Source: Branchiostoma floridae
Taxonomy: Eukaryota; Chordata; Leptocardii; Amphioxiformes; Branchiostomatidae
Assembly: GCF_000003815.2 (NCBI RefSeq)
Contig: NC_049983.1
Coordinates: 16,752,907 to 16,816,906, forward strand
DNA length: 64,000 nt
Direction of reading: 5' to 3'
Of this stretch, positions 1-64,000 are shown in pieces; positions within the stretch are counted from its first letter, which is position 1; the number at the start of each line of letters is the position of its first letter. The notes beneath the pieces were generated by a model. That model was not told the origin of the DNA. It saw nothing but the letters and a program-made list of their open reading frames with translations, and made no database searches. A program made the translations under genes and the position numbers.

Positions 1-3000
1 CGCCAATACGCAGAGGCCGGTGACCGCAGTGATTCAGCACTGTCAACATTACTGTTAGAATTCTGCTCTTAAAAAAACATGAAGTAAATATGTTAAAGTA
101 TACTTGGAATGCAAATTAAAGCTGTGTGCATGGACTTGGTTTATTTACCTTTGTAATCAGTATAGTCAGTGGCAACAAACACGGTGTACTTATGGATAAT
201 AAGATCAGCAAAAAATCCGTACCGTCTTACGACGGGGACCGTCTTAGGGCGGCCCCCGTTAAGAATGCTAACATGCTAACATGAGAAAGTTTTGGAAACT
301 TGACTTTGGGTTATCTCATTTTCCACTTTATGTATTGTACATATGTCGTGTATTTCACATTTTGTAAAGCTTACTCAATGCCCTACCCATGTATGATATT
401 TATCACAGTATCTAGTATGATCGTAGAGTTGTGGAATACACTTCATGGCTAGCTATGAATGAATCACCCAACAAGTATCCATGAAAAACGTGTCCAATTT
501 ATCTTGAGTTGAAAACATACTGAAATATCGAGAGAAGCATGTCTGATATCAATTTACAACATTATCAATGGTGTTCATCACTTCATTGTGTATATGAACA
601 TTACAAATGGGGTATATCAAGCTTTGCAATGATGCTCAATACTAAATATCAACGTGGATGCAGTCGACAGATCATAAGTTTCCATTCTGTTCGTGTCAGG
701 TTTATAATGCGATGAGTGCTACTTCCTACGTATTGTCGTTATTACGTCTGAAGTTCCATTTTGCTTGATCGTAATTTCTAACAGCAAGAAATATGTACCT
801 TCTTTTTCCGGATAAACAAGGCATGTTCCACGGTATCCACATGTACGTAGCCGGGAGAACTGCTGGTTCATAAACGTCGGTGTAGCTTGTATCCCGTCGA
901 TATCGTCTTCGTGGGAATATCGCGAAAGAGTTTAACTTAACGGCTTGGCGAATAAAACTGGATCAAGGCAGATGGTTGCTATGTCGCACTGAGACAGATG
1001 TGACGTCGTCTAAAACAAATCGGGTGATTTTCTTCTTTTATGTGGGCCGGTATCTCTNNNNNNNNNNNNNNNNNNNNNNNNNNNNNNNNNNNNNNNNNNN
1101 NNNNNNNNNNNNNNNNNNNNNNNNNNNNNNNNNNNNNNNNNNNNNNNNNNNNNNNNNAGTGCCCTGCATCCCGAATGTCCGGAAGTTGTCAGCAAAATTA
1201 CATCCTGTTTTTGTCAGACTGTAACGGAAGAAGAAAACAAATTTGCCACATTTCATACTTCTCTGGTTTATTGTTACACATTATTCATGCCCCTTTTTTG
1301 CTCGGAGGTTAAATCAATAGTCAGCAGCTCTATGTAAAAAAAGACGCTTCTTTCCATTCAACATAGAACGTTTTGGGTGCACCAAATATTCTCACAAGTT
1401 TCTGTAAAGTTTCATTTTCCGTAGATGAACAGAAATATCTAGGATGTTATTTCAGTCACGATTGACTAGATGCTGTGTCATCTCCGACCCTTCTGCACAG
1501 CACGAGAAAAGGGCAGGCCTGGTGAAGTATCTTGAATAGATGCAGGATTTGTTTATTTGTTTATTAAGATTCACAACACAAGTGGAAGGGGTGGGAACAG
1601 GTGGTGACACATTTGCTGGCCCTCGCCCCGACATGAAAATACAATAGATACAGCAGACTGAGATTAATGAAAAAAAAACGACATAATCAATCGATCAGAC
1701 TACCGAGCCCTTAAATCCTGGCAGGAGGCGCACTTACATGCAGTAGACCAGGTATACAGGTTATCTGATACAAAGTGACTTCTGAATCTATCAACAGTAA
1801 ATTTCACAAGTAGCTATTTGAAAGACAGGATGCCAGTAATGTAAAGTAACACATCAGAAGATCAAAAGATCAGCATTTTCCCCTCAGAAATGAAGACGGG
1901 ATAGCCGCTACAATATAAGCATTCACACTCTTCGATGAAAAATGTACAAACTGTAACAATAATTACAATACATGTACATGTTGCTGAAGTATGACATTTT
2001 GTAAACTTGCATTTTCTTCGTACAGAACCGTGTGACAAAAAGAGAGTGTTATTTATGTTGACAAGGACAATAAAGAGTAAGGAATGTAGGAAATGTGTCA
2101 TCTCCGCCCATTGTCCGCAGCATCTGAAATTTAGTTGTATTTTCCCTTTTTATTCAGTATTTGTTCAGAGTGAAGCTCTCAATTTCCCCGGTACTGTATA
2201 CGTATACTCTATATGTGTATGTATACCAGCACCAATTGCAATACATACGTTGTTTTTTTTTCATTTGGTGGTCTAATATATAGCTAGCTTCAGTTATGAT
2301 GGGATATTGCAACAAGCACTGTGTAACCAAGTATTGAGTCCCGTATCTTATCTGATGGTTTTATTTTGGTAAATATATCTTCCATTAAGTGTCGAGTCTG
2401 TGTAACTGGTTTCTATAAGTAATTATCGGTCCAATCTGTCGGTAGGAAATTATTATTTGCTTTTCCGCAATGGTTTGACAAAAACAGGAAGTAATTTCAT
2501 TGACTAGAACACTCGGGAATGTAGAGCGACGTGTAATCTCCGCCCGTTGTCCACGGCATCCCGACTCATCACCGCTGTTTATTCAATATTGGAGAGTTTC
2601 TGGCCCACATGAAAATAAAATCATACGATTTGTTTCAGACGACGCCACAGTTGCCAGGGCCATAGTCCAGGGCGGAATATTAATATTGAATGAATGAAGA
2701 CCTTTATTGTACAGTTTTGCCCAGCCGAGCTAAGTACAGGTTACAACAAGTCAAAACATATATACTGTACATATATAAAAGAATCACAAATCTTTTCTAA
2801 TACGTGAATACCTTCATTGTACAGTTTTGCCCAGCCAAACTAAGTACAGGTCACAACAAGTCAAAACGTATATATATTATATAAAAGTATCACAAATCTT
2901 GTCTAGTTAATAGATGGGCATAAAAGAAGTTTATGTATGATTTTTTTGTGGGGGGGGGGGCATATGGAAGACGTCATCGGGTTTTATTGCACCCAATATT

Positions 3001-3825
3001 ATTATTTTCTATGAGAAAATACATCAATTTGACACATACCACTGCAATTAAAGCTATGTTTTTTATGTGTATAATGATATCATTGATGAAAGCTACAAAC
3101 TCACGTTCGTACAACTTGATATGATCTAATGATCTGTAGTTATTTAGTAAAAATGTAGTACCTATTTAGGCAGGTAGGAAACCTTATGTACTCTTGCAAA
3201 GAAGAGCAAGTGCCCAATGTAAAGAAAGGTATACAATTGAATGATTTTACTTGTGATTTTGATGATGATTACTTGTGGGTAAGAAGAAAGACATTGCAAA
3301 AGCAAACGTCTCCTGACGTTTGGCGTCGAGTGTGCAGGAAAAGGTAAAAGAAAAGTTCACAAAATCAAAGATCAAGTCAAATGTGGCAGCATACCTTATG
3401 CATAAGATGTAATTGTTTATTACATCACAATATAACATTGTCCTACTATATCTAACATGGATGTTATCATTCACTTTTCTTCCTATTGCAGCAGAACTTC
3501 CGGGTTTTGTGTCATTGTCCTGGACATACCATGCTTTGGGTTTTGGGTGGTTTTAATGTAACAAAAATTAAGATAGTGTTGAGTTGGGCCCCTAGCAATA
3601 TCGTTTGGAACTGCAGGGGTGTTTTTATTAAAATTTCTCAACTAAAAAGAGGAAGGACGTGTTTGCATGATTTTAGATCACGTTTCGGTTGTCCAGCCAC
3701 TACGATAGATGTAGGTAGATTTTTAAAATGTGGTACCGGACAGAAACACAAGAGTTGACGTTACAATACAATTTTATAGATTAAGGTAAAATGCTTAAGG
3801 ATTTTTACCTAAATCAATGAAAACG
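1..3825. other. Gene-poor left flank with assembly gap
   Basis: No supportable coding exon is visible on either strand; open frames are short and unconserved. It contains a 100-base N run (1058-1157) and AT-rich sequence. A motif of the form TCTCCGCCC(A/G)TTGTCC recurs near 2100 and 2536, suggesting degenerate copies of one repeat. Homology to the downstream NXPE copies starts only at about 3826, so this is the outside edge of the tandem array. It lacks the conserved promoter and 5' exon found upstream of copies 2, 3 and 4. Confidence 0.6.
2700..2905. repeat. Two-copy direct tandem repeat, about 108 bp
   Basis: The stretch from about 2700 to 2806 is repeated with few changes at about 2808 to 2905. 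Both units share TTGTACAGTTTTGCCCAGCC, then AAGTACAGG, ACAACAAGTCAAAAC and a TATATA-rich tail. No coding sense is seen. It looks like a local duplication or two units of a longer repeat. Confidence 0.8.
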
Positions 3826-3869
3826 TTTCATTGACGTTACGTTAGCGTTGCGTCTCTCTGTTGACAGTT

Positions 3870-6800
3870 ATGGACCGCCGTTGGAAGTTCGCCGTTCTGT
3901 TGGTGCTTTCTGCCGGCTGGATTATCCTTATTACACCGATGATGACGGTAAGGTTTGCTATGGTAAACTTTGCTAAGGCGTTGCTATGGTGATATTTCTG
4001 TCCGCCACGTTGGATGGATAAACCTGGAAGTCGTCAAGTCATTTCGTGGAAGAACGTTAGAAATATGCAAATTTTAAGTCTAAATCTTCAACCAACAGCA
4101 TATTATAGATCAAACACTGTTTTGTACACTCATAAAATGTCATCATAATATATACCCCTGTCACATTTGGCGAAAATCGATCGGACGACGATTCTGCGAC
4201 AATCGCCTGAGCCTCGCATATACTAGTAATAATAACTTTTGCACAACAATTGTACAAGGTAAAAAGTATGGCTTACATGTGACAAGGTCGATATTCCGAT
4301 GAATAATACGCGCAACCCTCCGTCGATCTTAAATATGGCTGATCTTCCATCGATACACCCAAAGATGGCGGATAATGTGACAGGGATATAACAGAGACGG
4401 TACTGGTAAGATCTGTCCTTTTATTTGCTACCATTGAAAAAAGTTGTTATTTCATTGCTGTTGGTATTTTCCTTCTGTAGACTTGGTACTTCCATGGCAA
4501 AACCCCGACACCAATGCCGAAGCGCCGTGTCTTTGTGACAAACGGCACGACTCTTGGACCTGCCATACTTGGGAAGGTCAACCCTCCTTCTCTTGACCAA
4601 GTCACGTGCCCAAACAAAACGAAGATCGTGGTCTTAAACAGGGACCGACTCTTCCGCCAAGGAGACGTCCTGGAGGTGAGAGTAACTGCGCGAGACGCAG
4701 AAGGGAGGCCGAAGACCCACGGCGGAGACTTTTTCCGCGCCAGGCTGATCGGCAACCTTACGCTGCAGGAAAGTAGCGCCGGTCAAGTGACCGACCACAG
4801 CAACGGCTCCTACACTGTGCAGTTCCCGCTCTACTGGGTAGGGGACGTCTCGGTAGGTGAAATGTGGCTATGAGAGGACCTCTCTTGACCTCCGGAATGT
4901 TTTGTCACAATGTTTTCCCATGTCAACAGATTTATGCTATTTTATCATTCTTCATGTCATACCCAGCCAAACCTGGGCTTTAGCCTATAGTTTAGGCCAT
5001 CAAGTTTTGTCTCCTTTATAATACACCATGGTGCGTGGGTTGCTCTAGCACTAACATTTGGTACTAGCTAAGGCTACGGCATAGTGTAACACCGTTTTCA
5101 ACAGCCTACCCTGTCGAACGTAGCCAAGCTCGGTCTACATTTCCCTCTTTTTTCGAGCAGTAAATTCCATTTTTTTCACTGCCAACTGTCCTCTGTAATT
5201 CCTGCTAGGTATGGATCCAACTCGTCCATCCGAGCAAAGCAGTGGAGGTCCTGCAGCGAGTGCGACAAGTTCCCAACAAGAGGACCTTCCACTGCACTTT
5301 TGTCGGGGTGAAAACCGGCGTCACCGAAGAGCGTCAGTGCTTCAGTGCTCCCTACCCCAACCTGCCGCTCCACCAACAGTGCGATTTGTCAAAAGCGGAC
5401 GCGAACGGTACCTGGTTCTGCGAGAGGCCAGAGAAACTTCCGTGTAACAGCATCTCAATGTGCAGATTTATATTCAATAATGCTAAGTTGCTGGACCTTG
5501 TGTCACAAGAGGAAAAGAAATTCTTTAAAAAGTAAGTTCCTCCAAAAGTTTCAGCTAAAAACCAGATTTTAGTACACAAGCGATTTTTTTCACCTGCCGA
5601 CGTTTCGTTTGACTGTCTACTACCTCCCTGAAGGCAACACTGCAGGCAACTGCTGTACTTCATATCGTAGCTAGGTGGCGCTGCAGTGCGAAGTACGCGG
5701 TCTCAAATGTGACTGCCCTTGTATCGCCCCTTATCAAGGTTCATGCACGTTGATTCATGTAGATGTAACGTTAGTACATCAGTCTGCTTATCATTTCTAA
5801 CATATCTCTTCTCTGCTTTTTTCACAGGCCGTACCTGGAAGAAGAACTGGAAGCAAACCTCTCAGTGCCCATCCGTGTCCATCCGCCTGCAGTGCGCATG
5901 CCCAGTCCTGCAGATCTTCCAGCGTGTCCTGGGAACGAGTCTGCCTCTCTGACCCCGGGTACCCAGGGACATTGGTCACGAGGGGTTTGGAAGTCATCCA
6001 TCTGCAATGTGCAAGTTTTTAAAACAACGGACGTCCAACGGTGCCTGGCTAATAAAACCGTTTACCTACATGGTACGCTGTGTGCGTGATTTATTTGTAC
6101 GCAAGGCTGCGCACGTACCAGGTCTGGAATTTGAAAGGTCTCAAACCCCACTGTTGTAGCTTACTTACCTCTGATTCTTAAGTCAACTCTAAGGTTTAAG
6201 GTCAAAATTAAAGATCCGTCCCTCGTAAACAATTCATTGTTTATAGACACGTCGATACAGTACACTGTTTTTTCTTGGGGGCCTTAACTACATGTACTGA
6301 CCTTACTCTAAATCCCACTGCACTGGATTGGAACCTTCGGAGATGGCTTTGGGATGTACCACCTTCACGAACAACAATAAAACCCAAGGTCCTTACATTA
6401 TTTCCCAATGACCGAAACCATTGACTATATATACACCTTTAGTCACTATATGTTTAACGTATGACCTAAGTTTAAAACAATTCTTCTTTTTTTTTCCTTT
6501 TCCGTTCGAAGGCGATTCGACCGTTCGCCAGTGGTATGAAAGGCTACAGGCGATACTACCGCTACGGAATGTCAAACAAAACACAGTTTTGCTAATATAT
6601 CATTTGATTACGTCTGATTACGCATCAACTAAACCATTTTATCAAGTCATTAAGATGTAACTCTTCAAGTTGCTACGATTCCTACCCCCGTATCTCCGCA
6701 CCGAGACCGTAAGGATTCAATTTGTATTTCTATGGTGTGTATGTCTACCATGCAGCTTAAGAGTGGTCACCAAAGTGACCGTCGGACACTTCAGATAAAC

Positions 6801-7524
6801 ACATCGATATGTAGCTGATTGATTAAGTGAGATAATCCCAAAATTTCTAATGAATATCCAAACGTTCTTCGAACACATAAACAGTAACATGCCTGGTGTT
6901 TTCACCAGCTGCAGTTCACTGACATACATATGGTGACACTAATATGACGGACAATGTTCACTGACAGTGCTTTGTTTCTTTGCCATGGTTTGCTTTATAG
7001 TTGTTCTGAAAAGTGCAAGCAACACCGAATGGAACGTCGCTGCCCACTTCAGGTTTCACCACGTCCCTATAGAAAAACAACTCCCGTATCCCTTCTTCAA
7101 CCTGAGTTACGCTGCTGATCAACTGGACGCCATCCAGGGAGGGCCGAACACGGTTGTAGTCCTCAGCCTGTGGGCTCACTTCACTGAGGAACCGCTGGAC
7201 ATGATCCGGTCGCGCCTGCACGCCATTCGGCACGCCATCCACCGCCTCCAGCGCAGGGACCCCGGCACACACGTCTTCATCAGGACTGGAACCACACGGG
7301 AGCATACAGGGCAAAGCTTGATCCACTATTTGCTCGGAAGCGACTGGCTGGCGTACCAGATCACGGAGGAGATACGGGACATTTTCCGGGAGGACCCAGA
7401 CGTGGTTGTGTTGGACTTCTGGGATATGACCGTGTGCCAGTGGGGCAGAGACAACGTCCACCCAGATCAAACTGTGGTGGACAATGAGATCAACATGCTG
7501 CTGTCCCGCGTCTGCCCAAAGTAG
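3870..7524 (+). CDS. NXPE-family PC-esterase, copy 1 (splice donor damaged, possibly non-functional)
   Basis: Six coding exons: 3870-3947, 4481-4852, 5209-5531, 5828-6072, 6512-6586 and 7001-7524 (about 538 aa if spliced like its paralogues). Exon 1 encodes an N-terminal hydrophobic segment (KFAVLLVLSAGW) fitting a type II signal anchor. Exons 2-3 encode the neurexophilin-like domain with several cysteines and NGT/NGS glycosylation sites. Exon 5 opens with the catalytic GDS motif (about residues 340-342), and exon 6 carries DNVH (DxxH, about 515-518). The family is membrane-anchored with a PC-esterase fold; human NXPE1 is reported to O-acetylate sialic acid, but the substrate here is unknown. 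The exon 5 donor reads ACAG|TT where copy 3 has ACAG|GT. The alternative GT one base upstream shifts frame and gives a stop at the third codon of exon 6. The upstream promoter segment of its paralogues is also missing. Confidence 0.82.
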
Positions 7525-8957
7525 AGGGGTGAGAAAGGCGAACAGAGTGGTTTATTAGGTGGTTATACGTCACAAGCCACGCGATATGACACCGTCAATG
7601 GGTATTAGTCACGAGAGGTTTGAAAGTCATCCATCCGCATCGTACGACTTTTTAAAACAACGGACACAAATAAAATGACATTCAATGTTTTTCATCTTGC
7701 TGGAAAGGTTGGACAAAATTCAAATATCCTTTGGACCAATATGGTTCATTGCCCACATCTAAGCTGTGACATGATGAAGCTTTTAACATCTTAATGCACA
7801 TTGTGAGTCAGTTAAATACGGCCTCATTTGTTTGCTCTATTCATTTGTTCACAAGATATTACATTAAATGTTATACAATAACAAAAGATAAACAAGTAAT
7901 GCAGGAGGGAAAAGCGTGTACATCTTGCACAAAGCCCTTCAATTAAACAAAATTGATCATGATCAATAATTGATACATTTACATAGAATATTATAATTGA
8001 TACTCAAATAACTAATGCTTTTAATCAATTGTAAAGGTAAATTAATGATAAACAATAAAGCCAAGTAAAAGAATATTAGTCACTTACTACGATACTTAAT
8101 CCAAAGTTGGAACATACTCACTAACTCAGTAAATTACGAAAATTATTTATTACCTCCTGGAAGAGAAGTCACCTCCTAAAGGAGTATTGCGGTTGGTCAT
8201 ATCAGCACGTTCGCACTGGGTATGTGAATTTTTCAAGGGGCAGTGATTAAAGTAATCATGTTGAATTGACTTAATCTTGTCTTGTCTTCTGTTGTATGTT
8301 AAAATATAAGTACATGGCCATCCTAGATGTTATGCCCTACCCTATGTAAGAGTCACTCAGAGACGATAAGTTCAAAGACGATAAACATTTCTCTTAATAA
8401 ACCACCCGCCGTACGTGCAAATACGTGCAATCTTTTAGGATCCGTACGAACTCGTAGGGACTCCGACGGATTTCGGAGAATGCAGACACGCCGTAGAACT
8501 TTACGTGCAGGCAAACCTTTGTGTACCATCAGGCTGCGGAAGGACAGCAAACCGATGTAAACATCTATCTCAAAGAGAGGAATACCTTTTTAAGTCCCAA
8601 TCCAAACTGGACCAAGGGACTATGCTAATTATAGATGGAGGTTTACATGTTTTAAAGCTTGAATGAAACTTGACTGAAACAAGCTTAAGACTATGGGGAT
8701 CTATGGGGTATGGTACCATGTCCTTATATTTTACAAAGAATTTATTGATGAACAACTGATAGCATAAGTTGTTTTCAGTAAAGCACTGTGCTGAGTTAGT
8801 GTCCTTTGACATCGTTTTCTAGACTTTGGGGTCCTTCCAAATTGCATTTTTTTTTATAAATTATATCACATCCCACATGGATGGGAGTGACTATTCTTTT
8901 TAGATTTCACCCAATACCACAGCTATAGAGTGAAATATAGTCCCCGTTTTGCATCCT
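7525..8957. repeat. Spacer between NXPE copies 1 and 2; first member of the tandem duplication
   Basis: No gene is visible here. The sequence is almost identical to 14344-15690, the spacer between copies 2 and 3, apart from scattered substitutions and a short indel (about 12 extra bases near 15270). This is the first half of a unit of about 6.8 kb that continues through the copy 2 promoter and exons 1-4. Open frames here are duplicated only because the DNA is duplicated. Confidence 0.85.
7596..7665 (+). pseudogene. Relic of NXPE exon 4 in the 3' flank of copy 1
   Basis: About 70 bp aligns by eye to the end of NXPE exon 4 (about 5968-6035), including shared blocks GTCACGAG, GGTTT, AAGTCATCCATC and TTTTTAAAACAACGGAC. 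It lies about 70 bp downstream of the stop codon and has no usable splice sites. Equivalent relics follow copies 2 and 3. It looks like the remnant of an extra gene copy or a partial exon duplication. Confidence 0.7.
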
Positions 8958-9118
8958 GCTGTACCAAGGACGTTACGTCCTTGGCTGTACCAATGTTCTC
9001 CCAGTCACGTGTCTCTGACGTCACGTGCCGGATGTGGCAGTCGAATCATGCGAACCAAGGACGTTCTATCACGTCCTTGTGCGAACAAGCTTGATAGCGT
9101 TCAGCCCAAAACTGCAGG
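8958..9118 (+). promoter_or_regulatory. Putative promoter and 5' exon of NXPE copy 2
   Basis: Contains CACGTG (9006-9011), a consensus CRE TGACGTCA (9016-9023) and an overlapping CACGTG (9022-9027). A conserved exon end with donor GCAGG|GTAAGT follows at 9118/9119. The CRE, the following CACGT and the donor are conserved upstream of copy 4 (26446-26534), which diverges elsewhere, so they are probably functional. The exon would join the acceptor TGTTGACAG at 10223, 7 nt before the ATG. An upstream ATG at 9048 is in frame with that ATG and would add 26 residues. Two micro-palindromic insertions (8965-8983, 9056-9079) lie inside the segment. Confidence 0.65.
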
Positions 9119-10230
9119 GTAAGTCTCAATTCATTCCAGTGTTGGTTTTGTAGTAAGATTCGGTCCTTCTTTGACATAGTTGGACAACACAGAGGAACTT
9201 ATGCTATAAAAGTTCAGTTGTAATGTATTAGTAGTTTCATTTGCAACGATTGCCAACGTTTTAAGAAATCTTACTAGCGTGCTTAAAAGGACATTACTGA
9301 TAGTTTTTGATGTTGCATAGAGGACTTTGATATTATTAAGTTCAATTTCATTTCATTTTGGTTGTACGTGTACATTTCACTTAAACCCTGATCCATATTA
9401 TCACGTCTGGTACAAAATCTATCTCTTATTTGTTTGCCTCATCCTTATGAATATGATGCCCCAATACATCCGTGTATAGTTCCTGTTTGAACTATCGGAC
9501 ACAATCAACTTCACGTATCGTCACAGACACTAATATGTTACACGCGGGATTCCGTGCAGAATGTTCACATAAAGTTATTTTGCAAAATCGTGACACATGG
9601 TTAACTTTTCGTCTTTAAGACCTTGCTATATCTTTAAGAACAAACAGTATGATCTTGTTGCCAATTTATCGGCCTGTAGAGAACAAACCTGTAATGTAGA
9701 GAACAAACCTGTTTGATAATGTCTAGTTTTACATTTTTTTATAAAATCATTTTGTCAACCTAGATTTCATCCCACCAAGTTAAAGCAGTAGCGCACGTCA
9801 GAAAGAGTGCAGGCTTTGGTCACGGCATCTTGTTCTGCAGACTGTGCAGCTTAAATGTCTAAAGGCAGCAACAAAGTACGGAATCCGATATGAATCAGCT
9901 TAAAGCCTCCATAGCAGGATCTCTAGGCCTTTTTCGTCCTTTTTTTGGCTCATAATACATTGTTGCTGGCCATTCCTTTTTATTCGCTTGCAAAAGCAGT
10001 ACCGGCAGTACAAGGGACCCAGTACAAAATGAAATGGTCATCAAAAGTGTATTACGTGCCAAAAAAAGACGAAAAAAGACCCAGAGAGACTGATATTGAG
10101 GCTATCAGCTCACTGGTTTCCATATTTGTTGGCATACATGTGCGTAGACTGTACTTATTGTCATTACCTTCAATCAAAACGTTACATTCACGTTAAGTTA
10201 GCGTTGCGTCTCTCTGTTGACAGTTTGAAT

Positions 10231-13200
10231 ATGGACCGCGGTTGTAAGTTCGCCGTTCTCTTGGTGCTTTCTGCCGGATGGATTACTTTACTTACGCCGA
10301 TGATGACGGTAAGGTTTGGTATGGTAAACTAAGGCGTTGCTATGGTGATATTCTGTCCGCCATGTTGGATGGTTAAACCTGGAAGTCGTCAAGTCTAAGG
10401 TTAAATCTAAATCTTCCCGATTCAACCAACAGCATCTTATAGATCAAGCACTGTTTTGTAACGGATAAAATTATGGATAAGAGTATGGCTTTAACTTATT
10501 TCACTAATTGAGTATGGCGGTGTTGGTATTTTCCTCCTGTAGACTTGGAACTTCCAGGACAAAATTCCGACACCAATGCCGAAGCGTGTCTTTGTGGCAA
10601 ACGGCACGACTCTTGGACCTGCCACCCCTGGGAAAGTCACGCCTCCTTCTCTTGACCAAGTCACGTGCCCAAGCAAAACGAAGATCGTCGTCTTAAACAG
10701 GGATCGACTCTTTCGCCAAGGAGACGTCCTGGAGGTGAGGGTAACGGCACGAGACGCAGAAGGAAGACCGAAGGCCCACGGCGGAGACTTTTTCCGCGCT
10801 AGGCTGATCGGCAACCTTACGCTGCAGGAAAGTAGCGCTGGTGACGTGACCGACCACGATAACGGCTCCTACACCGTGCAGTTCCCGCTCTACTGGGTAG
10901 GGGGCGTCTCGGTACGTGAAATATTGTGGCTATGAGAGGCCCTCTCTTGACCTTTGGAATGTTTTGTTACAATGTTTTCCCATCTCAACAGCTTTCTGCT
11001 CTTTTATCACTCTTCCTTTCCAGTCATACCCAGTCAAACCTGGGCTTTAGGCCTTCAAGTTTTGTCTCCTTACTACGGATCTTATCGTATCATGCGAATC
11101 TCGAGAATATATTTTTTTCATTCTAATGCTTTTTGTTTTGATAATTGAAAAAAATAGATAAACATGCAACACAAACCCTGAATTTGCCCTGCAGACTCCA
11201 GAACTAGTGAGGAAGACGAATTGTTCGTCGATCGGCCTACTTCCTCGCTTGGCCTATTCTTCAAGCACAGGTTGTATCGGAGGCCGGATAATGGCCGGAT
11301 TTCGTACCGCTCAATCTTAAGAATTCCGGCCACTCCCAGCATCTCCTACTCAACCTCTGCTTAAAGAATATACGCTTCGCCACCATGGTGCGTGGGTTGT
11401 TCGAGCATTTAACCCATCCTGCACTAGCCCGTACATTTTGTACTAGCAAGAAGACTCCTTGGTACTCAGCTAGGGCTACGCCATAGTGTAACACCGTTTT
11501 CAACAAAAACTCGATAGCCTAGCCTGCCGAACGTAGCCAAACTCGGTCTACATTTCCCTCTTTTTCAGCATTAAATTCCTTTTTTATTCCAACTGCCCTG
11601 TGTTATTCCTGCTAGATACGGATCCAACTCGTCCATCCGAGCGAAGCAGTGGAGGTCCTGCAACGAGTGCGAGAAGTTCCTAACAAGAGAACCTTCCACT
11701 GCACCTTTGTCGGGGTGAAAACCGGCGTCACCGAAGAGCGTCAGTGCTTCAGCGCTCCCTACCCCAACCTGCCGCTCCACCAACAGTGCGATTTCTCAAA
11801 AGCGGACGCGAACGGTACCTGGTTTTGCGAGAGGCCGGAGAAACTCCCGTGTAACAGCATCTCAAAGTGCATATTTATATTCAATAATGCTAAGTTGATG
11901 GGCCTTGTGTCACAAGAGGAAAAGAAATTCTTTAAAAAGTAAGTTCCTCCAAAAGTCTCATGCTGGTGTACAAGTTAACACAATGATTCTAGTACACAAG
12001 CGATTTTTTACCTGCCGACGTTTCGTTTGACTGTCTACTACCTCCCTGAATGCAACGCTGTCACTGCTGTGCTTCATACTGTAGCTAGGTGGCGCTGCAG
12101 TGCGAAGTATGCGGTCCCAAATGTGACTAGCCCTGTATCCCCCCTCCTCAAGATTCATCATTGAGAGATTTCAAGATTGTATCCGATACACGCTTGTTTA
12201 AGACGATGATTTCTACGGATCATAATGTTTTAGTGTATATAACCCTCTCACCTCGTGACTTTATGTATGTATTTGTATGTACGTCTGTTCCGTTTTGGGT
12301 GTATGTTATTGTATCTGTCTACCTACTTGTATATACTGTGTGTGTTTTTATGAGCTCTGGAAGATAAGCTCAATGAGCTAAAGGGTATCACAATAAACTC
12401 AATAAACTCATGCACGTTGATTCATGTAGATGTACGTGTATCAGTCTGTTTATGATTTATAATATATTAACTGATGATACAGTTAGATTTTTGTCTTCTC
12501 TGCTTTTTTCACAGGCCATACCTGGAAGAAGAACTGGAAGCAAACCTCTCGGTGCCCATCCGTGTCCATCCGCCTGCAGTGCGCATGCCCAGTCCTGCAG
12601 ATCTAAAAGCGTGTCCTGGGAACGAGTCTTCCTCTCTGACCCCGGGTACCCAGGGACATTGGTCACGTGGGGTTTGGAAGTCATCCATCTGTAACGTGAG
12701 AATTTTTAAAACAACAGACGTCCAACGGTGCCTGGCTAATAAGACCGTTTACCTACACGGTGCGTTGTGTGCGTTGTCTACGGTCAGCAATGGTGTTGTT
12801 GCAGTGAATAGTTCTAAACACCCGCCGTTGTAGTTCACTTGTCTCTCCTCCAATTCTATTAATGACTGTAGCTCTTTCAAATAAGCCATCACATAGTTCC
12901 AGTGCCGTGTCACTCACTCACTCACTCACTCACTCACTCACTCACTCACTCACCCACTCACTCACTCTTCTTGATACCACCAATGAGAAAGCATATATAT
13001 TTGCTTCAAACCTTTTTCTTGGCTTTTCCCCACTTGAAGGTGACTCCACAATCCGCCAGTGGTACGAAAGGCTGGAGGCGATGCTGCCGCTACGGAACGT
13101 CAAACAACACACTTCGGGTTTGCCAACTACTCTTTGTTACGTAAAGAAATGTCCCTTGAAACGATGCATCCCTGATACTCAGAGCAAGGCTTATCTAAAT

Positions 13201-14343
13201 CTCTACATTGAAAATCCTAAAGCCCAACTGTTCTTCTTCACCTGCCTGTCATCGTAAAAGTCACTAAACAGTTGCAAGTGCCCATGTGCAGCCGTGATGC
13301 ATTGTGATCTAAACCTTGGAGATTCCCGATAATGAGCTGATTTGCCGTTTAACTGCATATGCGCAGATGAACTGCTGGGTAAAATGTCAAAAGTGAAGGC
13401 TCCTCAACCTGTAAAAATGTTTTGTCTAGACCATCTTTAAGACATGTCCAGACGTTACCTTTGACATATTAAGTAGGGTGCCTCTCGATGTGCATGCGCA
13501 ATATAAACCGCGAAACGGCTTACATTTAATCTATTGCCGTTTCTAAAGTCATTGTCAGTGTCATATTCATTTTGGTGTTTCGATTTTGTAAACATGTAGC
13601 TAAAAAATAAAGGAAGGACATTTAGAGATCGTTGGACACTTCAGATGACCTCAAAGCCCAGGTTTCCGATGAACATTCCAAAGTTTCCAAACGACAAGAA
13701 GGTTGTTCAATTTACGAGCTAGCTACAATTCAGTTAATTGCAAATAGAGGCACCGATATGGCGGACAGTGTTTCCTGTCCCAAGAGTATCATATTTGATA
13801 TGTGTTTTTTCATGATTTACAGTTTTGAGACGTGGACACAACACCAACTGGAACGTCACTGTCCACTGGCGGTTTCACCACGCCCCTATCAGAGGAAGTA
13901 CCTCGTTTAACTTCTCCGAGTTGAGTTACGCTGCTGATCAACTGGACGCCATCCAGGGAGGGCCGAACACGGTTGTAGTCCTCAGCCTGTGGGCTCACTT
14001 CACTGCAGAACCGCTGAACATGATCCGGTCGCGACTGCACGCCATACGACACGCCATCCACCGCCTCCAGCGCAGGGACCCCGGCACACACGTCTTCATC
14101 AGGACTGGAACCACACGGGAGCATACAGGGCATAGCTTGATCTACTATTTGCTCGGAAGCGACTGGCTTGCGTACCAGATCACGGAGGAGATACGGGAGA
14201 TTTTCCGAGAGGACCCAGACGTGGTTGTGTTGGACTTCTGGGATATGACCGTGTGCCAGTGGGGCAGAGACAACGTCCACCCAGATCAAACTGTGGTGGA
14301 TAATGAGCTCAACATGCTGCTGTCCCGCGTCTGCCCAAAGTAG
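10231..14343 (+). CDS. NXPE-family PC-esterase, copy 2
   Basis: Six coding exons: 10231-10308, 10543-10911, 11616-11938, 12515-12759, 13040-13117 and 13823-14343, giving 537 aa, the usual NXPE length. All introns are GT-AG with matching phases. Order: N-terminal signal anchor (residues about 6-22); neurexophilin-like domain with cysteines and N-glycosylation sites (about 27-260); PC-esterase domain with GDS at about 339-341 and DNVH at about 514-517. It probably acts on glycans or cell-surface polymers in the Golgi or extracellular space; the substrate is unknown. Exons 1-4 are nearly identical to copy 3, but exons 5-6 match copy 4 (VLRRGHNTNWNV type). The start is the ATG 7 nt after the acceptor; the in-frame ATG at 9048 in the upstream exon is an alternative. 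Intron 4 contains a CACT microsatellite. Confidence 0.92.
12911..12967. repeat. (CACT)n microsatellite in intron 4 of NXPE copy 2
   Basis: About 14 near-perfect tandem CACT units with one interruption (CACC). The homologous place in copy 4 (about 29728-29740) has only CACTCACT, so the tract expanded after those copies separated. Confidence 0.95.
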
Positions 14344-14414
14344 AGGGGTGAGAAAGGCGAACACGGTGGTTTATTAGGTGGTTATACGTCACTAGCCAGA
14401 CGATATGACACCGT

Positions 14415-14485
14415 CAATGGGTATTAGTCACGAGAGGTTTCAAAGTCATGCATCCGCAACGTACGACTTTTTAAAAACAACGGAC
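14415..14485 (+). pseudogene. Relic of NXPE exon 4 in the 3' flank of copy 2
   Basis: Same exon-4-like fragment as at 7596-7665, located about 72 bp after the stop of copy 2. It has the shared blocks GTCACGAG and TTTTTAAAA. It lacks exon boundaries and is not expected to be coding. Confidence 0.7.
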
Positions 14486-15787
14486 AGAATGAAAATGACA
14501 TTCAATGTTTTCCATCTTGCTGGAAAGGTTGGACAAAATTCAAATATCCTTTGGACCAATATGGTTCATTGCCCACATCTAAGCTGTGACATGATGAAGC
14601 TTTTAACATCTTAATGCACATTGTGACTCAGTTAAATACGGCCTCATTTGTTTGCTTTATTCATTTGTTCACAAGATATTACATTAAATATTATACAATA
14701 ACAAAAGATAAACAAGTAATGCAGGAGGGAAAAGCGTGTACATCTTGCACAAAGCCCTTCAATTAAACAAAATTGATCATGATCAATAATTGATACATTT
14801 ACATAGAATATTATAATTGATACTCAAATAACTAATGCTTTTAATCAATTGTAAAGGTAAATTAATGATAAACAATAAAGCCAAGTAAAAGAATATTAGT
14901 CACTTACTACGATACTTAATCCAAAGTTGGAACATACTCACTAACTCAGTAAATTACGAAAATTATTTATTACCTCCTGGAAGAGAAGTCACCTCCTAAA
15001 GGAGTATTGCGGTTGGTCATATCAGCACGTTCGCACTGGGTATGTGAATTTTTCAAGGGCAGTGATTAAAGTAATCATGTTGAATTGACTTAATCTTGTC
15101 TTGTCTTCTGTTGTATGTTAAAATCTAAGTACATGGCCATCCTAGATGTTATGCCCTACCCTATGTAAGAGTCACTCAGAGACGATAAGTTCAAAGACGA
15201 TAAACATTTCTCTTAATAAACCACCCGCCGTACGTGCAAATACGTGCAATCTTTTAGGATCCGTACGTACCGCCTCCGTACGAACTCGTAGGGACTCCGA
15301 CGGATTTCGGAGAATGCAGACACGCCGTAGAACTTTACGTGCAGGCAAACCTTTGTGTACCATCAGGCTGCGGAAGGACAGCAAACCGATGTAAACATCG
15401 ATCTATCTCAAAGAGAGGAATACCTTTTTAAGTCCCAATCCAAACTGGACCAAGGGACTATGCTAATTATAGATGGAGGTTTACATGTTTTAAAGCTTGA
15501 ATGAAACTTGACTGAAACAAGACTATGGGGATCTATGGGGTATGGTACCATGTCCTTATATTTTACAAAGAATTTATTGATGAACAACTGATAGCATAAG
15601 TTGTTTTCAGTAAAGCACTGTGCTGAGTTAGTGTCCTTTGACATCGTTTTCTAGACTTTGGGGTCCTTCCAAATTGCATTTTTTTTTTATGGGCTTTGCA
15701 GTTCCGGGTTTGCCGGCGTTCGCGCGGAAAATCGAACGCGATCGAAAGTAAAGTGCATCATGGGATATATGCAAATCCCCCCTTGCT

Positions 15788-15948
15788 GCTGTACCAAGGA
15801 CGTTACGTCCTTGGCTGTACCAATGTTCTCCCAGTCACGTGTCTCTGACGTCACGTGCCGGATGTGGTAGTCGAATCATGCGAACCAAGGACGTTCTATC
15901 ACGTCCTTGTGCGAACAAGCTTGATAGCGTTCAGCCCAAAACTGCAGG
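15788..15948 (+). promoter_or_regulatory. Putative promoter and 5' exon of NXPE copy 3
   Basis: Duplicate of the copy 2 promoter: CACGTG (15836-15841), CRE TGACGTCA (15846-15853), CACGTG (15852-15857) and the exon donor GCAGG|GTAAGT at 15948/15949. The two micro-palindromes recur at 15795-15813 and 15886-15909 with the same 7-bp duplications. The about 95 bases just upstream (15690-15783) are unrelated to copies 2 and 4 and contain the octamer-like ATGCAAAT near 15768. Confidence 0.65.
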
Positions 15949-17062
15949 GTAAGTCTCAATTCATTCCAGTGTTGGTTTTGTAGTAAGATTCGGTCCTTCT
16001 TTGACATAGTTGGACAACACAGAGGAACTTATGCTATAAAAGTTCAGTTGTAATGTATTAGTAGTTTCATTTGCAACGATTGCCAACGTTTTAAGAAATC
16101 TTACTAGCGTGCTTAGAAGGACATTACTGATAGTTTTTGATGTTGCATAGAGGACTTTGATATCATTAAGTTCAATTTCATTTCATTTTGGTTGTACGTG
16201 TACATTTCATTTAAACCCTGATCCATATTATCACGTCTGGTACAAAATCTATCTCCTATTTGTTTGCCTCATCCTTATGAATATGATGCCCCAATACATC
16301 CGTGTATAGTTCCTGTTTGAACTATCGGACACAATCAACTTTACGTATCGTCACAGACACTAATATGTTACACGCGGGATTCCGTGCAGAATGTTCACAT
16401 AAAGTTATTTTGCAAAATCGTGACACATGGTTAACTTTTCGTCCGGTTTAAGACCTTGCTATATCTTTAAAAACAAACAGTATGATCTTGTTGCCAATTT
16501 ATCGGCCTGTAGAGAACAAACCTGTAATGTAGAGAACAAACCTGTTTGATAATGTCTAGTTTTACATTTTTTTATAAAATCATTTTGTCAACCTAGATTT
16601 CATCCCACCAAGTTAAAGCAGTAGCGCACGTCAGAAAGAGTGCAGGCTTTGGTCACGGCATCTTGTTCTGCAGACTGTGCAGCTTAAATGTCTAACGGCA
16701 GCAACAAAGTACGGAATCCGATATGGATCAGCTTAAAGCCTCCATAGCAGGATCTCTAGGCCTTTTTCGTCCTTTGTTGGCTCATAATACATTGTTGCTG
16801 GCCATTCCTTTTTATTCGCTTGCAAAAGCAGTACCGGCAGTACAAGGGACCCAGTACAAAATGAAATGGTCATCAAAAGTGTATTACGTGCCAAAAAAAG
16901 ACGAAAAAAGACCCAGAGAGACTGATATTGAGGCTATCAGCTCACTGGTTTCAATATTTGTTGGCATACATGTGCGTAGACTGTACTTATTGTCATTACC
17001 TTCAATCAAAACGTTACATTCACGTTAAGTTAGCGTTGCGTCTCTCTGTTGACAGTTTGAAT

Positions 17063-20000
17063 ATGGGCCGCGGTTGGAAGTTCGCCGTTATCTTGGTGCT
17101 TTCTGCCGGCTGGATTACTTTACTTACGCCGATGATGACGGTAAGGTTTGCTATGGTAAACTAAGGCGTTGCTATGGTGATATTCTGTCCGCCATGTTGG
17201 ATGGTTAAACCTGGAAGTCGTCAAGTCTAAGGTTAAATCTAAATCTTCCTGGTTCAACCAACAGCATCTTATAGATCAAGCACTGTTTTGTAACGGATAA
17301 AATGTCGTCATACCAGAGACAGTACTGGTAAGACTCCTTTAATCTGCTAGAGTTTGAAAAAAGTTGTATTTCATTGAGAGTATGGCCATGGCTTACTTAC
17401 TTCACTGATTGAGTATGTCGGTGTTGGTATTTTTCTCCTGTAGACTTGGAACTTCCAGGACAAAATTCCGACACCAATGCCGAAGCGTGTCTTTGTGGCA
17501 AACGGCACGACTCTTGGACCTGCCACCCCTGGGAAAGTCACGCCTCCTTCTCTTGACCAAGTCACGTGCCCAAGCAAAACGAAGATCGTCGTCTTAAACA
17601 GGGATCGACTCTTTCGCCAAGGAGACGTCCTGGAGGTGAGGGTAACGGCACGAGACGCAGAAGGAAGACCGAAGGCCCACGGCGGAGACTTTTTCCGCGC
17701 TAGGCTGATCGGCAACACTATGCTGCAGGAAAGTAGCGCTGGTGACGTGACCGACCACGATAACGGCTCCTACACCGTGCAGTTCCCGCTCTACTGGGTA
17801 GGGGGCGTCTCGGTACGTGAAATATTGTGGCTATTAGAGGCCCTCTCTTGACCTTTGGAATGTTTTGTTACAATGTTTTCCCATCTCAACAGCTTTCTGC
17901 TCTTTTATCACTCTTCCTTTCCAGTCATACCCAGTCAAACCTGGGCTTTAGGCCTTCAAGTTTTGTCTCCTTACTACGGATCTTATCGTATCATGCGAAT
18001 CTCGAGAATATATTTTTTCATTCTTTTTTTTTTTTTTATATTTTTATTTTTTTTTATTCAACAAAACAAACGTATGAAAACCATCCAGCAATTACAAAAT
18101 AAGAATGTTTGAATAGAATATCAAACAAAGAAGTGAGATTATACGATAATCCTTCCCAGTGGAAACATATGAAATAATAATATGCACAGAAATGTATGAA
18201 ATGATATTAACAAACTTTGCAATTTACATATCAAAATAAACAAAGCTTAACTGAACAGAAACGTATGACATGATTATAACCAAAAACGTATGAAATTAGA
18301 TTATGTCAGCAGAGATTATGAAACAATCTATGAAAAGAAAACTTTTGAAATAATCACGTACACATGGAATGATCACAATAAGAAATATATGACATAATCA
18401 TATTAAACAGAAATATATGAAATAATCATATCAAACTGAGATATATGAAGTGATCTTATCAACTCAATAGAAATGTAGAGAATAATCAATTACATAAAGT
18501 GCCCCATTTACCCAGATGTTTGTCCAATTTTCCTTTGCTAACTGCAATATAGTACTCAACTTTATTAAAGAAATAAACATAACGAAGAAACGATTCAAAA
18601 TTCAAGTTTTTGGACTTTCTATTACTGTATATAAATTTTTTCGCTAGAAGTATAATAAGATTTTGAATGACGGGAGTGCCAGGGAGTAGGTTTCCAAAAA
18701 TAACAATAAAGCCATTTAAATAAATGTTTTGGCCTGTTTTTTGAAAGTACCATGTTATGATTCTGTCCCAAAAGCCAATTAAGTTAGGACATTCCCAAAA
18801 AACATGCAGGTAAGTCTCCTCTTCTAGGTGACAGAATGAGCATAACGGGTCATCAATTAATTTCCAGATATATAATAACCTCTTTGTGGGTAAAAACTTA
18901 TGCAAAATTTTATATTGGAAAATTCTGGTTGGTGGGTCAATGGACTTTGGTGCAGTAATTTAATGTGTATGCCTGTTTCCAAGGGATAGGGGTGTCAAAG
19001 AGGTACAGCCATGATAATTGTACCTTATGAGAAATATCAATAAGATTATTACATTGTGAAAAGAATCTATACATACTCTTATTAATTTTCATCTGTTTTA
19101 ACCTTCATTAGGGGCATAAATATTGACTATACAAAATCTATAACTATCAATAGTTAAATCTACAATAATCCATCTGCCATGAGGATCAGTTCTAGTTTGA
19201 TGGACGGATGGATTAATGTTGTTTTTGAAAAGAATGACTGTCCCTCTTTGACTGGAGGTTCCATGAGAGAAAACCATGGATCCCCCCCACTCATTCTGCC
19301 ACCTACTCTCTTCAGATAATGTTGAATGGGTCTCCTGTAGGCATATAATTTGATATGGCTTATCCCTGAGCCATGTAAAGACCCCCCTACGTTTCATATG
19401 GTCTCTAAGTCCATTACAGTTATAGCTAGCAATTTGAACTTCAACCTGGGTCATGGTTTGTTGGGAATGTCAAGTATGATTGGAAAGCATCTGGGGTAAG
19501 CGGGCAAAGTAATACTGTATCTGTAGCAACTGAATAAAAGTTAACAAAACTGAAAGTCACATACAATGTTACTGAATGATTGGAAATCATAATATCTGTA
19601 CAATAGACATAACAAAACATAACACTGGGGATCAATATTGCTGGATGGTTCAAAAACACAAAGGAAACAACATAAACACCACCAAAACACAAGATCATAA
19701 CTGAAGTTGGTGGCCTTTCTCATATAAGCTCCATTATTTCAATTATTTCAGTATTCCGCAAAAGTTTTATATACATAATAAACCAAAAAGTAACAGAAAG
19801 AACAAATTAAATCAACACAAGTAGGAGAATCGGTCCGATTCAGAACTCAGACAATACTGTAACAAAAGAAAAGAACAGGCAGCAACGGAATACACCGGCT
19901 CGGCTGTGGGTTACGCAAGGTATGTTGACATTTCAAGTCAATTAAGTGCACGCTGATCAGCACGTGTTCAAACGAATGCTTGCACCTGTGAAGCATGCAA

Positions 20001-23000
20001 GCCAATTTCAAAAATTCATGCCGCCGCATATTTGTTACTACCTGTGACTTACAAACAAAACAAGGAGGTATTCTGATTCCTATCTACTAGTACTGTCTTC
20101 ACATACATAAAAAACACACCAGCGCCTCAAAGGGATGAGATGTTCGTTTAATTATTTCAGTCAAATTTTAAACAACATGTTCACCATCATGTGTTCTTTG
20201 TAGATAGCATAAGGTCAATCGCATCGGCGCGTTTCTTCTCTTGACCGTTCACAAGTAACATTGCGTACGTTGCCTTGGGAGGCACCCAAATCGAAACCCT
20301 AGTATCAGTACCTTTGGCTTTTGCTGCTTCAGCGTCTCGAACCGGGACAAGGCTGGCCCTCGCTGCCTGTAGGGGAGGGGGGAGATGCTCGAAAACCGCC
20401 AGTCCCTCCTTGTTCCCGCGTAGCTTCCTTCCCTCTCGTAGAATCCGATCCCGATCGTGGAAGTTGAGCAATCTGACCAACAGGGGTGGGTTCGGGCGCG
20501 TTTTTGTGGGTCTCGAGAGGCGATGGACCGCGGCGAAAGGCACAGGCGCAAGATGAAGTTTCTCCGACAAAAAAACAGCAAATACCTGTTGTGAATCTTC
20601 CTTCTCGTTGCATGGCAGACCTCTAATGATTATGTCGGCTTTCCTCGAGTAACGCTCTGCCAGCAAGTCAGCCTTCAGTCTCGCACGTCGTTCCTCGTCC
20701 AGCGCTCGGCGTAGGTCTTGAATTTCCTCCGTCTGGAATTCCGCGGCGTGTTCGTTGGCTCCCACCCGCTCACGTAAACTGGTTAAGTCGGCTGACAAAC
20801 CTTCGACCTTGTTGTCTAATGCGCGAATTTGGCCAGACAGTTTTTCCCCAACATTCTGAAACTGACCTAGTAGAGTCTCCTGCTGTTTTTGAGTCTGTTT
20901 GAGGATCAGATGCGCGAGCGTCTGAAGCTCTGGTGAAAGAGACTGCAACTCGTCGCTACCCGTACCTGCCGCCATCTTTGGTGTCTTGGGTGGGGGGCAG
21001 CGTTTCAGATTCGGACTACCTTCTTCCGTGCTGCTCGAGCCTCTGGAACGTCTGGTTCTCTTTCCCATTCGACAGTCCAACACAAACGTTGTAGACACCC
21101 AGAAACTGAAGCGGTTTGCGTTCTATTCAAGCGTAGCGCGGAAAAATAAAATTGGTAGGAGCACCTCAACCGTGACACGTCCTATCTGGGGGCCGCCATC
21201 TTGAAATTTATTTTTTCATTCTAATGCTTTTTGTTTTGATAATTGAAAAAAATAGATAAATACATGCAACACAAACCCTGAATTTGCCCTGCAGACTCCA
21301 GAACTAGTGAGGAAGACGAATCGTTCGTCGATCGGCCTACTTCCTCGCTTGGCCTATTCTTCAAGCACAGGTTGTATCGGAGGCCGGATAATGGCCGGAT
21401 TTCGTACCGCTCAATCTTAAGAAATTCCGGCCACTCCCAGCATCTCCTACTCAACCTCTGCTTAAAGAATATACGCTTCGCCACCATGGTGCGTGGGTTG
21501 TTCGAGCATTTAACCCATCCTGCACTAGCCCGTACATTTTGTACTAGCAAGAAGCTTTTATGCAGAGTATAAAAGCTCCTTGGTACTCAGCTAGGGCTAC
21601 GCCATAGTGTAACACCGTTTTCAACAAAAACTCGATAGCCTTCCGAACGTAGCCAAACTCGGTCTACATTTCCCTCTTTTTCAGCAGTAAATTCCTTTTT
21701 ATTCCAACTGCCCTGTGTTATTCCTGCTAGATACGGATCCAACTCGTCCATCCGAGCGAAGCAGTGGAGGTCCTGCAACGAGTGCGAGAAGTTCCTAACA
21801 AGAGAACCTTCCACTGCACCTTTGTCGGGGTGAAAACCGGCGTCACCGAAGAGCGTCAGTGCTTCAGCGCTCCCTACCCCAACCTGCCGCTCCACCAACA
21901 GTGCGATTTGTCAAAAGCGGACGCGAACGGTACCTGGTTTTGCGAGAGGCCGGAGAAACTCCCGTGTAACAGCATCTCAAAGTGCAGATTTATATTCAAT
22001 AATGCTAAGTTGATGGGCCTTGTGTCACAAGAGGAAAAGAAATTCTTTAAAAAGTAAGTTCCTCCAAAAGTCTCATGCTGGTGTACAAGTTAACACAATG
22101 ATTCTAGTACACAAGCGATTTTTTACCTGCCGACGTTTCGTTTGACTGTCTACTACCTCCCTGAATGCAACGCTGTCACTGCTGTGCTTCATACTGTAGC
22201 TAGGTGGCGCTGCAGTGCGAAGTATGCGGTCCCAAATGTGACTAGCCCTGTATCCCCCCTCCTCAAGATTCATCATTGAGAGATTTCAAGATTGTATCCG
22301 ATACACGCTTGTTTAAGACGATGATTTCTACGGATCATAATGTTTTAGTGTATATAACCCTCTCACCTCGTGACTTTATGTATGTATTTGTATGTACGTC
22401 TGTTCCGTTTTGGGTGTATGTTATTGTATCTGTCTACCTACTTGTATATACTGTGTGTGTTTTTATGAGCCCTGGAAGATAAGCTCAATGAGCTAAAGGG
22501 TATCACAATAAACTCAATAAACGCATGCACGTTGATTCATGTAGATGTAAGTGTATCAGTCTGTTTATGATTTATAATATATTAACTGATGATACAGTTA
22601 ATTTTTTGTCTTCTCGGTTTTTTTCACAGGCCGTACCTGGAAGAAGAACTGGAAGCAAACCTCTCGGTGCCCATCCACGTCCATCCGCCTGCAGTGCGCA
22701 TGCCCAGTCCTGCAGATCTAAAAGCGTGTCCTGGGAACGAGTCTTCCTCTCTGACCCAGGGTACCCAGGGACATTGGTCACGTGGGGTTTGGAAGTCATC
22801 CATCTGCAACGTGAGAGTTTTTAAAACAACAGACGTCCAACGGTGCCTGGCTAATAAAGTCGTTTACCTACATGGTGCGTTGTGTGCACTCTCACTGCAC
22901 TTGCGTCAAGCTTGCGTCACTCCGGGGTTCGTTCACTGCGGCACTGTTTCTTTATTTTCTAAAAGTACGGCTTAGAATACGACAAAATACACAAAAAGTG

Positions 23001-24379
23001 ATAAAATTCGTCCTTTATCTCTGAAATTCGTTGAGTATCTTTCAAACCCCACAGTGACGCAAGCCTGACGCACGTGCAGTGAGAGGCCGAGGGCACATTT
23101 ACTTACCTCTTACACTAAACCTCGCTGTTTTAGCTTACTTGCCTCTCATCCTAAAAGCCAACTCATAGTTTCGAGTGCGCGAGTGCAGTCGTATGCGTAA
23201 TGCATGGTGGTCCAAGGTCAAACATTAAACATTAAATCGCGAACATTAAACCACCGCGAAAGTTTATGCATCTACTTCTTCCCAATGACCGAAAACATTG
23301 AGTGGCCAGTAAAAACCTTAACTAATAATAATTCTCCTTTTTTTTCTTTTCCGTTCGAAGGCGATTCCACCGTTCGCCAGTGGTATGAGAGGCTACAGGC
23401 GATACTGCCGCTACAGAATATAAAACAAAACACAGGTTTGCCAATATAACTCTTTGATTACGTCCGATTACGCATCAACTGAACCATTTTTTATCAAATC
23501 ATTGAGATGTAACTCTTCAAGTTGAAACGATTCCTACCCCCGTATCTCCGCACAGAGACCTTAAGGATTCGGTTTGCATTCTTATGGTGTGTATGTCTAC
23601 CGTGTTGCTTAAGAGAGGTCAACATAATGACCATCGGACACTTCAGACAAGCACATCGATATAACGTTATAGATCTGATTGATTAAGTGAGATAATCCCA
23701 AAATTTCCAATGAATATCCAAACGTTCATCGAACACATATCACGTGTTTTCACCAACTGCAGTTCACTGAAATACATATGGCGACACCTATATGACGGAT
23801 AATTTTCACTGACAGTGTATATTTTTTTGTTTCTTTGCTATGGTTTGCTTTATAGTTGTTCTTAAAAGTGCAAGCAACACCGAATGGAACGTCGCTGCCC
23901 ACTTCCGGTTTCACCACGTCCCTATAGAAAAACAACTCCCGTATCCCTTCTTCAACCTGAGTTACGCTGCTGATCAACTGGACGCCATCCAGGGAGGGCC
24001 GAACACGGTTGTAGTCCTCAGCCTGTGGGCTCACTTCACTGCAGAACCGCTGGACATGACCCGTTCACGACTGCACGCCATACGGCACGCCATCCACCGC
24101 CTCCAGCGCAGGGCGCCCGGCACACACGTCTTCATCAGGACCGGAACCACGAGGGAGCATACAGGGAATGCCTTGATCCACTATTTGCTCGGAAGCGACT
24201 GGCTTGCGTACCAGATCACGGAGGAGATACGGGAGATTTTCCGAGAGGACCCAGACGTGGTTGTGTTGGACTTCTGGGATATGACCGTGTGCCAGTGGGG
24301 CAGAGACAACGTCCACCCAGATCAAACTGTGGTGGACAATGAGCTTAACATGCTGTTGTCCCACGTCTGCCCCAAGTAG
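17063..24379 (+). CDS. NXPE-family PC-esterase, copy 3 (LINE in intron 2)
   Basis: Six coding exons: 17063-17140, 17444-17812, 21731-22053, 22630-22874, 23361-23435 and 23856-24379, giving 537 aa with no interruption. The N-terminal signal anchor, neurexophilin-like region, GDS (about 339-341) and DNVH (about 514-517) are all present, so the esterase should be competent. Exons 1-4 are almost identical to copy 2, but exons 5-6 and intron 5 match copy 1 (VVLKSASNTEWNV type). The switch lies near the 3' end of exon 4 or in early intron 4. Intron 2 is enlarged by a LINE of about 3.2 kb in opposite orientation; intron 4 carries a 197-bp inverted-repeat element. The exon 5 donor (ACAG|GTTTGC) is intact, unlike copy 1. 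Substrate and tissue of expression cannot be told from sequence. Confidence 0.92.
18486..18905 (-). pseudogene. LINE ORF2 C-terminal remnant
   Basis: An open stretch of about 139 codons resembling the cysteine/histidine region after the reverse transcriptase of L1-type LINEs. Its sequence includes LPTKRLLYIWKL, then CSFCHLEEETYLHVFWECPN. Only this tail of ORF2 remains; the polymerase motifs are absent, so it cannot support retrotransposition. Confidence 0.75.
19098..19454 (-). pseudogene. LINE ORF2 N-terminal fragment (AP-like endonuclease)
   Basis: A 118-codon frame starting MTQVEVQIASYNCNGLRD, with the endonuclease motifs ASYNCNGL, ICLQETH and VNIYAPN typical of the APE domain at the start of L1-type ORF2. 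It hits a stop just after IYAPNEG, where the rest of the endonuclease and the reverse transcriptase should follow. The junction to the C-terminal remnant marks a large internal deletion. Confidence 0.85.
20187..21098 (-). CDS. LINE ORF1 protein (L1-like RNA-binding protein)
   Basis: Intact 303-aa frame. It has a basic N-terminus (KRTRRSRGSS), a long heptad-like coiled-coil region (about residues 55-150, for example LDNKVEGLSADLTSLRERV), then an L1 ORF1-type RNA-recognition region (IIIRGLP, AVHRLSRP, PPLLVRLLNFHDRDRIL) and a C-terminal domain. Such proteins bind LINE RNA as trimers. A second start at residue 11 (MGKRTRR) is possible. An intact ORF1 beside a destroyed ORF2 suggests a young copy or one mobilised in trans. 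It is antisense to the host gene. Confidence 0.85.
   Translation of the reverse strand: MSTTFVLDCRMGKRTRRSRGSSSTEEGSPNLKRCPPPKTPKMAAGTGSDELQSLSPELQTLAHLILKQTQKQQETLLGQFQNVGEKLSGQIRALDNKVEGLSADLTSLRERVGANEHAAEFQTEEIQDLRRALDEERRARLKADLLAERYSRKADIIIRGLPCNEKEDSQQVFAVFLSEKLHLAPVPFAAVHRLSRPTKTRPNPPLLVRLLNFHDRDRILREGRKLRGNKEGLAVFEHLPPPLQAARASLVPVRDAEAAKAKGTDTRVSIWVPPKATYAMLLVNGQEKKRADAIDLMLSTKNT
21548..21582. mobile_element. Micro-palindromic insertion (CAAGAA...TCCTTG) in copy 3 intron 2
   Basis: A 35-bp near-palindrome with arms AAGCTTTTAT and ATAAAAGCT, flanked by GTACTAG (21541-21547) and GTACTCAG (21583-21590). The homologous position in copy 2 (11447-11461) holds a 15-bp version missing the middle. 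Copy 1 (near 5060) has one GTACTAG and no insert, so it is the empty site. Confidence 0.8.
22889..23085. mobile_element. 197-bp terminal-inverted-repeat element (MITE-like) in copy 3 intron 4
   Basis: Inverted arms of about 33 bp: CTCTCACTGCACTTGCGTC and onward at 22889 against its complement ending at 23085, with two mismatches. There is no coding capacity. Copies 1 and 2 lack it. The target-site duplication is unclear because flanking intron 4 sequence is where paralogues diverge. Confidence 0.8.
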
Positions 24380-24459
24380 GAGGGGTGAGCAAAGTGAACA
24401 GGGTGGTTTATGGGGTGGTTACATTTATAATTGTCACTAGCCAGCTGGTATGACGCCGT

Positions 24460-24530
24460 CAATGGGTATTAGTCACGAGAGGTTTCAAAGTCATGCATCC
24501 GCAACGTACGACTTTTTAAAACAACGGACA
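24460..24530 (+). pseudogene. Relic of NXPE exon 4 in the 3' flank of copy 3
   Basis: Third occurrence of the exon-4-like fragment, about 80 bp after the stop, with the shared blocks AGTCACGAGAGGTTT and CTTTTTAAAACAACGGACA. No equivalent is seen after copy 4. Confidence 0.7.
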
Positions 24531-25029
24531 GAATGAAAATGACATTCAATGTTTTCCATCTTGCTGGAAAGGCGGACGAAATTCAAATATTCTTTGGACC
24601 ATTATAAGCTGTGACATGATGAAGCTTTGAACATCTTAATGCATATTGTGACTCATTTAAACACGGCATCGTTTGTTTGTTTTATTTATTTGTTCACAAA
24701 ATATTACATTAGATATCATACAGTAACAAAAGATCAAACAGGTGCAGGAGGAGGGAAAATCATGTAAAGCTTACACTAAGCCCCCTTCAATGAAACAAAA
24801 TTGATTATGATCAATAAATTATAAAGTATTGCGGTCGGTCATGTACGTACAGTCGCATGATATGTGAATTTTTCAATGGTCAATGATTAAAGTGATCATG
24901 TTGATTTGACTAAATCTATTCTTGTCTTTTCCTTTCTTTTCTTTTCTTCTATGTTAAATTTGTTGAATTGAGTAAGTACATGGTCATCTTAGATGTTATG
25001 CCCTATCCTATGTATTACCTTGCAAAAGG

Positions 25030-25440
25030 AATACTGTAAATGTATTTAAGTTCGCGGGGATTTAATTTCGCGGTAGCGGGAAAAAGGACTTTTCGCGGTG
25101 AATTTAAGTTCACGGTAACACCATAGACTGCAGTCTAATGACATAATAGAAAAATGTTCGCGGTGGTTTTAAGTTCGCGTTGAAGTGGTCACCGCGAAAA
25201 CCGCAAACATTTATCCACCACGAACATTTCTGCATTTACAGGTAAATCCAGAAACTTTCGCGGTGGATTAATTTTCGCGGTGGCCGCTTCACCGCGAACT
25301 TATAACCACCGCGAGCATTTTTCCATGGCAGTAAGATACTAGAGTGCATGGTGATACCGCGAAATTAAAACCACCGCGAAAAGTCCTTTTTCCCGCTACT
25401 GCGAAATCAAATCCTCGCGAACTTAAATGCATTTAGTATT
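25030..25440. mobile_element. Foldback MITE with TTCGCGG-rich arms
   Basis: The outer arms AATACTGTAAATG.ATTTAAGTTCGCGG (left) and its complement ending AAATGCATTTAGTATT (right) fold over about 410 bp. Many internal TTCGCGG/CCGCGAA repeats lie in both orientations. The left half (25030-25241) matches the separate copy at 34640-34835. This looks like two inverted copies of one non-autonomous element. Confidence 0.85.
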
Positions 25441-26230
25441 TGAAGAATTGGCATCGATAACACAAAGCTAGAAACTTTTTATTAACCATTGCATCACCGT
25501 TCAAAGTTCATAGAATTAAGAGCCCTTGAGGTCTTAAGTCTTCCTTTTATCCAGCCCATGTTGATTTGGTCATATGAATGGCATCTGCGCGCATCAATTT
25601 TTGGACATTTCCAAAAGAAGTTTTCAACCATACTTAAATCGTACAAAGCAGTATCAAAAAAGATATATATATATCGGAAAACATATACGTAAGTCATATA
25701 ATGCCAACGTCAATTCCAAGGTTAAAAAAAGAGGATGTGAAAGAACAAAAACGAAGAATCTATTGTTCGGTACGGTGTTCCATACTCTGTGTATTTGTGT
25801 ATCCTTTCTGACCACGTTTTTAGGACAAACTTTTTTCATTCACATGTTCGCATCAATTTGGGAGTTTCCAGAGAATGTCATCCATATAATCTAATCAACA
25901 CAGCCGTAGTAAGGACAGCAAACCGAGGTAAGCAACTTTCTCAAAGGGAGAAATACCTTTTTCAGTCCCAATCCAAACTGGACTAAATGACTCATGATGC
26001 TGATTACAGATATGGAGGTGTACATCAGCTTGCATGAAATTTGACAGAAACAAGACTATGTGGTATGGTACCATGTCCTTATATATACAAAGAATCTAAT
26101 GATGAAATTTCTCCGATAGCATAGAAAAACTGTCATAGACTAGCGTTGTTTTTTTAACCAGAGAAGGCTTTTTGTTATGTTGTGGAGTTTTTTTAATAGA
26201 TCGTGGGATGAAAGTTGTTTTCAATAAAAC

Positions 26231-26266
26231 CAAGGAGCTTTTATCAGTACTGATAAAAGCTCCTTC
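26231..26266. mobile_element. 36-bp micro-palindromic insertion with 7-bp duplication
   Basis: The palindrome starts CAAGGAGCTTTTATCAGT and is mirrored to CTCCTT. It is flanked by ATAAAAC at 26224-26230 and 26267-26273. The matching flank near 8785 (copy 2) and 15615 (copy 3) reads straight through (AGTAAAGCACTGTG), giving an empty site. Confidence 0.85.
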
Positions 26267-26439
26267 ATAAAACACTGTGCTGATGGATAAAATATTTCAG
26301 CGTTCCCTTAACGACGGAATGTCATCATTCTCTGGACTTTTTGGTCTTCCAAACTTGTATTTTTTTATGATTCATACCACATAGTGAAAAATATTCCCCG
26401 TTTTGCATCCTGCTGCACCAATGTGCTCCCACAGTCACG

Positions 26440-26528
26440 TACCTATGACGTCACGTACCGGAAGTGGCAGTAGACGGGTCCATTTTGATAGTGAAGAAGT
26501 TTTATGGCGTTCAGCCGAAAATTGCAGG
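26440..26528 (+). promoter_or_regulatory. Putative promoter and first exon of NXPE copy 4
   Basis: A CRE TGACGTCA at 26446-26453 sits at the same place as in copies 2 and 3. The exon end GCAGG|GTAAGT (26528/26529) is conserved. In this copy the exon contains an ATG at 26504 that copies 2 and 3 lack (ATA there). Confidence 0.65.
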
Positions 26529-29500
26529 GTAAGTCCCAATTCGTTCTAGTATTAGCAAGGTTCAGCCCTTCTTTGACAATTGGTTTGCCAACACAGAAAC
26601 ATTTATGCTATGAAATGTATTAGCATAGTAGTTTCATTTGGAACGAAGTTGCCAACGTTTTGGGAAATATTAATAGTGTGCCATAGATGGGCATTTAAGA
26701 TAGCTTTTGATGTTGAATAGAGGTCTTCAATATCATTAAGTTCAATTTCATATCATATCATTGGTTGTACGTATACATTTCATTTAATCAACGTCAGAGA
26801 TCCATATTAACATTTCTGTTGCAAAGTCTATCTCTTGTTTGCCTTGCCCTGGTGCCGCCCAAGACATCCGTGTATAGTTCCTGTTTCCAATATCGGACAC
26901 AATCAGCGCATCATTACAGACTCAGTATAAGTATTTTTTGCTATTACTGGCTGGATCATGTGGAGAATGTGACTGTTTTTGAGTTTGTTGGATCTAGTCC
27001 TGATGTAGGACAATACGTATTTCTGCCTAGTGTCTCTGGTGCTGATGTCACCAGGGAAAGGCGGAAGCCACCCAGTACCCAAAGACCGGGCATCTCAGTA
27101 GTCTTCTTTCAGCTCGTTGTTTTAGGGAGTCAGAGTTCTTGTCGAGCAGAGTTATAAATGGTGAAAACTGCATGGCCTTTTTTGGACGTTTTCAATTCGA
27201 CTCTGATTCTGCGACAGTCAGTGTCGGGTGCCATTCTTGCAGCTGGCAAGCATGCAAGGGATTGCTATCGTCTTTCGGAAGGGACGTAAAACGGGGGTCC
27301 CGGCCTTATGGAACCGACCCGGCCTGACGAGTTCTTTATGACTATGACTATGAGATATTCCACAACTGGGCAAGCAAAGCGAATATGCGCATGCACTGAT
27401 ACCAGATCCTCTGAGAGTCTAGTCCTTGTGAAAATTATGCGTATGTCTCTATTGACAGTTACGAGCCACGGTAGGGCGTTTACTGTTCTGATGGTGCTAC
27501 CTGCCGTCTCAGTTATCTTCGTTACACAGATGATTACGGTAAGGTTTCCTGGTGTTGCTATAGAGCATTGTGATTATCAAACTATCCGCCATGTTGGATT
27601 AAACCAGGAAGTTGTTAGACCATTGCATTTTTAGCAGTACATTATACACATGCAAAATGTAGGTCTGAATTTTAAAGCATGGCGCCTATCTTACCTATCG
27701 AATGTTGTTATACATATAACGTGACTGTGGAAAAATCTGGTAAGATTGTCCCTTAATTGCTACAATATTTCAAATAATTGTATTCTATCCAGTAAAATCA
27801 CCACAGTGTTGTTACTTTCGTCGTGTAGACTTGGAAATTCTATGACGATTTTTCGAAACCAGTACCGAAGCCTCGCGTCTTTACGGGAACCAAGAGGTCA
27901 ATGTCATCGACCAACATGACTCTCGGACCTGTCATCCTTGGGAAGGCCATGCCTCGTCTTCTGGACCAAGTCACGTGCCCAAGCAAAACGAAGATCGTCG
28001 TCTTAAACAGGGACCGACTCTTCCGGCAAGGAGACGTCCTGGAGGTGAGGGTAACGGCACGAGACGCAGAAGGGAGACCCAAGACCCGCGGCGGAGACTT
28101 TTTCCGCGCTAGGCTGATCGGTAACCTTACGCTGCAGGAAAGTAGCGCTGGGCGCGTGACCGACCACGATAACGGCTCCTACACCGTGCAGTTCCCGCTC
28201 TACTGGGTAGGGAGCGTCTCGGTACGTTCCTGTTGGAGTCTCTCTCTTATGAAATGTTTTCCCACTTTAACAGTCTTCACTTGCACAGCTTCATCATTTC
28301 CTATTTCGTGTCAAGTTATGTACATTTATCCAGGGTCTCGCTCGGATCTCAATGTTCAGCTTAGCACTCGTATTTTGTTCCGGTAAAGTTCACCTCGGTA
28401 GCATTCTGCTCTATTTCAATTTTCGACCGAGTCATGTAGATCCAAGAAGACTTGGTGGCCTGCCTCTCATGATCGAAATTTTAATTTGTCTAATATACAT
28501 TTCCCTGTGTTTTCTGTGTAAACACCTTTTCCTTTTTCGCTCTCAACTGTCCCGTGTCATTTCAGGTACGGGTCCAACTCGTCCATCCGAGTGAAGCAGT
28601 GCAGGTCATCCAGCGGTTGCGAGCTATTCCAAATAAGAGATTCTTCCAATGCACGTTTGCCGGTATGAAGCCAAACGCCACCGAAGAGCGAATTCGGTGC
28701 TTCAGTTCTCCCTATCCCCGCCTCCCGGCCCAACAACAGTGTGATTTCTCAAAGCCCAGCGTGAACGGGACCTGGTTCTGTAGGAAACCGAAGAGCCTCC
28801 CGTGTGACAGCATCTCAAAGTGCGTCTGGTTAGGCGAAGACTCTGGATTACTGGACCTTGTGTCTCAAGAAGAGAAGAAGCTCTTCGAAAAGTAAGTATT
28901 TTCAACAGGTCTCACGCAAGTTTACAACTATATGTGTAGCAAACAAAGTTCCGTCTTAGAGTTTATCCCAAAATTTGTCTTCCCGGCACACGTTACGCTT
29001 CATGTAATTAATTCATGATAATTTACATGCATCAATAAACTGCTTGGAGTGTCGGTATGGCGCAACGGCTAGAGCGATGGAATCAGAATGAGGTCCTGAG
29101 TTCGATACTCGCCATGCTCCTGCCCCCATGACGGTGGAGTGACGCCCACCGAGCCTCACGGCTAATCTTTCTAGAAGGTGCCCAAAACACCTACGGATTT
29201 GGTACTGCCAGTGTGTCAACATTTGCACACTTGCCACTAAGACCCGTGATTTTTTAATAAACTGCTTATTGTTTTAAAAGTATCATACAGTGTGCTACAG
29301 CAATTTTTCTCTCCTCTGCTTTTTTCACAGGCCGTACCTGGAAGAAGAGCTGGAAGCAAACATTTCGGTGCCCATCCGCGTCCTTCCGCCTGACATGCGC
29401 AGTTTTGTAGATCTTCCGGCGTGTCCTGGGAAGGAGTCTGCCTCTCTGGCCCCGGGTACCCAGGGACATTGGTCACGTGGGGTTTGGAAGTCATCCATCT

Positions 29501-31338
29501 GCAACGTGCGAGTTTTTGAAACAACGGACGTCCAACGGTGCCTGGCTAATAAAACCGTTTACCTATATGGTGCGTTGTGTGTGCCGTCTAATTGTCAGCA
29601 ATGCTGCTAATGCGGCAGATAGTTCTAAACACCCTCCAGCTCCGTTGTAGCTCACTTGTGTCTCCTCCAATTTTATAAAAATGACTGTAGCTCTTTCAAA
29701 TAAGCCATCACATAGTTCCAGTGCTGTGTCACTCACTCTGCACACTATTGACAGCTTTGACTTCAAACATGTCCTTTGCCTTTCTTAATAACACTATTAG
29801 AAAGCATCAACAGTATATTTGCTTTAAACCTTTCTTCTTCTTTTCCCCACTTGAAGGTGACTCCACCATTCGCCAGTGGTACGAAAAGCTGCAGACGATG
29901 CTAACGCTACGGAACATCAAACCAAACACTCCAGGTTTGCCGACTACTCTTTGTTTTTTTTTTTTTTTACTCCATGGTCACCACGTAACAAGGCCTGAAG
30001 GCCACTCTATGGTTACGGGTTACATGATTGAAACTGTAACAGCATCCCTTCGCCCTAGGTCAGAAACATCATGATTGAGACCAGCCCAATTGCTCACTAT
30101 GAGTGAGGACTAACTGACCCAATAGGCGAAGCAGGGGTTACGAGGGCTGCTCGGGAGATTCCCTACCCCTGTTAAATCAAAAATGTCACTCCATTGAAGC
30201 GATATGCATCCATGATACTCAGTGTAAGGCTCTTCTACGTCCTCAAGTCCAGTTTTTCTCGTTCACCTGCCTGTCACCATAGAAGCAAGTGCGCATGTGC
30301 AGTCGTGATGTATTGTGGTTATGGAGGTCTTGAAAATAATCTGATTTGCCGTTTAAACTGCGTATGCTCAGCGAAATGCATTGTGGGTAATATGTCAAAG
30401 ATGGTGGCTCTCCTACATGCGAAAACATTTTTGTCTAGACCATCCTTAATTTTGTCTGTGACCTTCACCTTTGACGTAGGTGCATCTCGATGTGCATGCG
30501 CAATATAAACCGCGAAACGGCTCACATTAGAAGTGATCTAAATTGCCATTTCAAAAGCCGTTATTCATTTCGGTGTTTCGATTTTGTAAACATGTAGCTA
30601 GAAAATAAAAAGGGACATTTAGAGATCGTTGGACACTTCAGATGACCTCAAAGCCCAGGTTTCCGATGAACATTCCAAGGTTTCCAACAAACATCAAGAA
30701 GGATGTTCAGTTTACGAGCTACAATTCAGTGAATTGCAAATAGAGGCACCAATATGGCGGAGAGTGTTTCCTGACCCAAGAGTATCATTTTTGATATGTA
30801 TTTTTTTCATGATTTAGTTTTGAGAAGTGGACACAACACCAACTGGAACGTCACTGTCTACTGGCGGTTTCACCACGTCCCTTTCAGAGGAAGAACCTGG
30901 TTTAACTTCTCCGAGTTGAGTTACGCTGCTGATCAACTGGACGCCATCAAGGGAGGGCCGAACACGGCTGTAGTCCTGAGCCTGTGGTCTCACTTTGCGG
31001 GAGAACCGCTGGACATGATCCGGTCGCGACTGCACGCCATACGGCACGCCATCCACCGCCTTCAACGCAGGGACCCCGGTACACACGTCTTCATCAGGAC
31101 TGGAACCACGAGGGAGCACAAGTTTCGAATGATGCTGTTCTACCTGACAGGAAGCGATTGGCTGGCGTACCAGATCACGGAGGAGATACGGGAGATGTTC
31201 GGGGCGGATCCGGACGTGGTCGTGTTAGACACGTGGGACATGAGCGTGTGCCAGTGGGGCAAAGACCACGTCCATCCAAATCAAACTGTAGTGGATAATC
31301 AACTCAACATGCTACTTTCTCACGTCTGCCCAATGTAG
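26504..31338 (+). CDS. NXPE-family PC-esterase, copy 4 (upstream start exon)
   Basis: Proposed coding exons: 26504-26528, 27459-27538, 27829-28221, 28566-28891, 29331-29569, 29857-29934 and 30818-31338, giving 553 aa. The ATG used by copies 1-3 is ACG here (27461). However, ATG GCG TTC AGC in the preceding conserved exon splices in phase (G|TT) to the same acceptor, giving MAFSRKLQV before the signal anchor. GDS lies at about 355-357 and DHVH at about 530-533, so the PC-esterase motifs are intact. Exon 2 is eight codons longer than in copies 2 and 3. It is the most divergent copy in coding sequence, and its exons 5-6 are of the copy 2 type. Intron 3 holds a tRNA-derived SINE and intron 5 a poly-T insertion. 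An alternative start at 27437 would need the first intron unspliced. Confidence 0.87.
29046..29255 (+). mobile_element. tRNA-derived SINE in intron 3 of NXPE copy 4
   Basis: The head resembles a tRNA: A-box-like TGGCGCAACGGCTAGAGC near 29057 and B-box-like GAGTTCGATACTC near 29099, followed by an unrelated body and a short T-rich tail. It is flanked by the 12-bp direct repeat AATAAACTGCTT at 29034-29045 and 29256-29267. Copies 1-3 lack it. It is not a functional tRNA gene, since the acceptor stem cannot be closed. Confidence 0.85.
29945..30180 (-). mobile_element. Insertion with poly-T (poly-A on minus) in intron 5 of copy 4
   Basis: After CTACTCTTTG, shared with copy 2, copy 4 has a run of about 16 T and about 220 extra bases. 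Homology to copy 2 resumes at about 30182 (AATGTC...). The poly-T edge and sharp junctions suggest a minus-strand SINE-like retroposon. No internal promoter is clear to me. Confidence 0.55.
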
Positions 31339-32821
31339 AGGGCCTTAGAGGGCTAAGCGAAGCCAAAAAGATGGATTATAGCGTGTGTAAGGCCTCTATA
31401 GTACTACACATCGTAGTCCTCTACTAGACAGTCTCTAGCACAAATGAACAAAGTAGACTAAAGATTCGCGTCTGACTCAGCTTTACACTCACCGACAGGG
31501 AGCCTAACAGTAAGCAGGACACCTGTTCTCTGATTGTGTGGACCGAAGAAAACGGTACAAAATCGAAAACCCAACGAAACACCGAAAAACATGCCAATAA
31601 CAGTAGGACCCGAACCTCTGCTTGGAGAGTACATAAGCAAGGTGTTGATTTGACCCATTGATGTTACAGCCTGTCTTCGGCGAAAGTAGCGCAGTGCCAT
31701 ATCTGAGTTGGCAAATAGGCTGCGCAAAAAAAGGGATTGCGCAACCAAATTCTGACTGGCGTCCATGAACCAATAAATCTCAGAAAAACTATTATGAAAT
31801 GAGAGTAACCAATGTTTCTAACTTGCACAGAACAAGAAAAACTTAGAAAAAAAAAGAAATATTGTAAGTATCAATAAATTTATTAATAGTATGCACCATG
31901 CTTATATGATAGCTTACTCAGGAGCTATGTTATTCCAAGTTATAACACCAGTCTCTTAATCAAACATACTCTACTAAAGAATCTAAATCTACATCAATGT
32001 GAGATGAAAAAACATCATTTCCTACTGTAGTAAACTAGAAGATATTGATAGATATGTAAGTATATGAATATGTATACCAAAAAGGGAATTCCTACGAAAA
32101 AGCACTAAAAAAACTATGTCAGTATAGTTTGCAAAACATTTATACAAGTGTTACATGTTAAGTTTTTACATATTAAGATAATGTAAAATGTATAAAAAGA
32201 TCCTAATTTGATAAGTAACGAATTATCTTATCAACTACTTATTACTTTATCAAGTTGATGTCAAAATTTAGAAGACATGAACTGTTCCTCCATGACAGAA
32301 AGGATCCCTTACTTAGATGCTCCACATAATTTTGTTCCAATCTGTCTGCCACCATTTGTTCCTTTTCACTGTTACCATTGCGCAAGCAGTGCCGGAGTTG
32401 TATCATGGGTGTATTCTACCATGAACTATGATTTGACTCATTTGGATTGGACATGAATCAAGCATGGTCACTCTAGTCTAGACAAGAACTTTTAGTAAAT
32501 TCCTTTCCCTTTGACACATTACCAAAAAAAGCATCTAGTTGTGCATGCAGTTAAAAACCATGAATAGGGTTACAAAGTGATATTTTCCCTGGCAGCATAT
32601 ACCTGCACATGCCTGTATGCCAGAATCCCCCATGACAAAAACATTGAGTAGCTGTATGTGTTGAGATGGGCTGTACATGGCCTATGACCTACTAGTATGT
32701 GCTGCCTTTGTTACATACAGTCACATCCAGCTACATTCACAAATAATTGCGGTAAACGACCGGTCTTTCTACAAAACAGTCAGCTACATAGACATGTTCA
32801 ACAGCATTGCTATTGATAGGC
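31339..32821. other. Intergenic DNA between NXPE copy 4 and Kelch gene A
   Basis: AT-rich sequence without a supportable exon. It includes a solitary element end CCTCTGCTTGGAGAGTAC (31616-31633), which matches the terminus of the inverted-repeat element at 40577-40784. The lower-numbered end of Kelch gene A is its stop codon, so its 3' UTR extends into this stretch. Confidence 0.5.
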
Positions 32822-34558
32822 TTAGTTTGAGTCTTTGGCTATAGTTACAGTGCAGTGTCCATCCAGTGCTAAAGGTAGATCTTTAATGGTGACCATGGTG
32901 TCAAGGATGGTGTCAAAGCACTGGACCGTTGCATGGTTATCCAAATGCAGAAATCTTAGGTTTGGTGAATGTTCGGACAGATTTAGCTCCACAATTTCTG
33001 GTTCTGTCTGTCCGCCCGTGATGTAGATCTCCCTGCCGCACACCGTAGCACTACAGTGGTCCCACGGGGCCAGCCTATCAGCCATGTCCTCGTAACACAT
33101 GGAGTCTTCATTGGGCTGGAATCGCATAGCCCGTTCCAAAGGTCCACCAACCAAGTAGATCTCGTCGTTGACTGTGCAGGCTTTGATGTTCCCCATTGCC
33201 GTCGGCATCCGCATTTTGAACACCCACTTGTTTTGGGAGGGGTCGTAGCACTGAAGGGAGTCCGTCTTCATGTGCGTGGTGGGATCAACAACTCCGCCGA
33301 ATGCGTAGAGTTTTCCACAGCAACTGGTCAAGCCAAAGTTGCACACTGCCTTTAGAAGTGGGGCTGCCTTCCTCCAACGGTTGGTTCTCTCGTTGTACAC
33401 CTCGACATCAGCTAGTATGCATACATCATCATCCACTCGGATGCAACCGCCAGCGACGTACACCTTTCCCTCCAAAACTGCCATCCCGTGCCGCCATCTG
33501 CCTTTGTTTAAGGATCCCAGCCACATCAAAGACTTCTGTGATGGCTTGTACCTCCATGCTTGGCGGAGGGATTTATTTCCACCCGTCACAATGACGTCGT
33601 CCTTAAGAACGCAGGCCGCAAAGCCCACACTTTCCTGTATTTGCTGTGGCAGCGGATTACTGTCAACACAATTGGAATCAAGCTCCAGTCTGTAAACACT
33701 GTCATTCATACCGACATCCCCCGCCAAGTAGTGGTCTTTCACACCACCGAGAACCAGAATGTCATTTTGAGTGATTGTGCGAAGGTTTTGATGCAAAGCT
33801 TTGTCTTTTGTTAGCTTCTTCACCCCAGGAACTTTAGCCAACACTTTGTCTTCCTTCAAAATGTTCTTTATGTAGTTTTTGTCAATGCGTGAGAAGCAGA
33901 CACACTGAAGAAGATCCTTGAGGTCTCTTTGTCGTTCTTTAAGGTCATGTCTTGTCCAGAGCATGATTGCCTCCAAAACTTGCTCCTCTTTCTTTGCATG
34001 AAGCTCAACATCTGAGATATATCTCTGTAACTCGTAGATGGGAAGCTGAAGAAACTCTTCAGTCTTGCACGCTTCTTCTAAATTTTTGATGGCACAGTGT
34101 CTTGCTGTGTCAGCCAACTCTTCAGAGAACATCTTTTCTGCCAGTGCCCAGGTAGCCATGCATGTGTCTGCACTCAGGTTTACTGTTAGAAACTTTTCAC
34201 AAGCCATCTCCACATGCATGAACTGGAGCATGTTGGCGGCTACGAACAGGGACTGGACGTTGTCTTTGTTGATGTTGATTTTAGACGTGTAGGCGTAGTC
34301 AACTAACAGCCGAAGAGCCTCTGCACTCACCCCTCCCATCTCTATCTTGTCCTTTTTGCTCTCACTGTGGTTTCCACTGAACATGGCCTGGAAGTAGTTG
34401 CTGCATGCAGAGAGAACCACACGGTGACAGGGGATCTCCTTCCCCTCTACACACAGGGTCACATCCACCAGAAGACCCTCAGATCTCATGCTACGTAATT
34501 CCTCAAAGAACCTGGCAGCAAAGCTGCTGTCCACGGGATCACCTGGATCATCATCCAT
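32822..34558 (-). CDS. BTB-BACK-Kelch protein, Kelch gene A
   Basis: Single coding exon, 578 aa from MDDDPGDPVD. A consensus acceptor (TTTCTTTCTCCAG) ends six bases before this ATG, so a 5' UTR intron is likely and the longer frame to 34606 is intronic. BTB domain about residues 15-125 (LVDVTLCVEGKEIPCHRVVL), BACK about 130-235, then six Kelch blades with double-glycine strands ILVLGG, VIVTGG, VYVAGG, LYAFGG, IYLVGG and IYITGG. Proteins of this layout usually act as substrate adaptors for Cullin-3 ubiquitin ligases in the cytoplasm; the substrate here is unknown. It is related to the three Kelch genes downstream and the most divergent of them. I cannot assign a vertebrate orthologue. Confidence 0.9.
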   Translation of the reverse strand: MDDDPGDPVDSSFAARFFEELRSMRSEGLLVDVTLCVEGKEIPCHRVVLSACSNYFQAMFSGNHSESKKDKIEMGGVSAEALRLLVDYAYTSKININKDNVQSLFVAANMLQFMHVEMACEKFLTVNLSADTCMATWALAEKMFSEELADTARHCAIKNLEEACKTEEFLQLPIYELQRYISDVELHAKKEEQVLEAIMLWTRHDLKERQRDLKDLLQCVCFSRIDKNYIKNILKEDKVLAKVPGVKKLTKDKALHQNLRTITQNDILVLGGVKDHYLAGDVGMNDSVYRLELDSNCVDSNPLPQQIQESVGFAACVLKDDVIVTGGNKSLRQAWRYKPSQKSLMWLGSLNKGRWRHGMAVLEGKVYVAGGCIRVDDDVCILADVEVYNERTNRWRKAAPLLKAVCNFGLTSCCGKLYAFGGVVDPTTHMKTDSLQCYDPSQNKWVFKMRMPTAMGNIKACTVNDEIYLVGGPLERAMRFQPNEDSMCYEDMADRLAPWDHCSATVCGREIYITGGQTEPEIVELNLSEHSPNLRFLHLDNHATVQCFDTILDTMVTIKDLPLALDGHCTVTIAKDSN

Positions 34559-34639
34559 TCTATTCTGGAGAAAGAAATGAAAAATAGTTGAAAAAACATC
34601 TTGCAATGCAGAAAAAGTTGGCAGGCAGAAGCTACACTG

Positions 34640-34835
34640 TACTGTAAATGCATTTAAGTTTGCTGGGATTTACTTTCGCGGTAACGGGAAAATGGATTTT
34701 TTGCAGTGGTTTTAAGTTTGTGGTAGCGCCATAGACTTCAGTCTCATACTATAATAGAAAAATATTTGCGGTGGTTTAAGTTCACGGTGGAGTGGTCACC
34801 ACGAAAACCGCGAACATTTCTGCATTTTACAGTAT
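34640..34835. mobile_element. MITE of the TACTGTAAATGCATTTAAG family
   Basis: About 196 bp beginning TACTGTAAATGCATTTAAG and ending GCATTTTACAGTA. It has internal TTCGCGG and GGTGGTTTAAGTT blocks like the left half of the foldback element at 25030-25440. It lies just upstream of the Kelch A coding exon, probably in its 5' UTR intron. Confidence 0.85.
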
Positions 34836-35329
34836 TACGACTGTTAATCGCAACACCTGCTGGAGAAATGGTTGGCAGGTTTCAGGGGTGCCCAAGCACT
34901 TGCACAAATTCTATGAGAAGTACTATGAGAATAATCTCCAAGCAGATCCTACGGTGCCATGTTGATAGTATCAAAGCTGGCCAGGGAGTATACCAGGCCA
35001 AGGGAGTCAAACAGGCACTGGAGGTAAGTTTGATACTACAATATGTACTAGTATACATCACGCACCATGGATCTGGTTGAAGATTACTATGAGAAAACAT
35101 ACGAAAAGGGTTCTCCCCAGAATTTTTTAGTATACTAGTGGTAGTGGAGGGACCGGCAAAAAAAAAGCAGACAGTAAGATAACTAGAAAGGCCGACATTT
35201 GCTTGAGAGCAAATACAGCATATTTCAGCCATCTCCCTCATGCAACAATATGCCTTGAGGTCGTTGACCCCTTTGGCCATTGGAAAATGACCCAAAAAAT
35301 GCCCAAATATATCATTTTAAAGTGTTCCA

Positions 35330-35942
35330 TGCCAAAAATTATACATGGGTCATTTGGATAAATATCTAGAGCACCCCTTTACCAAATTGCGGGTCATTTG
35401 GTTGTAAAACGAGGGAACAGGAGCCAAAAATGTCCAATTTTTGCTAAAAATGGCCATAAAATTGCAATATTAAGCATTATGTTGTACTGTATGGAAGAAC
35501 TGTTATTGAATTCATGCGCACAAAATTAAAGCGCACTTTTATACCAACTTTCAGGTCATTCGGTTGTAAAACGAGGGTACAGGAGGCAAAAATGTGCCTT
35601 TTTTGTCAAAAAATGGCCAAAAATCGCAAAATTAAGCATTTTGTTGTACCGTATACCAAAACTGTTATTAAATCTGGGTGGGCATATGATCAGGGCACCT
35701 CTGTACCAAATTTCATGTCATTCGGCTGTAATACCAGGGTACAGGAGCCCAAAATATACATAAAAATTGACAAAAACCTCAATAAAATCATTTCAAAGGC
35801 AGATATGAAAAAAATGAAAAAAACACCTAAGGGTATTGGCTTACTCTACCTTTGTGCCAAATTTCAAGTCAATCGGTTAAAAAACAGCGGAGTTGATTCG
35901 ATTTGAAGATTTGGCAGGAGAAAGAAGAAAGAAAGAAAGAAA
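35330..35942. repeat. Degenerate tandem repeat ending in (GAAA)n
   Basis: A unit of about 165-190 bp recurs three to four times. Each contains a block like AGGTCATTCGGTTGTAAAAC, then GAGGGTACAGGAG, AAAATGGCC and ACTGTTATT. It ends in a GAAAGAAAGAAAGAAAC simple tract at about 35926. It may be the tail of a retroelement; no reading frame supports a protein. Confidence 0.7.
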
Positions 35943-36159
35943 CATTACGAATACAATATATTTCACCATACCTATGGTTTGGCTGAAATATAATTATTTT
36001 TGGAAAACCTAATCTTACCTGCTGACAAGTTGATTGTAATTCATGAAGTAAACAGGGACAGTTAGCACTGTTTTCATGAAAATTGACTCATTTTGCAATG
36101 GCAGAGGGTGTAAAATACTCAATTATAGCGATTCCTTTTGTTATGTAGTAGTGAAACGA

Positions 36160-36446
36160 GGGTTCGCTTAAAAGGCTGGGCTGTCTACCAGGCCAGGCTA
36201 CCTGGCCTGTCTACCTGGCCTGGCTATCACGTCAGGCTACTCAGATCCCCCATTCATAGCCCGATCATATGGCACTCAGCCAAAATAGCTGATTGACAGG
36301 CATAGTAATTGCTAATCTCCAACAGGAGGTTGGCCTGTCCACCACTGGCTGGGCCCTTGGGAATGTGTCTGGGAGGCCTTCCTTGCAGCTGTCAGGAACA
36401 CAAGTACCAGGACTGTGTGTGTGTATGTTTGTCTGTGTGTGTGTGA

Positions 36447-36496
<50 letters not shown>

Positions 36497-37235
36497 ATGG
36501 GCTTGCCAGCAACAGAAATTTATTTCTTTATTGAATATCTATCTTCTAGAATAGAAACTATCTCAGCTCGTGCAACAAGAAGGAAGAGCATAAAATTGAT
36601 AAATCACTGTAAAGCTAAACTTGTAACGTTACTGACCAAGGGGGCGGGGTATAATTACATGTACCTCCTTGTTCTCTATGCTAGTATGCCATGTTGACAT
36701 ATACAATCTCGGTAGTCACATAGCCTTTTGAGGCTGTGGATTGTTATCCACTGTACAATTTTTGTGTCCAGGACAGAGCCCAATCCTCTCCTAACTGCCA
36801 ATAATCTCTCCGACCCCCTTGTACAATTTGGAGTGGGGAAAATACTGTTAACAGCACAGATTTTGTGACATGTCAAAGGATTTAGATTTAAATAGATATA
36901 GATTTGAACCCAGGACCTCTGTTTTCTAGGTCTAACACCCTAAAGCATTTACCCAACACAGTACTGGTACAGTACTTGAATGTGTTCCTGACACGCTGCA
37001 AAGAAGGCCTCCCAGACACATTCCCGATGGGCCCAGCCAGTGGACAGGCCAACCTTGGGTCACCAGCAGTGTTGGAGATTAGCAATTGCTATGCCTGTCA
37101 ATCAGCTATTTTGGCTGAGTGCCACATGATGGGGCTATGAATGGGGGGATCTTAGTAGCCTGACGTGATAGCCAGGCCAGGTAGAAAGGCCAGGCAGCCT
37201 GGCCTGGTAGACAGCCCAGCCTTTTAAGCGAACCC
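36160..37235. mobile_element. 1076-bp inverted-repeat element with 9-bp target duplication (Mutator-like MITE)
   Basis: The ends GGGTTCGCTTAAAAGGCTGG and its exact complement close at 36160 and 37235. They are flanked by GTGAAACGA in direct orientation at 36151-36159 and 37236-37244. The arms extend inward for about 250 bp with mismatches. The interior carries a (TG)n tract (about 36415-36492) and no transposase frame. A 9-bp duplication with long inverted repeats fits Mutator-like elements; that assignment is inference. Confidence 0.9.
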
Positions 37236-37244
37236 GTGAAACGA

Positions 37245-38685
37245 CTACAAATGTATTGTTTTGATCATCGCCCATTCACAAGTTTTTGCAGACAATGCTA
37301 TCTGGAAAAGTCATGCTGCTTGGCGCGGTACAAAAACCTGTGAATTTTCATGAATTTTAACAAAACTAACCAGGAAAATAGGAAGAAACACATTAAATTT
37401 TAAAAATAGTTATAGTGGTGCTGCAAGCTGGAGAGCGAGAAGTACGTTCTGTAAGTGTGAAGATCCGAGCTACAGGCGTCGCCTTCTTCCTGAGGATGGT
37501 ATCAAAGGCAATCAAAGGTATACAGATCTATACAGGCAGTTGACTTTGTGCCCCCTGCACCACCACTCCCCTCCCCACATAAACAGCCGCTGTATGGAGT
37601 GGCTTGGTAGCGGTATTCGTCAAGAGTCGATTGCCAAATTCATCCCCAAACCACGAACACAACGTAAAGCCTCTAGTTGTTATACTTACCGTTTCTATTT
37701 TCTGGCGAAGGTTACAACTCGGAGAAAAATATGCGGGCAAACCACAAGAGTTAGGACGGCCTGGTGCAGAGTCGAGACGGGCAAGACCAGGCACGGTCTC
37801 TCTGGGAATACTAAAAGTTACTATGCGGAACATTCTATATCAGGAAAACAGGGGAGTCCGATTTGAAGATTTTATTTAAAAGGAAATATCACATATACAT
37901 AATTTTTATTTCCCTTCTGATACATATCCAGAATACTTTTTGTTTATATTATGACTTTTTGTAGGGTTATTTGTTCATTTTATATATGCAAAAAGGTATG
38001 GTTCATGTTTGGTTCCCCCTGCAGACCTCGCGAGTTGAGAGTGCTTTCTTGCATGATTTGACCTTCGACCTTATAATCTTATTAGCAGATAGTATCGAGA
38101 TATGTCAGCTTATCGAGAAGTCACATCAAGACTAGCCACATGGAATACCGCAATTTGTTTGACCAAGGAGCTTGGTTTGAAGTTTTTGTTAGCTCAAGCC
38201 TTCAGATTCTGTGAAATTTTAGGGCAAGATAAAGTAGACTGTCCTACAATTTTTTTTAATACACAGTATTAGTTATCAACCGTAACGCTACCGCTTACCG
38301 GTCCCTTGACCGGGGGTTATATAGCAAGGAGTTTTTTTTAACATCCTTGGTTATAACCGATTGGCCCCTAACGTTACCAGGCTCGCGGATCGTTGGTCAA
38401 ATACTAAAATAATAGAAATTAGACAAATAGAGGGAATATTGTGATAGGGGAATCGGCCGGCCAGAGGAGTCAGCTGCATTAGTATCAGTACACGAGCCAC
38501 GGAAGACTCTCTCATTGGTGTACTGACATATTGGTGGCCGGCCGACTCCCCTCAGCCGCACACCAGTCCGCCTCGGCAGGCTAGCTACCAAACCAAGCAT
38601 TGCATCATCATGCAATCCTAGTAGCAAGTTTATGAACAAAGCTTATAAAATTATAGAGTTTGGTGCCGACTTACTGTTGGTAAAT
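37245..38685. other. Intergenic DNA with small palindromes
   Basis: No gene seen. It holds an 11-bp micro-insertion CAAGGAGCTTG (38164-38174) with near-perfect 7-bp flanks and a 25-bp relative at 38325-38349. There is also a hairpin with AGGGGAATCGGCCGGCCA near 38447 against TGGCCGGCCGACTCCCCT ending near 38552. Confidence 0.55.
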
Positions 38686-39086
38686 AAGAGTTTGCTAGGT
38701 AAACGTTACTGTCCCAGTGATAGACAGGGAAATATAGTGCTCACCTCCATAGAGATTGTGTTGTCCGCTGCGGAATGAAAACAAAAGTTTCTCACTTTTG
38801 TATTTTTGATGTAACGGATTGGAACTAGAATATCACTGAGAACACCACAATCTTCGGTTGTTCTGTCTTTTACGCCAGGCTATCACGCCGAAACGACAGA
38901 ACAACCGAAGATTGTGGTGTTCTTAATGATATTCTAGATACATCCCATTACATTAAATAAACAGAAACATTTTTCTGTGAGCAAATTTTGCTTTCCTTCC
39001 ACAGCGGACGATACAATTTTATAGAGGTGACTTTTTCCTTGTCTATTACTGGAACAGTAGCGTTTAGCTACATGTAGCAAACTCTT
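38686..39086. mobile_element. Nested palindromic MITE, about 400 bp
   Basis: The outer arms AAGAGTTTGCTA (38686) and AGCAAACTCTT (ending 39086) continue inward through matching blocks. Inside is a second, tighter hairpin around 38838-38938 with arms ACACCACAATCTTCGGTTGT and complement. The whole segment can fold on itself; no protein is encoded. Confidence 0.85.
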
Positions 39087-39222
39087 GTCCCGCCTTCAAT
39101 GCGACAAGATGTACGTCGACAGCAAGCACTAACAATATCTAAAAGTTCATAAAGTTATCAGGATTGTTTGATTGGTTAGCCTGAGTACCATCCTCCGTTG
39201 TACTACATGGGGGCCCCCAAAG

Positions 39223-40120
39223 CCCTTTTCCGTAGAGCGTAATCGGCGGTTTTAATTCTACGTACTCCGTAGCGGGACCGTTCGAATTCAACGTAGAGCG
39301 TAATCGGTGCATTTTGCGTCGAGCGATATTGGCCCCTTTGATTTAACGTATTACGTAGAAGCTAACCGGATTTTACCGTAAAACGTAATTCATATTAATT
39401 TTTCGTCAAGCGTAATCAAAGTTTCATTAAACTTAACTAGTCTACCGGCAAATTTTACCCGCGAAAATGCTGGAAATTGCGTTTCAAAGAGTCCAGATTT
39501 CAAAATTTCGCCGGACATTCCTTGCTATGGCTCAACACTTCGGCACTGGACATGGTGAAAATATGTTGCGGGAGCGTCGTCCCCCAACTAGTAGAAATCT
39601 TTTTACCGACCCTAGCTTAGTTAACAAGCAAAATTTGCCCCTTAAATGCAGGAAATGGCATTTCAGAGGGTCGAGATTTCAATTTTTCTCCGGGCGCCGG
39701 GCGGCCCTTGCCAAGGCTTGCGACTCCGGCGCTCACGACTCTCCGGCGCTCGTCGCCCTCAAAGACGTTTCTCTGACAGAAATGTCATTACATTGAGCAT
39801 ATGCCTGCCAGCAAAATTTGCCCCTCAAAATGCAGGAAATGGTGTTTCAGAGGGTAAAAATTTCCAAATTTTCCCGTACCTACCTTGCGACAGTTCGACT
39901 GTTCGTGCTTTCGGCACTGGAAATCTGAAAATGATGTTTGGGGGCGTTGCCCAGCTTAAAGCTAAAACCATGTGAATTTCTAATTGGATGCTATTTAACT
40001 TAGCTTAGTCTATGAGCAAAATTTGCCCTTCAAAATGCATAAAATGGCGTTTCAGAGGGTCAGGATTTCACAATATTCCCGGGGGAGCATGCCCCCGGAC
40101 GGCCTAGGATTGTCGCGCCT
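39223..40120. repeat. Tandem repeat array with GTAATC and GCAAAATTTGCCCC units
   Basis: The first part (39223-39420) repeats a short motif like CGTAGAGCGTAATC at irregular spacing. The second (39440-40120) has four units of about 190 bp, each with CAAAATTTGCCC, AATGCAGGAAATGG, TTTCAGAGGGTC and a stretch like TTTCAAAATTT. The same unit appears inside the inverted-repeat element at 51499-52058, so this is probably a decayed copy of that element. Confidence 0.75.
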
Positions 40121-40398
40121 CCGAGCTTATCAGTCGTTGGACTATAACCATTACCTTACACATTTTGTATCTAGCATCGGCATGTATCTTGAAAAATACC
40201 AACAAGACCATCTTCTAAGTACAGAGTTTTAATCTTCTATCTTCAGACGTAAAGAATTAGTAAGTATTTTGCCTGCTTGTGGGGAAACTTGAAAAGAAAT
40301 TAAACGCACAATGACATATATGGATTCGGTATCGGGAGTACATGACAATATTTTCAACTTACTATCTTCCCTGAATATTTTCATCATGTTAGTAAAAG

Positions 40399-40489
40399 AC
40401 TAGCCTGGTATCCAGCCGTATTATAGCTCCCGAGTCTCTTCTGTCATAATAGACTTGGGAGCTATAATACGGCTGGATATTAGGCTAGT
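40399..40489. repeat. Long hairpin palindrome, about 90 bp
   Basis: The left arm, including ATCCAGCCGTATTATAGCTC, pairs with the right arm GAGCTATAATACGGCTGGAT, with ACTAGCCTGG/TTAGGCTAGT at the ends. The loop is about 15 bases. Confidence 0.9.
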
Positions 40490-40576
40490 AAAACACTGGA
40501 TAAAAAGATTAAAACGTCGTCTTCACACTCATCACTTTCGTGCATGATCACGTACAATCCTGCATGCTAGACTGTG

Positions 40577-40784
40577 TACTCTCCAAGCAGAGGTTAGGCT
40601 CCGGCTGTTTAAACGTTTTTTCTAGTCGTTTTTATCGGGCTTTCTATTCTGTATTTTATCTTGCTGTGTCAAGACCTAACTGGCTGGCGTACTTCAAGAA
40701 AAATGACAAAATAGAAAGCCTGATAAAAACGACTAAAAAAACGTAAAAAAACAGCCGCGGAGCCTAACCTCTGCTTGGAGAGTA
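40577..40784. mobile_element. 208-bp inverted-repeat element with ACTCTCCAAGCAGAGGTT ends
   Basis: Ends TACTCTCCAAGCAGAGGTTA and complement (ending 40784). The arms extend about 75 bp inward (CGTTTTTATCGGGCTTTCTA and complement). The same terminus occurs at 58354, 31633 and 41533. It has no coding capacity. Confidence 0.9.
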
Positions 40785-40957
40785 AGACCGTGCTCTCCAG
40801 GAAGCACTTTTCATATGGTCGCCAGAACTGGAAATTGGTATTTTCCTGGCCAATGTTTCATGACCAGTGACAGTCTGGCACTTTCCTCAGGACAATAGCG
40901 AATGCCTAGACATTGCAACTCAATCATGGACATGTATACAATTTCTGGACACAACTT

Positions 40958-41104
40958 AATCTCCAAGATCCTACGATAGCATAAGATTAAAGATAGTATC
41001 AAAAGCTGACAGAGGAGTGAAGTCGCCCTAGTAATGTATCTTACACACTCCTAGGCCAGCTTTTGATACTATCTTATGCTACCTTAGCATCTGCTTGCAG
41101 ATTA
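40958..41104. mobile_element. Inverted-repeat element with TAATCTCCAAG ends
   Basis: Left arm TAATCTCCAAGATCCTACGA and ATAGTATCAAAAGCTG; right arm CAGCTTTTGATACTATCTTA and GCTTGCAGATTA. It is the same family as 34933-35006 (one end) and 48716-49045. Confidence 0.85.
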
Positions 41105-42815
41105 CTTGGACACTGATCAGTATTAAAAATTAATCTCCAAGAAGATTTTGGTAAGGAAAACGTTTATGTAATATATATACCCTACATATATATTCAGGTT
41201 ATGCAGATTCCAAGTATGCATTGTAGTAATTGTTACCGTTAACAGTTAATATGGCATACGTGTAACTTCTATATGCGTGTAAAGGAATTCATGTTAAAAA
41301 CTACTTTTAACTGAAACTAGTTAACTGAACACATATATAAATAGCGATAAAGTGCCATAGCACTGAGTTTTTTTTTCTTTCTATTCATTAAACAGAAGGA
41401 GTGGATAGGAGCCTTTTGCGGCTTGAAGGAAACGATATGGAGTTGTTTCAGCCAGGTAGGACTACAAAGCCCGACAAAATGCAAAAACATCTAAAAACAC
41501 GCATACAAACTGCCGAACCTCTGCTTGGAGAGTACACATATGGTGTTTTCCAGTGGCCAGGTGTTCCTGTGGGATTTTACTTCCTGTGGTCATCTCAGCA
41601 CAACATGACCTTGCTACATCCGCCGCCCACGTTCTAAACACATTTCCATGGTAGACTGTACCATAGGAGGTCGGGGAGACATTATTGAAATTATTGAATC
41701 TGAAATAGGGTACTCGAAACGTCTTTTCAAATGTCTCAAACTGTACTATTAATACAAATGACTATTTAGTTTTTAATACTAAAACAGGTTTATCTTCTGG
41801 AATAGCTCTATCTTCTTGCGAACCCCAATGGTAAAAATACACCCCCTTTATCACATAGAACCTTCCGCTCAGTTGCAACTTTCTGGAGTGTTGACCATTT
41901 CTTGATTTGCGAACTTGGCAGTTGGAAACCCGGTGACTTGGCGTGTAACCATTTCTTCGTTTTGTAAATGACAGAAGATTAGAAGACAGTAAGTACGTCG
42001 GAAATACTTTATCTACTGTGCTCTTATTGTTCGTGATCTTACGTATTTTAGCGTTTTGCACTGCGGTTAGGTTGGGGGGGCGTTGTTGTCGTAGCGAAAT
42101 AATTCTCAGATAATTTGCTCAAAGGGCTATCCAAAAACAATCATGAAAGAGAGGGGTTTATGACTTTAAACAGTTGGACTTTAGTCAAGGACTGAGGGGG
42201 TCTAATCGCTGAGACTGGACTGGGAAAATATAGTTTCTGTACGTTGTGGCAGCTGGGCACACACAACACACAAGTTGCAGTTTCTTCAGGGATTCTTAGT
42301 GGTGCTAAAACCAAGGAGAAAACCCTATCCAGTCTGAAAAGAGGTAATCTCCAAGCAGATTCCTCCAGTGGCATAAAACAGTAACATAAGCTGCCACCGC
42401 CAATTTTTACCCCTCAGCCGGCTAAGTCCTCCCCAGCTAAAGTACNNNNNNNNNNNNNNNNNNNNNNNNNNNNNNNNNNNNNNNNNNNNNNNNNNNNNNN
42501 NNNNNNNNNNNNNNNNNNNNNNNNNNNNNNNNNNNNNNNNNNNNNGGTAACACTAGAACTAGTATAGAACGACAGTGTTATAACGTTGCTAGTACAGGTA
42601 TTTGACAACACACTATGATCTAGGGCCTACTTAAAACCTTAGTACAAGTTGTAAGCTTTAGGACTACATATTTTTTTAATGTAATGTCTAATATGCACAG
42701 AAATAAAAAGGATGTATGATGTTTTTTTTAGTATTGTAGAAGGAGTTTGGGGTGAAGTCAGCCATTTCTGAATGCCCTGTCTCCCTCTAATATATCTATC
42801 TCTTTAATTTGTTAG
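41105..42815. other. 5' flank of Kelch gene B, with assembly gap
   Basis: Holds a 100-base N run (42446-42545). Segment 41530-41640 (CACATATGGTGTTTTCCAGT and onward) is repeated at 52335-52440 upstream of Kelch gene D, and further blocks (CTTCCGCTC) also match. The gene duplication therefore included upstream DNA. No coding exon is supported; a 5' UTR exon of gene B may be here. Confidence 0.55.
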
Positions 42816-42819
42816 GAAA

Positions 42820-44580
42820 ATGGACGAGAGCCGCTGTCCAGGGTCTAAAGCAGTCGATGGCTGTCATGCGGCTTGGTTTTTCTCGAGATTGCAGAAGATG
42901 AGATCAGAGGGTGTGTTGGTGGACGTAACTCTGTGTGCGGAGGGAAAAGAGATCCCCTGTCACCGCTTGGTTCTCGCAACTTTCAGTGACTATTTCTGTT
43001 CCATGTTCAGCGGAAACCTCATTGAGACCAAGAAGGACAAGATAGAGATGGGAGGGGTGAGTGCAGAGGCTCTGCAACAATTGGTAGACTATGCCTACAC
43101 GTCTAAAATCAACATCACTGAAGAAAATGTCCGGCCCCTGTTTGAAGCCGCAGACATGCTGCAGTTTCTCGGAGTCTGTGTCAAATGCGAAGTCTTTTTA
43201 CAAGATCGCTTGAATGAAGAATCGTGTTTGGGAATATGGGTGCTGGCAGACAGGGTATCATGTACAAGTCTGTCCGAGAAAGCAAAAAGCTGGGCTCTAA
43301 AATGGTTTGAAGAATTGTGCACAACTGATGAGTTCCTTCAGCTACCAGTTCACTTCCTAAAGACATACATCTCAGATGAGGGCCTTCTGGCCAAGGAGGA
43401 GCGAATCTTGGAAGCAATCATGCTTTGGGCAAGACACGATCTTAAACAACGGGAAGGACATCTCAAGGAGCTGTTGAAGTGTGTATGCCTCTCAAGTTTG
43501 GACCAAAACTATCTCAAGAAGATTCTGAAGAAAGACAAGGTGTTGGCAAAACTTCCTGGAATCAAGCAGATGACAAAGAGTCAGTCTACGCATGAAGCAC
43601 CTCGTCACATTCTCCAGCAAGACTTTCTGGTTATCGGTGGTAATTGGCTTGTTCCTCATGGTACTGGAGCTCTCAGAGGGATCGGGCCGATATTGTATTC
43701 AAACAACAATATGTACAGGCTTGGCCTTGATTGTGACTGTATTGACATAAGCCCACTGCCTGAGCCCTTTCAGGAAAGCAGGGGGCTAGCAGCATGTGTT
43801 GTAGATGGTGACGTCATCGTGACAGGGGGTGTAAGTATGCCATCCAAAGCATGGCGGTACAGCCTATCACTGAACTCTTGGGCAAAACTGGGAAATCTAA
43901 AGCGAGGAAGATTCAACCATGGGATGGCAGTTGTGCAGGGACAGGTGTATGTTGTTGGTGGTTCCTCGCCAGTTGGATACCCAGACGTTATAGGCAGGTT
44001 GTCTGAAGTCGAGGTGTACAACATGAAAACCAACCGCTGGAGGAAGGCTGCGCCACTACAGGTTGCAGTCAGCAGCTTCGGCATAACCACGTGTGGTGGA
44101 AAGATCTACGTATTTGGTGGTGAGCCCTATCTGTACGAAGGTGATGACTTCATGAACAACAAGACCAACGCCGTACAGATCTACGACCCTTCCCAGAATG
44201 AGTGGAGTTTCGACATAGTGTTGCCAGTCAATTTGTCGTGCATAAAGGCGTGCACAGTCGACTCGAAGATATACATAGTTGGCGGAGAGTTACAGAGTGT
44301 GGTGTGCTTCGATCCCAAGGAACTGAAGTTGCATCACCTGGCAGACAGACTGTTCCCGTGGAGGCAGTGCAGTGCTACCGTGTGCGGCGGGGAAATCTAC
44401 ATATCTGGTGGCAGGGTGCATCAGTTCGTACATAGCGAAGATGGAACACAGCGTGAGCGTCAGATCGAAAACTACTCCAAGGTCCAGTGTTACAATGTGA
44501 AGAATGATATCATGGTCCTGGGTAAGGATATGCCAGATGCACTGTATGGACACTGCACTGTTACTATTGCCAAGGCATAA
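42820..44580 (+). CDS. BTB-BACK-Kelch protein, Kelch gene B
   Basis: Single coding exon, 586 aa. A splice acceptor (TTTAATTTGTTAG) ends four bases before the ATG, implying a 5' UTR intron. BTB about residues 20-130 (VLVDVTLCAEGKEIPCHRLVL, with MFSGN), BACK about 135-240, then six Kelch blades marked FLVIGG, VIVTGG, VYVVGG, IYVFGG, IYIVGG and IYISGG. It is probably a Cullin-3 adaptor by family; substrate unknown. It is closer to genes C and D than to A, and shares upstream and downstream flanks with D. The intact frame and conserved blade glycines suggest a functional gene. Confidence 0.92.
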   Translation: MDESRCPGSKAVDGCHAAWFFSRLQKMRSEGVLVDVTLCAEGKEIPCHRLVLATFSDYFCSMFSGNLIETKKDKIEMGGVSAEALQQLVDYAYTSKINITEENVRPLFEAADMLQFLGVCVKCEVFLQDRLNEESCLGIWVLADRVSCTSLSEKAKSWALKWFEELCTTDEFLQLPVHFLKTYISDEGLLAKEERILEAIMLWARHDLKQREGHLKELLKCVCLSSLDQNYLKKILKKDKVLAKLPGIKQMTKSQSTHEAPRHILQQDFLVIGGNWLVPHGTGALRGIGPILYSNNNMYRLGLDCDCIDISPLPEPFQESRGLAACVVDGDVIVTGGVSMPSKAWRYSLSLNSWAKLGNLKRGRFNHGMAVVQGQVYVVGGSSPVGYPDVIGRLSEVEVYNMKTNRWRKAAPLQVAVSSFGITTCGGKIYVFGGEPYLYEGDDFMNNKTNAVQIYDPSQNEWSFDIVLPVNLSCIKACTVDSKIYIVGGELQSVVCFDPKELKLHHLADRLFPWRQCSATVCGGEIYISGGRVHQFVHSEDGTQRERQIENYSKVQCYNVKNDIMVLGKDMPDALYGHCTVTIAKA

Positions 44581-44844
44581 GTGTTCTGATACGAGTGATA
44601 TCAAATTCAAAGTGCAACATTTGTCTGATAATATTCAATAATGATAGATATGCTCACACTGAGTCACAGATCATTTGTTCTGAATCATGTGTTTGAAGTT
44701 TGATAAAAAATGTTGTATTCTGGTGTCATAAACACTTCAAATTAGCTTATTCAGCTAAGTTGGCCCAACAAGACATGTGAGGTCAAAGGTGAAGATCCTT
44801 AACTTGTAAACGTTTCTTGTCTGGATGATGCTCTTTACATATAG

Positions 44845-44898
44845 AATACAACACAGGGTATTCCGTATCACGTGATACGGAATACACCGTGTTGTATT
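44845..44898. repeat. 54-bp palindrome centred on CACGTG
   Basis: Arms AATACAACAC....TATTCCGTATCAC and complement meet at GTATCACGTGATAC. Only the four-base patch differs between arms. It lies in the 3' flank of Kelch gene B. Confidence 0.9.
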
Positions 44899-46079
44899 TC
44901 ATTTATATCATGCCAACCTGAGAAAACACATCTTTCGATTAGAAATGCGCCAGAAGTTGAGAAAATTTGGTGCTCTTGAACAAAAATTGCTGCAACAGCA
45001 ATGTTCCAACATCTGAATCAGGTATTCGAATTTTCAACCGCGCCACACTCTGCGTGTTCAGAGTATGTTCGAAATATTCGATGGAAGCCTGTGTGATACA
45101 ACTTCGAAGCCTGTGTGATACGGCTTTTAATCACACGGTCCAGAACACCTGCATCGAACGTTTTGGCGTCATAGGTATGATATATAAATGTCCATACAGT
45201 TGTTGTCTTTGTCTCGGGCCAACAACTTTGAAATATTATCCACAATTCATGCATCTGTATTGTAGCAGACAGGTATCCTCTGCTCTCTCGTCAATAGAAA
45301 GACCTTGATAGCACTGATTTTTATGTTGCAGTCTAAATATCCATTGGAATTACTAGTTGATGTTAATGGAAATTATTCATGCAAGATATGTGTAACACTA
45401 ACTGTATACTTCATCATATTCCAAATTTGATGTGCACTCAAAGTGCAGATGTTAAACAACATGTATCACTTGATAAGCAGTTTACTATTTGAATGCTACT
45501 GTGTTCTACTTAATATTTAGACAGCATTGTATTCTTGAATACCCTAATACTATATTTTTACATTTTTTATAACCTCTCTTTTGTATTACATTGTACCTAT
45601 ACTAAATACTAACTATTGTGATCAACTTATGATAAACATAGCTGAACTTTGTTTTTTCCTTTTTAGGTAACATGTTTGAATCTTGAAGACCTACATATTA
45701 CTTATTAGCACTTCTGTTTTTTCTACGACATACTACTGTTAGTTGATAAGCACAATTACTTTATTATTGCGTAGTATGCACAGTGTTCTTTGATTTTGAT
45801 ATTTTTTCTTCACGTATATTTGATAGCCCTTAGAACACATATCTTTGTGAAACGCACTAGACTAAAGACAAGATTATCATAAGATAAACTGGTCTGAGTC
45901 TGACGCTACACTGCGCTGTATTACTTTCTCCTTCAAACGATAGAAAACAACACGTGAAGGGGCGTAGTTGTGTGAGAACTTTTATTGCCAACAAATTAAA
46001 GTTGTACATGTCCATGTTAATCTGTACTGTAATTTGACATCATTACAAGACTTTAACCTTCTCCCTCCTGTCTTATTTT

Positions 46080-46890
46080 GTGTATGAGTGACATTCCCGG
46101 TCATCAATTTTCGTCCATTTCCAAAAAAAATGTGGACCAAACTGTGAATCGTCCAAAGCAGCAGCAAAATGAGCAAATATACTAGTGTGCCGAAAATTAC
46201 ACGAAAATATAGGAAAACGGACACCAGTGTCATAACATCTCAATTCATGATCAAAGGTGAAAGAAGAAAATGCGAAAGACCAGAAATGAATCTATTATTT
46301 AGTATCCATACCAATAGTCTCTTAGCCATGGTTTTCTTCAACCTTCCTGCACTACTTCGATTTCATGATGAAGGCGACTTTTTTTTGTTCATCTGTTGAT
46401 CAACAAAAAAATAACAAAAATGAAGAACGTCTTGTTCGGCTCACCATACTCTGTATCACTCGTTCAATCTTCCTAACCCCTTCGATTTCACAATGAAGGC
46501 AACTTTGTTTTGTTCATCTGTTGATCAATAAAAATAACAAACAAAACAAAAATGACAAATAAAGAATAACAAAAATGAAGAACGTATTGTTCGGTATACC
46601 ATACTCTGTATCATTCGTTCAACCTTTCTAACCCCCTCGATTCATAATGAAGGGAACTTTTTGCCCAACTTTAAACAACAAATTAAAGAACAACAAAGAT
46701 TACAAATAAAGAATAGCAAAAATGAAGATCTACTGTTCGGCATGCCATACTCTGCAGGTTTAGTCATTTAGCCACCTTCAGAACACTTAGATTTCATAAT
46801 GAAGACATTTTTTGCGCAACTTTTTGTTCGCATTCCTTTCATAAATTTTGGGGTTCCTGAACAACGAGGTATATATAATCGAGTTAACAT
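46080..46890. repeat. Dispersed repeat with internal tandem units, related to 25490-25920
   Basis: Three to four units of about 130-180 bp, each containing AAAAATGAAGA, a TTGTTCGG-like core, CCATACTCTG and AATGAAGGCAACTTT. The flanks (TTTCCAAAA, GGGGTTCCTGAACAA...TATATAATC) also match 25590-25890, where only one unit is present. This suggests a mobile element whose inner segment amplified here. Confidence 0.7.
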
Positions 46891-47087
46891 AAAGAAAAGG
46901 ATATATATTTTCTACTACCGAACCAACCGTTAATATCAGAACCAAGGCACAACGTTACATACTTTTTTTGAGTTTGTGTTTCTCTAGACTTATGGTTCCT
47001 TACATGCAGAACAATATTAAAATGCTCCAGCGCGGTAAAATATCGTGCCAACCAACTATTCATGCAACAACAGTTACACCACAAGCT

Positions 47088-48686
47088 TTAAGTCTTGGCA
47101 ATAGCTACTGTGCAGTGTCTATGCAGCGGCTTTGGCAGATCCTTAGCCAATACCATGGTATTGTTCCTCACATTGTAACACTGAACTATATATAGCGAAG
47201 TTTTCACGGTTAGGCAGAGGACCACCATACAGGTGGTAGCTCTGTTCCTTGCCACCAGTAATGTAGATGTCAGAGCCGCATACTGTGGCGCTGCAGTGGG
47301 CCCACGGGGCCAATGTTTCAGCCAACATCTCATCAGGACTTTCCCATGGGCAATGGTCTGGATTAAAGCCAAGCACCCAATTCAACCGTCCACCGACCAA
47401 GTAGATCTTGGTGTCAACTGTGCAAGCGCTCAGATGAGAAACCCTATCGGACACCCAACACTCCTCTACCGCCCACATTTCGTGCATGGCCGTTGGGTCA
47501 TAGTGCTGAACATGACTAGTTGCACCCAGTTTCTCGTTTGTAATGCCACCAAAGACATAGAGCTTTCCACTGCAGGCAGTTATGCCGAAATTGCTCACTG
47601 CCAGCGGAAGCGGTTCCGTTAGTTTCCAATTAGAACGGTTGTTCCTCTTCTTTTCGTATACCTCAACGTCAGGTATTCTACACTCCCGAGAAAGAAGGGT
47701 CCTGTCATGTGCATTCTTTGTACCACCAACCACGTACAGCTTTTCTCCCAAAACTGCCATCCCAAGGCCGTATCTTCCTTTCCCAAGGTTAGCCAGCTTC
47801 ATCCAAATGTTCGTAGACGCGATGTACCTCCATGCCTGGCGCATGGACTTTTTCCCGCCTGAATGAACTAAAATGTCCTTCTGGAGAATTTGGCGAGGTT
47901 CTGCATGTGTAGGTTGTATCTTCATCATCGCATTGATACCATCAACTCCTGCCAACACATTGTCTTCCTTCAGAATGGTCTTGAGATAGTCTGGGTCCAT
48001 ACGCGAGAAGCGGACACACTTCAGTAGATCCTTGAGATATTTCTGCCGTTCTTCAGGGGCATGTCTTGTCCAAAGCATGATCACTTCCAAGATTCGTTCC
48101 TCCTTCTTGGTTAGCAGGCCCTTATCTGAGATGTACGACTGCAGCAAATGACCTGGCAGGTGAAGAAACTCCTCCGTCGCGCACACTTCTTCAAACTTCT
48201 TTAGAGCGCAGCTTTTTGCCGTATCTGCTAAACGCGCGCACGATACCCTGTCCGCTAGCGCCCATATTCCCAAACACGTTTCTACGCTCACGCGTTGATG
48301 TAGAAACTCCTCGCAGTGGGCGCGGACTCCGAGAAACTGCAGCATGTCTGCGGCTTCAAACAGTGGCCGGACGTTTTCTTCGGTGATGTTGACTTCGGAT
48401 GTGTAAGCGTAGTCTACCAACTGTTGCAGTACGTCTGCGCTCACCCCTCCTATCTCTATCTTGTCCTTCTTGCTCTCGCTGAGACCTACGCTGAACATAG
48501 ACCGAAAGTATTCACTCCATGCCGCTGAGCGAGAACCAGGCGGTGACAAGGGATCTCTTTTCCCTCCGCACTCAGGGTCACGTCCATCAACACACTGGCT
48601 GATCTCATTTTCTGCAACTCGCCGAAGAACCAGTCTTTGTTGTAGTGGTAGCAGTTCCATAACCGAGGGTGTATCACTTCCAACAT
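47088..48686 (-). pseudogene. BTB-BACK-Kelch pseudogene, Kelch copy C
   Basis: The frame starts at ATG 48686, two bases after an acceptor (GTGTTAG), and reads normal BTB sequence to VLMDVTLSAEGKEIPCHRLV. A frameshift at about 48521-48533 then breaks it. The main frame continues from about 48530 through BACK and Kelch to about 47195, where four extra bases in a TATATA run (about 47183-47195) shift frame again. The last segment, VQCYNVRNNTMVLAKDLPKP, is in the third frame and ends at 47088. About 52 residues covering Kelch blade 1 and the start of blade 2 are missing in frame at about 47865, where ILV joins GGKKSM. Three independent lesions argue for a pseudogene rather than a sequencing fault. 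It is closest to genes B and D. Confidence 0.88.
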
Positions 48687-48715
48687 CCCTAACACAGAGA
48701 GAGACAGCAGATATG

Positions 48716-49045
48716 TAATCTCCAAGCAGATGCTACGGTGGTATAATATGGTATCAAAAGCTGGCAAAGTAGTGTAGCCAGCCTAGCCGGAGTGTTCATT
48801 GGACACGGAGGATGGCTAATTGAAAATCTCCAAGCAGATCTTGCGTGGCATAAGATAGTATCATAAGCTGGGGAAAGAGTTTAGCCGGTGGCTTCCCCTG
48901 CTTATGAATATGATACCATCTTATGCCACGCAAGATCTGCTTGGAGATTAGCTAATTAACAAACCTTTGCCGGCTACACGTCACTCCACACTGTGACGTC
49001 ACTCCTTGGCCAGCTTATGCCACCGGTAAATCTGCTTGTAGCAGA
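48716..49045. mobile_element. Nested TAATCTCCAAGCAGAT inverted-repeat elements
   Basis: An outer element starts TAATCTCCAAGCAGATGCTA (48716) and ends near GGTAAATCTGCTTGTAG. Inside it, 48829-48952 is a near-perfect hairpin with ATCTCCAAGCAGATCTTGCG and its complement, plus TGGCATAAGATAGTATCA. This appears to be one element inserted into another of the same family. Confidence 0.85.
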
Positions 49046-49479
49046 CATGTATATTGGTAGTAAAGATAAGGCTGAGGTCCATGCATGATTCTAAGTCTGC
49101 AAGCGTTTGTCAAACGTGACGGACCAGGGCTGATCGTGACCTGTAAACGGTTTTTGTGTTGACCATGCGTTAAAGTATTAAACTTGAGGGTTTGCATATT
49201 GGGACTTTTACATGTGTAAAATGCAGCAGTTAAAAAAAAAACTTATTATTCACTGTGTGCAATTTAGCTCCTAAATTGCATAATTGGTATCTTACAATGT
49301 AAATCATCACATACCAAAAACCATGACAATCGGCCCATGTAATTGAAAAAGCCACTAGGGGGCCCAAATCTGCACGACTTGCTCTCTGTTCCAACAGCTA
49401 TCGTCCACTTCAAAATTACGACACAGTGTCCAGAACACGAGATATGAAAATTGAAGCTTGATATCATGCCCCCCGTGCA

Positions 49480-49575
49480 CACACACAAACGTGCACATAC
49501 ACACACGTACACACGCACACACACGTGCACGCACACACACACACCGTGTGACACACACACACGTACATACATGTA
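49480..49575. repeat. CA-rich simple repeat
   Basis: An interrupted (CA)n and ACGT-containing tract. It generates false cysteine/valine-rich and threonine/histidine-rich frames on both strands. Confidence 0.9.
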
Positions 49576-49579
49576 TTAC

Positions 49580-50800
49580 TAACATTCATGACAACAACAT
49601 TCAACGCCCACCTTGCCATAAAAGAATATACACCCCAATAACATGCAACATCGCCCCCTCCCCCGGAAAGAACCTCGAAAAGTGTGGCAATTAAAATTAT
49701 TGCCATAGCGACGGTTTTAATGTTTATAAGTTTTACAGATTGTTGTTGTTAATGGGTTTTAATAGTCGTATTCCATTCGTTTGGCGATCGATGTTCATAG
49801 AGCATTGCTGTCAAAGGGGGTCCCTTGTGAGTGAAGGGTGAACTAATGTAAATGCTCCTCATCGTTTTTACAAATCAGGGCCTCATTTTACATGAATGAT
49901 ATCAGTTGATCATCCTCTCTAGCTAAATAACAATATGCTAAAAAAAAGGGTTTTTGCCAGTATCGATATAGATATATATATAGATATATAGATAGATAAA
50001 AATATTTTTCTACTGAACTAATTGTGTTTGTCATGAATTATGCAAATAAGGCTCTCATTTGCATAAACTATATAACTTGATCATCTCCAACGAATTGACA
50101 TGCGCAATATATGTTAAGAAAGGAGACTTTTGTCGCCTTTTCTGCTAATTTATGCAAATTAGGACCTAATTTGCATAGTTAATGTTAAACGATGTTCACT
50201 TGTACATAACTTCCAAATGCTACAAGTAAGAAGTTCCCGTCATTTATCAAAATGACATTATAGCATTTTCTCATTAATTATGCAAATTATGCATTTATTT
50301 ATCAATATTCTCCTCTTTCTCAGTTACAAAGGTCACATGTTGTAATGGTCCTTTAATTGAGCTGAGCATGTTTCCCAATTTATTATGCAAATTAGCTTCC
50401 ACTCTGCATAATTCTTCATAACTAATATGTAATTATATTAAGCATCACGTAACCTATCCACATACCAAAAACCATAACAATCCGTCAACCCCTTCTTTAG
50501 TTATTCCCTTTAGAAGTCTGACACCTAAGTCTAAACCTGTCCTGCAGTTCCAAAATAAGCCGCTAGGGGGCCCAAACCTATACCACTTACTTACAGCATC
50601 AAGAGCTGTCTACCACTTAAGATTCATAGCCGCAGCATGTCCAGAACTCGAGATATCAAACCAAGAAGTTCCGCTGCAGTACCGTAACAGGCCACTAGAA
50701 GGCCAAAAATCTTATCGCTTCCAGGTCTCAACAAGAACTACCCACGTACCGAATATCAATACAATTCATCCAGGCGTTCTTGAGCTATGGTGGTCTTCTA
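49580..50800. repeat. Degenerate repeat block with ATTATGCAAATTAG motifs
   Basis: ATTATGCAAAT followed by GGNNC(T)NATTTGCATA recurs near 50037, 50155, 50278 and 50382 at about 110-125 bp spacing. The later part (50440-50700) repeats blocks seen at 49300-49450: CACATACCAAAAACCAT, CGCTAGGGGGCCC-like and GTCCAGAAC.CGAGATAT. It may be the tail region of a LINE or a rolling-circle element; nothing here encodes a recognisable protein. Confidence 0.65.
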
Positions 50801-51498
50801 CAACCGGCACACACATACAAACGCTACCCAAAATATAACTTTCTTGGCGAAGGTAACCATCACATCGCTATCTCACAACCCCCACATGTTTTAAGCTCAA
50901 ACAATGTTCACACATCAGTTTGTACTTTTGAAAACAGAAAGATATTACGGGTGAAGAAGGCCACCAAACTTTCCAAATTCCTGGACACATAAACCACGAA
51001 CGAACCCGGAAGTGATTTCCACGACTCACAGGTCATTTTCCGAGAAACATATCTCCACAATCTTTTAACCCCTGTTTCAAATGNNNNNNNNNNNNNNNNN
51101 NNNNNNNNNNNNNNNNNNNNNNNNNNNNNNNNNNNNNNNNNNNNNNNNNNNNNNNNNNNNNNNNNNNNNNNNNNNNNNNNNNNNNNNNNNNNNNNNNNNN
51201 NNNNNNNNNNNNNNNNNNNNNNNNNNNNNNNNNNNNNNNNNNNNNNNAGTTTTTAGAATACTTTGGAAACGGTTCCCCACTATAGTATTAAGCTCGCCCA
51301 TCAGGCGTCGCTAAAAAAAACCTAACAATACTCGAGCACGTGAAGGAGTTTCTAGCATTGGCCACATACTGTCTTCTTCTGAGGCTGGCAATTCAGGAGA
51401 ACTGCAGAAACTCTTGGGCGAAACGCTAAAAAAATTCGCACAGCAAGGCTGGGCCGTCGTTTTCTCGTGGTTATCACCTGTCCTGAAGGCCGTGGTCT

Positions 51499-52058
51499 CA
51501 TGCCCGTAGCCAGGGGGGGTTCGGGGGGTTCGGAAGAACCCCCCCCCCCCACACGCTCAAAAGGTCCACTTTTTCAGGCTTGAAGGTCCACTTTTTCATG
51601 TCCAAGATTTTTTTCAAAGGCATGACTTATTTGCATTTTTCCCTGATAGACATTTCAGTCAATCTTAGTGAGTCTATCAGCAAAATTTGCCCCAGAAAGT
51701 GCGGGAAATGGCTTTTCAGAGGGTCCAGATTTCAAAATTTCCCCGGACCTCCATTGCGACCCCTAGCGCCTTTGGTGTCGGACATGGTGAAAATATGTCG
51801 AGGGAGTTGGCCTCAAAGACTTACGCAAAAGCCTTGTCCTTTAATAGAAATTCCATTAAACTTCGCAAGCGATTTTTGCCCGTCAAAATGCAGGAAATGA
51901 CGTTTCAGAGGGTCAAATTTTTAATTTTTCCGGGGGAGCATGCCCCGGACCCCCCTAGGCAGCTCACGCCTTCGGCGTGAGTCTCGCGCCTGCGGCGCTC
52001 GATGGTCCCACAATTACTAAAAAGAACCCCCCCAACCAAAATCCTGGCTACGGGCATG
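51499..52058. mobile_element. 560-bp inverted-repeat element with CATGCCCGTAGCCAGG ends
   Basis: CATGCCCGTAGCCAGG at 51499 and its exact complement ending at 52058. A 5-bp direct repeat GGTCT flanks it at 51494-51498 and 52059-52063. The interior has two units of the CAAAATTTGCCC...TTTCAGAGGGTC repeat also present at 39440-40120. There is no transposase frame. The superfamily is uncertain. Confidence 0.85.
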
Positions 52059-52739
52059 GGTCTGGCTGCAGTACTGGCACGGAACCGTATTTTAATGATG
52101 ATGATCACCTGGACTGTCCATCACAGTTTTGATATCCCTGTTCAACCAATGATAGCATGACAATTAGCAGTTCGACCAATGAGACAGAGACAGTACCTGC
52201 ATGTCAGTCAAATATTTGCATGTTTATGTTTTATGTTACATTTCTACGTTTTGTCGGACTGTCTTTGTCAGGTTTTCTATTTGTCTCGCATAACTTGAAG
52301 TGGGGCCTGAGAGGGCCCTTCACTGTAATTGTTTATAGCCACATATGGTGTTTTCCAGTGGCCAGGTGTTCCTGGGGGATTTTACTTCCTGTGGTCATCT
52401 CAGCACAACATGACCTTCCTACTTCTGACGCCCACGGTCTAAATGCATTTCTCAGAAAGTGGGGTGGACTATACCATAACCGCTCGGGACTCGGGTCGAA
52501 AGTAACTGAAGTGCCGTACATGTAACACCATTTAAAGCATCTTAAACAGCAACACAAGTATTTAAACGAATAAACATATATACAAAACACCATATAAAAA
52601 CTACATTTGCACCTACAAGTCTTACTTTGTTTTGTCAAACCTGAAAGCTAAAGTACGAAACACCCCCTTATGTTACATGAACTCTTCCGCTCGGTTACGT
52701 GATGACATGATCAGTCTGGCCTTGGGAACTTGGTGATCG

Positions 52740-53443
52740 TTTCGTCCAAGGAGGCTTTCTTTAACCTCCTTGTTTCGTCCATTCAACACTTCCTACATTT
52801 CTTTGATTTGTCTGTGGCAGAAAACACAGTAAGTATAAATAACAATGCTCAATTTTAGTGTGGCTGTTCTTGAGAAGTGTTTTGCGCTGTTCTTCTTTTG
52901 GGAGTGGGGGGGGGGGGCGAGAGAGGTTTGTTCCTTTACTGGTCTGTTCGAGGAGGTTGAAAATTCCTTTTTTCAACCTCCTTCGTCTGTTCAAAGAGGT
53001 TATATAACCTCCTTGCTTTGTTAATACACCTTGCACCTGAATCTAGCGATATGATAGACGTTAAATGAGGACAAGAACAACAACAGTTAGCAAGATGACT
53101 GTTTTTTTCAATCAGCAGACGTCAGAATACGGCCTGCGATTTCCCACTGCGATTTCCCACGTTACATGATAGAGTAGAGTAAGCTCCTTGGTAGAGTAGA
53201 GTAGAGTTTATAGATTTATCGATGATAAATTGACCATGCTGACCTGTATCGTCTGAGCTGTATAATTACCAGTTTTTAAGCATAAGCTATCATTCCATAA
53301 GCAAAAACTGGCAAATATTATTAAAGTTTATAAAAAATAAAGTGAAGTAGTGTTTGGGTTTGATGGAGGATTTGTATTCTGTTTGTTCAGTTTCTGCAAG
53401 GAGGTTAAAGAATCACTTCTTTCTTTAACCTCCTTGGTTTCTG
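52740..53443. mobile_element. Cluster of micro-palindromic insertions (CAAGGAGG...CCTCCTTG)
   Basis: Four separate short palindromes: 52747-52772 (26 bp, duplication TTTCGTC at 52740-52746 and 52773-52779); 52950-52984 (duplication GTCTGTTC at 52942-52949 and 52985-52992); 52992-53015 (24 bp, imperfect flanks); 53397-53436 (40 bp, duplication GTTTCTG at 53390-53396 and 53437-53443). A fragment AAGCTCCTTG at 53181-53190 between two GTAGAGT copies may be a deleted member. All lie within about 1 kb upstream of Kelch gene D. Confidence 0.85.
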
Positions 53444-53755
53444 TATGTTGTGATAGAGGTAATGTTTACCATTCTCATGCAGGTGGCCAAAGGTGAAGAC
53501 CCCTGATCGATTTGCATAACAATGTCCATACATGTATTCTTTAGGTCTTTATGGCCTTCCCTGTTGAGAGTGTTGACCATATATGGCCATGCAGTCAGAA
53601 TGGTGAATGGCCTTATTTCTTTCCAAGGAGCTTTTATCAATGAAAGTTCTTTCACATTCTGCCAAGGAATATTTACTTAAATGTCGTTCATGAGTGAAGT
53701 GAAGTCTACTTTATCTGAATACCTTGACTCTCTTCTTGCTAGGATCATATATAAC

Positions 53756-55522
53756 ATGGGAGACGTCCAGTCAAAGTCGTCAACGTCAACAGCTGCAGGG
53801 GGTCATGGAGAATGGTTCTTTGATGAATTACAAAAGATGAGATCAGAGGGTGTGCTGGTGGATGTGACCCTGTGTGCTGAAGGGGAAGAGATCCCCTGTC
53901 ACCGCTTGGTTCTCGCGACTGTCAGTGACTATTTCCGGTCCATGTTCAGTGGAGGTCTCATTGAGAGCCAGAAAAGCAAAATAGAGATGGGAGGGGTGAG
54001 CGCAGAGGCACTGCAACTGTTGGTACACTATGCGTACACTTCCAAAGTCAACATCACCCCTGACAATGTTCAGTCTCTGTTTCAAGCAGCGGACATGCTG
54101 CAATTTTACGAAGTCTGCAACAAATGCGAGAAGTTTCTACATGGCAATGTAAACGAAAAAACGTGTTTAGGAATTTGGACATTGGCAGACAGGGTGTCGC
54201 GTAGCCGTTTAGCAGAGACGGCAAAAAGCTGCTCTTTAAAGTGGTTTGAAAAAGTGTGCACGACGGAGGATTTTCTTCACCTGCCAGTTCACTTGCTGCA
54301 GTCTTACATCTCAGATGAGGGCCTACTAGCAAAGAAGGAGGAACGAATCTTGGAGGTGGTCATGCTTTGGGTAAGACATGACCTGAAAGAACGAGAAGAA
54401 CACCTCAAGGAGCTACTGAAGTGTATCTGCTTCACATGTATGGACCCGGACTATCTCAAGAACATTCTCAAAACAGACAAGCTGTTGGCAGGAGTTCGTG
54501 GAATCAAAACAATGGTGAAGAAGCAACCTACGCATGCAGTTTCTCGCCAAATTCTCCAGAAGGACATTTTAGTTCTCGGTGGTGTCACTGGAACTGAGCA
54601 TACATTGAGTGGTAAAGCCTACAGACTCGAACTAGATTCTACTTGCGTTGACACAAGTCCCCTGCCCAAACCTTTTCGGGACAGCAGGGGAATCGCAGCT
54701 TGTGTCATCCGTAATAACCTAGTGGTGACAGGTGGAGACAAGTCTATGTCCCAAGCCTGGAGGTACAAAGCCTCTAAGAACACTTGGATGAAGATGGCGA
54801 ATCTTCGGACAAGAAGATACGACCATGGGATGGCAGTGTTGGGGGGAGAGGTGTATGTGGTTGGCGGCGCCAAGAATGTCAGAGCCCGTCCAGACGATGA
54901 CGAAGATGATAATGATAGGTGTATGATAACTGACGTTGAAGTATACGACAAGGAGAGGAACTGTTGGAGAGTAACGGAACCACTGCCGCTGGCGGTGTGC
55001 AGTTTCGGTATAACCACCTGCCGTGGGAAGCTCTACGTCTTTGGTGGCTGGACCAATGAGGATGATGACCCGGAAGAGACGACCGACGCCATTCAGTGCT
55101 TCGATCCGACCATGGATGAAATGTGGTCGTTGGAGATGTGGATGCCAGAGAGAGTGACTCACATAAGTGCTTGCACAGTCGACTCCAAGATCTACCTGGT
55201 TGGTGGACATTTACAGTTTGTGGTGTTCTTCGACCCCGAGGACGGGAGTTGCACGGCTCTGGCTCCCAAATTGGCCCCATGGAACGACTGTAGTGCCACC
55301 GTGTGCGGCTCAGACATCTACATTACTGGCGGCGGGGCAGAAGAATTCAAAAAGACTGGGGTTGGCAAGTGGCAGTCCAAATTTCACACCTTTGCTATGG
55401 TTCAGTGCTACAATGTGGAGAATAACACCATGGTCTTGTGTAAGGATCTGCCACAGCCACTGTATGGACACTGCACTGTAGCTGTTTCCAAGTCAAAGTT
55501 TGCAAAGGCGGCTGAAAAGTAG
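53756..55522 (+). CDS. BTB-BACK-Kelch protein, Kelch gene D
   Basis: Single coding exon, 588 aa from MGDVQSKSST. An acceptor (CTTCTTGCTAG) ends 13 bases before this ATG, so the in-frame extension back to 53681 is probably intron. BTB about residues 30-140 (VLVDVTLCAEGEEIPCHRLV, MFSGGL), BACK about 145-250, then Kelch blades ILVLGG, LVVTGG, VYVVGG, LYVFGG, IYLVGG and IYITGG. An acidic loop (DDDEDDND) sits within the third blade, and the C-terminus is lysine-rich. By family it is a likely Cullin-3 adaptor with unknown substrate. It is closest to gene B and pseudogene C. The frame is intact with no lesions. Confidence 0.92.
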   Translation: MGDVQSKSSTSTAAGGHGEWFFDELQKMRSEGVLVDVTLCAEGEEIPCHRLVLATVSDYFRSMFSGGLIESQKSKIEMGGVSAEALQLLVHYAYTSKVNITPDNVQSLFQAADMLQFYEVCNKCEKFLHGNVNEKTCLGIWTLADRVSRSRLAETAKSCSLKWFEKVCTTEDFLHLPVHLLQSYISDEGLLAKKEERILEVVMLWVRHDLKEREEHLKELLKCICFTCMDPDYLKNILKTDKLLAGVRGIKTMVKKQPTHAVSRQILQKDILVLGGVTGTEHTLSGKAYRLELDSTCVDTSPLPKPFRDSRGIAACVIRNNLVVTGGDKSMSQAWRYKASKNTWMKMANLRTRRYDHGMAVLGGEVYVVGGAKNVRARPDDDEDDNDRCMITDVEVYDKERNCWRVTEPLPLAVCSFGITTCRGKLYVFGGWTNEDDDPEETTDAIQCFDPTMDEMWSLEMWMPERVTHISACTVDSKIYLVGGHLQFVVFFDPEDGSCTALAPKLAPWNDCSATVCGSDIYITGGGAEEFKKTGVGKWQSKFHTFAMVQCYNVENNTMVLCKDLPQPLYGHCTVAVSKSKFAKAAEK

Positions 55523-57320
55523 TTAACAAGCCAATGCAAGACTGTCCCACAATTTTTGGATGTAAAACTGAGCTTAACAGAAAGTAAGATCAGGAAAGGC
55601 AATTTAGGTCATGTGCAACCTTTTCAGTACCTCTATGTATCACAAGTTTGACACATAAACTTTTTGTCACATGATTTCCCCTCATACTGATCATCTGCTT
55701 GGCTGGGCTTCGCAAACAAAGATCATCTTGGGGTTAGGTCCACGTCGGCCACATACTGATCATAGCAATGCAGTAAAGGTGCATATTCATTAAATGCAGT
55801 TACCCTCCCCCATAGATCATTAGATGTAGATGAAAAGTCTTTTTGATTGAAGGCAATGTGTTATTTTTATGAGATATCACTATGCTTTAATCCATCACCT
55901 CCCAAAATGTGAAATACAAATGTGTTCATAGACTTGAACAAGAATTTCTATTTTTTTGGTGTGGAATTACTTTAAATGTTATTTTACTTATAACTAATCT
56001 TGTATTTTCAAAAAACCCCTTCATATATATTTCTAATACTATTGTGGTTTTTAACACTTTTACACTAATAAGGAATGTAACCTTTTTAGATATATTGTAC
56101 AACATTTTGTTTTTAGGTTTTAGTTCTAACAGGCAAGTGTTCACAGTTTAGTTTTAGGTTAGGTCTAACAGATTCACATAAATTGGATTTTTTTTCATTC
56201 TTCTATAACATGCTTATTTGTAGCTTTTTGTTACTGTGTACATTCAATTGCTACTCATTACAATGTATGTTCTGTTAATTTAGTTTTATTATGTATAGGG
56301 TTGCTAGCCTGAGTACCATCCTCCCAAGTGACCGTTGGCTCAATACTTTGTTAGCAAGCTAAAGTATTGAGCCAGTGGTCACTACAGAGGATGGTACTCA
56401 GGCTATAGCATTGCTAACATGCAGAACATACAGCATTGCTCAAGTGTACTGAAGACAATCTTATTACATACTAGTACATTGTACAGAGAAAATGGGCTGA
56501 TGGTATACAGTGTCTTTATTTGTACTTTTAGTCTTCTACTAGACTCCATGGGTCACTGGAAAATTAGTAGAAGTTGGCAAAATATACAAATGACATGCAA
56601 GGGGAGTTGGCCAGCCTGAGAAAATGCGACCTACTCAAATTTCTACTTTTCCAGTGACTTATGTACTGTGGTTGACACTGGTGTACTTCCTCCTTCAACT
56701 TCAAGCTATAGAGAATGACAAACAAGCAAAGTAGTTGTATGAAAACTTTTATTGCCACATAAAAATAAAAGTCATCAATGTTAAGTCCATACTGTATGTT
56801 TGACATTACCGGTATCACAAAAGAGTTTCAGAAATGTTGTGAAGATAAGCTGCTCATCTAAGTTACTAAAAATTAAAGAATATTTATCATTGTTTTCAAC
56901 TTCATAATTTGTTCCTTGCTCTTCATAGTTACATAGCCTGATTGTGGCTGTTCATTCTAAATCAATGATGCATCAAGTTCTACATCAATTTCTCCTACCA
57001 GATACACCGTATTATGGTATACAATGCAAATCAAGTTATCATGGACAAGTCTGGAAAAGTAATTTCATTTTGTTTTATCCTTTGTTTCAACAGATGTATA
57101 TTGTACACTGTAGCTTTACCATACTACATCCCAGGTATAGTAAACATCTGAACAACATCTACACCTAAAGAAAAGTAAAAATGGAAATATAAAATCCTGT
57201 CAGGATACCTATAGCACATAGTCAAGCTTTACACTGTCCCCATGTACAATACTTGTACTACACATATTTCAAAGGAATGCATGATAGGCAAAACCCCCTT
57301 AACACCCCCTCTTCCCATCA
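55523..57320. other. Intergenic DNA between Kelch gene D and SNRPF
   Basis: Convergent 3' flanks. It includes a hairpin of about 100 bp at 56305-56405 (arms TAGCCTGAGTACCATCCTC and complement). A block at 56725-56810 resembles 45960-46050. A minus-strand AATAAA (from TTTATT at about 56748-56753) could serve SNRPF. No other exon is supported. Confidence 0.55.
56305..56405. repeat. Hairpin element with TAGCCTGAGTACCATCCTC ends
   Basis: The left arm also contains GTTGGCTCAATACTTT and the right arm AAAGTATTGAGCCAGTGGTC. The same end sequence occurs alone at about 39178-39197, so this is a dispersed family. Confidence 0.9.
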
Positions 57321-62787
<5,467 letters not shown>

Positions 62788-63222
62788 TCTGCTAAATTTG
62801 ATGAAATTTCGGGTCAACAAAAATGTGAAGAGGCCGCCACGCTTGTCGAAAAGGCTTGTGGGTAAAAAACGTCACTCGAGCGTAGGGGGGAGACCATTAC
62901 AACTTTAGGGTGGATTTTAAGGAACGTTTAAGTTTAAAAAATACACAATTTTCAACACTTTTAGTGCAATTACATATAGTGTATTTCATAAACTCTATTA
63001 ATTTTTATTGTCTAACATGATTTATCCCTTTTTGTATATTTTTGCAAATTCAAATCACCCCTTCTTCAGTAGTCGATGATTCCATGACGTCACCCATGTG
63101 ATCATTGCTAAGCCGCCATTTTGGGGAGGAGAGAGAGAGAAATCAGGCGATGAACTGAAGAAATCTGGCCTATAATTTGACGTTCTAACTAAAGTTCCTG
63201 TAGCTACAGATCACTAGTCAAG
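62788..63222. promoter_or_regulatory. Bidirectional promoter between SNRPF and RNASEK
   Basis: The 435 bp between the two start codons must contain both transcription starts. It has a CRE-like TGACGTCA (63085-63092) and a YY1-type GCCGCCATTTTG (63112-63123) about 100 bp before the RNASEK ATG. A further GCCGCCAC lies near the SNRPF side (about 62833). No TATA box is obvious, fitting a housekeeping promoter. Confidence 0.7.
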
Positions 63223-64000
63223 ATGTTTGTCATCTGTGGACCAAAACTGTCCATATGTGGCTTCATTATCAGCATTTGGGGCATTATAATGATGGTAAGT
63301 TTGTTATCATGATTTTTTTTTTCGTCCTAAATTTTTTGTCACCTTGAAATGTAATCAATTTGATCAAGGAGCTTTTACATCAGATTTTGGTTGTGACCTA
63401 AAACTCCTAACCATTTAACTGTCTTATGTTTTACAGGGTTTGCTTGGAGTGTTCTTCCTGATCAAGAGCCCACTGCTTTTGGAGGACATTCCAGCGACAA
63501 AAGCCGACTTTGAAGAGTGAGTTTGATATTTTTATGAGATATTTTTGTTTTCTGAAATGTATACTAGTATTCACTATTGAATATTCACCTTTGAAGACAG
63601 CCAGTCGGTACCCAAAGAGTAATGAGGCTGCGCCAAAGTTAGGCGGGGTAGCCGTATAATAATATGATATTACAAGTGCTGGTGCAGGACAGCTGCCCTT
63701 GATTACTAATACTATCATGCTATTTTTTTTTTGCATAGATGGCTGACTTAATGTCATTTTCCTTGTTACACTGTTACAGTTCAGAGCCTACTAGTAGTTA
63801 CTTGGAGTCTGAATTAATTTCAGAAGCAATCGAAACATTACAACTTATCATATGACAACTATAGGCAATACACAATTTTAGGGTATTCACTAGTACTAGT
63901 ACTAGTACATTAGAGTACTAGTATTACCAAAATGACACAAGTCCCCTTACTACCCACATTGTTCTCTTTCTCAATGACATCTTACAATCTGCATCTCTTC
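63223..64000 (+). CDS. RNASEK: Ribonuclease kappa / V-ATPase-associated small membrane protein, 5' part
   Basis: Coding exon 1 is 63223-63294 (MFVICGPKLSICGFIISIWG...) and exon 2 is 63437-63516 (GLLGVFFLIKSPLLLEDIPA, then TKADFEE), with GT-AG borders and phase 2 at the second donor (GTGAGT at 63517). CGPKL, the WG-II hydrophobic helix and the LxEDxP motif match the N-terminal half of RNASEK, a protein of about 100 aa with two membrane helices. It is described as an endoribonuclease and as a V-ATPase-associated subunit needed for endosomal acidification. The second helix lies in an exon outside the window; 63517-64000 is intron as far as visible. Confidence 0.93.

Follow-up and report, generated by a model that had tools for sequence, protein, structure and literature searches.

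Short palindromes between 7-bp duplications in Branchiostoma floridae are very probably excision scars of a cut-and-paste DNA transposon

Excision footprints are of a known kind. Excision of a Drosophila P element leaves paired stubs of its repeats at the donor site, repair that is interrupted after excision is a feature of the same elements, and MITEs keep their internal sequence. The P transposase makes its second-strand cut 17 nt within the 31-bp repeat (PMC7776569), and such a long stagger is described as an unusual mark of P. In the accessible part of a Drosophila table of TIR families, only 1360 (P superfamily) is entered at 7 bp, with the target GTTNAAC (PMC3276498), while the corresponding extracts give 7-bp and rarely 8-bp duplications for Galileo, also of the P superfamily (PMC4168063, PMC2775673), and 8-bp duplications for P-like elements of zebrafish (PMC10983969).

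We analysed a 64,000-nt stretch of the Branchiostoma floridae genome (the window; C5:16752907-16816906 in the 513-Mb assembly that was searched). The segment 52740-53443 contains several near-palindromes of 24–40 bp whose ends resemble CAAGGA...TCCTTG and which are flanked by 7-bp direct repeats; kelch gene D of the window has its matches in kelch-like 24 proteins from Branchiostoma. We conclude that each palindrome is very probably the donor-site footprint, or scar, of an excised cut-and-paste DNA transposon rather than a mobile unit, and for two of the window palindromes the ends match a 1,165-bp non-autonomous element. The palindromes listed in a first-pass annotation of this DNA are all present in the window, and the five loci it named carry exact 7-bp flank repeats (52747-52772, TTTCGTC; 53397-53436, GTTTCTG; 8965-8983, GCTGTAC; 9056-9079, TGCGAAC; 26231-26266, ATAAAAC). 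Not all of them are perfect palindromes: those at 52747 and 53397 are centrally asymmetric and the one at 26231 has C rather than G as a terminal base. The common CAAGGA ends are real overall, except that the two middle members of the cluster differ (CGAGGA..TCCTTC and CAAAGA..TCCTTG).

Within the cluster, all 26 bp of the scar at 52747-52772 (minus strand; TTTCGTC at 52740-52746 and 52773-52779) are explained by the ends of the 1,165-bp element, as 18 nt of its left end plus 8 nt of its right end. The 40-bp scar at 53397-53436 (minus strand; GTTTCTG at 53390-53396 and 53437-53443) reads as 19 nt of the left end, 1 nt, and 20 nt of the right end. The two members reported between them are both there, but they are adjacent and have one duplication copy in common. 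The first, at 52949-52984 (the inner call, 52951-52982, is offset by -2), is a putative scar of another subfamily with the arm GGAGGTTGAAAAAAGGAA on the minus strand, flanked by GTCTGTT at 52942-52948 and 52985-52991; its arm has 21 nt in common with locus L024. The second, CAAAGAGGTTATATAACCTCCTTG at 52992-53015, abuts the first and uses the same GTCTGTT on its left, with CTTTGTT (53016-53022, 2 mismatches) on its right. Tandem scars with one duplication copy in common, at 52942-53022, L021:4961-5006 and L035:4950-4995, look as if a second element had inserted at the target copy of the first; those of L021 and L035 are apparently duplicates of one segment.

Three stretches of the window are candidate one-armed scars. 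A 10-nt stub, CAAGGAGCTT, at 53181-53190 (minus strand) lies between copies of GTAGAGT (53174-53180 and 53191-53197) and is a weaker case because the stretch is rich in TAGAG. The tentative cases are CAAGGAGCTTTTATCA... at 53624-53646 (plus strand), whose duplication TTCTTTC (53617-53623 and 53647-53653) is pyrimidine-only, and CAAGGAGCTTG at 38164-38174 (plus strand), flanked by GTTTGAC and GTTTGAA with 1 mismatch. A 21-bp palindrome at 36189-36209, CAGGCCAGGCTACCTGGCCTG, also has a 7-bp direct repeat (GTCTACC), with different ends and surroundings rich in TACC and CCTGG.

The association of these ends with 7-bp repeats exceeds chance. Exact 7-bp-flanked inserts with a CAAGGA or TCCTTG end number 8 in the window, 2 of them segmental-duplication copies, against 0–3 for 59 permuted 6-mers (51 gave 0, 5 gave 1, 2 gave 2 and 1 gave 3). 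Among inserts of 12–60 bp with 5-bp inverted ends, in the window and 15 loci picked because each holds such a palindrome, CAAGG..CCTTG accounts for 16/18 at a direct-repeat length of 7, compared with 1/30 at 4, 0/12 at 5, 0/21 at 6, 1/2 at 8 and 0/3 at 9, none being found at 10. A genome-wide search for CAAGGAGGTT-N(0-30)-AACCTCCTTG gave 1,535 sites, and its reversed-pattern control gave 0. In a sample drawn entirely from contig C1, a 7-bp repeat at ≤1 mismatch flanks 32 of 36 CAAGGAGGTT palindromes (23 exact, 9 with one mismatch); swapped flanks from the first 15 loci gave 0/210 at the same threshold. Four palindromes lack a 7-bp repeat at their outer ends: L001 is a misjoined case in which the true scar is a 15-bp CAAGGAGGTTCCTTG between perfect repeats, the repeat of L002 is perfect but 8 bp long, and at L020:2244 and L025:5008 no flank repeat was found. 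Across 309 kb, made up of the window and 35 loci chosen as palindrome-containing, 43/71 close CAAGG..CCTTG pairs have the repeat at ≤1 mismatch, 30 of them exact. If the density of the window (8 exact cases per 64 kb, of which two are duplicates) is typical, scars would number in the tens of thousands genome-wide.

Filled and empty sites can be compared between paralogous copies within the one assembly, in which no element-bearing allele paired with a corresponding scar allele was seen. Window 3814-31342 consists of repeated segmental duplications bearing genes, presumably NXPE-like, which serve as natural comparisons of this sort. The 19-bp scar at 8965-8983 (CAAGGACGT subfamily; duplication GCTGTAC) and the 24-bp scar at 9056-9079 (CAAGGACGT..ACGTCCTTG; duplication TGCGAAC) recur at 15795-15813 and 15886-15909, at a spacing of about 6.83 kb; being segmental-duplication copies, the members of each pair are not independent. 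At the 8965 site, copies 1 and 2 have the target twice around the 19 bp, while copy 3 reads CTGCTGCACCAATG, with the target once (a single CTGCACC, near 26412). The 9056 insert is likewise missing from copy 3, where the flank is too diverged for an exact reading of the target. Conversely, the 36-bp scar at 26231-26266 (CAAGGAGCTTTTATCAGT subfamily, 18 + 18; duplication ATAAAAC) faces GTTGTTTTCAGTAAAGCACTG in copies 1 and 2, with a single target copy (GTAAAGC).

The source of one subfamily is present in the genome. Locus L037 holds, at 15-1179, a non-coding element of 1,165 bp with CTATTTC on each side and an inverted repeat of 32 bp that is 84% complementary. Its two ends diverge after base 16, which permits a base-by-base reading of scars. 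Ends of the kinds predicted from the scars were then found in facing pairs with a spacing of 1,155–1,168 bp; there are 10 such pairs among 100 places listed of the 208 at which the 20-nt ends of the subfamily occur; the remaining pairs among the same 100 places are 17 scars, alongside 46 single ends. Of the single ends, C7:22082464 is an intact copy with its partner outside the listed 100, and C2:21305682 is a right-end fragment. The latter (C2:21305682-21305906) matches the right end of the family over 225 bp at 100%, the rest of the element being unmatched, and may belong to an autonomous or other relative or to a truncated copy. A DNA search with the element returned at least 45 matches, at least 28 of them full-length; 26 of these are 97–100% identical (the others 94% and 93%), which argues that the family moved recently. 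All 11 copies checked (that of L037 and 10 further ones) have a perfect 7-bp duplication; in the ten further copies only a repeat length of 7 was seen, and swapped flanks matched at ≤1 mismatch in 2/90. No intact element was found through exact duplications in the 309 kb apart from two segmental-duplication pairs, because intact copies are rare.

Scars of the CAAGGAGGTTAAAGAA subfamily have the make-up of an excision footprint, in that a pair of stubs corresponding to the ends of a longer element lies between copies of its target duplication, and the matches of scars to element ends stop at 19–22 nt. By comparison with the L037 ends, the palindromes at 8965, 9056 and 26231 match over 6–7 bases only, that at 52992 over 11 bases in one arm only, and that at 52949 over 0–1 by a strict prefix count, its first base or two being altered; these five belong to other subfamilies. 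The arms of other subfamilies include GAAAAAAGG, ATATA, GGACGT and GGAGCTTTTATC, and ends have been matched to an intact element for the CAAGGAGGTTAAAGAA subfamily only. That the palindromes of these subfamilies are scars too may be argued by analogy of ends, duplication and target, two of them having clear empty sites.

The centres and lengths of the palindromes vary in the manner of footprints. Among 50 listed of the 1,535 there are 42 distinct sequences, 16 of the 50 being full palindromes and 34 not. Although the pattern permitted 50 bp, 47/50 are 20–40 bp long; of the longer three, the 43-bp case is the misjoined 15-bp scar of L001 and both 46-bp cases are tandem scars with an internal duplication in common. 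Some scars have one arm only: a second copy of the duplication lies within 45 nt, at ≤1 mismatch, in 9/25 lone arms vs 5.8% of swapped pairs, and 7 of these 9 are truly one-armed (for example L023, GACACAT + 19 nt + GACACAT), whereas L006 and L018 retain a short second arm. Lone arms were also considered as true transposon ends, a possibility rejected because perfect matches running inward from their starts end at 21–22 nt (L021/L026, L023/L004 and L024/window). A 25-nt match between a window scar and L008 includes 6 bases that are simply similar duplications.

Within one subfamily two kinds of arm occur, ..AAAGAAAGAG and ..AAAGAATCAC, as expected if a longer element had had its left end joined to its right after trimming. 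A search that required 20 nt per arm, to which shorter scars are invisible, gave 17 scars in which both arms reach 20 nt or more among the 100 listed of the 208 end places, and 12 of the 17 are left-to-right joins. Exactly 39 bp is the length of 12/17 (9 left-to-right and 3 AGAG+AGAC), that is, two 20-nt stubs with one G in common, which points to cleavage about 20 nt in from each tip. Besides the left-to-right joins, the 17 comprise 2 left-to-left joins and 3 AGAG+AGAC, so not all scars derive from the exact 1,165-bp element. At C3:16266372-16266411 and C7:5520056-5520096 two left-type ends are joined (AGAG+AGAG), which the element that was found does not explain.

We therefore propose the following sequence of events for the excision scars. 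Insertion of the transposon creates the 7-bp target duplication, as seen around the intact copies. The transposase would then cleave the two strands at different points, one at the tip of the element and one about 20 nt further in, as the ceiling on arm length suggests, so that each flank would keep as much as about 20 nt of a terminal inverted repeat. To judge from the junctions, end joining would fuse the stubs after trimming to a variable extent, at microhomologies or with the addition of a few bases. Since the stubs are inverted repeats, the joined product would be a near-palindrome between the duplication copies. The mobilising enzyme would most likely belong to the P superfamily and resemble that of 1360 and Galileo.

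A P-superfamily-like transposase fits the cut about 20 nt inside the ends, the end joining and the 7-bp target TTNGTNNNACNAA, as in 1360/Galileo; the assignment would thus draw on duplication, target and stub length. The target reconstructed from 43 scar sites, among which the segmental-duplication pair 8965/15795 is counted twice, is TT N GT NNN AC N AA, with GT...AC in 7/43 vs 0.16 expected and.T...A. in 20/43 vs 3.5. The duplications and their GT..AC palindromic target are as in the P superfamily, where duplications measure 7 or 8 bp; the stubs end at about 20 nt, compared with a 17-nt stagger in the P element. The longer element with the same ends, of 1,165 bp, is non-coding and, against 77 P-type proteins, L037 showed no homology (best E 0.047 over 16 residues). 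P-type transposase genes are present in the genome, none tied to scar ends, and no autonomous element with scar-type ends was found there. None of the listed P-type loci lies near a full-length element copy, the nearest being about 0.74 Mb away on C17. A PF21788 domain search gave no match at E 0.001; it is insensitive, since P0114 carries the domain yet went unmatched. The P-type gene of L036 (C19) was rejected as a partner, the 6 kb around it being without paired CAAGG ends. The N-terminal part of that gene (L036:1192-3495) matches the RAG1 importin-binding domain PF12560, a pairing with P-type transposase that is also listed for homologues in other invertebrates.

That the scars were left by a transposase outside the P superfamily, perhaps hAT-like or undescribed, whose cut is likewise widely staggered, is unlikely but deserves weight: the autonomous copy was not found, the stub is 20 nt and not 17, and hobo (hAT), in the part of the source seen, likewise prefers GTNCGNAC (PMC3276498). 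The same source part, however, gives hobo duplications of 8 bp (PMC3276498), and a long stagger is described, in the excerpts at hand, as an unusual P mark. The excision-scar reading is independent of P-superfamily membership. As to the system as a whole, we lean slightly towards an undescribed, recently active P-like system that cleaves its ends at a depth of about 20 nt (two helical turns) and moves several subfamilies that have only CAAGGA[GC][GC]TT in common, its scars, more numerous than live copies, forming a countable genome-wide log of germline excisions and end-joining outcomes.

Copy-back repair from the sister chromatid, interrupted after excision with only the element ends left, would also yield two end stubs between duplications. 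Such internal-deletion derivatives are very improbable here: they should retain ends of tens to hundreds of bases, but scar matches to the element end stop at 19–22 nt, 12/17 long-armed scars are exactly 39 bp, and in the 309 kb exact duplications flank only two CAAGG..CCTTG pairs spaced at 61–9,000 bp, both of them segmental-duplication artefacts. It is scarcely credible that the palindromes are themselves mobile, whether as very short MITE-like or hairpin units that a transposase put in place or that were trapped in breaks with a 7-nt stagger, for although the duplications are clean, paralogous sites are empty and the exact 39-bp left-to-right form recurs at unlinked loci (a recurrence that needs no mobility, the form being two 20-nt stubs joined over one G), a MITE should be a homogeneous short unit and not 42 forms in 50, one-armed forms exist, each arm of the two matched window scars is a prefix of one or other of the unlike ends of a long element, and for the 1,165-bp subfamily an intact element with the same ends and duplication largely refutes it.

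The excision-scar reading alters what the first-pass annotation had seen as a new class of palindromic insertions: the 7-bp duplications, common ends and variable centres stand, but the palindromes are not insertions in their own right. Its suggestion that each could form from a single hairpin oligonucleotide fails, since scars join two different ends, take 42 distinct forms in 50 and include one-armed forms. It had named longer known transposons with these ends and a 7-bp duplication as a finding that would refute its claim; in substance such a transposon exists, although the element is unmatched to a known family. Among the open-licence papers listed, we found no earlier description of such palindromes, and no open-licence paper combining CAAGGAGGTT and Branchiostoma was found. 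As far as that literature shows, the element, the stub of ~20 nt and a genome with more scars than full-length copies are new.

Jumps are usually counted from present copies; here each departure seems to leave a scar that names element, target and repair product. The 28 full-length copies explain at most 56 of the 208 end places, and the scars thus record a history hidden by copy number. They would make chordate germline end joining measurable at scale and are small presence/absence markers. They also advise caution, as a short 'palindromic repeat' between duplications may turn out to be a scar and not a mobile unit.

Several known systems bear comparison, each as described in the portions of the sources available. 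1360 (Hoppel) and Galileo resemble the amphioxus scars in having 7-bp duplications with GT...AC ends (GTTNAAC; GTATTAC/GTANTAC), rare 8-bp cases and a 15-bp palindromic target motif, but the outer target motif is TT..AA in amphioxus vs AA..TT or ANAGT..ACTNT in 1360/Galileo; unlike them, the amphioxus element has CAAGGAGGTT ends, no transposase tied to it, and scars that outnumber full-length copies. The Drosophila P element has an inverted repeat of about 31 bp (amphioxus, 32 bp, 84% complementary), and the amphioxus system is like it in non-homologous joining, its stub length leading one to expect a long internal staggered cut; P differs in its 8-bp duplication GTCCGGAC and 17-nt stagger, compared with 7 bp and about 20 nt. 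MITEs such as amphioxus LanceletTn-2, compared by name only, are like the 1,165-bp element in having inverted ends and no coding match, while the palindromes, unlike MITEs, are without internal sequence. The footprints of Stowaway/mariner elements in plants likewise combine a small duplication with short element-end sequences after excision (PMC4561436), but where the end pieces of Stowaway/mariner are short, the amphioxus scars keep up to about 20 nt per end.
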